Source of the DNA: Mucor racemosus
Lineage: Eukaryota; Mucoromycota; Mucoromycetes; Mucorales; Mucoraceae
Length of the DNA stretch: 64,000 nt
Assembly (NCBI GenBank): GCA_027405735.1
Contig: JAPEHQ010000003.1
Location: forward strand, 2,604,001-2,668,000
Reading direction: 5' to 3'
Shown: piece after piece, positions 1 through 64,000 of the stretch
How positions within the stretch are numbered: the stretch's first letter is position 1
Layout of the letters: each line of letters starts with the position of its first letter
The notes under the pieces: model-generated
Told to the model about the DNA's origin: nothing
What the model saw: only the letters and a program-made list of their open reading frames with translations
Database searches by the model: none
Translations under genes and position numbers: made by a program

Positions 1-1369
1 TAAACAAAGATGTTTCCAAAACAAATGAACATGATCACAGAGCTATCGGTAAAGCACAATCATTATTTATGATTCACCCTGTCAGCCCTGGCTCTATTTT
101 CATGTTACCGCATGGTACTCGCATTGTACATAAGCTTCAGGATTTTTTGAGGACTGAGTATGCTAGATATGGATACGATGAAGTTATGACACCGTTAATT
201 TATAAAAAGGAATTATGGGAAACAAGTGGTCATTGGCAAAATTATATGGAAGATATGTTTATGGTAAAGAGTGGACGCGAGCAAGCATGTACTCATGAGC
301 ATAACCATGATGAAGATCAATTGATTGATACTGATGAAGGCCTCTTTGGTTTGAAACCTATGAATTGCCCTGGTCATTGTTTGATTTTTGACAGTACACC
401 TAAATCATATCGTGATCTTCCTATTAGATTAGCTGATTTTAGTCCACTTCATAGGTAAAGTATGATTTTAGCATATGAAATTGAATATTTGACTTAATTT
501 TGAATTCAAGAAATGAAGCATCAGGTGCATTATCAGGTTTAACTAGAGTACGAAGATTTCATCAAGACGATGCTCATATTTTCTGTGCTGAAAAACAAAT
601 CGAAGAAGAAATTACATCTTGTTTATCATTTGTTGATCGTGTATACAAAGCGTTTAAATTCCCTCATTATGATTTGACTCTTTCCACACGCCCTGAATCA
701 CAATACATTGGATCAATAGAAGAATGGAATCATGCTGAAGAATCCTTGACACAGGCATTGAATGGAACAGGTCGCCCATGGTCTATCAAGGAGGGAGATG
801 GTGCATTTTATGGACCAAAGATTGATATTATGGTCAAGGATTCTAGTGGAAAATCTCATCAAACAGCAACTATTCAACTTGATTTCCAATTGCCCAACAG
901 ATTTGGGTTAAAGTACGTCGATGAAAATGATGTATCACAAACACCTGTCATTGTACATAGAGCTATTCTTGGCTCCATTGAGCGTATGATGGCTATTTTG
1001 ATTGAACATACAGGCGGTAAATGGCCATTCTGGTTGAGTCCTCGACAAGGTGTTGTGATTCCTGTATCTACCCAATTTGCTGATTATGCTAAAAAAGTAG
1101 CTCAATCATTATCTTTAGGTGAAGATCAAGAATTAACTTCTTCTCATGACCAATACTATGTCGATGTAGACTCTTCCCCTCGCGATAGACTTAACAAAAT
1201 GATCCGTCAAGCTCAGCTTCAACAGTATAACTTTATTTTCGTTGTTGGTCAAAAGGAAATGGATGAAGGAACTGTTAACGTAAGAACTCGTAAGGGTGAA
1301 GTTTTGGGTACAATGGGCGTTGAGCAAGTTCGCAAAATGTTTGCTTCCATGACAAAAAATTTAGAGTAA
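1..1369 (+). CDS. Threonyl-tRNA synthetase, 3' part (gene starts before the window)
   Basis: Charges tRNA-Thr with threonine. Exons are <1..454 and 511..1369, joined through an AG|A arginine codon; the 56 bp intron starts GTAAAG and ends TTCAAG. The frame is already open at position 3 (DHRAIGKAQSLF), so the N-terminal editing region lies outside the window. About 436 residues are visible: the class II core with MNCPGH (zinc-binding Cys in this family), the motif 2 region RVRRFHQDDAHIF, the motif 3 region HRAILGSIERMM, then the anticodon-binding domain ending at TAA 1367-1369. There is no internal stop once the intron is removed. The long conserved core fits a cytosolic or dual-targeted eukaryotic enzyme. 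The targeting end cannot be seen. Confidence 0.95.
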
Positions 1370-1627
1370 AAAAAATATTGCACATGTATATAATAAATGT
1401 AATTTTAAACATATTAGATGATTTTTGATTTAATGTAAGATAAAAACAATCCTTAGTATTTATTTATTTATACTTTATGCATGATCAAAGCATTAATTGT
1501 CGTAATTTAGTTTTGATCTGAAGGATTACAAAATGTACTGATTGTTATCGATTGTCGGTTAAAAATATTTCGACGATGCTCTTAGTTGAATAAGATTCGA
1601 AAGCACGTTGTTACATGGGCAATTCTT

Positions 1628-4221
1628 TTAATAGCTAGCAATTGCCAAATAACTCGACGATCTACAGTATCATAAGCTGCCTTGATATCCAAGAAGGCCA
1701 CTACTGGGTTGTGATGATGAAGCAGAAAATAATCGTGCATCAAATCATGTAGACAAAGAGCTTGATCCAGAGGACTACGTTGAGGACGAAAGCCACCTTG
1801 CGCAACATCAAGAGCAGGAGAATGAACTTCATCAAGATCAGGCATAAGTGAAAACTCAAAGAGCTTACGCATCACCGAAGTAAGAGAAATTGGCCGATAA
1901 TTACTAGGATCAGAAGCATCACCTTTCTTAAAGATAGGAAAAACCTGAGCTTGACGCCAAAGATCAGGAGTATTACACCATTGATAGCACAAGGTAAACA
2001 AGAGAGACAACACAGGAGCAATTTCCGTAACCAGAGATTGGAGCATCTCAGCTTTGATATGATCCGGACCAGGAGCTTTATGAGTAGGACACCGCTTAAT
2101 GTGCGATACAAGTGTATCAACATCAAAAAGTGACATATCAGCAGGTACACAAAAAGGCAATTCAAGATCAAAAGCAGGAGGAGCATCAGGCCGACAAGCA
2201 GAACCAAGCAAAGAGCCATCATGCACCGAAGCAAGGTGGGAACCCATAGTAGCAACAGAAGTAGCAGAACTATCAGGATAGCTGTAAGTGGCAGAAGACT
2301 CTTTATTGCGCTTAATGCGTTTAATGCGTTTAATAGCAGTAGTAGCTTTTGAGAAATCACTCTCCAAAGCAGCACAAAAATTTCTCCATGACCTTCGCTT
2401 TGCAGCTTGCACCAGTGAACGAAATTTATTACGTACATCTTTGTAGACAGCCCAGTTATTTATTTTGACAATCCCAATGGAATGTCTCCATTTACTGTAC
2501 AGAATATCTCGTTTTCGAGCAGCATCCTCAGTTTCTTGAATCCAGAACTTTTTCCAGTGACCAGGATGACCAGTTTTGACACCAATAGACCCATCCAGGG
2601 TTTCATACAAACATTGATTCAAAGAATCGTTGAGTGCATCAATATCAGGACGAGTTTCAGGAGGAGCAGACACTAAACCAGAGAAAGTAACCACTAGAGG
2701 GGCAACTGAAGTTCGAAAGAGGTGTGGATACAAACCCAAAGGCTTGACTTTACCCAATTTCGAGAGCTTCCACTACCGTCTTGGAGCCAGAGCAGAATCA
2801 CCAGACACCACCACATCACCAGAAGGAGGAACATGCCCAAAAAAGAGGGCCATCAGCCGATGATCAGAACCCAAAGAGAGATCAGACTCAACCACCAGTT
2901 GATGATTCACCAAAGCAGATTCGCCAATATTTGTCATAAACAAATCAATAATACTACCCTGTTCCTGTTGATTCCGAAACGTCAAGAAGGTTTTCACCCC
3001 ATGAGCCAAAGTAGCGTTGAGCACCGACATGTTAGATTCCTCAATCCAAGGAGTAAGAGCAATCCCACGAGAGTTACGGATAGCATCCCCAGTTAGAGTA
3101 CCAAGACGAGCATTAAAATCACCACAAAGTATAGTATCCCTAGTCAAAGGCAATGAATGAAGGACCGAGAGCACCTTATCACACGATAAGGGTGGAGGAA
3201 AGTAGACACAGTGCACAGTTAAGGTCTCAACCTAAAGAGACAAAGGCCAAGACACCACCAGAACCACGATTAAAAGCACCCTGTACTTTCGTACATTAGA
3301 GGTGAAATTGAGACCAGTTGGTGGGAAAAGACCCAGAAGTAAGCCAAGTTTCAGTAACAAACAGAACATGTGTATCTAAAACATGAGAAAGAACATCATG
3401 AACTACAGATGCACAGAGACTATTGGCATTCCATAGAGAGAGAGAAATATTTACAGTAGAAGAAGAATTATGTACAGAACTGGGGAATAAAGTGTCAGCA
3501 AGGGCCGACATATTTATTCATCCATGTCAGAGTCAGAGTTTCCAGAAGCACCACCCTTAGGAGTAGTGTTTCTACGCTTAGTCAAGTAAACAGCCTTTGC
3601 TGGTTCTGCTTTGGCAAAACGTTCCATAGCATCGAAAACAGATTCAGCTAAGATTTCAGAATTTATCCAGCTGAGGCCTTCAAAATATTTACCAACCGAG
3701 CTTACATTCAGTGGGCGAAGGAAAGACAAAGTTTGAACAGCACGAATTTCAACAAATCCATGAATGAGACCCTCACGAGCACTAGAAGACAAGGAGCCAT
3801 ACTTGGGATTAGCAATATTAGCTGGATCAAGAGGATCAAAATCTCTAATGATATCAGCTTCTATTTTGGCCATCAGATCACAAAAAACAGGTAAATATTG
3901 AATATGCAACAGAACGCCAATAACACCAGAGGCTGGAAAACAGATATCGAGAATACAGCCATTATTCACACCGGTTTTACGAGATTTTGAGTGCACTTCA
4001 GCACGAGCGACTTTGCCAGAACGACCAATATAGATGTATTCATAGCCTTGAGGACCCTTAGAATCAATAGTCTTAAAAGTGCAACCAAGAGCAAGTAGTC
4101 TTTTTTGAGATTGCACAGGCTTAGTAGCAGCAGGAGTAGCATTCTTACCCTTATTGGCAGCCCCAATATAAGAAGATTGAGTAGTATCTGTTATGTCAAT
4201 ATTATATCCTAGGTCGCACAT
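1628..4221 (-). mobile_element. Decayed LINE (non-LTR retrotransposon), copy 1, truncated at both ends
   Basis: Related along its length to the intact LINE at 10134-14925. On the minus strand it holds most of ORF1 (4221-3514), then ORF2 in pieces: start of the endonuclease (3511-3296), rest of the endonuclease (3216-2773), and the linker plus first reverse transcriptase blocks (2757 to about 1628). Damage includes loss of about 45 residues of endonuclease between 3296 and 3216, and a TAG at about 2772 where the intact copy has a CAG glutamine codon. Similarity stops abruptly near 1628, just after the AAYDTVDRRVIW block, so the catalytic FADD block, the C-terminal domain and the 3' UTR are absent. 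Loss of the 3' end is unusual for a LINE and suggests a later deletion or rearrangement. Confidence 0.9.
3514..4221 (-). pseudogene. LINE ORF1 remnant (copy 1)
   Basis: Open for 235 codons on the minus strand. It matches the ORF1 protein of the intact LINE in the conserved core: GPQGYEYIYIGRSGKV, LDICFPASGVIGVLLH, DPLDPANIANPKY and QTLSFLRPLNVSSVGKYF. The N-terminal coiled-coil half of the intact protein is missing; the first residues are not shared and join unrelated sequence. It ends in TAA followed two bases later by an ATG (TAAATATG), whereas the intact copy has TAATG at the same junction. It probably no longer acts as a complete ORF1 protein. Confidence 0.8.
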
Positions 4222-4249
4222 TCAAGCTCTCAGTCAATATTCGGTATTA

Positions 4250-5090
4250 TAGTAAATCAACAGGTGTCCACGTTGATTCACATGCGTCTTAGTAGATTGG
4301 TGTAATGTCCTTAGATAGTAATTCTGTGTAATAACTATAACGAAAAGCATATAAATACATCCCCTGGATGTATTGTTAATAAAAAGTGTAATATTTTGGC
4401 AAGATTATTTCATAAGACCGTTTTGACATTTCAGTATCAGGTTTGTTGGAAGCTTTTGTTGCATCTGGAGAACTCGGGTCACGTGATTGCACGTGACCCT
4501 ACGATTGTTCAATTACCAGGTCCTTATCCCTATTCGCTTTTTTTCAAAGCAATATTTTCCTCAAGATGTTGGAATGTTGTTGAGCTTGTTATTGAAGGCT
4601 GTTAAGTTGTTGTAGCAACTAAATGAAAAGTTGTGGTAACTGCTGCAAGTCGAACCGTTGGTGTTGAACGTCCATATTACTTGAAGATTTTTATGATGAA
4701 ATAAAAAAACAACAAATAAGTATTCAAGAAGTCCAAAAAATATACATGTTATAACACAAATCTAGACGAGTCTAACAGTATGTTTTTGATATAAGTTGAT
4801 AAGGTAGTTGTCAAGAAAAGTTGCTTTCATAAGTGGAAACTTTTCAATCAAAATGTCTTGAAAATGAAATTTCAAAAGAGTCTGTATAATTAATCTTGCC
4901 AGAATATTACATTTTTATTAACAATACATCCTTTGGATGTATTTATATACATTAATTATAACTATTACTAGGGTTTTACTATCTAAGAATATGATGTAAG
5001 TCAATGATCCGCATTGATGTACTGTAACACTAATTATAGACTATGACCTTGGATGTGAGACCTAGGATGAGTATTGACATAACAGAAAAG
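4250..5090. repeat. Element with long inverted terminal repeats (about 0.84 kb)
   Basis: The segment at about 4250-4410 returns as its reverse complement at about 4890-5085. Shared blocks include ACAATACATCC...GGATGTATTTATAT, AATATTACA next to a TTTTTATTAACAATACATCC block, TTACTATCTAAG, and the inner pair TTGGCAAGATTA / TAATCTTGCCA. The arms are about 160 bp with many differences; the central 480 bp shows no convincing gene. This looks like a non-autonomous inverted-repeat element. No target duplication was recognised. It abuts the truncated ORF1 end of the decayed LINE. Confidence 0.6.
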
Positions 5091-5288
5091 TTTGGAGAAA
5101 CAGGATGTCAAGCGTCATTTCTAGTAATATGTAATGGTAAATACATCAAAATCACGTGATATATATCACATGTATTCCGGCTTGTTCGGTTAAATAGATC
5201 TGTTCGGTATTTAGTCATTACTAGTTATGAGTATATATATAAGCTCTTGTTATATACTTTAATAATAAACTTAACTTCTTTCTAATTG

Positions 5289-5665
5289 CAGTGGAATTAC
5301 ATACTAAAAACGCTTGATAAAAATAAAACAACCTAAATTCCAAGTGTCGCTCATAAGATATGATGCCACTTGAAATGTGAACAACAATAATAAACAAACG
5401 CTTCAATTGAACACAATAACAAACGCATCATGCTAAAAATATGAAATACCCTTTTTGAACCATACATGTCGTGTAGATGATAGCACCCTTGATCACGGCG
5501 CAATCAATTACACAAATGACATACAGTATATATCAAAACAGGATTCTATCCAAATCAATAATGATAATAAACAAAGATATCAATTTAGTCAACTACTCAT
5601 CTATATCGAAGTTGCACTATCAGTATAAAGATTCAAGCACATAAAAACTGCCCCTTAAAAATCAA
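5289..5665 (+). repeat. Repeat family F, partial copy
   Basis: About 375 bp closely matching 21147-21520, for example the blocks GGAATTACATACTAAAAACG, GTCGCTCATAA, GTCGTGTAGATGATAGCACC and GATCACGGCGCAATCAAT. In the 21 kb copy it runs straight into repeat family E, so F and E may be one long element, of which this is a left fragment. No coding capacity was seen. Confidence 0.75.
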
Positions 5666-6145
5666 GGTTACATAAAATAGATATAATAGAAATAAACAAA
5701 GCAACCATTTCCCAAAAGGTCGATATTGTCACACTTGACATACAATCCCTTATGGTCAATGCTCTACACAATTTACCCCTTAAAATATCAAATCAATAAC
5801 AATGTACTCAAAACTGGAAGATTACTAAATATACATCCATTCAAGTCTGATGGTATCCAAGTTCTCCAAATCACTATAAATACCCTCATACTTTTCAATT
5901 ATTTTAACTCTTCAGAAATCTTTTGTAATAAAAACTTTAGCTGATTATAATTGTATTTCTACTGCTTTTATTTTTTATATTTTTTTTATTTTAGTAAATA
6001 ACATCATAATTTACTGCACTAATATAAATTTATTACTACTACATTTATTAATAGTTGTTCCTTACAGACTAAACATATAAAACATAACTTATAGCAATAT
6101 TACCTCTAAAACATAACATATTATATCCATACATAAGTATAAAAG
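5666..6145. other. AT-rich stretch, no gene seen
   Basis: No gene or RNA recognised. A TATA-like CACTATAAATACCC lies at about 5872-5885, which could belong to an LTR fragment, but no second copy or paired ends were found in this window. Confidence 0.5.
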
Positions 6146-6482
6146 ACGAGCCGAGCCTAGGACGAGCTTTTGACTTCTTCTCAAAAAGTTTAAATTTAAA
6201 TAATAATTAGTAAATGATATGACATTATTACTTTAGATAATTGTCAATTGTTGACATTCATACGTTTGCTTTACTATAGATATTTGTCACTGGAAAGGTA
6301 AAATAAAGCTCGCATTGAGATGATGAGTTTTAGTCGCTGCATAAAAAAGCTCGTTTGGGGTAAACGAGCTCTAGTCACGCGCAAAAAAAAGCTTGTCGAG
6401 GTTGAACGAGCTTTTTTGTAAGCTCGTCTAACTTTAACGAGCCTTGAGAAAAGCTCGGCTGCATAAAAAAGGCTCGGCTCGT
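6146..6482. mobile_element. MITE-like element with GCTCG subterminal motifs (about 337 bp)
   Basis: The ends are inverted: the left begins ACGAGCCGAGCCT and the right ends GGCTCGGCTCGT. Inside, the pentamer GCTCG or CGAGC occurs many times in both orientations, mostly as AGCTCG beside T or A runs, within 350 bp of otherwise AT-rich DNA. Clustered short motifs near the ends are typical binding arrays of hAT-type transposases, so a non-autonomous hAT-like element is the best guess. A clear 8 bp target duplication was not found. Confidence 0.55.
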
Positions 6483-6801
6483 TTAATATCACTATCCACA
6501 CACATTCATCAGTTAATAATAATTTCTATTGCTACATCTAATTATCTAATGGACCCCTGCCCATTAGACCTTATCGCACAATTTCAATAACTATATAAAC
6601 CCATATTTAATTTACTCTAATAATGTTGCATCCACATATCTGTGTGCATTCTTTGGTTAAGATTATGACACGGTTTGATATGTTAAGTTCTACATTATTA
6701 CTGTGTATTATGTTATAAAGCTCAGTTTATACAGGAATGTGGAAATAGTGTGTGTCACCTAGACTTAATTAGATATATGTATATATATATATAAATAAAC
6801 T

Positions 6802-7076
6802 TGTAATGATCTATAATTTTGGACTAACAACAATGGTGGATAATCTGCTTATAGATATTATTTTTGCTATTATAAATTGGTGATCACTGGATTGATAAAG
6901 GTTGATGTTCTTATTTGTAAATTAGATATTTATTAGTGAATAAATAAAAGTAAAAGGAGTGTAACAAGACAGATAAATCTACGAGGGATCATGTAATAAT
7001 TTCCTTGTAGTATTTATATAAGAAGGAATGAGGCAAGGTTTTGCATGAATGAAACCGAAATGTTTGACTCCTTACA
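6802..7076 (+). mobile_element. Solo LTR, family A, copy 1 (about 275 bp)
   Basis: Starts TGTAATGATC and ends CCTTACA. It aligns over its whole length with 9273-9544 (same strand) and with the inverted copy at 15234-15526. It contains a promoter-like TATTTATATAAG near 7015 and the block GAGGCAAGGTTTTGCATGAATGAAAC. The flanks (AAACT left, TGCAA right) do not match, so this copy may come from recombination between different insertions. Family B sequence begins directly after it. Confidence 0.75.
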
Positions 7077-9003
7077 TGCAAGCCAAATCTAAGATTATAT
7101 ATGTTACTTTATTGCACATAAAATTTAAACAAAGTAACCTTCTTTAAACTTACGATTTTAGTTTACGATTGTCAGCTGTTGTAAAAATATTTGTTTTCAA
7201 GTATTAGTTACAATCAAAACTCTGGTTGTTATTAAGCAAGATATTAGATTATTATTTTTTTGTTTCTATATTGTTTGAAATTTTATTACTTTTCTGGAAC
7301 ATTTTGTGAGTTTATAGTCAGTTCTAGCTTTTTATTGACTAGATATAAATATCATTGCCTTTGATTTGATCCGGTAATTAAGAAATACGTCCAATAATAC
7401 AGTAGTAAATAATGATATTTGATCTTAGAATGCAGTTAAATGAAAATATCAGTCTCTAATATAGACTGCTACCTAGATTTAAAACATTAATCCCTTATTT
7501 TAGCACACATATTCAAATAAAAGAAAAGAATATCAGCTTGATAGTCTGGTATGCCTCATCAAACGATGAATATATCCTTGGAATATGAAAACAAAAATGG
7601 AGAAACAACACACGTAGAAAAGGGTTCTCAAGGCTTTACATTATTTAGCGCAATTAAAACTCTGCTAAATTGCACATTTTAGCCAATGTTAAAGCAATAT
7701 TACAGCGCATAAACCATAAACTGAACATAACAGGCAATATCTGTTATCATAGAAACAAGAAACACACATTTTTCTACTAGAAAAACTAGGGATGTTGTCG
7801 AGCCCAGCTTATACTAGTAAATTTGACTGGCAAAAACCTAGCTCAACACCAATGCTAAGAAAAACCGTCTGTTATATCATACATTCATTAAAAAATTGCA
7901 AAAACGAGCCCGTAGAGCGACGCCGTAATTGAGCATGGCAAGATTGAACAGCTAAGTCTCATACTATGGTATATATCTAAGTTTTAAATAAAAATGCGTT
8001 TCTTTTTTTAACTTTTTTTATGTTTAACCATGTATGGTTTGAAAATTCAGTTTTTGTAGCGGACATTTTCGAAATTTATTTTATCCTTACCAACACACAT
8101 GATTTTGATCAAAAATCAGAAAAATCAAATTTTGATACCAAAATTAACGTTTAAATATACTACATTGTGAGAGAAAATTGTAGGCATAGCTAATAAGCAT
8201 TTTATAAAAGCTTAATATTAAATATTTAGTAATGAAAATTTGCACTTTTGCCCCAAAAACGAAATTTTGGGTAAAGGATTTTCATGTAATATTTTGTAAT
8301 AAAAACGTTTGTTGTTTTTTATTGAGCAAATAGAGCACTAAATTCTGTATATGTGTATATTTTTTGTTTTTATAATTGATAGCATAATTAACTCTTGATT
8401 TGCAAAATCAGAAAAAAAAATTAAAAAATGCCAAAATTGGTGATCTGGACAAAAATAATTTTCTAAATTAATATTCCGCTTATAAGCCTTGTGAGTCTTA
8501 AAAATAAGAGATTGTAGAATATTTGAGAACTTTTTCAAGAATTAATGATGCTGTACCCACTTGTATCAAGCTTATTGCTGTAAATATTTATACATGTCAA
8601 TATTGTGCGGTAGTTTATTTAATAATAATATAGCCTTACTTGATAATTAATGCAGTAGAGGTGATTTAAATTTAGTTTTAATCTTACTCCTCCAACGTCA
8701 TAAACATAAACATGGCCATCACTGGGACCAATTGCCACCTTTTTGCCCTCTTTGTCCCAAACCAGTTTATTCAACAATGCGTTATCAGAACCAACTTAAG
8801 TACTTACAAATGGCTCCTTGGTATTTGCATTTAAATTTCATAAATTAAATTGACTGGTTCCTTTTACAGTAGTATCCAAAAACGTATCATCAGCTCGTCT
8901 TACGATAAATGTCAACCTAAAACCAGAAATATTCCATTGTCATTGTTATAAGCTATAAAAAGCTTGATTTTTAATAATACAGCAATCGGATAAGAAACAA
9001 GAT
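7077..9003 (+). repeat. Family B repeat, copy 1 (left part missing)
   Basis: Non-coding dispersed repeat collinear with 16259-17800 plus the fragment at 18283, and with the arms of the 54.6-59.2 kb palindrome. Shared landmarks are AAGCCAAATCTAAGATTATAT, the CGAGCCCGTAGAGCGACGCCGTAATTGAGC block (about 7905), TTTTTGTAGCGGACATTTT (about 8052), and the minus-strand dynein-like fragment at 8695-8830. The left end of the family, rich in GCACA motifs (seen at 15736-16030), is absent here, replaced by the LTR that ends at 7076. No reading frame is conserved between copies apart from the captured gene piece. Confidence 0.75.
8695..8960 (-). pseudogene. Captured dynein intermediate chain fragment (WD40 part), copy 1
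   Basis: Minus strand reads NKLVWDKEGKKVAIG then SDGHVYVYDVG, matching the last WD40 blade of cytoplasmic dynein intermediate chains (family pattern: FDLWNLN..TEVP, then LN...W...G....G...G...VYDV). Upstream, a sequence like TKEPFVST is followed by an in-frame TAA (ACTTAAGTT). The same TAA is present in the palindrome copies, so it predates amplification. Only part of the domain is present, and I see no sign that it is expressed as protein. Confidence 0.65.
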
Positions 9004-9272
9004 AATACTATTAGCATATGGTGAGTATTTAACATCTAAATAAGTTTGATGTAGTATGAAGTGTGGTTTTAAACTCTTTTAGAAATCCTGGGGCAAACAC
9101 AACATGGGCAGCCTCTAAACAACATAATCAATTTCTGACTTCAATCATAAAAGTAGAAATATTGATAACGCCCTCTAGGGAGGCAGATGGGATAGTTGTA
9201 ACACCAAAATCAATAGATGTGGCATCAACTTCAAGTGATTGTGTTGGAAGGTGTTTCTGGGAGGTAGGGGGA

Positions 9273-9544
9273 TGTAATGATCTGTAACTTTGGACTAACA
9301 ACAAAGGTGGGTAATATACTTATAGATATTATTCTTGTTATTATAAATTGGTGATTACTGGATCGATGAAGGTTGGTGTTCTTATTTGTAATTTAGATAT
9401 TTATTAGTGAATAAATAAAAGTAAAGGGAGTGTAACAAGACAGATAAATGTACAAGGGATTATGTAATGATTCCCTTGTAATATTTATATAAGGTATGAG
9501 GCAAGGTTTTGCATGAATGAAACTGAAATGTTTGACTCATTACA
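9273..9544 (+). mobile_element. Solo LTR, family A, copy 2 (272 bp) with 5 bp target duplication
   Basis: Begins TGTAATGA and ends TCATTACA, so the termini are an 8 bp perfect inverted repeat in the TG...CA form of LTRs. It is flanked on both sides by GGGGA (9268-9272 and 9545-9549). It has a TATATAAGG promoter-like box near 9487, so the LTR most likely reads on the plus strand. No internal retrotransposon region remains, as expected after LTR-LTR recombination. Confidence 0.85.
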
Positions 9545-10119
9545 GGGGAGAGACATTTTTTTTGTTTTTAATTGTTGTGAGATATCTACAGCAAAAAAAG
9601 TTTGAGAGAGCGATGAACTTGGCCGTTTTGACCTGGAAAAAGAGGCTTAACAGAGGTGATCTTGTTTGGAATACTTTGCTCCGAATAAATGATGATAGAG
9701 TCAGTATTTATGGGGATTTCAAGAGTAATAGTGATTTTTATTTAGGAGGAGGAGGAGGAGGAGGTGGCATGGCCTGGTGGTGGTGGCACTGCAACTAATT
9801 CTCACTGAATACGCTCATATTATGGTGATGGAACTCGCATATTACATGCATACTCCAACGTTTTATTCAATATTTTACGCTTTCTACAGGCTCTCTGTAT
9901 TCTTAAACCTTTTTTTATTTGCTCATTTTAAAAATATTACCATTATATTACAATGTTTTCAAATTTTTTCATTGCTTACATACTTTTCTTTACACTAAAG
10001 AAAAATTTGGACGTATTACCTGCAGGGAAAACGAGGTAATACGGAGTTTAGTTGCAGTGTGGAAAACAGTTATTTTACAATATTTGGGGAATTTTTTGAT
10101 CCACTTTAACATGTGAAAA
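9545..10119. other. Unassigned stretch with GGA/GGT microsatellite
   Basis: Holds a purine-rich run of GGA and TGG triplets at about 9744-9787. A plus-strand reading frame covers it, but composition and lack of similarity argue against a gene. Nothing else was recognised up to the LINE target duplication at 10120. Confidence 0.5.
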
Positions 10120-10133
10120 GGGGATGTAGCTCA
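10120..10133. repeat. Left copy of the LINE target-site duplication (first 14 nt of tRNA-Ala)
   Basis: GGGGATGTAGCTCA here is identical to the first 14 bases of the tRNA-Ala gene at 14926-14939. The two copies bracket the LINE exactly, one after its 3' end and one before its 5' end. Confidence 0.8.
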
Positions 10134-10406
10134 GGTTAAGAATTGGTTTTTTATTAATAAAATTTAAATGGGCACTCGATATGAGCATAAGCCTTAAATT
10201 TAAGAAACATGGAGAAAAGAGAAACAAAAAACCCTTGACAGGGCACTATACTAATTTAAGGGAAAATGATGGTGTGGTAGTGGATATTGAGCAGTGAGAT
10301 TAGTGGATGAACTGAAATTGATCTTGAGAGATTACCAACGGCTGGGAACTTTGATAAGACTTACCACCGAGGATCCGCACAAAGAAAGCAATACAGTCAT
10401 TTTTCA

Positions 10407-13400
10407 TCAATGTTTAGTCTTTTTGTCAGTGAACCATAAAGATCCGGGATCTTGATCTGGAGCAATGACAGCCAATGGGTGTGAAATACAATCAATTGCA
10501 TGAAGCAGAGAAAGTAAAGCCGACCAATATGGAGGAGGACCAGCCGAGGATTTGACCGGGAGACAGTTCAAAGCATGATCGATCTTGTTGGTACCGAAAG
10601 GAGCAGAAGGTAAAGCATCTAGTAGCTCACCATCCAGAGCACGACAGGTCAGAAAATGATCTCGAGAGATATGAACACCCAAGGGTGACATACACGAACA
10701 TTCTTCTCGCATGTTGGTGAACCGACCAAGGCGCCATCGAACCAGTCGACTGCGAGCAGAGCGACCTATTGGTAGATATAGGATGGGATCAGGTCTCACA
10801 ACAGAGGGACGACAAGCACGCAGCAAAGTATTAGATCCAGAAACAGCAGCCGCTTCCATTTGGCGATCTACCTGGTCTTGCCAATATTTGTTGAAAACAG
10901 AAACTAATCCAGCAGCAGAAGGAACAGGATCAGGTAACGACTGATACAATTTGTTTTCACAAATGTATTTATCTAACCTAGTGTAGGAAAGAGCGTTACG
11001 CAGGATCACCAAGAGACAGTCCTCAGGCAGGGTAGCAGCACGCAGAGCAAATCTAGTAGCTAGAACATTATAGCGATGTTTCATACTGGGCAAGCAAGTT
11101 ATATGTTTTGCAACATTAAACCAGGAGCTACCCACAAACATGCCAACTAATCGATTCTGAACATCATCCAGATCCTTGAAATCCCGAAAGGAGAGGTGAG
11201 ATATAGCTAGGCCATATTCGAGTTTTGGACGAATAAAGGCCTTGTACAAGCGCGAGCAGAGCAACAATGAAAAACCAGTGCGGTTTACACCAACCGAATT
11301 CAACAGAGCCATCACCTGAATAGCACCAGAAGCCCGAAGAGACCGAATACCAGGGGCAAACAGACCTTTATACCGGAAAGGCATACCCAAATAAGTGAAC
11401 TCTTCTACGATAGGAAGGGGTTCATTATATAGAGTAAGTCTATGACCGGTAGCAGCATTAGGAGACCCAAGAACAGCACACTTAGATGGTTTCCATCTGT
11501 AGCCCAGAGAGATAGAGTGATCAGAAGCTAGGTCCAACATATGCTGAACATCCGACCGACGCCCAAATATGGCAACATCATCAGCAAAAAGTAGACTATT
11601 GATTGCTATTGAGTTGGTCATACCAGGAGCACAGATCATAGAGGCACCAGAAGCAGCAGCACGCAGAGCACCAGGCAAAGAGTTGATATACAACGAGTAC
11701 AGATGGGGATTAAGAACAGAGCCTTGCAGGACACCTGTAACCGGCGAGAAAGCAGCAGAGTTGTGGTTAGCAATGAGCACCGAGACAGAAACTTCATCAA
11801 ACATGTTAATCAACAGACCAAGGACTGGACGAGGGAGAGCTGAGGTAGCGAGCAACTGCCAAATAACTCGACGATCTACTGTATCATAAGCTGCCTTAAT
11901 ATCTAAGAAGGCCACTACAGGGTAATGATGATGGATCAGAAAATAGTCATGCATCAAGTCATGTAAACAGAGGGCTTGATCCAGAGGACTACGTTGAGGA
12001 CGGAAACCACCTTGCGCAACATCAAGAGCAGGAGAATGAGCATCCAGATCAGGCATAATTGAAAATTCAAAGAGCTTACGCATCACCGAAGTAAGAGAAA
12101 TCGGTCGAAAATTACCAGGATCAGTAGCATCACCTTTCTTGAAGATAGGGAAGACCTGAGCTTGACGCCAGAGAGCCGGTGTGTAACACCATTGATAGCA
12201 CAAGGTAAACAGGAGAGACAACACAGGAGCAATTTCCGTCACCAGAGATTTGAGCATCTCAGCTTTGATATGGTCGGGACCAGGAGCTTTATTTGTGGGG
12301 AGCCGTTTAATATGAGATACTAAGGTATCAACATCAAAAAGTGACATATCCGTAGGTACACTAAAAGGCAGATCAGAATCAAAGGTTTCAGGAGGTGGAG
12401 GACGACTAGCAGAAGCAAGTAAAGAACCATTATAGACAGATTCGAGATGTGACCCCATAGTTGCGACCGAAGCAGCAGGACCATCAGGATGACTATATGT
12501 GGCAGAGGATTCTTTATGGCGTTTAATACGCTTAATAGCAGCAGTAGCTTTTGAGAAATCACTCTCCAATACAGCACAGAATTTTTTCCAGGACCTTCGC
12601 TTTGCAGCTTGTACCAATGACCGAAATTGACGGTGCGCATGTTTGTAGACAGCCCAGTTGTTGATTTTGGCAATCCCAGTGGAATGTCGCCACTTGCTGT
12701 AGAGACGATCCCTTGAACGAGCAGCATCCTCAATTTCTAGAGTCCAGAACTTTTTCCAATGACCAGGACGACCAGTTTTCACACCAATAGAACCATCAAG
12801 AGAGTCATACAAACAGTGATTCAAAGAATCATTGAGTGCATCAATATCCGGGCGGATAGAAGGAGGAGCCGAGACCAAACCAGACAGAGTATCCACCAGA
12901 GGAGCAACAGAAGAACGAAAAAGAGTTTGATATAGACTTAACGGCTTGATCATACCCAATTTTGAAAGCTTCCACTGCCGTCTTGGAGCCAGAACAGAAT
13001 CACCAGACACCACCAAATCACCAGGAGGGGCTACATACTCGAAAGTAAGTAACATCAACCGATGATCAGAACCCAGAGACAGATCAGACTCAACCACCAG
13101 TTGAGGATTCAGCATAGCAGCCTCACCAATGTTAGTCAGAAACAGATCAATAATGCTACTTGCCTCCTTTTGACGTCGAAACGTCGTAAAGGTTTTAACA
13201 CCATAAGCCAAAGAAGCATTCAGCACTGAGAGATCAAATTCCTCAAGCCAAGGTTTCAGAGCAACACCACGAGGGTTAGTAGCAACATCACCAGTGAGAG
13301 ACCCTAACCGAGCATTAAAGTCACCACATAAAATAGTATCCTTAGTCATAGGTAGTGAACTAAGAATCGAGAGCACCTTATCTGTTGATAAGGGTGGAGG

Positions 13401-13769
13401 AAAGTAAACACAATGAACCGTCAGGGTGCCAACCTTAAGGGACAGAGTGTGCGAATTATAAGAAGGAAGTTGAGAGACAGGATAGGGACAGGAAGGAGAG
13501 ACAAAAGCAGTTATACCACCAGAACCTCGACCAGAAGCACCGGATACTTTCGTACCGTACAAGTGGAATTGGGACCAGTTAGTAGGAAAAGACCCAGAAG
13601 TAAGCCAAGTTTCAGTAACCAAGAGAACATGAGAATTCAGTACATGAGACAGAACATCATGAACGACAGAGGCACGTAGACCATTAGCATTCCATAGGGA
13701 GAGAGAAACAAATAAGGAGTGGACCGGGTTATTATTATACATAGGTGAGGATTCAACTGAAGAACTCAT
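10407..13769 (-). CDS. LINE ORF2: apurinic endonuclease plus reverse transcriptase (1120 aa)
   Basis: Nicks target DNA and copies the element RNA onto it. Endonuclease, about residues 20-250: SLWNANGL (Asn28), TETW (Glu53), LCGDFNARLG (Asp150, Asn152), and GSDHRLM (Asp235, His236). Reverse transcriptase, about 470-800: FRPISLTSVMRKLFE, QGGFRPQRSPLDQA, FLDIKAAYDTVDRR (catalytic Asp623), GVLQGSVLNPHLY, and LLFADDVAIFG (Asp730, Asp731; FADD in place of the usual YADD). Near the C terminus ECSC...HISRDHFLTC is the Cys/His motif common in LINEs. The start ATG shares its A with the ORF1 stop (TAATG), so translation probably depends on termination and re-initiation. Confidence 0.95.
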   Translation of the reverse strand: MSSSVESSPMYNNNPVHSLFVSLSLWNANGLRASVVHDVLSHVLNSHVLLVTETWLTSGSFPTNWSQFHLYGTKVSGASGRGSGGITAFVSPSCPYPVSQLPSYNSHTLSLKVGTLTVHCVYFPPPLSTDKVLSILSSLPMTKDTILCGDFNARLGSLTGDVATNPRGVALKPWLEEFDLSVLNASLAYGVKTFTTFRRQKEASSIIDLFLTNIGEAAMLNPQLVVESDLSLGSDHRLMLLTFEYVAPPGDLVVSGDSVLAPRRQWKLSKLGMIKPLSLYQTLFRSSVAPLVDTLSGLVSAPPSIRPDIDALNDSLNHCLYDSLDGSIGVKTGRPGHWKKFWTLEIEDAARSRDRLYSKWRHSTGIAKINNWAVYKHAHRQFRSLVQAAKRRSWKKFCAVLESDFSKATAAIKRIKRHKESSATYSHPDGPAASVATMGSHLESVYNGSLLASASRPPPPETFDSDLPFSVPTDMSLFDVDTLVSHIKRLPTNKAPGPDHIKAEMLKSLVTEIAPVLSLLFTLCYQWCYTPALWRQAQVFPIFKKGDATDPGNFRPISLTSVMRKLFEFSIMPDLDAHSPALDVAQGGFRPQRSPLDQALCLHDLMHDYFLIHHHYPVVAFLDIKAAYDTVDRRVIWQLLATSALPRPVLGLLINMFDEVSVSVLIANHNSAAFSPVTGVLQGSVLNPHLYSLYINSLPGALRAAASGASMICAPGMTNSIAINSLLFADDVAIFGRRSDVQHMLDLASDHSISLGYRWKPSKCAVLGSPNAATGHRLTLYNEPLPIVEEFTYLGMPFRYKGLFAPGIRSLRASGAIQVMALLNSVGVNRTGFSLLLCSRLYKAFIRPKLEYGLAISHLSFRDFKDLDDVQNRLVGMFVGSSWFNVAKHITCLPSMKHRYNVLATRFALRAATLPEDCLLVILRNALSYTRLDKYICENKLYQSLPDPVPSAAGLVSVFNKYWQDQVDRQMEAAAVSGSNTLLRACRPSVVRPDPILYLPIGRSARSRLVRWRLGRFTNMREECSCMSPLGVHISRDHFLTCRALDGELLDALPSAPFGTNKIDHALNCLPVKSSAGPPPYWSALLSLLHAIDCISHPLAVIAPDQDPGSLWFTDKKTKH

Positions 13770-14704
13770 TATTGTTCCATTTCAGAACCATTAGAGTTTT
13801 CAGTGCGCTTACGAGCAGAGTTGAGCAAGAACTTAGCCTTCTTGGGTTCTTTTTCCTCAAAACGAGCCATAGCTTCAGATACAGCAACAGCCAATTCTTC
13901 GTCACAGATCCATCCTGCAGATACAAAGTATTTACCAACACCACTAACGTTGAGGGGGCGAAGGAAGGACAAAGTTTGCAGGGCACGAGTGTTAGTAAAT
14001 TCGTACATTAACGACTCACGGTCATTAATATGGAGGGCATCATATTTGGGATCAGCAATGTGTTGGGGATCCAAGGGATCAAAACCCTCAATGATTTCGG
14101 CTTCGCACTTCTTCATGAGATCAAGAAATTCCTCAACATACTGTGTATGGAGAAGAATACCAATAACGCCAGAGGCAGGGAAACAGATGTCTAGGACACG
14201 ACCAGTATCAACACCAACCTTGCGGAAGGTAGATCGAATTTCAGAGCGTAAAATCTTACCAGAGCGACCAATATATACATATTGGTATCCTTGGGGACCT
14301 TTAGCAGCAGCCGATTTGAAGAGGCGACCAGCAGCAACTCGCTTTTTAGCAGAGCGGGCGGGATCAGGAAGGTGAGCACCAGATTTAGCAGCATTAGCAT
14401 ACTTTGCATTGGAGTCTTTGGGTTTGGTAGTAGCTTGTTTAGAGACTTCATTACCTCCTTCAAGCGGAGGGTTGGTGGTGTTCGTAGGGTGACTGGATAG
14501 TTGACCCTGTAATTTTTCAATTACTAGGTCCTTGGTCAAAATATCCTTTTTCAAGGTGTTATTTTCGTTTTCTAACTTTTCCATTCGTAACAAGAGGCTT
14601 TCATGTTGGTGTACCTTCTCCTGTACTGAGGTAAGTTGTTGTTGAAACTGCAAAAGCAACTGTGGCAACTGATGCATATCAAAATCTTGTAGATTTTCAA
14701 ACAT
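13769..14704 (-). CDS. LINE ORF1 protein (311 aa), coiled coil plus conserved core
   Basis: Probable RNA-binding partner of ORF2 in the retrotransposition particle. Residues about 10-70 have a heptad-like pattern rich in Leu, Gln and Glu (LLLQFQQQL...LLRMEKLENENNTL), which predicts a coiled coil. A basic, Lys/Ala-rich linker follows, then a core shared with the decayed copy: GPQGYQYVYIGRSGKI, LDICFPASGVIGILLH, DPLDPQHIADPKYD, QTLSFLRPLNVSGVGKYF. No CCHC zinc knuckle is visible, unlike many LINE ORF1 proteins. An RRM-like fold is possible but not shown by the sequence alone. It ends in TAATG, sharing one base with ORF2. Confidence 0.88.
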   Translation of the reverse strand: MFENLQDFDMHQLPQLLLQFQQQLTSVQEKVHQHESLLLRMEKLENENNTLKKDILTKDLVIEKLQGQLSSHPTNTTNPPLEGGNEVSKQATTKPKDSNAKYANAAKSGAHLPDPARSAKKRVAAGRLFKSAAAKGPQGYQYVYIGRSGKILRSEIRSTFRKVGVDTGRVLDICFPASGVIGILLHTQYVEEFLDLMKKCEAEIIEGFDPLDPQHIADPKYDALHINDRESLMYEFTNTRALQTLSFLRPLNVSGVGKYFVSAGWICDEELAVAVSEAMARFEEKEPKKAKFLLNSARKRTENSNGSEMEQ

Positions 14705-14925
14705 GGCGATGAAATATTATTCAATAAGGTGCAAATTTAAAGAATAAAATGGAGGTGTCCAACAAGGCTGAAACTTATAAACAATAAACTGCTATGGAAG
14801 GCGAGTATAATGGTATAGTTTGGAGTCGATTGGTGAACTAGTTGTTGAGATAAATGAGTTTTAATAAAAGATTGAGAAATTTCCTGTCGAAATGTCTTCA
14901 AAAGTTTAGAGAAACGGAAAGAGAT

Positions 14926-14998
14926 GGGGATGTAGCTCAAATGGTAGAGCGCTCGCTTAGCATGCGAGAGGCACTGGGATCGACGCCCAGCTTCTCCA
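14926..14998 (+). tRNA. tRNA-Ala (anticodon AGC)
   Basis: 73 nt cloverleaf. Acceptor stem GGGGATG/CTTCTCC (one T-T mismatch at pair 6), D arm GCTC AAATGGTA GAGC, anticodon stem CTCGC/GCGAG with loop TTAGCAT (anticodon AGC), variable loop AGGCA, T arm CTGGG ATCGACG CCCAG, discriminator A. No intron. A Pol III T-run terminator follows at about 15002. Its first 14 bases also occur at 10120-10133 beyond the LINE. The gene is rebuilt by the LINE target duplication and is probably still active. Confidence 0.93.
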
Positions 14999-15000
14999 AT

Positions 15001-15012
15001 TCTTTTTTTTTG
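15001..15012 (+). terminator. Pol III terminator of tRNA-Ala
   Basis: An uninterrupted T run starts two bases after the tRNA discriminator base, the usual stop signal for RNA polymerase III. Confidence 0.75.
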
Positions 15013-15233
15013 TTACGCTTTATTACCGTGAGACGTTATTATGGACTTTTTAAGAATCCTTAAAAAAGTTCTTATGCTGAGATAAAAGGTGACCTTTAGT
15101 ATCATCCTATGTTTTGATATTCTATACTAATAAAAATGGTTGCACACAAAGTTTGTGTGTGCCTGACACTAGTATGATTGATCACAATCTATTTTTTCTC
15201 CACGGGTTGACCAATCACTTATAGCTATTTAAT

Positions 15234-15526
15234 TGTAATAAATGAAACATTCCAAGTTTCAGTCATGCAAAATCTTAGCACATTCTTTATATTTAAATAC
15301 TATAACAAAATCGTTTCATGACTCCTTATTTATGTTTGTCTTCTCTTCTGTCCTGTTACTAATCTTTTTACTTTATTTATTCACTAATAAATATCTAGTT
15401 TACTACAAATAAGCGCACCTACATCGAGCAATACCGTGATAGCCAATTTATAATAGAATAATAATGTTCATAAGCATAATGTACTGTATCTACCTTCATA
15501 ATTAACCAGAGTTACAAATCATTACA
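15234..15526 (-). mobile_element. Solo LTR, family A, copy 3, inverted (about 293 bp)
   Basis: Reverse-complement relative of 6802-7076 and 9273-9544. The plus strand starts TGTAATAAATGAAACATTCC and ends AATCATTACA; inside are the family blocks GTTTCAGTCATGCAAAATCTT, TTATTTATTCACTAATAAATATCTA and GCCAATTTATAATA. It is more diverged than the other two copies, and its flanks do not form a matching 5 bp duplication. Confidence 0.7.
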
Positions 15527-15735
15527 GTAACGAATTTTATCACGTCAAAAAATATTGACTTTTCTGATTTATCAGAATATGTTTATGTTAAATAAAAACT
15601 AGAAAATTTAATCAAGTAAAGAGATATCGTTTATTGGAATGAAATTAATAGAGTTTATATACTATTTGATTTGGGGAATTAATGATGTAATAAGGCAGCA
15701 GTGTAGATGTTACTTAATAGTAATGCCACTACCGC

Positions 15736-16030
15736 CTACCTGTGCTGCACAAGATGATTCCGTTGTGCCAAGGTGGGCTGCACACTATAGTCTGAGCAGT
15801 TGTGCTCACTGAATATGGCTAAAACGATAACAAGGTGCACATGGGCACAAAAAAAGAAACTGCACACGAGCACAACGCTAACACTGTATGTGCAGAATTA
15901 TATATTCTCTCCGTGCGCATAACATGAATCCCATGTGTGCATAATAATAAAATCTGACCATGAGCATAATGAGCTGATTGTATGGGCACAAATTGTTTTG
16001 TACATGAGCATCGTGCCGTTCTTAGAATTT
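15736..16030. repeat. Array of TGTGC/GCACA motifs at the left end of family B
   Basis: About a dozen copies of TGTGC, GCACA or close variants occur in both orientations in 300 bp, for example GTGCACATGGGCACAA, CTGCACACGAGCACAA and TATGTGCAG. The same array appears at 60610-60955 in the inverted copy. Such subterminal clusters usually bind a transposase. Here they are the clearest sign that family B is a DNA transposon derivative. Confidence 0.6.
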
Positions 16031-17804
16031 CATTGCATATTTTACTGGAATAATGGGGTTTTAAATTACATTTGTTTTTATTAATATAAATTATAGATAA
16101 TACAATTCAATACGTTGTTGATGTAGAGCAATACATGCAAGAACCAATATATTTACAATTATTATCATCATTTGTAAATATATTTATAGCTATAATGTTT
16201 ACAGTAACAATGGTTTTTGCTCGAGCATCAACTTAAATAACTCTTACTCCTTAAATTTATATGCAAGCCAAATCTAAGATTATATATATTACTTTATCAC
16301 ACATAAAATTTAAACAAATTAACCTTCTTTAAACTTACTATTTTAGTTTACGATTGTCAGCTATAAAAAGATTTGTTTTCAAGTATACAGTAGTTACAAT
16401 CAAAACTATGGTTTTTGGCAAAACATTAGATTATTCTTTTTTTTTATTTCTATATCATTTAAAATTTTATCACTTTTCTGGAACATTTCATGGGTTTGTA
16501 GCCAGTTCTAGGTTTTTATTGAGTAAATATAAATATCATCATTGTCTTCGATTTGATCAGATAATCAAGAAATACGTCCAACAATACAGTAATAAATAAT
16601 GATATTTGATCCTAAAATGCGGTTAAATAAAAATATGAGTTCTAATATAACAACTGTTACCTATATTAAAAACATTTGTCCCTTATGTTAGAATGCGTAT
16701 TCAGATACAAGAAAAGAATACCACCAGCTTGATAGTCTGATATGCCTTATGAAACGGTAAATATATTCTTGGAATATGAAAACAAAAAGAGAGAAACAAC
16801 ACACGTAGAAAAGGGTTTTCAAGGCTTTACATTATCTAGCGCATTTAAAACCCTCCTAAATTGCACATTTCAGCCAATGTAAAAGCAGCATTACAGCGCC
16901 TGAACTATAAAATAAGCAAAATAGGCAATATCTGTTACTATAATAGAAACATAAAATTTTCTACTAGAAAAACTATCTGCCATATCATAAATTCATTAAA
17001 AAAAATGCAAAAACGAGCCCGTAGAGCGACGCCGTAATTGAGCATAGCAAGATTGAACGGCTAAGTCTCTTAAACTAATGGTATATCTAAGTTTTAAACA
17101 AAAAACGTTTTTTTTAAAAAACTTTTCTTATATTTCATTATGTATGGTCTGAAAATTCAGTTTTTGTAGCGGACATTTTCGGGGCTCATTTTATCCTTAC
17201 CAACACTCATGATTTTGATCAAAAAACAGAAAAATCAAATTTTGATACCAAAATCGACGTTTAATTATACTACATTATGAGAGAAAATTGTAGCCATGAC
17301 TAATACACATTTTACAAAGACTTAATATTAAATGTTAAGTAATGAAAGTTTGTACTTTTGCCCCAAAAACGGATTTTTGGTTAAAGAATTTTCATGTAAT
17401 ATTTTGCAATAAAAATGTCTCTTATTTTTCATTGAGCAAATAGAGCGCTAAATTTTGTATATGTGTATATTTTTTGTTTTTATAATTGGTAGTATAATTA
17501 ACTCTAGATTTGCAAAACCAGAAAAAAAAAATTAAAAAATGTCAAAATTGATGATCTGGACAAAAATAATTTTCTAAATTAATATTCCGCTTATAAGCCT
17601 TGTGAGTTTTAAAAATAAGAGATTTTATTATGCTTGAGAACTTTTTCAAGAATTAATGATGCTGTACCCACTTGATTCAAGCTTATTACTGTAAATCTTT
17701 ATACATGTTAATATTGTGTGGTAGTTTATTTGATGATAATATAGTGTTACTTGATAATTAATGGGCTAAAGGTGATTCACATTAAGTTTTAGTCTTACCC
17801 CTCC

Positions 17805-18269
17805 TGTGGAACAGACAGAGATATTCACGGAAAAAAAATATAAAAAAACAATAGGAATTCGACTAGATAACATTAAGGTTTTATTCTCAAGTTAAATTCT
17901 ACTTGAGGACTTTTGTAATAAATAAATGTCCTCTTTATATAGTTTTCATCAGAGAGATTAGGTAAGCATTTCTAGGTCCATACATAGCCAATAATACCCC
18001 TTGTCAGACATAAATCTTGATAGTAACCAATTGGTGTATTTATAGAGTTTATGGGTCCTTGATCATAATGGTGTGATTAAATCCACATTATGTTGATTGG
18101 TATTTAACTATTAGCTGCTAGGATAGAACTTGGTAGAAAATTTATATTAGTATGAATCAGCATATATTATTTAGTAGTGTAGTAATGTCTATTCATGCCA
18201 GCTGTACTTTAATTGAGAATCAGATGAAATGGAGATCAATATAGTGGATAAATGTTTACATATTCCACA
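17805..18269 (-). mobile_element. Solo LTR inside family B (465 bp), 5 bp target duplication CCTCC
   Basis: Begins TGTGGAAC and ends ATTCCACA (inverted termini TGTGGAA/TTCCACA), flanked by CCTCC at 17800-17804 and 18270-18274. Removing it restores the family B sequence ending ACCCCTCC AACATCATAAAC, as in the uninterrupted copies. On the minus strand it has a TATATAAAGAGG box followed by AATAAAACC, so the LTR reads on the minus strand. It is younger than the family B copy it sits in. Confidence 0.88.
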
Positions 18270-18282
18270 CCTCCAACATCAT

Positions 18283-18362
18283 AAACATAAACATGGCCAT
18301 CACTGGGACCTATTGCCACCTTTTTACCCTCTTTGTCCCAAGCCAATTTATTCAATGCTTTA
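18283..18362 (-). pseudogene. Captured dynein intermediate chain fragment, copy 2
   Basis: Minus strand reads GKALNKLAWDKEGKKVAIG then SDGHVYVYDVG without a frame break, the best preserved of the copies over this stretch. It ends about where other copies have the ACTTAAGTACTTAC segment. No promoter or downstream exons were seen. Confidence 0.65.
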
Positions 18363-18689
18363 CCAGAACAAACTTACTTTTGACCTATAAAAATGGATTT
18401 ATTAATAAAATCAATTATTAATAACACGCTAATAAGTAATAATTATGGTGTACTTTTGATAGTTGGTAGTGATATATAAGACAACATCTTGTTTTCCTCT
18501 TCTTAGCTGTTGGCCACTAAATAAAAATAAATACTTGCTAGAAACTAAATAGACTAATATGAGTTTATTCATTCATCCAAATTAAGCCAATACTATAAAT
18601 ACTTTTATAATCGCCAGTTTTCTCCAGGCATGTTTATATAAGCCAATTCATTCTCATTTAAATTAAATTCATGGACTTTTGTTCTTGAT

Positions 18690-19215
18690 TTGTTTTGAAC
18701 TAGTTTCAATTCATACTCACCTGATTTTCACTTATTTTTAACTGATCTCAATTCATACTTATCTGCACTCAATTCATTTTTATTTAGTTTAAATTTATAA
18801 TAGGCCTACGGTCTAAATCAATGCTCCTGTCGGTTTTCGCCCTTTTATTCAGTTTTAATTCCTATTTCCTATTAGAACTGACATTTAATAGAAATTGTAG
18901 TATAAATTATATTCAGGAACCGAGATTTAATAGTTCTTGGTTCCATTTTTATTTTACAATAAAGCCTCGATGTTCTCCGTATTTGAACTACTACTAATCT
19001 CTTTATTAACTTCCACCTTTATAAAAATAAAATCTATTCTCCCAATAACTCTCATCTCCTCTGATGATACCAATTTATGCTCAACTGGTTTAAATTCATG
19101 TTCGCCTATTATCAATTCCTTTACATCTGTTCTAAATTCATGCATGCATGGTTTAAATTCATGTTCATCTGATATCAATTTATTCTCATCTGATCTGAAT
19201 TCATGCTCATCTGGT
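18690..19215. repeat. Degenerate tandem repeat, unit about 20-24 bp (AATTCATG..CATCTG)
   Basis: Imperfect copies of a unit like AATTCATGCTCATCTGATCT run from about 18700 (spaced) and become regular at about 19080-19210 (AATTCATGTTCGCCTATTATC, AATTCATGCATGCATGG, AATTCATGTTCATCTGATATC, AATTCATGCTCATCTGGTCT). A 96-codon plus-strand frame (18937-19227) with LNSC repeats results from this repetition and is not supported as a gene. The middle part (18790-18960) is weakly repetitive. Confidence 0.6.
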
Positions 19216-19229
19216 CTCTATCTATGAAA

Positions 19230-20160
19230 AAGTGCATTATTAAAAATTTAAAAAGTAGTTTCAATATCTAATCTCGATTTGAAATATCTGGTCTCTTGTA
19301 TTATGATTTATTTGTTTTCCTTTGTTTCAGTTTGGTATATCTGGTATTTTCTCTGTGGTCTTGTTTCTTTGGTATTCTCTTTGTTACTACATTTTATTTA
19401 GAAAGTAAAGCATTTTTTTGTTATCTAATTTTTGATGCACCCTACGCGAGTTCAAGAATCAAAATAATTTGATCAAAAAAAGCGATAATCCTGGGTTAAT
19501 CTAACCTGATTGCTCTCCATCCCTGGACTTGCGACCTCTCCCCCCTTTTAGGGTCTTGTAGTCTTCTTTCACGGTAACTGCCTAGAAACTATAACCCTTT
19601 CTGGCAATCAGAGTCGTATTATTTTCATAGCATCTGCTTGATTTCAGTATCACTTTATAGTATGGTGGTAGGGAAGCTATAAAGTAAAATGGCAACATGT
19701 AGATAGATCTCCTCGTGGTGTTACCGAAAACATATTTTAAATGACTAACTATCTACCCCGCTAAACCAGTTATATTACAAGTTACTTTTCCTTAGCTATA
19801 CAGTACAGTCGAACCTTAATTTTTGTATGAAATTTTGATATCTGCACCTCACTTATCTCACAGTTGCTTGAGCTATTTTAACAGCCGCGCCCGGACAGTT
19901 CGGTAAGTTTTTCTAAAAATTTATAGTCTGTTAATATTATTAGATGGCCGCGTCCAAAGATTGTTCGGCATTGTTTTTGGAAGATTGACCATTGTCAAAA
20001 ATGTCCAGATCACATATTCAAATCTATAATAAAAATATACCTTTTTTGAAAACTATACTCTGGGAGTTATAAATCAGCCAAAAAAATTCTGTGAGCCTCA
20101 TTTTTCTTCTTTTAGTTTCTATCTTTTTAATTTGTTGAGCTGAAAAAAGTAAGTATCATG
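19230..20160. other. Unassigned AT-rich stretch
   Basis: No gene, LTR pair or second copy in this window was recognised. The segment 19500-19560 is locally GC-richer and faintly tRNA-like on the minus strand, but no cloverleaf can be drawn. Confidence 0.4.
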
Positions 20161-20259
20161 GTACTACTTTTAATTATACTTCTTGCAACACTCTATTAGA
20201 TTGTCTTTATCTTCTCATTTATGGAGATCTTTTGTTCATAAAGTTCAATAATAATTACA

Positions 20260-20890
20260 ATACTGTATCTGAAACAATTGATACAAAATAGTTTGAACGC
20301 GTACAATTTTTTATTTCTCTATTTCCACAGCAACTAGAGGAGATTCGCCTTTTCGAAATTCTGTTGTAATAAGTACTTTAATCTTATAATAGGTTAGTCT
20401 ATTAAGAAAGAAGTACTAGAGGTGGATGTTGTTGGTGTTACTAATTATAGTTGACTATTACTTTGGTCAATACTTACTATGTATTAAATGTGATTAATAT
20501 ATGACAAGTAGTATTAAGTAATAGATCGGTTATGGTTGTGTTTAATAAGTTATTTGATTAAAATTATTAATGAAGGAAGAAAACAGATATTTTCATTGAT
20601 GTTTAATATCTGATTTAACATTTGCATAATTATACGAATTATGCAACAACTGAAACTAATTCATGGAACTATTGTTGAAACACCATGTAATGTGACTCAT
20701 TACATCTGTTGATCAACACTAGAAGTACTTACTATTTTAAGGGGAGGTTGTTTGGATCTATCTTCAACTAGAACTGGTGAGCTTACTGACATTAGTAGGC
20801 GTAAATAGCAGATAGTCAACTTGTTGCTGAAGTTTACCGAATACACAATGACCCATGGAAGCTGGTATCCGAGATACTTGCATGTAATAA
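20260..20890 (+). repeat. Repeat family H, copy 1, interrupted by an insertion at about 20370-20740
   Basis: The flanks match 45560-45850 and 54330-54475: on the left TTTCCACAGCAACT..GGAG, on the right GGATC...AGAACTGGTGAGCTTACTGACATTAGTAGGCG and AATGACCCATGGAAGCTGGTATC. The interrupting 370 bp segment has inverted ends (TAATAAGTACTT / AAGTACTTACTA) and is probably a separate element. Nothing coding is conserved. Confidence 0.55.
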
Positions 20891-21146
20891 TTCAGCTACA
20901 TTAAATAAGTAAATCACATATATAAATAACAACCTAGGTCAAATCAATTGCACATCAGTGAATTTATCTGTTCTTTCCTTCCCTTCATATTTTTAACTAC
21001 AATCCAAATAAATATATATTATTACTTATTTATCATTGTTACTTATATCCAATTGTTATACTGTATAATCCCATACAATGAATCATAGGTATTAATAATA
21101 TACTAGTAATACAGTAGCAATTATAATCAGTAACACCAACTTTAAT

Positions 21147-22980
21147 GGAATTACATACTAAAAACGCTTGATAATAATAAAAAAACCTAATTTCCAAGTG
21201 TCGCTCATAAAATATGATGCCACTTGAAATATAAGCGATAATAATAAACAAACGATTCAATTGAACACAATAACAAACGCATGCTAAAAATATGAAATAC
21301 CTTTTTGAACCATACACGTCGTGTAGATGATAGCACCGTTGATCACGGCGCAATCAATCCATTACTCAAATTACATATATACTGTATCAAAATAAAATTC
21401 TATTCAAATCAATAACAATAATAAATAAAGATACTAATTTAGTCAAATACTCATCAATATTGAAGTTGCACTATTAATATAAATAAGATCCAAGCATAAT
21501 ATAAAAACTGCCCTTTAATTCAACAAGTTTAAATGGTTTTCGAATTTTTCGCCCAATATTGAATTGGATCAAGCAATTTTTTTGAAGAACATGTACCTTC
21601 CCTCCATAGGCCACTGATATTTCTCGAAAAATAGAAATATTAATACCAGAATATAAGCGCACTGGCCAGACATCGACCAAAATTGACCTAAAATTGATTA
21701 TTAAAAGTTAAGCACCTAAATTGAGGTATTAATTTTTTGTATTCACAAGATAGATCCAACTCTAAGCTACTTTGCATTTTTTGTTGCAGTCAAAAACATT
21801 GATTTTTCATCGAGATAATCAAAATAATAGTCGATATCACAGCTTACAGCTTATGATAACTGGGTTCCAAAAATTATTTTAAAAAACTGACGAAAAATGA
21901 TGAAAAAAACAAAATCGTTTAATTGATCATGAACTGCAAAGTAAGTCGACCTAGTATACTAAATAGCTTTTGTACAGTTTTGGATTCTGCATTCATCTAA
22001 ATAAAATTCAGACAAACATTTTACATTAAATCTTGCATAAAATGCAATTGAAACTTTGGAGGTTTTTTGAAGATACACATCACTTTTGATAAGCATGTTT
22101 AAAATATAACTAATTGCGATAATGTGAAAAAACATTATCTATCGATCAAACTATTTTACAGTCTTCTAACTGCATTTTTCGTAGAGAAAACAAGATTTTT
22201 GTCCAGATTTTTTCAGATTCAGAATTTAGGATGAGGGTATACAAGGGGAAAATGGGAGCCTGAAGTGAAGGTATCTTTTTGTACACATTTTTAAGGATAT
22301 CTCCACGAAAAATTAATATTTTAAAAAAAACTAAATTGGATCTAAGAGAGCTCAACAAGCTTAATGACATGAATGCAAAAAAAATGTTGCTCAATTTAGC
22401 CAATATTTTGAAACCTACTATAGAAGTGCCAAAAAAAATGAAAAAAATAAAAGTGCTCGGGATTTTTTTATATTAAAATTAGTTATAAAGCACTTTAAAA
22501 CAAGTAAGTTTCATTATTAAAAAGTGTTAGTATAGCTTAATGTTTTGTAGAGATATCAAGCCTCAAAGTTTTCAATCCTTTAGCAGTGAAATACGCCTAA
22601 AAATCTGAAACATTAGCGCTGAAAAATTAATACCAACTGCAAAAAATAAGATATTTTTGGATACTTGTTTTTAGATTAAAGTTGAACATCTCAGGTACGT
22701 TGGCATATAATTTTTTCTTGATGTTATTTAGTGAAAAAAAAGTTGGGCAGGAATGAAAAGTGAGACTTAATTTTTAAGGAAAAAGCTATGAATTTTATAT
22801 GTTTTTGAGTGTTTCGTGAGATGTAGATTAAATTTAGGATTAGGTAGCATAATGCGACCAATTAATATCTGTTTAGCAGTGTCTAAGGTATATATTAAAA
22901 AATATTTAGCATGGGTTTTGTTGTAGAAAAGAGGATACGTCCTGATTTTGAAGATTGAAAACTATGAAAATTCAATTTTT
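21147..22980 (+). repeat. Repeat family F plus E, fullest copy
   Basis: The left part (21147-21520) matches 5289-5665; the right part matches 46120-47510 and 62930-64000 in the same orientation. Landmarks are TTCGCCCAATATTGA, TATTAATACCAGAATATAAG, TTTTCATCGAGATAATCAAAATAATAG, GAACTGCAAAGTAAGTCGACCTAG, and GGGATGAGGGTATACAAGG-like sequence at about 22225. Short frames on both strands at 22146-22476 recur in all copies because the DNA is conserved, but they carry many substitutions and no recognised domain. Confidence 0.7.
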
Positions 22981-24239
22981 TGAAAATTTAAATTTTGCCC
23001 GACCAGATGCCTACTTCTTTTCCAAATTTTTTTATTCTTTTGACCCATAAACGAAATTCTATATCTTTGAAAGTATAGGATTAATTATAAATATACAAAA
23101 AAGAAGTGGTAACATTTTTATAGAAATTACTTTTGTAATTGGATAATCATAGTCTTTAATATAATTTTATGCATTGACTTTGGGTATGATGTTTTTATGC
23201 TTCAAGGAATGATTAATAAAAAATTAGCCAAATTTTATACGTAGGTAACTACACTAAAAAAAGCTTTGATCTGTAGATGCAAATCTAGGCCATCATTTAT
23301 TAGTTATGTTAGATATTAAAAAGTACTCTCAAAAGCAAGGGTCTCAGCCCAAAATCTGTAAAAGTTTTCAATGAATTTTGTAAGACGTATTTAAAAATTG
23401 CATAATATGGTGCAGAAACCAATGTTTATTACAGTCATTTTAAGTATAGACCTAAATTGTGGTTTAATAATTAATTATTCTATTGAATTATCTTGACAGT
23501 TATATTTATATTCCCAAGCGAGGACATATCAATTATACATAAGTTTATTTAGTATGTTCAGGTATTTATGAGTTATTTACTCCAGTAATATACTAGCAAA
23601 TGTCCATGTAGTAAACGATATAATTAGAAAAAACTGCTTTAACATTGCTCACGAACTAAAAAAAAATAATTAATAAATCCGTCATTTATTCATAAATATA
23701 AAAATATAGATGATTGTAAAAGGTAAGTGTATAAAGCTGATATAGTCAAATGATGATCTTTTACTCCTAAAAACACATACAAATATACAAGTATATACTA
23801 TCAACGAGTATCCTTTATCTATTTATACATTTGCATAATACAAATTTTCTAATTTGACCAGCTTAAATGCACATTAACATCTATTCTTAGTGGTGAACCT
23901 TTCCTAAGATCCAAAGCCGCTGTCATTATCAATTTGAGCTTATGAATCCCTGAAAATGTAATTTGTTATGGTTAATTATTAATTCATTTAAAAACTTATT
24001 TTATAACTGTCGTGTCTGTGGATTATAATACGATAAAAAGGAGGCAAATTATATTTAAAAGCGATAAAAAAAATATTTGACAGTATATTATGTGTAGTAG
24101 TGTAATTTAAGTTTATATTGTATTATATTATTTATTGTCTACTAACGCAAACTAGTCTCAAACAAGAAATAAATGCGTTGGTTTTCTTCCTTGTTCTATT
24201 TCTCCTACATATGTACATCACACGCACATACATAAAAAC

Positions 24240-24286
<47 letters not shown>

Positions 24287-25089
24287 CTGCTAATGCAATA
24301 TATAATTGGGTTCCTCCTCTTCCAATCCCTGATGTATTACTACATTATTCAAGGTGTAGTAAGCAAGTGATCATCAATCAAACATTAGTTGAGAACCATC
24401 ATACTTTTGCAGTCTAGTCCTTACTCCTTCCTAGCAAAATAAAAAAAAAAGACGATCGTCTAAAAACAAGAAGTATTTGATGGATTTGATTATCAGTGGT
24501 ATTTAAGGAGTAGAATTAGATACATATGTGATGGTTACAATTATTGAGGAGTAGATCTTAAAACTACCAATGAGTCAGTGTGTGTATGTATCAATAATCG
24601 TTTCTTTTGAAAGGAGCGAGAAGGGAGATTTTGACCTAAAACATTGTGCGTACAATCAAGAAATAGGGGCAAAAAAAGCCAAAAAAAGACAAGCAGATGG
24701 TGCACCACACATGGGATATTATGCATGAAGTTTAGATTATAGTCTTTATAATCCGGGCCTAGACATTGCATTTTATTTTTTTTAGCAATGACCATACACA
24801 AGGTAATAGAATATCATGAAAAAGCTACATAAACAATGTATATTGAACTTGGAATAAAGTTAAAGCGTCAATGGAAGGATGTTTTGGATCTAATCAAATC
24901 TTGAAATAGTATGATTATACACCATAATTTCATTTTTTAGTTATATATATGTACTATAAGATGTAAATTAAGGTACAATAAATAATAATAATAATAATAA
25001 AAAAAACTAAATATAAAAAGGCCACAGATTTTGTCCTTTTTTCTTCTTCTTACCCTTTTATCTTCTCTACATATACATTAATAATAAAA
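22981..25089. other. Long AT-rich intergenic region with (TA)n(CA)n microsatellite
   Basis: Contains a TA/CA dinucleotide run at about 24239-24284. Short plausible peptide stretches occur (plus strand 24285-24415 NWVPPLPIPDVLLHYS; minus strand 23995-23865 LIMTAALDLRKG after a TTTTCAG), but no start, exon chain or family match supports a gene. Confidence 0.45.
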
Positions 25090-25775
25090 ATGAAATCACA
25101 AAATATTCTCTTATTGCTTGCTATTTTAGCTGTATTGGCTAAAGATGTTACATGCGAAAAAAATGGTAAGAAAGCAGTGATATAAATCTGAAATAATGTC
25201 GAGATAATAATAATATTGAATGATAGAAAATGAACCAGATGAGAACGAGCCTGATGAGAACGAGCCTGATGAGGATGAGGGAGGACATAAACATCAAATG
25301 AACATGGCAACTGCTTCAGGTTCTACTCCAGCTTCAGCATCTGTTTGGGCTTCTGTAACACCCACAAGTGCTTCTAATAGCTGGCTAGCTACTTCTGCTT
25401 CTGTGCCTACAGGTGCTGCAGAATCTGCATGGTCCTCTGCTGCATCTGGTGCCTCTGCAGTTCAATCTTCTGTTGTAAGTGCTGCTTCTGATGTCTCTGC
25501 AGTTCAATCTTCTGTTGCAAGTGCTGCTTCATCTTGGGTTGCTAGTGGTAAGATCAAGTTATTTCTTGTTACAATATCAATTTTTTAACATTTTTATTCT
25601 AGTTGTTAATGCCCCATCTGCTTCACTTGGGTCTTCATCCAATGTACCTTTGCCATCTGTTTCTGCTGCTAGACCTTATGCTGGCCCAAGCGTTATTAGT
25701 GGATCCAATCATGTTGAAATAACTTTTGGTATTGCAACTGTTGGTATTTTAGCTTTCTTGTTGACATTAGCTTAA
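25090..25775 (+). CDS. Small secreted Ser/Ala-rich protein, probably GPI-anchored (189 aa)
   Basis: Exons 25090-25165, 25227-25547 and 25603-25775 join in frame; introns are 61 and 55 bp with GTAAGA starts. The N terminus MKSQNILLLLAILAVLAKDVTC is a signal peptide. An acidic repeat of NEPDE units follows (about residues 27-42), then a Ser/Ala-rich region with a repeated SAVQSSV.SAAS block, and the C-terminal hydrophobic stretch ITFGIATVGILAFLLTLA, preceded by small residues as in GPI signals. It is probably a cell-wall or surface mannoprotein, with no catalytic domain. A T/C-rich promoter precedes the ATG. The next gene has the same build. Function unknown. Confidence 0.75.
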
Positions 25776-26186
25776 AAAGAAGAAAGTTAATAGAAAACAT
25801 CATCCTTTATATAATAATAATAAAATAAATAGTAATCATAGTAAATTGTTTTGTGCACTCTCTTTTTATATTTGTAATATATATATATATATATATATGA
25901 TAACGCTACATCCCCTAGGGAATAAAAAAACAGAACAAGTTTTTATTGTTGACCACAATTAGATGTAACAGTAATTTTGTTAGGAACAAATGTATCTCTT
26001 GTTATTAGACATTTGATAGCCCCTTAACCATACACTGTACCTTGTTTTCCTTCTTCTCCTACATTAGATACATGTACCTTTACTTTCTTTTTTAAAAATC
26101 TCTTTTTTCTTGTTATTTATTTATTTCTCTTTTATTCTTTCTTTACTTTTTTTATAATCTTTTAATATCAATTAATTAATATCACA

Positions 26187-26837
26187 ATGAAGTTTGTTTC
26201 AATGAGTTGCCTTGTATTCGCAGCTGTTGTTAGTGCAGCTGCTCAGATAACTGCTCCAACAAGAAATTACAATGTTACAAGCCCAGTTAGCAATGGCCCT
26301 TATGTTATAGGCCAAATTTTACCATGTACCTATCGTCTTTTTTCTGATGTAGATAGTTCAGGTATAATAGATATATTACGAAAAAGATGGTTAAATTGAT
26401 ATTAATTCTTATTCATGTAAGCTCTTAACCTGCAAATTGATTTGGAAGCTACAACAGTTGGAACAAACACTACGACAATCCCGATTGCCATTACAGCTGA
26501 TGTGTCCAAGACAGATGCATTTGTGAAACGTGAAGGAAATTTGACTTATTTTGAACATTCAATCAACTTTAATATACCAACTACCGTTAAACCTGGCAAT
26601 TATCATGCTGTATTTTTTGATAAATCTACAAATACCAAGTTGCCTATTCCCATTGAAATTCGTCCTGCTGCAGTTCCTACTTCTACTGGTATTAAAACTC
26701 AAAGTACGGGAGCTCCTGGACATTCTCAATCACCTGGCTCTATTTTCGCTCAAGGTGCTGCTTCTTCAATTGCTCCATTAACCACAAAGACTTTAGTCGC
26801 TTTAGTTGGTGTTGCTGGCATTGCATTTTTATTATAA
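26187..26837 (+). CDS. Secreted Ser/Thr-rich protein, Kre9/Knh1-like candidate, GPI-type C terminus (196 aa)
   Basis: Exons 26187-26361 and 26422-26837 (60 bp intron, phase 1). Signal peptide MKFVSMSCLVFAAVVSAAAQ, then ITAPTRNYNVTSPVSNGPYVIGQ-like sequence and a beta-rich segment (LNLQIDLEA...SINFNIPTTVKPGNYHAVFFD) that resembles the Ig-like N-terminal domain of fungal Kre9/Knh1-type cell-wall proteins. A Ser/Thr/Pro-rich stalk and the hydrophobic C terminus LVALVGVAGIAFLL fit GPI attachment. The Kre9-like assignment is by pattern only. It lies about 410 bp after another secreted protein gene on the same strand, with a strongly pyrimidine-rich promoter. Confidence 0.75.
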
Positions 26838-27816
26838 ATTTAGGGATAGAAACGTATAAAGTTTTTTTTTTTAAAAAAAAGTCAATGATCATCTCTAAAC
26901 AATATTTGTAATGTACCTTGTTGATCTAATATATATCTCATCTTGCTCTATTTTTTTTTTATTTTTTTTTTTTATATATTTATTTTACTTTAATACTAAT
27001 AAATGATGATATTTCTACTATACAAAATAACGAAAAAAGGAGGAAAAGAGTATTATACTGATATATGCACTTGATGCAGTTTTTGTTCTGGCTTGGATCA
27101 CGCGGAGAACACTCTAGTTGATCGATATGCCTTAATTACTACAAGAGCGATGCTCTATTATGGCAAGTGAAATACAGTATATCTATTTCAAAATAAATTC
27201 TGACATTGACGGTTGATGTACCAACATTATAGTCTGTAAGCAACAAGAAGCTGATAAGATTGCTACCCCTAATTGTGATCTGACCCCGAAAATATAGTGA
27301 TATTGAATCAATCCTTAAAGAGTTTTTATACAACATGTTACAGATTTTTGCAGTTTAATGTCACGAAAATTAAATAGAAATGACAAAATATATGCCTAAT
27401 ATTTTTTTTTTTCTTGTAGAATCAAATGTACAATGTTTCTATACTTGCTCAAAAATAAAAAAAAAGTTTCATTATGATTTGTCGTTTAAAAAGTTGGCTT
27501 CTCCACTTGATAAGCATATATCTCTTCTTCTTTATAATTATTGAGCAGATCAACAGAATAAATTCTAAAAGATATTACATTGATTTGTTAAATATTGAAT
27601 TGCGCATTCTGTATATTAGTTAGTGGCAATTTTATAATTCGAACCTATCATTATTGTTACAATTGAACGCTTCATTTTGTAACACCAGGTGTGCTGGTAC
27701 AGGGCGCTCCAAGAATGCAAAGCATTAAAAGAAAACGAGAAAGGACACCTAGCTTTGTTTCTCTTTTTCTATTTTTCCTACTTAATTTTTCTCCTAAATA
27801 CCCAAAATTACACTCA
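26838..27816. other. Intergenic region, no gene seen
   Basis: AT-rich with long T runs (26950-26975). No reading frame with recognisable similarity. A GTG-initiated extension of the next gene back to 27691 is possible but has no support. Confidence 0.5.
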
Positions 27817-29544
27817 ATGCAGCACACTACAGAAGATCAGTTTAATGTTCAATGGGATGTTCTTTCTGATTCACATCATAATGGCCCATTACTTGATCCA
27901 CTAAGTGAATTTGACCATAATGAGCCTGCAGTATTACCATCACAAAGTGTGAGTAAAATATTCTTGGCATCATTACATGTAAACTAATATCAATTTCATA
28001 GTATATATCAGAATCATCACATATTGATATTGATATCTCAGACAAACAACAGACATTTAGTAACGATACCAGTCAAAATGGAGATAGTATGAGCGAACAA
28101 AGCAGTAATAGTATTCACAACGAACAATCACAACAACAATTGGATGGTATAATTCATGTCAATGATCCCAGAAAAGAAATTGAACAACAAAGCACATTTA
28201 TATCTTATCTAGTTCAATCTAATGTAAGGCAAAAATAGACATTTTAAATTACTGCCTTTTCTTTCTTTCTTATATAAAGTTGTATAGAATAAGCAAGTTC
28301 GTAGAAGATTTCAAGATTTTGTATGGCTACATAATGTATTATATACACATTTTCCTGCATGCTTTGTTCCTCCATTGCCTGATAAACACCGTTTAGGTAA
28401 GACAAAACGATGATATATCGTCATTGGATTATCCTTGTTTGTAACACATTTCTTTTTTAGAATACGTTAAAGGTGATCGTTTTAGCACTGAGTTCATTGA
28501 AAAGAGAAGAATTAGTTTAGAGAGATTTGTTCAACGTATTGCTAGACATCCAATTCTTGGACGTGCTGATTTTTTCAACATGTTTCTTGAATCCTCCGAG
28601 TTTGTATGTTGTTATTTTGTAGTGATTTGCTATTCAAATCTAATTTTCTTTATAGAATGATGCATCTGCAAGAGCTTTAAGAGAAGGGCAAGAAACTGTC
28701 ATTGATACTATTGGTGATTCATTGTTGAATGCATTTTCCAAAATACGTAAACCAGACCCACGATTTGTTGAAATGAAAGAAAGAAATGATCGAATGGAAG
28801 AGAATTTGGATCTGTTACAAAAGACATTATTACGAACAAACAAGCGCACAGAAGATTTATGTCATGACTATGAAGAATTCACATCTAGTGTACGTGGTTT
28901 ATCAGATATTGAATCATCGTATAAAGTACCATTGGATCATTTTGCAGAAGGATTGGAGAAATATTCTTACAATTTAAAGACCATGACGATCGAAGACAGT
29001 AAATGGCAAATTGAAGTTAATGATTATATGGCTTATTTTCATGCTGTAAAAGATGTTTTGAAGTTACGAGATCAAAAGCAACTTGATTTTGAAGAATTAT
29101 CTGATTATTTGCAATCATCAATTGAAGAACGAGAAAAGACAATTCGAACGCGTGATGGTGGGGGTGTAACTGGATTTTTAACAGGAAAATTAAACGAAGT
29201 TCGAGGTGCAGATACAGATAAAATTAAACGAGAAAAAGTGTTAAAATTGGATGAACGAGTTCGTGAATTACAAGATGCTATTGATCAAACACACGAAGTT
29301 TCTACTGCCTTTTCAGATCAAGTGAAAAAAGAGGATGCATTTTTCAATAAAAACAAGTCTACAGAGATGTTTGATGTTCTTAAAACTTATACAGATGCCA
29401 AAGTTAATTTTTATCAAGATGTAAGTTTCATAATTAAGTCAAAATATGTTGAATTAACCATCTTTCTCAATCTTGTAGAGTGTCAATGTTTGGAGACAAG
29501 TAGTTCAATCGCTTGAAAACAATAATGACCCAAGTGTTTTATAA
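27817..29544 (+). CDS. SNX4: Sorting nexin Snx4/Atg24-like (PX + BAR)
   Basis: Binds PI3P on endosomes and drives retrieval to the Golgi and selective autophagy in fungi. Exons: 27817-27948, 28002-28223, 28288-28396, 28461-28603, 28656-29420, 29479-29544; frames agree across all five introns (53-64 bp). The PX domain spans exons 2-4: HVNDPRKE, VRRRFQDFVWLHNVLYTHFP, VPPLPDKHRL, EYVKGDRFSTEFIEKRR, ARHPIL. The rest is a long helical BAR-type region (DPRFVEMKERNDRMEENL..., then KREKVLKLDERVRELQDAID). Start chosen at MQHTTEDQFNVQW; an in-frame ATG at 27715 would add a basic and hydrophobic stretch unlike the family. Converges on the glycosidase gene 343 bp downstream. Confidence 0.92.
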
Positions 29545-29887
29545 ATGTATAATAATAAATAATGATGGATACCTTAAATATTTAAATGTAATCGTGCGCT
29601 ATAACATCAATACAGTTTTGATATATAGTATAATATTACTTGTTGTATGGCATTTGCATGTAAACTTTTACAAAAATCAAAGAGCACCTCCTATGTTTCA
29701 TATCGATTATTTGATAGTGATTTTACTATATACCATGAAAGATCAAGCAAATCTGCAAACAAAAAATACCAGTATAAAGAGTTGTGTCTAGCAATGATTT
29801 TGTATTAATATGTGCATAGTGAAAAATGTTTGTTTGGTTCATAAAAAACCATTTAAAAACGATGGATAGAGTATCTAAAACATTCCA

Positions 29888-30760
29888 TTAAAATTTATTA
29901 TCTTTTAATTGAGACAAATGTACTGCAATTTGTCCACCAATTTTCGCATTATTCTTAACTAATGCAATATCTAATGCGCTAATGTAAGTCAAATTATTCA
30001 CAGACATAACATAATACACTTACTAGCAGCCAAGGATTCACCTTTTGTGAGTTCAGCAATACGTTTCAACAAAAACGGCGTTTCTTCTTTCCCATGTACA
30101 TTATTTGCTCTTGCTTCAGCAATGGCAGTGTCAATGGCATTTTGAATCGATTTGGCATCAGCAGCGGATTCACTAGGAATAGGAACTGCAAATACCATGC
30201 CACTGTTCATTTCCAATTCATGATTAGCAACTAATCAGATATAGAATTGTTATTACAGGGTTTGTCTAATATTTTACTAGAAAAACCTTACAAATTGATT
30301 TTGCAGCATCTAATGTATGCTCAGTGTGATAAGGGCTCTACAATATATATGTATATAAAGTTATTATCAAGATATTCAATTACTTGATGGATCATTGCAT
30401 ACATTAAATCCGCTATCAGGAGTATAAAACGCGGGAAATTTGTTATCTTTTCCGATTGTAGTTACAGTAACACCTTGAGTTTCAAGAACTTCTAATGTCT
30501 TTGGGATATCTAAAATACTCTTTACGCCTGCACAAATGACTGCAACAGGTGTTCTTCCTAATTCTGTCAAATCTGCACTAATATCAGAAGCTGTATAAAA
30601 AATAAATAAACAAAAAATCCCTTGCATAATAAATATCAAAACATTACATTGCTCAGCTCCTCTGTGTACACCTCCAATACCTCCCGTAACAAATACAGGA
30701 ATACCAGCAGCTCTAGCTAATATCATGGTGCTTGCAACAGTGGTTGCGCCTGCCTTTTTC

Positions 30761-30793
<33 letters not shown>

Positions 30794-31307
30794 GCAATTA
30801 GTAAAGGAAATAAATAGTTTCTATAAATATATTTTTACTTGGGAAAGGACTACAGATAAATCTCGTCTCGATGTCTTTTGTGCTTTTGGACCAATTTTAC
30901 CCAAATGTTCAAGTGTTTCATCAGTCAAACCTAAACAGCAAATATATATACAAATCAGATTCATGCATTCATTCACTAACATTACCTACCAATATGAACT
31001 CGGCCATCTAAAAGAGCAATTGTGGCAGGGATTGCTCCTTGCTCACGAATAATATTTTCTACTGCTTTAGCAGTTTCAACATTTTGAGGATATGGCATAC
31101 CTAATATATATATAGATCAATACTATAATTCAATATAAACCATCATATTTGTATACCATGGCTAATAATGGTAGATTCGAGAGCAACAACAGGCCCCTTT
31201 CTTTCTATTGCTGCTTTAATCTCGGGAGTAATAATAAAGTCTCTAGCAATAGGATATGCATGAAAACTTCTCTTGGTTATAGTTAATACGCGACTAGCCA
31301 ACATCAT
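29888..31307 (-). CDS. Pseudouridine-5'-phosphate glycosidase, stand-alone (333 aa)
   Basis: Splits pseudouridine 5'-phosphate into uracil and ribose 5-phosphate (PsuG/IndA family). Eight exons: 31307-31157, 31100-30990, 30930-30839, 30759-30648, 30590-30403, 30337-30292, 30230-30020, 29978-29888. All join in frame; the last donor, GTGTAT, is the least certain. Motifs: [101 protein letters not shown], and [12 protein letters not shown] near the end. The N terminus [22 protein letters not shown] is basic and could direct the protein to mitochondria. No PfkB kinase domain is fused, although many eukaryotic homologues have one. Confidence 0.92.
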
Positions 31308-31358
31308 TTTTAGATATAGAAAGAAAATATGAAAAAAGAGGATGAATTTTTTATTTAT

Positions 31359-32805
31359 TTATCCGTCATTATCACCGAAAAAATCGCTTAACGTATCAAG
31401 AAAACTGCCTTGATCATCAGGGTTACTCACACCAGCCTGTTCATCAGATAACCATGGATCTCCCCATTCATTTGTGTTATTTGGTTCCGAAGGTGGAGGT
31501 GGAGGCATAGAATCTCCACCAAAACTACCACCACCTCCTACTGCTGCACCAGTTCCTACACCAGTTGCTCCACCAGCAACATCTGTTGTAGATGTAGGAT
31601 CATCTTCATTGTCTACTCCGCTGGCACCACCGCCCATGCCAAACATTGGGAAGGGCATGAATCCACCACCACTATAATAAGGTAATAAGTATACATTATA
31701 TAGTTTGACCCTGTTACTATTCTACTTTACCCATGACTTGAATGTCTTGAAAAATAATCAAAATCAATAGACACGGCACAGGCCAATGTCACTGCTCTCT
31801 CATCTAATGTCATTCCTCGAGAATTTCCATCTACAGCATCCATACGGAGAACATATTCACCAGTGTCTGTAAAGATTTCTCTTGCAAATCCTACAAAATT
31901 ACGACTGACATTACCAAGAGTACCACCATGTTCATCTTGAAGATTGAAATCCCAACCCAAGAAAGGTGTATCAATGGAAGCAAATTGATTAGTTCTATGA
32001 AAAATGTCAATACAAATTTTCCATACATCTGCACATTTTTGCAAAACATCATTTACCCTACAAACAAATCGTATTTTCTACGAACTAAATTCCAACGTTG
32101 TTGAACTTCACCAACAAGTTCATCATCGGCTGTGTAGATGAAAATACGACTATTGACCAAAGAATAAGGACGAACAATCTTGAAAGCTACTTCACCTTGA
32201 GTATTTAAAATGGTAGCATTCATTTTACGATGGGTTCTAAGCAATTGTCTACTGATAGATTTTCCAAAACCCTCTTCCTCTGCAATATAACCAATATGAT
32301 TTCCTTGAGGATCCATAATTTTGTATCTGTTTGCTTGCTCATATCCTAAAAATACATTCATCATTTCTAATTCTCTGCCAACAACAATTGCAGATTGAGT
32401 CAACAAGGCTGCTCCCCGAGAATCAGGTTTGACAACTTGATGTTCGTTATCAATTGGTACTTCTACTAGTGTATCAATGGTAGATTGTGCATCTTGAGAA
32501 GGTGCTGGTTTCTCATACAATAAAGCTTCTTCTGTTGCAATTTTAGGTCCCATTTCTTCTACTGCATTTCGAATTGGTTTGCTACGAATGGGTTCAACAT
32601 GATTAAGAACTCGACTACGCGGACCTAAATACAAGTTAGCACTTGTTTAATATCAGCAGTGTTTTAATCTTTTGTTTTTACCTGGTTGACGAGGTCTACG
32701 AAGAGAGGAATAAGCTTGTCTTGTTGGTCTAATAAGCTGTTGATTACGGAGCAAAGATTGTCTTTCCAACGTTCTCGTTAATATCAATAATCTACTTTTA
32801 TACAT
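31359..32805 (-). CDS. Phospholipid scramblase family protein, Aim25-like (422 aa)
   Basis: Lipid scramblase homologue, probably mitochondrial like yeast Aim25. Exons: 32805-32682, 32624-32057, 31994-31731, 31671-31359; all in frame, introns 57-62 bp. The N terminus MYKSRLLILTRTLERQSLLR is basic and Leu-rich, like a presequence. The scramblase domain covers about residues 105-310: SAIVVGRELEMMNVFLGYEQANRYKI, ILNTQGEVAFKIVRP, SRIFIYTADDELVGEVQQRW, LVRRKYDLFV, GREIFTDTG-like FAREIFTDTGEYVLRMD, and LDERAVTLACAVSIDFDYFSRHS. The C-terminal tail is Gly-rich then acidic (DFFGDNDG). The gene diverges from TTC4 by 184 bp and lies 51 bp upstream of the glycosidase start. Confidence 0.92.
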
Positions 32806-32989
32806 TGTAAAGGAAAATAAACCCAAGAATTAATGCGGGGCAGCCCTAATTTGTAGGTTGCTTTAATCATTGATGGTAGTGGTGGCTTGTAAACTTTTGC
32901 TGCGATGCAAGTAGAGAGCTTTCCTGGAGTTTTTTTTTTTTTTTTTTAAAAAAAAAAACATTCTACTACCTTCTATTCATATCATCAAA
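32806..32989. promoter_or_regulatory. Divergent promoter between scramblase and TTC4 genes
   Basis: 184 bp separates the two start codons. It contains a T run followed by an A run (about 32932-32958), a rigid poly(dT)/poly(dA) block of the type that keeps promoters nucleosome-free. No TATA box was recognised on either side. Confidence 0.55.
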
Positions 32990-34185
32990 ATGGCAGAACA
33001 ACAACCTATCGATAATAATGTCAATACTGCTGAAGCAGGACCCGCAAAATTCAGAAGTCAATTTGCCATGGATTTCGATAATCTGGACGAGGAGTTATCC
33101 AAAGTACCGCTCTTCATGTCAGATTTACCAGCAGAAGAAAATGATACTTTGGCAGCGCTCCAATCACTTGTTTTTGATGGTACACCTGAAGGTAAAGAGA
33201 ACAATCAAATTCAAACCAGCTTAAATTTAACGTCATTTCTTTACTGTTAGAGGTGGCACAAAACTTTAGAGAACAAGGCAATGATTGTTTCCGTGCTGGT
33301 AAAGCAAAGTACCCTGATGCCATTGCTTATTACACAAAAGCTATTGATACAGACTGCAACGACACAAGTATTATGGAAGCTTGTTTAGCTAATAGAGCAG
33401 CATGTAATTTAGAATTGAAGAATTACGGTCGTGTATTGACTGATTGTAGCAAATGTTTGAAGATCAATCCTCAAAATATCAAAGCTTGGTATCGATCTGC
33501 TAAAGCACTTTTTGCGCTTGACAAATTAGTTGAAACTATTGATTGTTGTGATCATGCGTTGCAAGTAGATGCTGAAAATAAACCTATTCAAGATATCCGC
33601 CAACAAGCCTCGAAACGTAAAGCTATGATTGATGAAAAGATTAGACAGAAAGAAGAAAGGGAGGAGCGTGAGCGTAATAAAAAGCAAATCTTGGAAGATG
33701 CCTTCAAGGTATAGATATATTGCAAAAAAAAAAAAACAAACATATAACTAATCCAGTACACATAGGAACGTAATATTAAAATTCAAGTAGAGGATAAAGA
33801 TGTTAGAGAAAAGGCAAACATTGAATACGATCATGAAACTCAAACCATCAATTGGCCAGTATTCTTTTTGTACCCAGAATACAAGGAAAGTGATTATATT
33901 CAATCATTCAACGAAACAAATACATTCCAAGATCATTTAGAAATCATGTTTGAGCAACCTGCACCTTGGGATCTTCGTAATGAATACACAATCGACAATA
34001 TCGAAATTTATTTTGAGGATATTCGTGGTTTGAACCCAAAACTCATCAAAATCGGTAAAAAGTTGCCACTTGGTAAGGTTTTATCGCTCGATCAGTATAT
34101 TATTAAGAACGGTGTACCTTCTTTTATCATTTTACCTAAAAACTCACCATTTAAACAAGAGTTTATTGACAAATTCAAGAAATAA
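32990..34185 (+). CDS. CNS1: TTC4/Cns1-like TPR co-chaperone of Hsp90 (359 aa)
   Basis: Hsp90/Hsp70 co-chaperone, essential in yeast. Exons 32990-33191, 33251-33708 and 33766-34185 join in frame. Residues about 70-190 hold three TPR units: FREQGNDCFRAGKAKYPDAIAYYTKAI, ACLANRAACNLELKNYGRVLTDCSKCL, and NIKAWYRSAKALFALDKL. A charged helix follows (EEREERERNKKQ). The C-terminal wheel domain carries INWPVFFLYPEYKESDYIQSF, FEQPAPWDLRNEYTIDNIEIYFED and a last block ending at FIILPKNSPFKQEF. The N terminus has the acidic EELSKVPLFM segment typical of TTC4. Symbol given by homology. Confidence 0.93.
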
Positions 34186-35404
34186 AAATAATATACATTT
34201 AGAAAGTGCCGCTCAAAATATGCATTTTAGGTGATCTCAATATGATCGAATTTTGCGTATTTTAAATCTATTAATTGCAAAATAAATATCATAGAAGTGA
34301 ACTTGACTTGCTAGATGATGCATATTGAGGGTTATATCTTTCTTGGCCACTTTCAAAACTCGAGAAACAATTCCTTGAAAAACATATTTTATTCGATTTT
34401 TTTGCGTCGGTGATTCAATTAACGAAATTTCCCTCTCGATTCTGAAAAAAAAAGCCAAATTGACAACTTTTAAGATTCAAAGGATTTTTTATCGATTAAA
34501 CGAATAATAAGCATACACTTTTTCTATGATCAACTTCATAGTACACTTTTAGCTCTATCTAATAGTATTTTTATTTTTTATTAGAATCACATTAAATTTT
34601 GATCTATTACCGAATTTCAAAAAAGTGGTTTTTTAAGAAAATATTAATATTCTCGATAAAAAACATGCAACTTAGCGCTTTCCAGCAATAGAATAAACTT
34701 TTACGGTTATTTTGTATTAGCATATATCTTAGTCAAAAATGCCATTTTTTGGGTGAAAATTTCAATTTTGTCAAAAATGCAAATTTACCCTTATGATACC
34801 TCATGGAAAATCACGATGAAATCAAAAATTTGCAAGATGCTAATAATTACTTTAGGATACATCTATTGAACGAGAGCAATCGTTTGGTATGCTTTAAAAT
34901 ACTGGGAGATGCTTGTAACTATCAGAATTCGCTTTTTAAAGTGCCAAATTATGCCATTTTGGTGAAATAATGACCTTTTCGCTGTACGTTTCTCGGAAAA
35001 GATACTGGTTTTTGCAATTTCTTTTGTATACAACGGTAACTCTACATCTGAGCTATATTACTGCCCACAAAAAGTATCCGGTCAGCAATTCTAATTTTGG
35101 GTACAGCACAGTTTGATCTATACAGCAGTTTATGAATAAATCATATTTCCATCAGAGAATTTATAAATATATCATAATCTAGAGCCGAAATCCTTGTTAT
35201 TTAATTTTTGAAGATCTGGATACTTTTACAAATAAAGTGCATAAAGATGCCCATATTTTGTATTTATGATCAAATAACAACTAAATAAAACACTTTTATC
35301 TGATCAAACCCTCAGCTGATAAAGCAATAAAATTTTATGTCTTTTTGTTGTAACTAAATAAGGTATGCAAGAAAAGTCTTTTTTTTTATTATTGTTATTT
35401 CTAA
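34186..35404. other. Intergenic region, 1.2 kb, no gene seen
   Basis: AT-rich, low complexity in part. No frame longer than chance and no second copy in the window, though the base texture resembles the dispersed family B and E repeats and it may be an old repeat. Confidence 0.45.
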
Positions 35405-36100
35405 TTACAATTGATTGTGATGAATAGATTCAAAGCTTTCGATTGAATCACTTCTCTTTTCCTCATTTAAATCAGACCAACTAGATTCTGATTTATCAGC
35501 AGGTAATGTTGGTGATGATTTTCCAACAAAAAAATCATCTGAAAATGGATTTGCATCTTCTTCTGGAGTAGTGTCATGAATTACACCTGTTATACTGTTG
35601 CCCTTTGAACGAATTAATTGTCTGCTTCTTTCCAGTTCTTCCTCTTCTCTAAGTAACAATTCATTTTCCCTTTCTAAAAGGCTTTTGCGATTAGAAATAG
35701 AGCGTTCCATCTCGGAAAATTCATAAATGGGTAAAGGCTAGACGTTAAATAAAGCTAATTAATCACCAATAAAATCAATAGATTTATAAATTACCTCTTC
35801 AATTATAGTATTATTTCTACGCTGTCTCAATTCACTTGATTGTAATGAGTCTCTTTTTTGTTTCCAAATGCCCAATGGCTCATCATCATCATCATCATCA
35901 TCATTATCAGATTCATCATCATGAAAGATTGTTACTGGTATATATTGATTTTTTTCATTATGCATTCTCACATATTCTTCATATTCTCTCTGTTCTTTTC
36001 TATCATTGTGCCATTCATATAAAGTGTTGACAGCTTCATATCCACCCCAGAAAACAAAAGCACCACCTAAAATGATAGCAATGACAGCAGCGGGATGCAT
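35405..36100 (-). CDS. Hypothetical acidic single-pass membrane protein (212 aa)
   Basis: Not recognised. Exons 36100-35795 and 35737-35405 join in frame through a 57 bp intron (GTAATT...GTCTAG). Residues about 3-25 (PAAVIAIILGGAFVFWGGYEA) form one membrane segment at the N terminus. Then come a basic charged helix (WHNDRKEQREYEEYVRMHNEK), an Asp run from ATC/GAT repeats (about residues 62-72), and a coiled-coil-like segment (LLERENELLLREEEELERSRQL). The C-terminal tail is rich in Ser, Asp and Glu with an NPF-type tripeptide (DANPFSDDFF), often a ligand of EH domains. It could be a membrane-anchored adaptor; that is inference. Both halves share a consistent splice, which supports a real gene. 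Confidence 0.7.
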
Positions 36101-36437
36101 TATCGAAATAAATAATGTTTGTAAGGAAAAGAAGAATAGAAAGAGAAAAAAAAGATATATATATATATATATGCAAATAACGAAAAGCCACTGTAATTAT
36201 TTGCCTTTTATACATCACATGAATTCATATAAATATAACTTTTTCAATTCGCATTTCTGGAAAGGACATGTAGTTGGATTTTCATACATATTCGCCGCCT
36301 CAAAATGTCAAATGTTTGCTTTGTGCACAACAAAAGGTACCACACTTTATCCGTGACTAGATCCCGGATGCGAGATTGTATATAACTCTTATATTTAGCC
36401 ATTGACCCTAGTTCAATTAAACCTTTCTAATTGCAAA

Positions 36438-39377
36438 ATGTTTGCAATATCAAAGCATATTGTTCATACACAACAATGGTAACTGATATTTCATATTAAA
36501 TCCATGTTGTTTAAACCAACCTCATCATTTTAGTGGTTCATATCAATCCCGAACATTATTTACATCACTTCGAAATGTGTTTTCAAAGTATTTACACAAA
36601 ATTGAAACGAAAAAAATAAAATTCACTGAGAAAATATGTAATTATAGAACAAAAAATAAGGTGCCTATACCTAAAACAGTGAGCGATATTCAATTACATC
36701 ATGGAAAAGCACGACAAGATTTATTCTCATGGATGGAATCCTTGTCAGATCAAGTAAACAACAAAGAGAGAAACATTTTTGCATAATTGGCCAAAATCAC
36801 CATGGCAACTAATTTTTGAAATTTATAGCATTTAGGATCCTACATAAAAGCAGAAAATGAGTAAGTTTTGTATGCGAAATGCCGAGAAAAATGCATTTAA
36901 GGTTTCCTTTTTATTTTTATATTTCAAAAGATTCACACGTCAATCCATGCGTCAACACAAGTTTTTACATAAAATTGTCTTACAAGAAATGAAACGAAGA
37001 TTATACATACCAAATGTATTACCGCCATTAAAAACAGTAGCGAATGGATATGAATATTACTCAACTACATCAGCATATGGCATGGTTTATTTGAGAAAGA
37101 AATTGGGCGAAGGAAGAGATGCACCAGAGGTAAAATCTACCAAAGGACAGCAAGTTCAATTTACTCATCATTTACATTATAGCAAGTATTACTAAATTCA
37201 GGATTTTTGAGGTCAATGAACATGTCAGTTCGTAAAGTATTACTTTCGCCAGATCATTCAATATTTGCTTATAATACAGAAAGAGAGGGTGTGGAATATG
37301 GTGAATTACATTTTAAAGATTTAAATAATAGAGCAGATTGGGAGGTAGATTTTTCTATTTTTGCATTATTTAGATATTTACCCTTGTTATTTTTAGAATG
37401 AAGTTTTGGATAATGTCTTTAATTTTGTTTGGGCTAATGATCAAGTTGTTTACTATACAGTACCAAATGCTCAGTTGAGACCATACCAGGTAAATTGACT
37501 AGAAAATGATTTCAGAATATACATTAATTATTATAAAAAAAAAGGTATATGCTCATGTTATTGGTACAGAACAATCGCAAGATGTTCTAGTTTATGAGGA
37601 ATTAGATGACACAGTTTTTGTTGATATTACTAGTTCAAAAGATGGAGTAAGAAGCAAAACGATTATGGATATGTGCACAATTACTTATATTGCCGAAATA
37701 GAACTATGTTACAATCAATGCAAATTCGCTTTCATCTTCCGAAGTAAGAGTAATCAAGTCAAATCATGACTATACAAACAAAACTGCACCAAACATACAA
37801 CTAGTAAAATCTCGCGTTCCAGGTGTAGAATACTATGTGGATCATCATGATGATACTTTTTATATATTGACAAATGCTGACAATGCAAAAAACTTTAAAT
37901 TAGTACACACACCAGACCATGCTATTGGAAAATCAAATTGGAAAGATTTGATTACAATGGAGTCTACAGAGAAAATAGAGGATGTTGATTTATTTCATGT
38001 AAGCCTCATATAAACAATTTTGTAGATTACAACTAATATTTTTTGACTAGAATAACGTAGTTATCTATGGTCGGAGAGATGGGTTACCTATGATATTATG
38101 CCATGATGTACGTACAAAAGAGACACATCAAGTGCAATTACCTGAAAAGTTTTGTGTTTTGAATCCTGGAACTAATCTAGTAAGTAATTTCTATTCGAAA
38201 AAACGGTACAAGAGCTAATTTTGTTTTGACAGGATTTCAATACGGATGTATTCCGCTTTTCTGTAATTTCACCTTTTACACATGAATCTACCTATGAATA
38301 TGACATGTCTACGCGAAAACTACATCCTATTCGTGTACAGACCATTCAAAGTAAGTGGAAGCTATGGCACTTTATTATTATATTAATCAAAGGCATTGCA
38401 GAATTTGATAGATCAAAGTATACTTGCAGTCAAATACATGTCAAATCACACGATGATAAACAAATTCCTGTAACTCTTATACATCAAAAGAACATAAAAC
38501 TCAACGGAAGGTATTACCGCAATTAAGGATAAAAAAAGAAGACTTTATACTGACATGTACTATTTAGAAACCCTGTGCTCATGAGATCGTATGGTGCTTA
38601 TGGTACTTCTACAGATATCGAATTTCGAGTAGAGCAATTCCCTTTAATTGAACGTGGTTGGGTGATTGCATTGGCTCATGTTCGGTAATAACAATGATAA
38701 ATGTAATGCAAAATCAACCAAAAAAGTACTCATCGTTTATATTTACAAAAAAAAGAGGAGGAGGAGAACTAGGTAAAGATTGGTACGAAGATGGAAAGTT
38801 AGACAAGAAAATGAACAGTTTCAAGGATTTCATATCAGTCGCAGATCATTTAGTGAAATCTAAATTGACTTCACCCGAGCATCTCACTGCCATGGGCACT
38901 AGCGCAGGTGGTTTGCTTGTTGGTGCAATGTTACATATGAGACCAGATTTATTCAAGGCACTTGTACTCAAGGTGCCATTTGTTGATCCCCTTTCTTCTA
39001 TGCTTAACCCTGAACTTCCTTTAACTCAAATCGAATATCCTGAATGGGGAAATCCAACAGAAGATGCAAAGGCATATGATCTCATTGAATCATATTCTCC
39101 ATATGAAAACATCAATGCAGACTTGTTTAAATCTCGCTCTACCTTGCCATCATTATTTGTCACTGGAGGCATGAAGGACCAACGTGTAGCTTATTGGCAA
39201 CCGCTAAAATTTGTTGCTCGTCTTCGTCATTTTACACCGCCTACATTTAATAATACTACATTATTGAAAATGGACCTTGATCGTGGTCATTTCGGAGGTG
39301 GTGGATCTGAGCAGGACTCTAGATTATCAGACGTAGCTGAACAGATGGCATTTTTAATATCGCAGGTGCAGAAATAA
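36438..39377 (+). CDS. Prolyl oligopeptidase family S9A, oligopeptidase B-like (746 aa)
   Basis: Serine peptidase expected to cut short peptides after basic residues. Thirteen exons: 36438-36478, 36534-36753, 36829-36860, 36931-37129, 37183-37344, 37397-37489, 37545-37646, 37702-37998, 38051-38179, 38233-38350, 38402-38510, 38568-38684, 38756-39377; phases agree throughout. The N-terminal beta-propeller region includes DLFSWMESLSDQ, NMSVRKVLLSPDHSIFAYN and YVTINANSLSSSEVRVI. The catalytic domain has RSYGAYG, HVRGGGELGKDWYEDGK, the nucleophile in GTSAGG, the Asp in GGMKDQRVAYWQP, and the His in DRGHFGGGG. The first 40 residues are basic and could be a mitochondrial presequence. The last acceptor (AAAAAAAAG) is weak but fixed by frame. 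Confidence 0.9.
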
Positions 39378-40047
39378 ATGATTTATTTACTGTAAAGTGG
39401 GCTTTTTTCACTAATATACTCCAATTGATGTTTTGATATGTCGATTTTAAAGAATTTTTCTGGAATGAATTTTGGTAATAACAATACCTAGTTTTTTTTA
39501 ATCGCTTCTTTATCACTTAAAGTATACTTTACCATTATTTTATTTGCCAGAATATTCATCTGGATCACTTTATATTCGATTGAAGGCATGTCTTATTTGG
39601 GACTAATTTCGGTATTCTGCTCGTGGTGGCTATAGCTTGAAGTGCTATTTAAATAATGCATAAATCTAGTTACACAGGATAAATCGTAGCTGAACATTTT
39701 ACGTCAATTCATATCGGAAGTTTTTTCGTATTTGGTATTTATTCATGTGTTTTGTCGACAAATGTTTGTTATGATTTATATGATTTTCCAAATGTCATGT
39801 CATCTAATTTAATCGAAAAAAAAGACATGTGCAATACTATGCTAATGCCGATCATTTGCGATAGTTGCATACAACGTCAATTGATCACTCAAACATTAGA
39901 CATGCATCTAGAATTAGCATGTTGATAGATCGGAGCTCCCTTTCCTTTCCAAATCTATACTAATTAACAGTCAGCAAAAACTGATTTAATGCCTCGTCTT
40001 CCCATCCTCCCTTTGCTTTCTCTTTCTTTAATTATCAACTCGATTAG
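39378..40047. other. Intergenic region, no gene seen
   Basis: Holds the 3' flank of the peptidase gene and the promoter of the mannosidase gene, with a CT-rich segment (about 39996-40040) just before the ATG. Confidence 0.5.
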
Positions 40048-42330
40048 ATGCCTCAACAGACATTAATCTCGAAAATCCCGCATAGATGGAGAGTAATCAG
40101 TGTAATTTTTATTTGCTTTTTAATTGTCTTATCTACGTATCATTTTAGATACTCAAATGACGATGCATCTACCTGGAGAGAATTAATATTACAAGATAAA
40201 GATTCTGCTACAAACAACAAGCCCAAAGAAGATACCTCGGTAGATTCTGCAAATGAGATCAAGCAATTTCAATCACAGTTGCCGAAAATTCAAGCTACTT
40301 TTGATGTTGAAACTGACGAGGAAAAGCAATCAAGAGAGATTAGAAGAGAGGCTGTAAAGGCATCATTCATGCATGCTTGGAATGGATACAAGAAATACGC
40401 TATGGGAGCAGATGAATTAAAACCACTATCCAATAAAACTAATAATCCATTTGGAGGTTTAGGCGCAACTATGATTGATAGTTTGAGTACTATGCTCGTC
40501 ATGGAATTGGATCAAGAATTTGAACATGTATTACCTCTAGTAGAAAGATTGAATGTACATGTCAATGAATCGTTGAGTGTTTTCGAGACAACTATACGTT
40601 ATATCGGGGGACTTTTGAGTGCTTATGAGCTATCGGATCACCCAAATAAAGACATTTTGTTGAGTAAAGCAGAAGAATTAGCCATCGCATTACTGCCAGC
40701 TTTTGATACACCATATGGGATTCCATATTACAAATTCAATCCTATAACGTATGTTTTATAATAATATATTGAAAAAAAAACCCCCCTTAATAATGTAATT
40801 TAATAGCCTCGGTTACGAAACTTACCACACTTATTTAGCTGATATGGCTACCATTCAATTAGAGTTTTTCACTCTTTCACATTACACTGGAAATCCAATA
40901 TATGCAGAAAAGGTACTATTTCTCTTCTTTTTTTTCAAACAAATTGACCGATTATTAACGTGGCTTTCTTCTTTTGCAAAGGCTCAAGCAATTACTGATT
41001 TTTTGGATTCGTACAAGCGAAGCGAATATAAATATGGCACAATCCTTCCTGGTCTGTTTCCTAACGAGATTAACGTTAAAACAGGAAAATTTCGACTTTG
41101 TATGTAATATTATTTATCTTGAATAACTGATTTGTCTAATAATTTGATATTTATTTTATAGCTCCCATTGGATTTGGTGCAATGGGCGATAGTGCATATG
41201 AGGTTTGTATAATGTAAAAATATTTCAATAATTGATATCTAAATGATAATCTACACACATTTTAGTACTTTTTGAAGGAACATATCTTTACAGATGGCCG
41301 AGTATCCCAATATTCTAGGATGTGTAAGCAAATTGTTGGCAAAATATATATCGTTAGCTTTTCATTAACATGAGGATTTATCGATAGATGAACAGGCAAT
41401 CGATACAATGAAAGCCAATATGCTGGTTCAGATACCAGGCACAAAAATGTTGCATCTTCCAACTTATGATATCAAACGACGCAAGGTGGAAGACAAAATG
41501 GATCATTTGGTATATTTCATAATAGGTGTACTTTTTATTTTTTTGCTAGACTTCTAATTTTACTTTAACAGACATGCTTTGTCCCAGGCATGCTAGCTAT
41601 GGGTGCCAAAGTATTAAATCGCCCTGAAGATATGAATATTGCAAAGGGAATTTTAGATGCTTGCGTCCACATGTATCGCTCATCAGGCACAAATCTCTCG
41701 CCTGATGTATGGGTAATTGATAATGATGAATTTTTACCTTATAGTAAGTATACTTTTGGAAAGACAAAAGAAGAAGTAAGTAAGCTTGGCGAATGGTGGA
41801 ATAAATTGGCCGGTCCAGTGTTATATGACCAAGCTGAAGTACCCAATACCAAAAATCGCACAATAGAAGCAGCAGCCAAATTACCTATTGGTGTAGTTTT
41901 TACAGATGATTCTCGTTATTTACTACGTCCAGAAACGCTTGAAAGCTTGTTTGTTCTTTACAGAATAACAGGAGATCCAAGATACCAAGAATACGGCTGG
42001 GAGATTTACCAAGCTATTGAAAAGTATTGTAAAACACCTAGTGCTTATGCATCAGTAAAAAATATCCATGCGCATAAAAAGAAGCCGTTTATGAATCAAA
42101 TCGATAGCATGGAAACGTAAGTTATCAAAAGTGGATATAGTTTTTTTTATTTGAATACTAATTCTTTATTGATTGTATTTCTTAGATTTTTACTTGCAGA
42201 AACATTCAAGTATCTCTATTTGCTTTTTAGTCCACCAAATGTTATCTCTCTCGATGAATACGTGCTGAATACAGAAGCCCATCCACTCAAGAGACGTCCA
42301 TTTAAGGCGCAATTCAAGATTAGACATTAG
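40048..42330 (+). CDS. Class I alpha-1,2-mannosidase, GH47 (611 aa)
   Basis: Trims mannose from N-glycans in the ER or Golgi. Eight exons: 40048-40748, 40807-40912, 40982-41099, 41162-41202, 41266-41323, 41388-41509, 41572-42116, 42186-42330, all in frame. The N terminus is a type II anchor: cytoplasmic [15 protein letters not shown], then membrane segment [18 protein letters not shown]. The GH47 barrel begins at about residue 105: [112 protein letters not shown], and the C-terminal [14 protein letters not shown]...VLNTEAHPL. The Thr of NTEAHPL ligates calcium in this family. It converges with the next gene, 177 bp apart. Confidence 0.93.
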
Positions 42331-42507
42331 ACATGTTTTTCATCAACACAAAATGTTCTTTATTGCCATATCTTATGTATTTCAAATTAAATAGTTAAAT
42401 ATTCATACTAAATATACATAAATTGCAAGATATTATGATACTGCCACAGGCAGTATTATAATATAATTGTACAACAATGATTTATTTTTAATCATAAACC
42501 ACGCAAT

Positions 42508-44843
42508 TTATTTCTTTCCAATGACTTTAAAAGTACCGTTTGCCAAGGCTTCGCCAAGATATCCAGTTAAATACCAACCGTCAGCATCCAGAACATCAGA
42601 AGTAGCTGCTTCATCATTATAATAACCACTAAATACGTTATTACCTCTAACCCAAATCTCTCCACGAGGATTAGGAATATCTTCAGCATGCAATGAAAGT
42701 TCAGGAACATCAATTAATTTGATTTCATTACATGGCAATGGGGCACCTTTAGCTTCAGGAGCAGCATTATAATCGTAAAACATGGAAGTAGTAATTGAAG
42801 AAGTAGTTTCAGTTGTATTAAATGCCTGAAGAACTTGAACACTTAAAGTTGCTCTCAAGAAAGTTGCCAAAGCTGGATCAGCATTGTCATCTAATCAATG
42901 AAAAATGTTAAATTTTGGGTTAAAATATTAGAGTTTTTCTCAGTTTCCTACCATTATCAATATAAAGAAGTCTTAAGTTTCCTCCGAATAATGTTTTACG
43001 AATATCTCTGAATACCAACATATCGTATTTACAGTCATCAACCAAACGGCTCTCCTTGAGATAGTCTTCTTTGATGCTATAACCACGCTTGAATAAGAAA
43101 GATTTACCGTAACGTGATTGAATCAATTGCTTGACTTGATGGAGGAAAGCTGGTCCACTAAAATAGGAAAATTGCATTACTAAATCATTGCAAATTCTTC
43201 CTTCAACTTATAGCTTACCTAGCAAAGACAGTGGGCTTGGCCTCTGCAATACGTGAGAGGGATGTAGTAACATCAATGCTTTGCCCATTATCAATCTCAT
43301 CTCCAAATGCAATAGATCCTCCCAATAAACTGAAAATTGCTACCAAAACATGTCCAAATACATTATCTAAATTGTTGATTTGATAAATACAGATCTACAA
43401 ACTCTTTTATTTGGCTTCTTTTACTTACCGATAGGTAAATTCAACATCAATCTATCCTTGGGCGTAACTCTTTGTTGAGGTGGAACAACTAATAAATAGG
43501 AAGCTATAATAAAAGAGAATATATTAATATAATGATATAATTCAGTACCTAGATTTTCATTTTTATATACTTACAAATACTCGAGAGCAAGTTCTACGAT
43601 CAAAGAAAAACTCTTTAATATCCAAAATTTTACCACAGAGTGCATTTCTTACCTTTTGTGTCAATACAACACCATTTTTAGAATCCTACATGAATAGCAA
43701 TGTTTAGTAAATTGTTAATATTTTCTTACATCACATTCAACTAACATTTTGAGAATTGAAATAAATACTGGCGATATCACTTGGAACTAATACAAATTAT
43801 CAACACTTTCATCCATCAAATGTATAACCAAAACACTCAAAATTTACCAACTGTAACAGCTTCAAAATTAGCCGTCTTTCCTTTAGTTTCCAATTCTTCA
43901 AATGACAATAATTCAATTCCAATATCTTGAGCTTGTTTCTTATTTTCAGTTGTTGCTTGACCGAATATAACGACTTTTTTCAAAGAAGACCCTTGCGCAA
44001 GTGATAAAACTCGTTCCAAAAGATCTGAGTCTGTCAACAATACCTTGAGTGAAGTCTTTTGAATAACGTGAGCCAAATGTGTGGTTGATGCAAAAGCTGA
44101 AACAGGCACAGTAACAAGACCATTTCTGTGGCATGCTGTTGATTTATTGTTAATTTTTTATTATATTTCACTCAGGGCAAATCGCTTACCAATTTCAGTG
44201 AGAATTGTGTCTATAATTGAAGCATAAACATTAATATTTTGTAATTTCAACTAGCAGATTTACAACTTACAAAGAGAGTTCTTAGCATAAATACCGACGA
44301 ATGAGTTTTCATTACCGGATTGAGGTACTAATTCAGCAATGGTTCGAAGGCCTTGGTAAACAACTGGAACTCTTTTTCCGATATCGTCTATAGATTTACA
44401 TTAAAATCAGTATTGTTATGTGAAAATTAAGTTCTTTTGTTTTATATATATATATAGATACCATAGCTTGACTAAAATATGTATATGAAATTAGCAACAA
44501 ATCTTTCTAAAATAGGTACATATCAGCTTACGTATCCGGAAATTGCGCCTTGAGCTAAAAACTCTGCAGACTTGTTTTTCTCAATGCCTCCAAGTCTATA
44601 AAACTCGGCCATAGTACGAATAGAGCGATCAAACGTAGAGCAAAGGGGTGTACCCATTGGATACATTCTGGAGCGATACACAGCACTTTCCTCAGGGTGT
44701 CGAAGTCGCGAAACATCTGATTGAGTGTTCAATAACAAGGGATGAATATCGGGGGCTTTTGAATTGCGGACAGATAATAAAGCAGCAGCTCCAACAATTG
44801 AAGTTAATAAAGCGTAACTCAAAGTATCCAACTCAATAGTCAT
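42508..44843 (-). CDS. Acyl-CoA-synthetase-like protein with degraded catalytic motifs (550 aa)
   Basis: Twelve in-frame exons: 44843-44532, 44471-44462, 44387-44271, 44210-44190, 44135-43848, 43786-43746, 43685-43653, 43593-43575, 43503-43429, 43366-43219, 43157-42952, 42890-42508. It follows the long-chain acyl-CoA synthetase layout: N-terminal membrane segment (LLTSIVGAAALLSV), KVLLTDSDL, DNVFGHVLVAIFSLLGGSIAFGD, KYDMLVFRDIRKTLFGGNLRLL, FNTTETTSS, GAPLPCNEIKLIDVPE, and PRGEIWVRGNNVFSGYYND. The ATP P-loop (SGTTG.PKG in active enzymes) is FNSQNDSKNG; the TGD motif is TGYLGE; and the chain stops at KVIGKK, without the C-terminal subdomain of about 130 residues. Frame and splice sites are kept, so it is more likely a pseudoenzyme than random decay, but a young pseudogene is possible. 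Confidence 0.8.
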
Positions 44844-45289
44844 TTTTTTATTAGTTGAATAATCAAGAGAGAAAAAGGGAACAGCGTTGAAATTGTATAT
44901 ATTGTGGGTTGTATAAACCTTCTTCTTACTGTATTTTATGTCTCCGCCTTTGTTCTGTTTTAAATTATCATAATGAAAATATCCTGGTAAGCGAGGCGGT
45001 ATGCGTTCAAAATTACTGCTCGACATTACATTTAAGCAATTAAATGTTATAACGACGTTCAATATTTAATATATAGGGAGATTTTTGACGTTAATGCAAT
45101 CTGTGACCCTAAAATTTAATTCTCCAAAAGGTCAAAATCGACATGTACAAGTGTACAAGGAGGTTTTCTTCGAACTTTCAATCTGTGTATGCACTTTCCG
45201 CTGTATGAAGATTTTCGTAAGTGCATTTGCCATAAAATACTATATCAAATATAATGCATTTAGCCTAAATATACAAAAGCTACATTTGC
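44844..45289. other. Intergenic region upstream of the acyl-CoA-synthetase-like gene
   Basis: Promoter side of the minus-strand gene. No gene seen. A plus-strand frame at 45085-45372 runs into repeat family H and has no recognisable product. Confidence 0.45.
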
Positions 45290-45960
45290 TGCATATTTTG
45301 AAACTTTCAGTCCATTTGGATCAATATTTATTGGTTACAATCATTTTTCCAGTTGCTTTATTTTTTTTTTAAGCAGACGAAGAGACTTTTTTTATTGAAA
45401 CTTGCGCTATACTCCTTCAAAAACAATTGTTAGCTAATAAAATTAAGATATGTTCCTCGTATATCTACTGTGCATTATGTTCAACTTCAAAATTTAATTT
45501 TGAATCATTATTTGATTTTATAAGATTTTTCAAAGAATACCTAAAACAAATCCATACAAGATGGTTTGAACAAGTACCAGTTTTCTTTTTTCCATTTCCA
45601 CATCAACTCGGGAAGGCCAAACCTTTTTCAATCCTGTAGATCCGCTCTAGAAATACATACCAGCTGTAACGGGAAGCCATTTGAGTCCATATTCGTCGAG
45701 AACTGGTGAGTTTACTAACCCTAATAATAAGCGTAGTAAATAGCAGGTAATCAGCTTGTTGTTCAAACTTACCAAATGAACAATGACCCATGAAAGCTGG
45801 TATCAAAAATACTTGTAGTAAATACCTAGTAATACCTATATCCATGAAGAGTGGCAGCTTACTTGGATCAGTATTCATAGAGGTCGTATTTAAATTATTT
45901 TCAATAAAAGTGCGCAGTAAGCTATAGGCGCAGCACTTTGGTGATGATTTTCTCGACACA
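45290..45960 (+). repeat. Repeat family H, copy 2
   Basis: Matches 54045-54475 (CATTTGGATCAA.AT...TTGATTATA-like start, AGTTGCTTTATTTTT, ACTCCTTC.AAAACA..TGTTAGCT, ATTATTTGATTTTATAA, TTCTGTAGATC-like CCTGTAGATC, CATTTGAGTCCATATTCGTCGAGA.CTGG). Its right half also matches 20760-20890. A minus-strand frame (45603-45959) arises from the repeat and is not supported as a gene. Confidence 0.65.
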
Positions 45961-46069
45961 CAGTTGGCTGTGGACGTTGCCCTTTGAGATTAGCGTGTCA
46001 AATATGTGTCCTTACTTTCTACTCCCAAGTAAGGCTGAAAATTATTAGAATCAAAATTCGCTGAGATGG

Positions 46070-47510
46070 GATTTTTGTTATTATTGATTTTTTATGATTA
46101 TAAAAAGTAGGTTTCAAATGGTTTTTAAAATGGATTCCGAATATTTTCGCCCGATATTGAGTCGAATCACGTAAAATATTCAAAGGAGATGTACCTTCAC
46201 TCTATAGGTCATTGGAATCTCTCGGAAAATAGAGATATTAATACCAGAATATAAGTGCATGGGCCAAACATTGGCCAAAGTTTACCAAGGCTACCCTATA
46301 ATTGATTATAAAAAATTAGGAATATAAATTGAGCTATCGATGTTTTGTATTCGCAAGATAGATCCAATTTTAAGCTGCTCCGTATTTTTGTTTCAACGAA
46401 AAAATATTGATTTTTCGTCGAGATAATCAGAATAATAGGGACATATTACAGCTTAAATCTATAGCAACGGGATTCAAAAATTGATTTGAAAAAATGATCG
46501 AAAAATGATCGAAAAATGATTAAAAAAAAATCATTTAATAGCTCATGAACTGCAAAGTAAGTCGACCTAGCGTATTAAATAGTTTTTGTACAGTCTTGGA
46601 TTTTGCATCTATCTAAATAAAAATTAGACAAACATTCCTCATTAAATTGTGCGCAAAATGCAATTAAAATTTTGGAGGTTTTTTGAAGATACATATCATG
46701 TTTTATAAGTATATTTAAAATATAATAAATTAAAATTATGCGCAAAAAAATTATCTATCGATCGAGCTATTGCAAAATCTTTTAGCTGCATTTTTCGTAG
46801 AGAAAACAAGATTTTTGTCCAATTTTTTTCAGATTCAGAATTTGGGATGAGGGTATACAAGGGGAAAATAGAAGCTAGCAATGGAGGTATCTTTTTGTAC
46901 ACATTTTTGAGGATATCTCCACGAAAAATCAATATTTTGAAGAAAACTAAATTGGGTCCAAGAGAACTCAACAAGCTTGATGACATGAATGTAAAAAAGG
47001 CGCTGCTCAATTTAACGAATATTTTGAAATTTACTACAAAAAAGTCAAAAAAAATGAAAAAAATAAAAGTGTTCAGAATTTTTTTGTACTTCAATATGTT
47101 ATAGAGCGCTTTAAAAAAAGTAAGTTTTATTATTAAAAAGTGTTAGTATAACTTAATTTTTTGCAGAGATATTCAGGTTTAAAGTTTTTAATTTTAGCTG
47201 TGAAATACCTGTAAAAATCTGAAACATTAGCACTGAAAAATATATACCAACTGCAAAAAATAGGATATTTCCCGATACTTGCTCTCAGATTAATGTTGAT
47301 TATGTCAGGTACATTGTCATGTAATTTTTTCTTGATGCTAATTAGTGAAAAAATAAGTAGATCAGGAATGAAAAGAATGACCTAGTTTTCAAGGAAAAAG
47401 TAGTGAATTTTACCTGTTTTGAGCCTTTCGTGAGATATAAAATAAATTTAAGAACAAGTAACATAATGCGACTAATTGATATATATTTAACAGTGTCTAA
47501 GGTATATCCT
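46070..47510 (+). repeat. Repeat family E, copy 2
   Basis: Collinear with 21520-22900 and 62930-64000, same orientation. Shared: TTTTCGCCCGATATTGAGTCGAATCA, TATTAATACCAGAATATAAGTGCA, TTTTTCGTCGAGATAATCA.AATAATA, GAACTGCAAAGTAAGTCGACC, TTTTTCGTAGAGAAAACAAGATTTTTGTCC, and GGGATGAGGGTATACAAGGGGAAAAT-like sequence. It lacks the family F part on its left. Confidence 0.7.
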
Positions 47511-48473
47511 TAGAGGTGTTTGGTATGAGGCCAACTTTTCTCAAGCTGGTTTTTTTGAACGCTATCTCTCTTTTGTATATTTGAGTATATTAACGAAGTA
47601 TTAATGACCCCGCTATCTAGCTTTTACAAATTGTCGATTAATTGGTAACCACCTGGTTAAGTTTTTGTCCTGTAGTGTGTATTAAAATAGGTTCTTGGTC
47701 AATATATATAACAGTGCTTCCTATCAGTAACTATGAGGAACTTGTAAAATAACGGCCATCAGATTACAAATTTGCCGATATAACAAGCTTCTAGATTCTT
47801 TAGATAATTTTTGTCTTAAATATGAAAGCGCCCCCCCCCCTCACATTACATCGGTAGTGAATGTGGTCATTTGATCCATGCGGGTCAATCAATTAGGCTG
47901 TAAACTCCATCCAACCTTGTACCACCACATCAAGGTCTTAAATTTCAAATTTGATCACATGGATTATGGATATACTATATCATTACTGCTTGCAAACATT
48001 TAACCAGGACAGCACTGAAATTACGTAACTTTTCACATGTGCTACCAAACCAGTTTGTTTTGTTGACAAGTATGTACCTTTTAAGACATCATGATAAGAA
48101 GCGAAAAATAAAATGTAGATAATTGCTTATTGTTTATTTATTCAATTTTTTGAAGGACTAATTGATTTCAATTGGTAAGAAAAGATAAGCAATAGTTCAA
48201 AAGAGAAGCGATAACTAAAAAGACATGCAATGGCTAAAAAATCATGCTTGCAAAAACCAACTACGCATTTTTTATAAATTGCACCACGAGGATTGAAGCT
48301 AAGAATTATGTTTACCCTACATAAATACAAAATGTTGATAATAAATGTTTGTCTTTCTTTCTTTACTTTAGTTTAGTTTATCTTTTATATTTCCTTGTAA
48401 TCGACATTTCCGAAAACTATAATAACACCCCCTTTTTGTCAAATTCCTCAGATAAATCAACAGCAAATATACA
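47511..48473. other. Intergenic region, no gene seen
   Basis: Includes a C run at about 47829-47840 and the AT-rich promoter region of the ceramidase gene. No gene or repeat copy identified. Confidence 0.45.
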
Positions 48474-51127
48474 ATGATAAACATATTTGCGATATTAACG
48501 CTTATTTTAGCGTCGACAGTGTGTAGTTATCGTATCGGTACTGGCATAGCCGATATTACTGGACCGGTTGCACAAGTCATGCTGATGGGATACGCAGAAA
48601 TGGGGCAGACAGGACAAGGAATCCTCCAAAGACTTTGGGCTCGAGCATTTATTGTACAAGATGGAGATGATCGCATCGTGTTTGTTAACACTGATACCCA
48701 ATCAATGGGTGATATCTTAAAAAAGCGAGTTGTAGAAGCATTAAAAGCTAAATATGGGCTTCTATATACCGAGAAAAATATCATGATATCTAGTACACAC
48801 TCACATAGTGGTATGGGTGGTTATTTACAATATAGTAAGTATATAATTTAATACGTGCAGTATTAGTTTGATGGATTGAGCAATAATAAACAAAATAAAA
48901 AAGCATTATATGAATTTGCAGCTTTAGGCTGGATTGAAGAAACAGCAAAGCCTATGGTAGATGGTATACTGCAGTCCATCGTCAATGCACATGATAACCT
49001 TGAGGATGGATCACTTGCACTTTCTCAGGGGGAATTATTAAACACAAATATCAACAGATCGCCACAAGCATATATGATGAACCCTAAAGAAGAGCGATCA
49101 TTTTATAAATATGATGTTGATAAAACCATGACAGTTCTAAGCTTCAAGAATGAATCAGGTGATGGTCTAGGCCTCATTAGTTGGTATATATGCTGCAATT
49201 ATATTAATTTATGTGGCTATATAATACTAATGTTTTTATTAGGTTTGCTGTACATGGAGTATCTGTCAACAATACAAACAAGTTAGTCAATGGTGACAAC
49301 AAAGGATATGCTGCCTATTTGACGGAAAACATGGTGAATAATGGAAAATACAGCCGTGGTAAATTTGTGGCTGCCTTTGCCCAGAGTAATGAAGGAGATG
49401 TGAGCCCAAATACATTGGGGGCTTTCTGTACGGGGACTGATACGCCTTGTGATGGAACTCGCGACTCAAAATGTCCCAATGGCAGTAAATGTATTGGCAG
49501 GTAACACATACAATCATGCTTTTATGAAGCAGAATGAATTTAATTGAAACTCATTTTTGAAAAAGGGGGCCTGCATGGCCAAAGAGTGATTTACAATCAA
49601 ATCGAATCATTGGTGAAAATCAAGCATTCAAAGCATTAGAATTATATCACGCTAGATTATCAGCACAGCCAGTACGAGGAAAGATTGATTTTGTTCAACG
49701 CTATTGGGATATTACAAAATCTACCGTTATAGATGAAAACGGAGATCAGCATCAACTTTGTTATCCCGCAATGGTAAACCAAACAAAAAAAGGAGGTTAT
49801 GATACCATGTTACTTACACACATATTTAGGGCTATGCTTTTGGTAATATATAATCATTTTTAATAGGTAAATAACAATTCATTAAAAAGAGATATCTTTA
49901 ATAAATAGCTGCTGGAACTACCGATGGCCCTGCTATGAATGGGTTTTATCAGAACACAACAAAAGGAACATTTGGTTGGAATATGATCAAAAATATTATA
50001 CAAAAACCAACTGAATCACAGAAATTATGTCAATCTCCAAAACCAATCTTATTAGACACTGGGGAAATTAAAACTTTACATCCTTGGCAGCCAGAAATAT
50101 TAGATATCCAATTATTTCGTATTGGGAACGTCTTTATATACGCAGTTCCATCAGAGTTTACCACAATGAGTGGAAGAAGATTGAGAGGATCTATTAAAAA
50201 ATCATTGATAAAACACCATTTGGGTGATCAGGAAACTGTAATTATTCATTCAGGACCTGCTAATGGATATGCAGTACGTATATGAACATGTTTTGTAGAG
50301 AATTACACAGACTTATATTTTTGTGTAAAATAGTCTTATTGCGCAACGTTTGAAGAATACCAGCATCAAAGATATGAAGGAGCATCGGTAATTATCAATA
50401 TGAAACATTTCATATACATACATCACATTATATTTAATGACTAGTTAGACTCCATATGGACCTCATACATTGCAAGCATACATGGAAGCTTTTGATGAAT
50501 TAGTCTACATGATGGCAAATCCTAACAATCACACTATAAAATCAGAAAAGCTACCAGACTATACAAAGCAAGGATTCAATTTTTCGCCTAAATACCGATC
50601 AGATCAGCCGCACATGTTTCGATCTTTTGGAGATGTCCTTAAAGATGTCTCTGGATATTATAGCAAAAGAACATTACCTACTCCATTTATTGTGTCTGCA
50701 ACCTTTGTTGCAGGCAATCCTCGAAATGATCCAATGCTTGGTAAGACTTTTTTAACTGTAGAGAAAAAAGATGATGACAATCAATGGAAAGTGATTAGAA
50801 CAGATAATGATTACGATACTAGGTAGCATCAGAAATTTATTTTTTAGACTATGAATCTCTAATTGATTATTCTTTAAAGATTTATTTGGAAATATAAGCA
50901 TCAACTACTAGGCATGTCAGAAGCTACAGTCGAGTGGCATGTTTCAAATAATATTGAACCAGGGATCTATCGCTTAGGTTATATGGGAAATAGTAGAGCA
51001 ACATTTAGCAAGTAAGCTTCTCTTTTTTGAAATCATAGAATTTACAATTTGACTAATGCAATTATAAAGGAAAATTGTTCCACATAGTGGCTACTCGAGT
51101 GAATTTGAAATAAGCAACATGTATTAG
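48474..51127 (+). CDS. Neutral/alkaline ceramidase (700 aa)
   Basis: Hydrolyses ceramide to sphingosine and fatty acid. Ten exons: 48474-48834, 48904-49183, 49243-49500, 49566-49773, 49830-49842, 49909-50273, 50334-50387, 50449-50822, 50880-51011, 51070-51127; exon 5 is only 13 bp. Signal peptide MINIFAILTLILASTVCS. Catalytic domain: IGTGIADITGPVAQVMLMGYA, SSTHSHSGMGGYLQY (zinc His), NTNINRSPQAYMMNP, ISWFAVHGVSVNNTNKLVNGDNKGYAAY, and the nucleophile in GDVSPN. Further blocks: FIYAVPSEFTTMSGRRLR, SYCATFEEYQHQRYEGASTPYGPHTLQAY, and the C-terminal Ig-like domain with ATFVAGNPRNDP. The first intron acceptor was set at 48903 because it alone keeps frame and family sequence. Confidence 0.93.
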
Positions 51128-52102
51128 TGGAAAATGGGGCAGTTTTGTCATACTATGAGTTTATACATACATACAAATTATATATAGTTTTATACATACC
51201 ATGAATAAATAAATATCGAAATAAAAAAATATGTAAATGTAAAGTATCATATGCAGTTTAAGATTCCTTGATGTTTGCTAAAAGCACCATTTGAGATCTT
51301 CCTGAAATATTCTTTGATGGTCTTATGTTATAGTTTTTTCAGTTGGAAAAAATTGAATAATTTTCAGACGAATGAAGTTTTAGTCTATTAAAATACATAT
51401 ATAGCTTTTAAAGCAATGAATTAGATCTAAACATTGATACTATACTTTTTGTTTAAAATTATTTCTAGTTTCTTTGAGAGAAAACTCCAGATGGATCAAG
51501 TTGATTAATATTTTCAGATTTCAGTTTCTCAACACCAGAGTCCAAAAGCGCATTATATCCACTTTGGCATTGAATAAAATCAAATGGAATGAAAACTTGC
51601 ATAAAGCATTATCAGCCAACAGCCATTATATTCTCAAATTCAAATCGTACTACAGTTACAAATATCGATCACAGAAATTGCAAGTTCCTATCTTCAGTAT
51701 GTTTACTGACAAGTGTCTAGAAGATCATGACCCTTATCTTGTCTGGGTAAAATGTCTGAATGAACATGGCCAGGTTTCAAATTTAAATACGAAAATATCC
51801 TGCTTTGCCGGTATACATACCCCCCTCCTCCTCCTTTCTCTCTCCCACCATCTAATCCTAAATCCATTCATAATTCTTACTTTCTTGCAATGCACAGAAT
51901 AAAATAAAGTTGCCCGTATATTAAACTAAACAAGTGAACTTTATTATGTCAAAAATTGTGTGTTGATTTCTTGTTGATATTAATATTTCAAAAATTTTGA
52001 TGTGGTTGAATGCGGCCGTCTAGTATCGCATTGAGTGCATGTAATGTGCGTGTATATATATATAAAAAAAAGAGGGAGAAAAAAGCTGAAATTTGTATGA
52101 AT
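51128..52102. other. Intergenic region with a doubtful 142-codon frame
   Basis: A plus-strand frame from 51474 to 51902 encodes 142 residues (MRENSRWIKLINIFR...LTFLQCTE) with fairly even composition, longer than most chance frames here. No homologue was recognised and no splice partner seen, so it may be a gene remnant. Confidence 0.35.
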
Positions 52103-52637
52103 TTAATCTACAATCAAATCCTTGACATCCCAATCTTCAAAAGTTTGGTCGGGAAGGAAACGTCTAACAATGAGAGGAACTTTCTTCTCTCGTAATTCTT
52201 TCATAGCGATGACTAATGCATCAGATTCTCCATCAAGTTCAACCATGACAGGAGCGTTTAAACTAAGTTAAAGAATGAGTTTTCATTAAAGATTATAGAC
52301 CGGAAATGACATTATACCTGATTTGAAGAGCACGAGTACCTAAAATTCTTGCTCTTTCATATCTTGTCATATAAGGAGTTGTTTGCTTCACTTTACTTTC
52401 TGTGGGCTCAACCTCAACGCCTTTCTCGAGAATCATGACATTGTCTTGCTCTCCCATCTAAATAGCAAAGTTAACAATTAATTGAATGTATCCACATGCC
52501 ACATTTTGTATGGTTTCATTTTGCACATTGCAGTAAATAATGAAATCAATAACTTACGGTGATACTATAATAAGATAAAAATAAGTATACAACGTTTTTC
52601 TAATTGACTTTTGCTGCTCTTACTCTTGGTTTGACAT
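52103..52637 (-). CDS. RPB6: RNA polymerase subunit RPB6 (ABC23), shared by Pol I, II and III
   Basis: Small core subunit. Exons 52457-52318 and 52262-52103 give [16 protein letters not shown], then [60 protein letters not shown], and WDVKDLIVD, the conserved C-terminal two thirds of the family, 99 residues. Two further small exons (52637-52624, coding MSNQ plus GA; and 52564-52558, 7 bp, TATCACC) sit between good splice signals, keep frame, and would give 106 residues. I favour the longer form. The acidic N-terminal tail common in other eukaryotes is short or absent here. Confidence 0.9.
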
Positions 52638-54044
52638 TGTTCTATGCGTATATTTATTTGAACAATGATGGAAATAGAATTGGTTTAAACAATTCGAGTG
52701 GGTTACAGAAAAAAAAAAGTACAAGCCCCTATGGCGTGACATTTTTTCATCTTCATGCTATACTACTATATACTTCTGTACCTGAGTCATTATCAATCCC
52801 GCTCATGGAATCGATGCTCAATATCCTTATGTTTATTTATGAAGGCAATCAAAAGTATGTGCTAAATCCCTGTCAATAAATCTTTTAATAGTATAAACAT
52901 TTATATTCAGTGTCAGATGAAAAAATCATATTAAATACTGAGCCAAATTTTTTTGAAATTATGTCCATCGACTGTATTATGAGTGCGCATAATGTATTCT
53001 TAGAATGTATACTGCAAATAATTCAACAAGTTAGCACACAATACATCTCGTTGTTTATCTGTATTTACAGATAATAATATATATAAAATTATTCAATTGT
53101 TTTGTCTATCTTGCCCAAATATTGAGATTTTTCAGAATTCATTAGAGGATGACATGATATATAAATGGCCGATTTTTAGTTTCGGTTGTTTATTCGTTCA
53201 AACCTCAAACAAGTTGAATCTTATGGTACTATATCCATACTTGGGGTTGGTGCTTTGAAAATGTAATAGTTTGATAAGGATTTACAAAAAAAAAGTACGT
53301 ACATACATCAAATAAAAAAACGTTTACATGCTTTACAAATGATTTTCCGTATATTATAACCCAAAATTGTACTAAACTGTTCTTTAAGTGTCGAGAAAAA
53401 ATTCTTTGAATTCACTGTGTAAAGTATGTCAAAAATATAAAGAACGGAAAAATCTTTCATAGTGTACATGACCAATCGATAAGCTTATACTATGTACCGT
53501 AGATGCTCAAACATACGGCTAAATAAAGTAGAGTTATAGGAAGCCAATAATCAGTTTTAGCATTTTGCATTCTCGATAAATCTATCAAAAATTTGCATTT
53601 TTTGAGAATTTAAAGAAACTGTTCAGTAGTTGGAGCTTAGATTTATCTACTATTTGCTTTAGCATAAACTGCTGGCCATCTAATAAAGTAACTCATTCAA
53701 GAAACAAGGGTTTATGGTATTCTGGTATTTATTTGCTTACGGTTATTTGAATCATTATCTAAAATTCGACGGGTTTTTTTTTAAAATAGAAGTAGCACAC
53801 ATCACGCTACAACTTTGATTATACATAAGGAGGATGTGCACTTGTTGATTTTGATAGTTGCCATTGCCATATATGCTGACTTTTGCTGATTTGGCTGTAT
53901 TTCTAATTTGAAATGGTCTACTAATCTCCAAAGCCCACTCGAAAAAAGTAGCCGCTTGATCTCTCAGATTTAACCAGAAAATCAATAGGATGATAAACAA
54001 TTTATTCTGGATACAGTTACAGTGGTAGAATATAATTTGAAACT
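52638..54044. other. Intergenic AT-rich region
   Basis: No gene recognised. A minus-strand frame at 53755-54189 (144 codons) reads into repeat family H and is not supported. Several T and A runs. Confidence 0.4.
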
Positions 54045-54475
54045 TTTGTCCCATTTGGATCAAGATACATTGATTATATACAAGCATTTTTTTAGTTGCT
54101 TTATTATTTTTTAAACAGTAGGAAGAAAGATTTCCTTGAAAAACGTTTGCTAAACTCCTTCGAAAACAGCTGTTAGCTGTTAAAGTCAAAATATGTTATT
54201 TGTATATTTACTGCGCATTAAGTGCAACTTCAAAGTTCCATTTCAAACCATTATTTGATTTTATAAAAATTTTCACAGAATATCTGAAATAATCCTTACA
54301 AAATACTTTCAACAAGTGCACATTTTCATTTCTCCATTTTCACAGCAACTTAGGGAGGCTGCAACTTTTGCAATTCTGTAGATCAATACTAGACATACCT
54401 ATCATTGCAACGGAAGCTCATTTGGATGCATATTCGGCGAGGCCTGGAGAACTTACTGATCTTAGTAGGTGATGT
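54045..54475 (+). repeat. Repeat family H, copy 3
   Basis: About 430 bp collinear with 45290-45730: CATTTGGATCAAGATACATTGATTATA, AGTTGCTTTATTATTTTTTAA, GCTAAACTCCTTCGAAAACAGCTGTTAGCTG, ATTATTTGATTTTATAAA, TTCTGTAGATC, and GGATGCATATTCGGCGAG. It ends at the LTR-like piece that precedes the palindrome. Confidence 0.65.
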
Positions 54476-54504
54476 AAATTGAATTGCACACGATGTGGAA
54501 TAAA

Positions 54505-54585
54505 TAATAATGCAAGGAGAAATGTATGATTTAATGAGGGAACTTGTTGAATTAAACCGTACACAAAAATTTAGGAAAATATTTA
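54505..54585. repeat. Fragment of LTR family D
   Basis: GCAAGGAGAAATGTATGATTTAATGAGGGAACTTGTTGAATTAAACCGTACACAAAAAT-like sequence matches the solo LTR at 59254-59689 near its left end (about 59288-59350). It stops where family B sequence begins, marking the truncated outer edge of the left palindrome arm. Confidence 0.6.
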
Positions 54586-54633
54586 TTTAAAAGCAGTATT
54601 GCAGTGCCTGAACTATAAATTAAGCAAAATAGG

Positions 54634-56587
54634 TAGGCAATATCTGTTATCATATAAACATGCATTTTTTCTACCAGAAAAACCGTCTGTCATATCATAC
54701 ATTTATTAAAAAAATGCAAAAGTGAGCCCGTAGGGCGATGCCGTAATTCAGCTTAGCAAGATTTAATTGTTAAGACTCTTATACTATGGTATTTCTATGT
54801 TTTAAATAAAAAAGCGTTTGTTCTTTTTTTACTTTTCTTATATTTAACCATTTAGGGTCTGAAAATTCAGTTTTTGTAGCGGACATTTTTGGGGCTCATT
54901 TTACCCTTACCAACACTCATGATTTTCATCAAAAAACAGAAAAATCAAATTTTAATACCAAAATAGACGTTTAAATATACAACATTGTGAGAGAAAATTG
55001 TAGCCATAACTAATGCACATTTTATAAAAACTTAATATTAAATGTTAAGTAATGAAAATTTGTACTTTTGGCCCAAAAACGGTTTTTTGATTAAAGGATT
55101 TTCATGTAACATTTTGCAATAAAAATGTTTGTTGTTTTTTATTGAGCAAATAGAGCACTAAATTCTGTATATGTGTATATTTTTTGTTTTTATAATTGGT
55201 AGTACAATTAACTCTAGATTTGCAAAATCAGAAAAAAAAATTAAAAAATGTCAAAATCGATGATCTGGACAAGAATAATTTTCGGAATTAATATTTCGTT
55301 TATAGGCCTTGTAAGTCTTAAAAATAAGAAATTTTACAATATTTGAGAACTTTTTCAAGGATTAATGATGCTGTACCCACTTGATTCAAGCTTATTACTA
55401 TAAATATATATACATGTTAATATTATGTGGTAGTTTATTTGATGATAATATAGTCTTACTTTATAATTATTGAGCTAGAGGTAATTTACATTGAGTTTTA
55501 GTGTTACCTCTCCAATATCATAAACATAAACATGGAAATCACTGGAACCTATTGCCACCTTTTACCCTCTTTGTCCCAAGCCAGTTTATTCAATGCTTTA
55601 TCAGAACCAACTTAAGTACTTACAAATGGTTCCTTGGTATTTGCATTCAAATCAGATAAATCAAATTGATTGGTTCCATTTACTATAGTATCAAACATAT
55701 CATCAACCCACCTTATGATAAATGTCAATCTAAAATCAGAAACATTCCATTATTGTCATTGTTATAAGCTATGAAAAGCTTGATTTTTAGTAATACAGCA
55801 ATTAAATAAAAAACAAGATGATTCTAATAGTATATAATGAGTATTTAACACCTAAGTAAGTTTTTTGATAAAGTATGCTTTTAAACCTTTTTAAAAAACC
55901 TGAGGCAAACACGACGTCTTGGTCCTGTAATTTCTATCCATCATCAAAATGTTGCAATTTCCATTACACAATCAACGCATCTTTTAACTACCTTGACCTC
56001 GATGTACATTGTTGGGTATCAGTTTTCCACCAGTTGTGTTTTCTCCTATTCATTAATATTCAGTCATACTAAATTACGATTTGTAGCACTGCCAAAAAAA
56101 AGAATAAATACGTAAAGATTTTTCTGCATATCAAAGTATGCGACTTAGTAGCAATAATTATACTTAACTAATAAGCTTTTTGAAGAGCCTATTAATGTTA
56201 ATCAGAATAATCAGTACTTTCATTTAAAAGTAAGCTTTGATTTATACATTTACATTCGCTCATTCAATAAATGACATTGCATTTATTATCCATTATATCA
56301 ATCAGCCAACTTTATCTTCTTGATTTGATACATTTGTCAGTTAAATGCCTAAATTACACTTGAGCCATCAGGTATCGCCACAAAACATCTCGTACAGATT
56401 GACAAAACATCACAATTTGGATAATTTTTTTGTGTTCATATCATAGATCTGAGCTCTCTCACACATTTATAGATATCCGCATCAACCATATCTCTATTTG
56501 TTCAATTTAACTGAAATACACTGAACGCTAACTTTGTGCTTGAAAAAACGCCTTACTTTATTGCGAGTCAGCACAACTAATTTGATT
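54634..56587. repeat. Left arm of a large inverted repeat (family B DNA)
   Basis: 1954 bp, the reverse complement of 57299-59251. From 54634 to about 56111 I find no difference between the arms wherever compared; from 56112 inward they differ often (about one base in five to ten, with small indels). The arm holds the family B middle and right parts with the dynein-like fragment at 55505-55690 on the minus strand. Family B sequence extends outward to about 54589 on this side. Confidence 0.85.
55505..55690 (-). pseudogene. Captured dynein intermediate chain fragment, copy 3
   Basis: Minus strand reads NGTNQFDLSDLNANTKEPFVST, stop, VGSDKALNKLAWDKEGK, then a 1 bp loss in the AAA run shifts the frame before the remaining YVYD part. 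The order (FDL..LN..T..P..ST, LNKLAWD, VYVYD) matches the last blade of dynein intermediate chains. It carries the same in-frame TAA as copy 1. Confidence 0.7.
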
Positions 56588-56753
56588 CTCATTTAAAATC
56601 AACAATTGAATCAAATAAATTTGAGATTAGACGACTCATTTTAATAGTTTTTGTGCATACCATGAGCTAATAATGGACCGTTATTATAGATACGCTAACC
56701 AAGGATGGTGAGTTAAAATTCTAATGGAGGAATGAGTCAATTAGCAGTATAAA

Positions 56754-57283
56754 TGTCGTATATTTTCAGGATTGATAAATAGTACTTAAAAAAGAATACA
56801 ATTATAAAAGAATGAGTAATTAATCAGTTCTTCAACTGTATAATAAAAACAAGATATCGTTTATTTAGATGTAAAAGTATGGCCTTTTATATTGATTTGA
56901 CATTGAGATCCTGAGATGTAATTTAAGGCACTATGGAACCATTGAATCTGTTTGATAGTAATCTAATGAATTGAAATGGATTAATCATAATTTAATCGTT
57001 CTTGCAGAGCTTGTGAGTTGTATTGTTTCAATGCTGCGCTAAATATGCTTGGATGTTGATTTGATAACTACTTGATTGGTTAACTGCTGGGATGAAATAA
57101 TGTGGTGTCATAATTGAGGTAAAAGCTTTCTTGGTAATTACTGGATTAAACTTGATACGCTAGGAGTTTCTTATATCCGATATCAAGACTTGCACTTCAA
57201 TACATGTCGTAGTCAATAGATTGTAAGATGTATTGATACTGTAGAAGGTGATAATGTATGATACTAGTAGGTGGAATACAACA
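56754..57283 (-). mobile_element. Solo LTR, family C, copy 1, between the palindrome arms
   Basis: About 530 bp, the reverse complement of 61221-61755. It begins at TGTCGTATATTTTCAGGATTG (the first 20 bp of the other copy's end are missing) and ends GGTGGAATACAACA. On the minus strand a TATAAAAGGCC box followed by AATAAACG gives the reading direction. It lies 15 bp from the inner edge of the right arm. Confidence 0.75.
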
Positions 57284-57298
57284 ATAAATAAAATATTA

Positions 57299-59251
57299 AA
57301 ATCAAATTAGTTGTGATGACTCGCAATAAAGTAAGGCGTTTTATCAAGTACAATGTTAGCGTTCAATGTATTTCAGTTAAGTTGAACAGGTAAAGATATC
57401 GTTGATGCGGATATCTATGAATGTGTGAGAGAGCTCAGATCTATGAACACAAAAAAATTATCCAAATTGTGATGTTTTGTCAATCTGTACGAGATGTTTT
57501 GCGGCGATACCTGGTGACTCAAGTGTAATTTAGGCATTTAACTGTCAAACGTATCGAATCAAGATGAAGTTGGTTATTTGATATAATGGATAATAAATGC
57601 AATGTAATTTATTGAATGGTGAATGTACATGTATCGTATAAAGCAACACAGCTTACTTGTGAAGGAAAATACTAATTATTCGGATTAACATCAATAGGTT
57701 CAAAAAGCATAGTTAAATGCAATCAATGCTACTAAAGCACATACTGTACTTTGATATGCAGAAAAATCTTTATGTATTTATTCTTTTTTTTGGCAGTGCT
57801 ACAAATCGTAATTTAGTATGACTGAATATTAATGAATAGGAGAAAACACAACTGGTGGAAAACTGATACCCAACAATGTACATCGAGGTCAAGGTAGTTA
57901 AAAGATGCGTTGATTGTGTAATGGAAATTGCAACATTTTGATGATGGATAGAAATTACAGGACCAAGACGTCGTGTTTGCCTCAGGTTTTTTAAAAAGGT
58001 TTAAAAGCATACTTTATCAAAAAACTTACTTAGGTGTTAAATACTCATTATATACTATTAGAATCATCTTGTTTTTTATTTAATTGCTGTATTACTAAAA
58101 ATCAAGCTTTTCATAGCTTATAACAATGACAATAATGGAATGTTTCTGATTTTAGATTGACATTTATCATAAGGTGGGTTGATGATATGTTTGATACTAT
58201 AGTAAATGGAACCAATCAATTTGATTTATCTGATTTGAATGCAAATACCAAGGAACCATTTGTAAGTACTTAAGTTGGTTCTGATAAAGCATTGAATAAA
58301 CTGGCTTGGGACAAAGAGGGTAAAAGGTGGCAATAGGTTCCAGTGATTTCCATGTTTATGTTTATGATATTGGAGAGGTAACACTAAAACTCAATGTAAA
58401 TTACCTCTAGCTCAATAATTATAAAGTAAGACTATATTATCATCAAATAAACTACCACATAATATTAACATGTATATATATTTATAGTAATAAGCTTGAA
58501 TCAAGTGGGTACAGCATCATTAATCCTTGAAAAAGTTCTCAAATATTGTAAAATTTCTTATTTTTAAGACTTACAAGGCCTATAAACGAAATATTAATTC
58601 CGAAAATTATTCTTGTCCAGATCATCGATTTTGACATTTTTTAATTTTTTTTTCTGATTTTGCAAATCTAGAGTTAATTGTACTACCAATTATAAAAACA
58701 AAAAATATACACATATACAGAATTTAGTGCTCTATTTGCTCAATAAAAAACAACAAACATTTTTATTGCAAAATGTTACATGAAAATCCTTTAATCAAAA
58801 AACCGTTTTTGGGCCAAAAGTACAAATTTTCATTACTTAACATTTAATATTAAGTTTTTATAAAATGTGCATTAGTTATGGCTACAATTTTCTCTCACAA
58901 TGTTGTATATTTAAACGTCTATTTTGGTATTAAAATTTGATTTTTCTGTTTTTTGATGAAAATCATGAGTGTTGGTAAGGGTAAAATGAGCCCCAAAAAT
59001 GTCCGCTACAAAAACTGAATTTTCAGACCCTAAATGGTTAAATATAAGAAAAGTAAAAAAAGAACAAACGCTTTTTTATTTAAAACATAGAAATACCATA
59101 GTATAAGAGTCTTAACAATTAAATCTTGCTAAGCTGAATTACGGCATCGCCCTACGGGCTCACTTTTGCATTTTTTTAATAAATGTATGATATGACAGAC
59201 GGTTTTTCTGGTAGAAAAAATGCATGTTTATATGATAACAGATATTGCCTA
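57299..59251. repeat. Right arm of the large inverted repeat
   Basis: 1953 bp, partner of 54634-56587; the inner edge starts AATCAAATTAGTTGTG and the outer edge is the TAGGCAATATC block. Family B continues beyond it, from 59695 to about 60955, after the solo LTR at 59254-59689. Confidence 0.85.
58195..58380 (+). pseudogene. Captured dynein intermediate chain fragment, copy 4 (mirror of copy 3)
   Basis: Plus-strand mirror of the 55505-55690 fragment, identical to it with the same TAA and the same 1 bp loss. The two therefore share a recent origin or have been homogenised. Confidence 0.7.
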
Positions 59252-59253
59252 TT

Positions 59254-59689
59254 TGAAATGCCCAAGATTTAGAATACATATTGTAGCAAGAAGAGAAACG
59301 TATAATTTAATAATAAAGGAACTTGTTAGATTAAATCACACACAAAAACTGTAGATCATCTTTATTTAATATCAATAATTTGTCCTATTTATATACAAAT
59401 TCTATATTACATTTATCCGTTAGATCAGTTTTGTATCAATTATATCTTTCTGACATTCCATGTCAGATCAATCTATCTACATTAGTAGCACAGCACATTC
59501 AATTTAAGCTTATTTTATATCGCTAAATCCAACAAGTGAATATGTCTCACATATCCCCTTTCCTGGATCTTACTTTAGAACAATAAGAACAATCAAGAAT
59601 GTTACCACAGATCAGTTAGCTGACTTCTTATCAATAAGGATTACAAATCAAAAGGTTCATTATCTTACAAATAACCGGTGGATGCAACA
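59254..59689 (-). mobile_element. Solo LTR, family D (436 bp), 5 bp target duplication CTATT
   Basis: Starts TGAAATGCCC and ends GGATGCAACA, flanked by CTATT at 59249-59253 and 59690-59694. Excision restores the family B sequence GCCTATTTTG...GCGCTG seen in other copies. On the minus strand it has TATATAAATAGGAC and AATAAAGATG, promoter and poly(A)-like, so it reads on the minus strand. Confidence 0.88.
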
Positions 59690-59694
59690 CTATT

Positions 59695-60955
59695 TTGTTT
59701 AATTTATGATTCATGCGCTGTAATACTGCTTTTACGTTGGCTGAAATGAGTAATTCAGCAGGGTTTTAATTGCGCTAAATAATGTAAAGCCTTTAAAATT
59801 CTTTTCTACGTGTGTTATTTTTCTCTTTTTGTTTTCATAATCCAAGAATATATTCACTGTTTCTGTGTTTCATAACGTATATCAGACTATCAAACTGGTA
59901 TTCTTTTCTTTTATCTGAATATGCATGCTAACACAAGGGACTAATAATATTTTTAATATATGTAATAGTCGTTATATTAGAGACTGATATTTTCATTAAC
60001 CGCATTCTAAAATCAAATATCATTATTTACTACTGTATTGTTGGACGTACTTCTTGATTACGAGATCAAAAAAATCGAAGGCAATGATATTTATATATAC
60101 TCAATGAAAAGCTAAAACTAGCTACAAACTCACGAAATGTTCCAGAAAAGTGATAAAATTTCAAATGATATAGAAGAATAAAAAAGGGTAATCTGATGTC
60201 TTGCCTAATAACCATAGTTTTGATCGTAGCTATGCTTGAAAAGAAATCTTTTTACCATTGATAATCGTAATAAACTACAATAGCAAGTTTAAACAAGGTT
60301 AATTTATTTAAATTTTATATTTGATAAAGTAACATTTATAATATTAGATTTGGCTTGCATATAAATTTAAGCAGTAAGTGTTATTTAAGTTTATGCTCGA
60401 GCAAAAACCATTGTTGTTGCTGTAAACGTTATAATAGCTATAAGCATATTTACAGATGATGATAATTGTAAATATGTTGGGTCTTGCATGTATTTCTCTA
60501 CATCAACAACGTATTGTTGAATTGTATTGTCTATAACAACCTATATTAATAAAAGCAAATGTAATTTAAAAACCCATTCCAGTAAAAAAATGTAATGGAA
60601 TTTTGAGAACGGCACGATGCTCATGTACAAACCAATCTGTGCCCATACAATCAGCTCATTTTGCTCATGGTAAGATTTTATTATTTTGCACAAATAGGGA
60701 TGATAATGATATGCTTATGGGCAATTCATGTACTATTATACACAAATGAAATTAATGTCATGCACATGGACAGAATCTATAATCCTGCACATACAGGTTT
60801 TTCGTTGTGCTCGTGCGCAGTTTCTTTTGTTGTGCCAGTGTGCATCTTGTTATCCTTTTAGCCATATTCAGTGGGCACAACAGCTCAGGCTATACTGTGC
60901 AACCCACCTGGGCACAATGAAATCATCTTGTGCAGCACAGGTCGGCCATAGTAGA
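59695..60955 (-). repeat. Family B repeat, left part, inverted
   Basis: Continuation of the right palindrome arm, the reverse complement of 15736-16920. It includes the reverse of GCAAGCCAAATCTAAG at about 60350, TGCTCGAGCAAAAACCATTGTTG (about 60395) and the GCACA/TGTGC array at 60610-60955. Two plus-strand frames at 60661-60988 are by-products of that array. Confidence 0.7.
60610..60955. repeat. Array of GCACA/TGTGC motifs, second copy
   Basis: Mirror of the 15736-16030 array: CCTGCACATACAGG, GTTGTGCTCGTGCGCAG, GTTGTGCCAGTGTGCATC, GTGGGCACAACAGC, CCTGGGCACAATG, TTGTGCAGCACAGG. The motif stays recognisable although the flanking bases differ, as expected of a protein-binding array. Confidence 0.6.
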
Positions 60956-61220
60956 AGCCATGCCATGCATTCAAATAAGAGATTATGAATATAAACCATA
61001 AATAACCAGGGGTATTATTCTAATGCATCAAAAATATCAAGGATATTCATAATGAGTTTTATTATAAATAAAGAAATCTAAAAATATTATACGAATTAAA
61101 TATAATAAATAAGGGATGTTATGAACGCATGATTGACAATTGAGATTGTCAAAACTGATTTAAGAGCCGTTCTTGACTACGTAAATCAAGAACCCAACAG
61201 CCCGACAATATATTTAGAAT

Positions 61221-61774
61221 TGTTGTATTCCACCTACTAGTATCATACATTATCACCTTCTACAGTATCAATACATCTTACAATCTATTGACTACGACAT
61301 TTATTGAAGTGCAAGTCTTGATATCGAATATAAGAAACTCCTAACGTATCAAGTTTAATCCAGTAATTACCAAGAACGCTTTGACCTCAATTATGACACC
61401 ACATTATTTCATCCCAGCAGTTAGCCAATCAAGTAGTTATCAAATCAACATCCAAGCATATTTAGCACAGCATTGAAACAATACAACTCACGAGCTCTGC
61501 AAGAACGATTAAATTATGATTGATCCATTTCAATCCATTAGATTACTACCAAACAGATCCAATGATTCAATAATAGTGCCTTAAATTACACCTTAGGATC
61601 TCAATGTCAAATCAATATAAAAGGCCATACTTTTACATCTAAATAAACGATATCTTGTTTTTATTATACAGTTGAAGAACTGATTAATTACTCATTCTTT
61701 TATACTTGTATTCTTTTTTAAGTACTATTTATCAATCCTGAAAATATACGACAAGAATTGTGGAATAACTAACA
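61221..61774 (+). mobile_element. Solo LTR, family C, copy 2 (about 554 bp)
   Basis: Starts TGTTGTATTCCACC and ends GTGGAATAACTAACA, so the ends are near-inverted. It matches the inverted copy at 56754-57283 closely. TATAAAAGGCC near 61616 and AATAAACG near 61645 give a plus-strand direction. The flanks AGAAT and GTCGA do not match, so the exact ends or the insertion history are uncertain. Confidence 0.75.
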
Positions 61775-62588
61775 GTCGATACAACAATTGCCAGATAAAT
61801 ATCAATAACCAAATAATTTAGGTAGAGAAGTAGAAATAGCATTTTCTTGTAGATTATCCATTATTTAATAAAGGGGGTAGTATATCAGAAATTTACCCAG
61901 GTGTAGAAACCTAGAAATAATTATTAAAATTTAACATGACATAACATTTAGTAACTCATCATACTAAATTCCATACCTAACCACTAGTATTAACAACGAA
62001 TACCAGAAATACTCAGCAATACTTAGCAACAATGAAACATAGGGAATCCTTCATCTTATCCAAATGATACAATCACATATTCCCAATTCTACATGTTATA
62101 CTAGAATCTAGATACATCGCGACAGTAGTCGTATTACAGTATCAGGATATTGTTATTGTTACTACACCATTAATAGCTATTGTATCACTTGATAATCTCT
62201 TATATATATTATGTCATTCTCTACATTGAATAAAACCTCACCTTTTACTCTTGTCTAATTCTTATTAGTTTTGGTAAAACACTGCAAACCATATCAAATA
62301 TATTAATATCCGGTAATTAATTAATAATATTAATAACCAAATAACTATCTAGAAAACATATAAATATGAAGCACCAATAAATTAATAAAATGTATCTTCT
62401 TAGCAGAGTATTTTTATATTAGTATCTCTTGATACAACAAAAGGATTTAAACAGTGTCCCTTTTTAAGCTTTTTTATAAAATTTTTACCTTTTTACTGCA
62501 ATCACAGATCAGTTAGCTGATTTCTTAGCAATAGGGATTACAAATCAAAAGGTTCCTTATTTTGCAAATAACTTGTGAACGCAACAAT
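61775..62588 (+). mobile_element. Probable further LTR material ending in a family D-like 3' end
   Basis: 62505-62588 (ACAGATCAGTTAGCTGATTTC through AAATAACTTGTGAACGCAACA) matches the last 85 bp of the family D LTR. Upstream at about 62203-62235 are a TATATATATTATG box and GAATAAAACC, an LTR-like promoter and poly(A) pair. The left end may be TGTAGAAACC at about 61902. Only the right end is firm. Confidence 0.45.
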
Positions 62589-62929
62589 ATCTGTATGTAA
62601 TTAAAAGAGTCAATAACAAAATACAAGCGCACTGGTCTATCACTGACCAAAAAAGTTAACTTGAAATCGCTTGTAAAGAATTAAACAGCATTGTAGGTTT
62701 TTGCCTATTATTTATGTTAAATCTCATTTCAATCCCATATTGAACCTGACATCCAAATGGAATTGAAATGGTATAAATACCTTTAGAATCATCCAGGACC
62801 TGATGGCTCCTGTCTTCCTTTTTTAACTTAATAATAAAGACCCTACGTTCTCCGTGATATAATCACTTGTAGTCTTTATTTTATTTGTATTGGAAATTGG
62901 AAATAATCGTTATCTACATATAACTCTCA

Positions 62930-64000
62930 AGTATGCTAAGATGCTAATTTTATATATTTACCAGATAGATCCAATTGAAAGGTACTCTGCGTTTTTTGTT
63001 TGAGCGAAAAATATTAATTTTTCGTCGAGATATCAAAATAATAGTTCACATTAGAGCTTACATCTTATAGTAGTTGAGTTTCAAAATTTATTTTTCAAAT
63101 CGACCAGGAAATGGTTAAAAACCCAAATTCGCTTAATAGCTCGTGAACTGCAAAGTTAAACTAGCATATTAAATAGTTTCTGTACAGTTTTAAATTCTGC
63201 ATCCATTAAGGTAAAATTCAAACAAATATTTTCTATTAAATTTTGCGCAAAATGCAATTGAAATTTTGAAGGTTTTTTGAAGATACACATCACTTTTTAT
63301 AAAAATATTTTAAATATAAGTAATGGATATAATGTGTAAAAACATTATCTATCGATTGAGCTACTGCTGAACCTTATAACTCCATTTTTCGTAGAGAAAA
63401 CAAGGTTTTTGTCAATTTTTTTTCCAAATTCAGAATTTGGGATGAAGGTATACAAGGAGAAAATTGAAGCTAGAAACGAAGGCACCTCTTTGTACACATT
63501 TTTGAGAATATCTCCACGAAAAATCAATATTTTGAAAAAAACTAAATTGGGTCTGGTAGGGATCAACAAGATAAATGAAATGAATGTTAAAAAAATGCTG
63601 TTCAATTTAACGAATATTTTGAAATCTACTACAAAAATGCCAAAAAAATGAGAAAAAAATAAAAGTGTTCAGAATTCATTCACAATGAAATATGTTATAG
63701 AGCACATCAAAAGAAGTAAGTTTTATTATAAAAAAATATTAGTATAGCTTAATTTGTTGTAGAGATACGAAGGTTCAAAGTTTTTACTTTTAACAGTGAA
63801 ATACCTGTAAAAGTCTGAAACATTAACACTAAAAAATTTATACCAACAGCAAAAAATAGGATATTTCCGGATACTTATTTTCAGATTAATGATGATTATC
63901 TCAGGTACATTTTCATATAATTTTTTCTTGATGTTATTTAGTGAAAAAACAAGTAGAGCAGTGATGAAAGGAGAGACTCAGTTTATGTGATATTATAAAC
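62930..64000 (+). repeat. Repeat family E, copy 3, running off the window
   Basis: Collinear with 46340-47400 and 21740-22760: TTTTTCGTCGAGATATCAAAATAATAG, GCTCGTGAACTGCAAAGT, CCATTTTTCGTAGAGAAAACAAGG, GGGATGAAGGTATACAAGG, ATATCTCCACGAAAAATCAATATTTTGAA. The short frames at 63345-63651 on both strands correspond to those in the other two copies and are not supported as genes. Confidence 0.7.

Follow-up and report, generated by a model that had tools for sequence, protein, structure and literature searches.

The best-known targeted LINEs either break the gene copy that they enter, as do R1 and R2, or land beside it, as does TRE. TRE5 and TRE3 of Dictyostelium and NLTR-A of D. purpureum are APE-type elements, and so is Dewa, which belongs to the Tx group. 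Bacterial islands in tRNA genes employ a tyrosine recombinase, and the element supplies the missing end of the tRNA. Both LINEs specific for tRNA genes (the NeSL-type elements and Dewa) and DNA transposons targeting the A box (Dada) have been reported. The former include the non-LTR elements NeSL-1_TV (tRNA-Pro), LIN15_SM (tRNA-Arg), and LIN25_SM (tRNA-Glu) (PMC4640811), along with zebrafish Dewa, a non-LTR element tied to tRNA loci (PMC3706591), and TRE is present at 61% of D. discoideum tRNA genes (PMC5006619). Dada elements are DDE DNA transposons with 6-7 bp duplications (PMC3706591); several of their families insert in tRNA A boxes at nucleotides 8-13, including TAGCTC, and the tRNA genes hit are described as disrupted (PMC8869645).

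The locus described here lies in a 64-kb window, the whole stretch of DNA analysed, and its features are listed in Table 1. The original prediction, that a LINE had inserted in a tRNA-Ala gene with a 14-bp duplication, holds: GGGGATGTAGCTCA, corresponding to tRNA positions 1-14, occurs in two exact copies with a full-length, minus-strand, APE-type LINE between them, and the duplication is confirmed as real. With up to 2 mismatches allowed, 0.16 matches were expected per shuffled window, and two matches were seen in 1 of 100 shuffles. The LINE and one 14-mer form a unit of 4806 bp. The second copy opens a tRNA-Ala(AGC) gene recognized by both ARAGORN (14925-14999) and Rfam (14926-14998, 54.4 bits), which bears out the further claim that the tRNA is left complete; its sequence is identical in all 12 tRNA-Ala genes having the 14-mer. 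The Rfam scan of 9900-15200 returned the tRNA only, with no ribozyme or other Rfam RNA, and the 3'-terminal 127 nt of the LINE RNA showed no significantly stable fold (z = -1.05).

Table 1. Features of the occupied tRNA-Ala locus, in window positions
Feature	Position	Strand	Basis or remark
Original 5' flank of tRNA-Ala, separated from the gene by the LINE	10081..10119	+	Likeness to empty-gene flanks
Left copy of the target site duplication (tRNA-Ala 1-14)	10120..10133	+	Exact match to 14926-14939
Full-length LINE, family A, 4792 bp	10134..14925	-	Boundaries by comparing copies
LINE 3' UTR with precise end, without poly(A)	10134..10406	-	
ORF2, 1120 aa: APE-type endonuclease, reverse transcriptase, C-x-C-x11-H-x3-C close to the C terminus	10407..13769	-	
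ORF1, 311 aa; stop codon overlapping the ORF2 start (TAATG)	13769..14704	-	
LINE 5' UTR, 221 nt, starting exactly at the tRNA gene	14705..14925	-	
Right duplication copy, the start of the intact tRNA	14926..14939	+	Exact match, tRNA predictions
Complete tRNA-Ala(AGC)	14926..14998	+	ARAGORN, Rfam
A-box core TAGCTCA of tRNA-Ala(AGC)	14933-14939	+	Putative nick site after 14939

The window element is an APE-type LINE (non-LTR retrotransposon). Its ORF2 contains an endonuclease domain (Pfam PF14529 / PF03372) followed by a reverse transcriptase (PF00078), and the ETWL, GDFN, SDHR, and FADD motifs were found in ORF2 of families A, B, and C. The endonuclease is N-terminal and APE-type, and the Pfam scan of ORF2 returned no other endonuclease family, which sets the element apart from NeSL / R2-like RLE LINEs; the same scan gave no match to RNase H, the domain that follows the RT in the Dp_NLTR-A type. 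The best PDB match of ORF2 is the human L1 RT region (62 bits), a match that defines no clade. Two further traits of APE-type LINEs are present, namely a target site duplication (14 bp at 16 loci) and 5'-truncated copies, four of which (a family A copy on contig C7, a B copy on C22, and C copies on C10 and at C2:29125) have the identical duplication. An unbroken 1120-aa ORF2 occurs in at least 17 A copies genome-wide. A search for relatives in viral contigs yielded no match.

Junctions were compared across the window's own assembly (53.2 Mb), with copy numbers representing lower bounds because the genome searches score best candidates only. At least 34 copies with an intact 3' end were found, and in 33 of these tRNA positions 1-14 precede the LINE (21 A, 6 B, 4 C, 1 D, and 1 F), in agreement with the safe-site strategy originally proposed. 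The F copy, at C2:37415, is counted as a probable LINE 3' end from an ORF2 match at C2:34897-36054, which has the right side and strand, the stretch up to that match having been read in part. A copy at an unrelated site was found once: the E-type related copy at C5:1106480 occupies a non-tRNA site with no visible duplication, and TCA precedes its junction, in common with the tRNA targets. GGGGATGTAGCTCA itself occurs 32 times in the whole assembly, at 12 tRNA-Ala starts and 20 LINE 3' ends with no remainder, and its reversed control gave 0; together with the shuffled windows, this rules out a chance origin of the repeated 14-mer. Reversed-pattern controls of the genome searches gave 0, 0, and 0, and elsewhere 1 and 2. 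Two 14-mer matches inside apparent coding sequence (C7:415357 and C6:877045) were treated as chance. As a further control of limited value, 0 of 4 copies of another abundant RVT_1 family, unclassified and with unmapped ends, had a tRNA in the 2.4 kb 3' of them.

The junctions also bear on whether the 14 bases represent the element's own 3' end or a read-through copy, with the true insertion just upstream of an intact tRNA. Within tRNA-Ala, all A copies do show the same 14 bases, repeated in the array copies, as such an explanation would have it. However, A elements located in tRNA-Thr and tRNA-Lys genes, like B elements in tRNA-Ile, -Phe, -Thr(TGT), and -Lys genes, have the 14-mer of the host tRNA. 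Because the 14-mer beside one and the same element changes with the tRNA, an element-derived 14-mer, the alternative raised with the original prediction, is excluded. The left flank and the empty sites likewise rule out an insertion point upstream of the gene. Over 39-40 bp, the 39-bp flank left of the duplication shows 87-93% likeness to the sequence immediately upstream of four empty tRNA-Ala genes (L053-L056), and over 316 bp the flank left of the LINE is 90% alike to that of a fifth (L057); the ACATGTGAAAA-type flank present left of the window LINE recurs at all five, as had been anticipated. A gene was called 'empty' when the sequence read beside it showed no known LINE 5' end; for most of the 36 such genes, this sequence covered only ~30-75 bp upstream. 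At tRNA-Val, the empty genes at C10:2100798 and C2:33160 show 0 differences from the occupied C10 and C2 loci over 58/57 bp of 5' flank and 29/20 bp of 3' flank; both paralogous empty sites lack the LINE and one 14-mer and are otherwise identical in the compared flanks. An origin of the 14 bases in the element thus retains a negligible probability, and they are best regarded as duplicated target sequence.

In total, 16 tRNA loci are occupied, representing seven isoacceptors (Ala, Thr(AGT), Thr(TGT), Lys, Ile, Phe, and Val), and at every one the 14-mer comes from the locus's own tRNA, the LINE is antisense, and ARAGORN predicts a complete tRNA just beyond the element or stack. The expectation that copies would abut tRNA starts with a tRNA on the far side was therefore realized at all 16 loci, although at C2:27235 and C2:37415 a tRNA-Val 14-mer stands at the 3' end with no tRNA directly at the 5' end. 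Ten loci (Ala 6, Val 3, Lys 1) allow the nick to be placed exactly, and it falls at the same base in all of them; at the other 6 of 16, its exact base is ambiguous because tRNA and LINE share the next 1-3 bases. Six extra bases (GCTCGC) are present at the 5' junction of the C1 tRNA-Ile insertion, and an extra G at one tRNA-Ala junction.

Target choice follows the A box. The 6 isoacceptors in which families A, B, and D occur all contain TRGCTCA, a motif present in 10 of the 18 classes of nuclear tRNA that were read (p = 0.011, a rough value because the classes come from 63 scored tRNAs, of 3128 candidates, plus the targets). Three C31 tRNAs, probably mitochondrial, were excluded from the 18 classes, and in the Lys(CTT) score class of 12 genes, two were read and ten assigned from their shared score. 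Families C and F are found in tRNA-Val only, whose A box is TGGTGTA. Hence, the predicted insertion into tRNA genes stands, but not a specificity for tRNA-Ala: the target common to the occupied tRNAs is the A-box core.

These observations could also reflect steering by Pol III factors (TFIIIC on the A box, or TFIIIB), with the nick set by the geometry of the bound complex and not mainly by DNA sequence. Every target at the 16 loci is a Pol III gene, with the nick located in the A box; moreover, Dictyostelium TRE5-A is described as requiring intact B boxes, and its ORF1 protein as contacting TFIIIB subunits in vitro (PMC5006619). Nevertheless, the base-exact nick at the 10 fixable loci lies within DNA that TFIIIC would presumably cover, the families divide by A-box sequence as outlined above, and even the single off-target copy has TCA before its junction. 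We therefore consider Pol III steering possible but rather unlikely, and recognition mainly of the DNA sequence appears preferable.

The elements also stack, with four in a row on contig C37. In the stacks on C8 and C7, an A element adjoins the tRNA and a B element lies farthest from it; the C8 B copy shows 20-24 differences per ~1800 bp from the other five B copies, and the C8 A copy differs from the window copy at 1 position in 1800 bp. Of the 20 other A copies, 12 were compared with the window copy, and these show 1-4 differences per ~1800 bp and no more than 4 gap positions, a sign of recent activity, as are the unbroken ORF2 frames. Such stacks raise the question of whether a few insertions were multiplied by segmental duplication, recombination, or assembly duplication, with the specificity overstated. 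The copies at the end of C16, on C37, on C35, and at the start of C8 resemble pieces of one tandem-array locus, with C37 matching C16 in the left flank and C8 in the right; on C35, one spacing measures 6720 instead of 4806 bp, as unequal exchange would give, and flanks around some tRNAs are duplicated. The 16 loci are accordingly a better count than the 33 3' ends, many of which come from this one array and are not independent. On the other hand, those loci lie on ten contigs apart from the array pieces, with seven isoacceptors and differing flanks, four element families take part, and the presence of the LINE is precisely what separates the members of the paralogous tRNA-Val pairs on C10 and C2, which makes multiplication of a few insertions a highly improbable account of the pattern compared with repeated targeted insertion.

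We estimate at roughly 0.88 the probability that the window element belongs to a group of APE-type LINEs that target tRNA genes, is active or was so recently, and rebuilds the tRNA through a nick after A14 and a 14-bp stagger. In this model, the ORF2 endonuclease would nick the sense strand of the tRNA right after A14, where the A-box core TRGYNNA ends, and the freed 3' end would prime reverse transcription of the LINE RNA. The second strand would then be cut 14 bp upstream, opposite base 1 of the mature tRNA, and fill-in would place tRNA positions 1-14 on either side of the LINE. The downstream 14-mer completes the tRNA gene, with its internal promoter and terminator kept, and transcription of the rebuilt tRNA would probably continue. 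As the first 14 letters are duplicated on landing, the gene stays whole and can be hit again; the rebuilt gene is still a target, and new insertions stack between the older element and the tRNA. Beyond this, there is somewhat better than an even chance of a self-renewing target, in which at least four APE LINE families cut after the A-box core with a 14-bp stagger and form head-to-tail arrays beside a working tRNA, the Pol III promoter perhaps driving or exposing the LINE promoter.

An essential gene that is entered yet left whole would offer a nearly cost-free niche, usable repeatedly, and, if the target does renew itself, the supply would never run out and elements would pile up head-to-tail by a working tRNA gene. 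An APE-type enzyme is here combined with a short, conserved target that eukaryotes in general possess; families A, B, and D and families C/F, at different A boxes, provide a natural set for studying how APE endonucleases read DNA, and a precise insertion site that spares the gene is also attractive for inserting genes without harm.

Compared with known systems, the bacterial islands resemble the window LINE in that the tRNA is whole again after insertion, but they bring the tRNA end with them, whereas here the target's own bases are duplicated. Unlike Dada, with its DDE transposase and 6-7 bp duplications, the window element has LINE proteins and a 14-bp duplication. TRE5/TRE3 and NLTR-A are, like the window LINE, non-LTR elements using tRNA genes as safe sites (PMC5006619). 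However, TRE inserts outside the gene, either ~50 bp upstream of it or 100 bp downstream, whereas the window LINE lies inside, after A14. NLTR-A, which has an RNase H that the window ORF2 does not match, is found 2-6 bp away from the first base of the tRNA, close to where the window LINE would seem to lie if the 14-mer were overlooked. The available parts of the source contain no report of a duplicated tRNA start for TRE or NLTR-A (PMC5006619), and titles and abstract openings in the open PMC literature revealed no APE LINE inserted after tRNA A14. Dewa shares with the window LINE its non-LTR nature and its association with tRNA loci. NeSL-1_TV, LIN15_SM, and LIN25_SM are likewise non-LTR elements specific for tRNA genes, and as RLE-type families for tRNA-Pro, -Arg, and -Glu they contradict the absence of LINEs in tRNA genes implied by the original prediction (PMC4640811). 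This NeSL-related group has a restriction-like endonuclease and, as described, one tRNA reported for each element, whereas the window LINE is APE-type with several tRNAs per family; a group of APE-type LINEs entering and restoring many different tRNAs looks like a new form of such targeting.

The window LINE (family A) lies between two exact copies of the 14-mer GGGGATGTAGCTCA, at 10120-10133 and 14926-14939, the latter being the start of tRNA-Ala(AGC); the original prediction of a LINE inserted in tRNA-Ala with a 14-bp duplication that leaves the tRNA complete described a real arrangement and explained it correctly in its main points. Judged by the predicted domains of ORF2, which also contains the motifs ETWL, GDFN, SDHR and FADD and, close to its end, C-x-C-x11-H-x3-C, the element is an APE-type LINE. 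The ORF1 stop and ORF2 start overlap in a TAATG at 13767-13771, an arrangement also found in the LINE SART1.

Features of the window LINE and its relatives (C1, C2 and so on are contigs of the assembly)
Feature	Location or size	Strand	Basis or domains
Family A LINE, window	between the 14-mer copies, 4,792 bp	minus	sequence
ORF1, window LINE	311 aa	minus	
ORF2, window LINE	1120 aa	minus	APE-type endonuclease (PF14529, PF03372); reverse transcriptase (PF00078)
Family A copy starts in C37	1929, 6734, 11540, 16346		
Family A in tRNA-Ala	C3 (window), C1, C5, C8:1.89M, C8:561k, array locus		
Family A in tRNA-Thr(AGT)	C4		
Family A in tRNA-Lys(CTT)	C7		
Family B in tRNA-Ala	C8:556k		
Family B in tRNA-Lys	C7		
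Family B in tRNA-Ile	C1, C22		
Family B in tRNA-Thr(TGT)	C17		
Family B in tRNA-Phe	C7		
Family C in tRNA-Val(AAC)	C10, C2 (two copies); fourth, deleted copy C2:27235		
Family D in tRNA-Thr(AGT)	C22		

Searches of the whole assembly (53.2 Mb, 54 contigs), in which the window is C3:2604001-2668000, gave at least 34 matches to the LINE 3′ end with its flank (30 with loci), at least 32 to the 5′ end with tRNA, and at least 43 to ORF2, of which at least 17 are full-length, unbroken family A ORF2. Relative to A, family B is 81% and family C 47% identical in ORF2; D, at C22, lacks ORF2; E comprises older relatives whose best parts share ~80-82% DNA identity with A; and F is the element at C2:37415, to which an ORF2 match at C2:34897-36054 (46%) is assigned by assumption. 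As the original prediction anticipated for the bases next to other 3′ ends, tRNA positions 1-14 precede the 3′ end in 33 of the 34 copies in which it is intact (F counted by inference). The remaining copy, of type E at C5:1106480, is preceded by GTTCAAGTCA at a non-tRNA site, with no duplication visible there. Three copies that had lost their ends (C10:158922, C1:3117555 and window 1632-4061) were left out of this count; the last is a decayed type E relative with unrecognisable ends, sharing with A 82% DNA identity over 1632-3245 and 68% over 3236-4061. The 5′ ends of A and B agree in 25 of their last 27 bases within 428-bp regions that are just 64-65% alike, and the 3′ UTR block GGGCACTCGATATGAGCATAAGCCTTAAATTTAAG is the same in both without any difference; these may be the parts recognised by the element's proteins.

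A genome-wide census of the 14-mers of six isoacceptors (the Thr-AGT query being one base longer) returned 85 matches (Ala 32, Thr-AGT 11, Val 16, Ile 13, Phe 9, Thr-TGT 4), comprising 31 LINE 3′ ends, 16 tRNA genes bordered on their 5′ side by a LINE, 36 tRNA genes without a LINE in the bases read, and two chance matches in apparent coding sequence. Two further LINE 3′ ends and one occupied gene came from tRNA-Lys(CTT), a 12-gene score class of which two genes were read. tRNA-Ala is the gene most often occupied (6 of 11 loci). At all 16 occupied loci the LINE is antisense to the tRNA, and ARAGORN finds a complete tRNA beyond the element or stack, in agreement with the predicted sparing of the gene.

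The tRNA-Ala sequence is identical in all 12 genes with the 14-mer, seven occupied (two of these from one array locus) and five empty. The five are empty sites of the kind that the original prediction proposed to look for. They and most occupied genes have in common a conserved upstream flank of 39-44 bp with ACATGTGAAAA or a close variant at its end, which at occupied loci lies left of the LINE, adjoining the left 14-mer; the flank of the array locus (C16/C37) is a different one, and that of L004 deviates in its last bases. The upstream sequence of one empty locus, L057, matches that of the window locus at 90% across 316 bp. The strongest empty-site cases are two paralogous tRNA-Val pairs, in which the empty C10:2100798 and the occupied C10:2110491-2115198 are identical over the 58/58 bp of 5′ flank and 29/29 bp of 3′ flank compared, and the empty C2:33160 and the occupied C2:29125-31574 over 57/57 and 20/20 bp; the occupied sites differ from their partners by the LINE and one additional 14-base copy. 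A conserved block ending ACTTTAACATGTGAAAA upstream of tRNA-Ala genes (10081-10119; L053-L057) is possibly a promoter element, and LINE insertion parts it from the tRNA.

A nick directly after A14 is compatible with the junction at all 16 loci. At ten of them (Ala 6, Val 3, Lys 1) the tRNA continues with a base other than the one that begins the LINE, which fixes the nick to the base; in the remaining six (Thr-AGT 2, Ile 2, Phe 1, Thr-TGT 1), one to three bases are common to tRNA and LINE. The duplication is 14 bp at every locus where the preceding bases differ between the two sides, with one further base matching by chance at C22 Ile and C2:87000 Val. It is the same at four truncated copies ending within ORF2 or the 5′ UTR (C7 A, C22 B, C10 C and C2:29125 C), so the second cut is independent of the element's 5′ end. 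Two junctions deviate: that in the C1 tRNA-Ile has six additional bases, GCTCGC, and that of the tRNA-Ala at the start of C8 an additional G.

The A-box core has the consensus TRGYNNA, and all seven target cores match it: TAGCTCA in Ala, Lys, Ile, Phe and Thr-TGT, TGGCTCA in Thr-AGT, and TGGTGTA in Val. TRGCTCA occurs in 10 of the 18 nuclear tRNA classes read, targets included, and the six classes used by A, B and D all fall within these ten (p = 0.011, for a class sample that is not random); C and F were found at tRNA-Val only. This choice by A-box core speaks for, without proving, recognition of the DNA sequence by the element itself rather than steering by a general Pol III factor. The same pattern would be predicted by base-pairing of read-through LINE RNA, whose 3′ end would bear the antisense of the last target, with the nicked strand.

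Restored genes are entered again. Contig C37 holds a whole array from flank through tRNA, with four A copies, spaced at 4806 bp save for a first interval of 4805, followed by the tRNA at 21152. Its left flank is that of C16 and its right flank that of C8, and C35 carries four full ORF2 copies plus fragments; the C16 end, the C8 end and the entire C35 appear to be fragments of an array of this kind. The interval C35:8647-15367 measures 6720 bp, compared with 4806 bp elsewhere, and includes a partial second ORF2, which suggests unequal exchange inside the array or an error of assembly. In the C8 and C7 stacks, B is outermost and A adjoins the tRNA; at C22, D adjoins the tRNA and the outermost element is an A fragment. 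At C8 the outer B has diverged more than any other B copy, with 20-24 differences from the others over ~1800 bp, and the inner A differs from the window copy at 1/1800. This order is expected if elements repeatedly entered the rebuilt tRNA and not the 14-mer left behind.

Further repeats were observed around these sites. Family D at C22:660259-662276 (L063, L075) has an ORF1-like open stretch, no ORF2, and the identical tRNA-Thr 14-mer on either end, and is apparently non-autonomous in the manner of a half-LINE; remnants of a family D element in the window, near the tRNA-Ala flank (9100-9271 and 9545-9739, 93% and 95% identical to L075), are interrupted by a repeat (9273-9493) with another copy at 6802-7022. 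The family C copy from C2:27235 to about C2:28857 (L096, L101, L069) has an internal deletion, keeping ~133 bp of 3′ UTR, the ORF2 start, ORF1 and the 5′ UTR, with no tRNA immediately at its 5′ end. A short repeat with inverted ends (window 9787-10059, CACTGCAACTAA ... TTAGTTGCAGTG; also L001, L002, L028, L057, L066, L068) stops some 56-63 bp short of the first tRNA base in Ala, Phe and Val genes, on their upstream side, and is possibly a small DNA transposon likewise aiming at tRNA genes. Another, perhaps an LTR, stops about 10 or 27 bp before tRNA-Ile, tRNA-Thr and tRNA-Val genes (L026, L027, L069; C22, C17, C2). Elsewhere in the window lie an inverted repeat (54634-56138/57747-59251; 1505-nt arms, reported as 100% complementary, 1608 nt apart) and diverged repeats in 21-nt steps at 18645-19239, possibly encoding a repetitive protein.

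Among known systems, RLE-type LINEs have been described that specifically target tRNA-Pro, -Arg or -Glu genes (PMC4640811), several Dada families enter at nt 8-13, within the A box (PMC8869645), and dictyostelid TRE and NLTR elements lie outside the tRNA, NLTR-A 2-6 bp upstream (PMC5006619); passages of PMC10886601, PMC3747384 and PMC11258239 describe nothing of this kind. What looks new is the combination of an APE endonuclease, an A-box core target in seven isoacceptors, a gene-restoring 14-bp duplication, and reuse of the restored gene.
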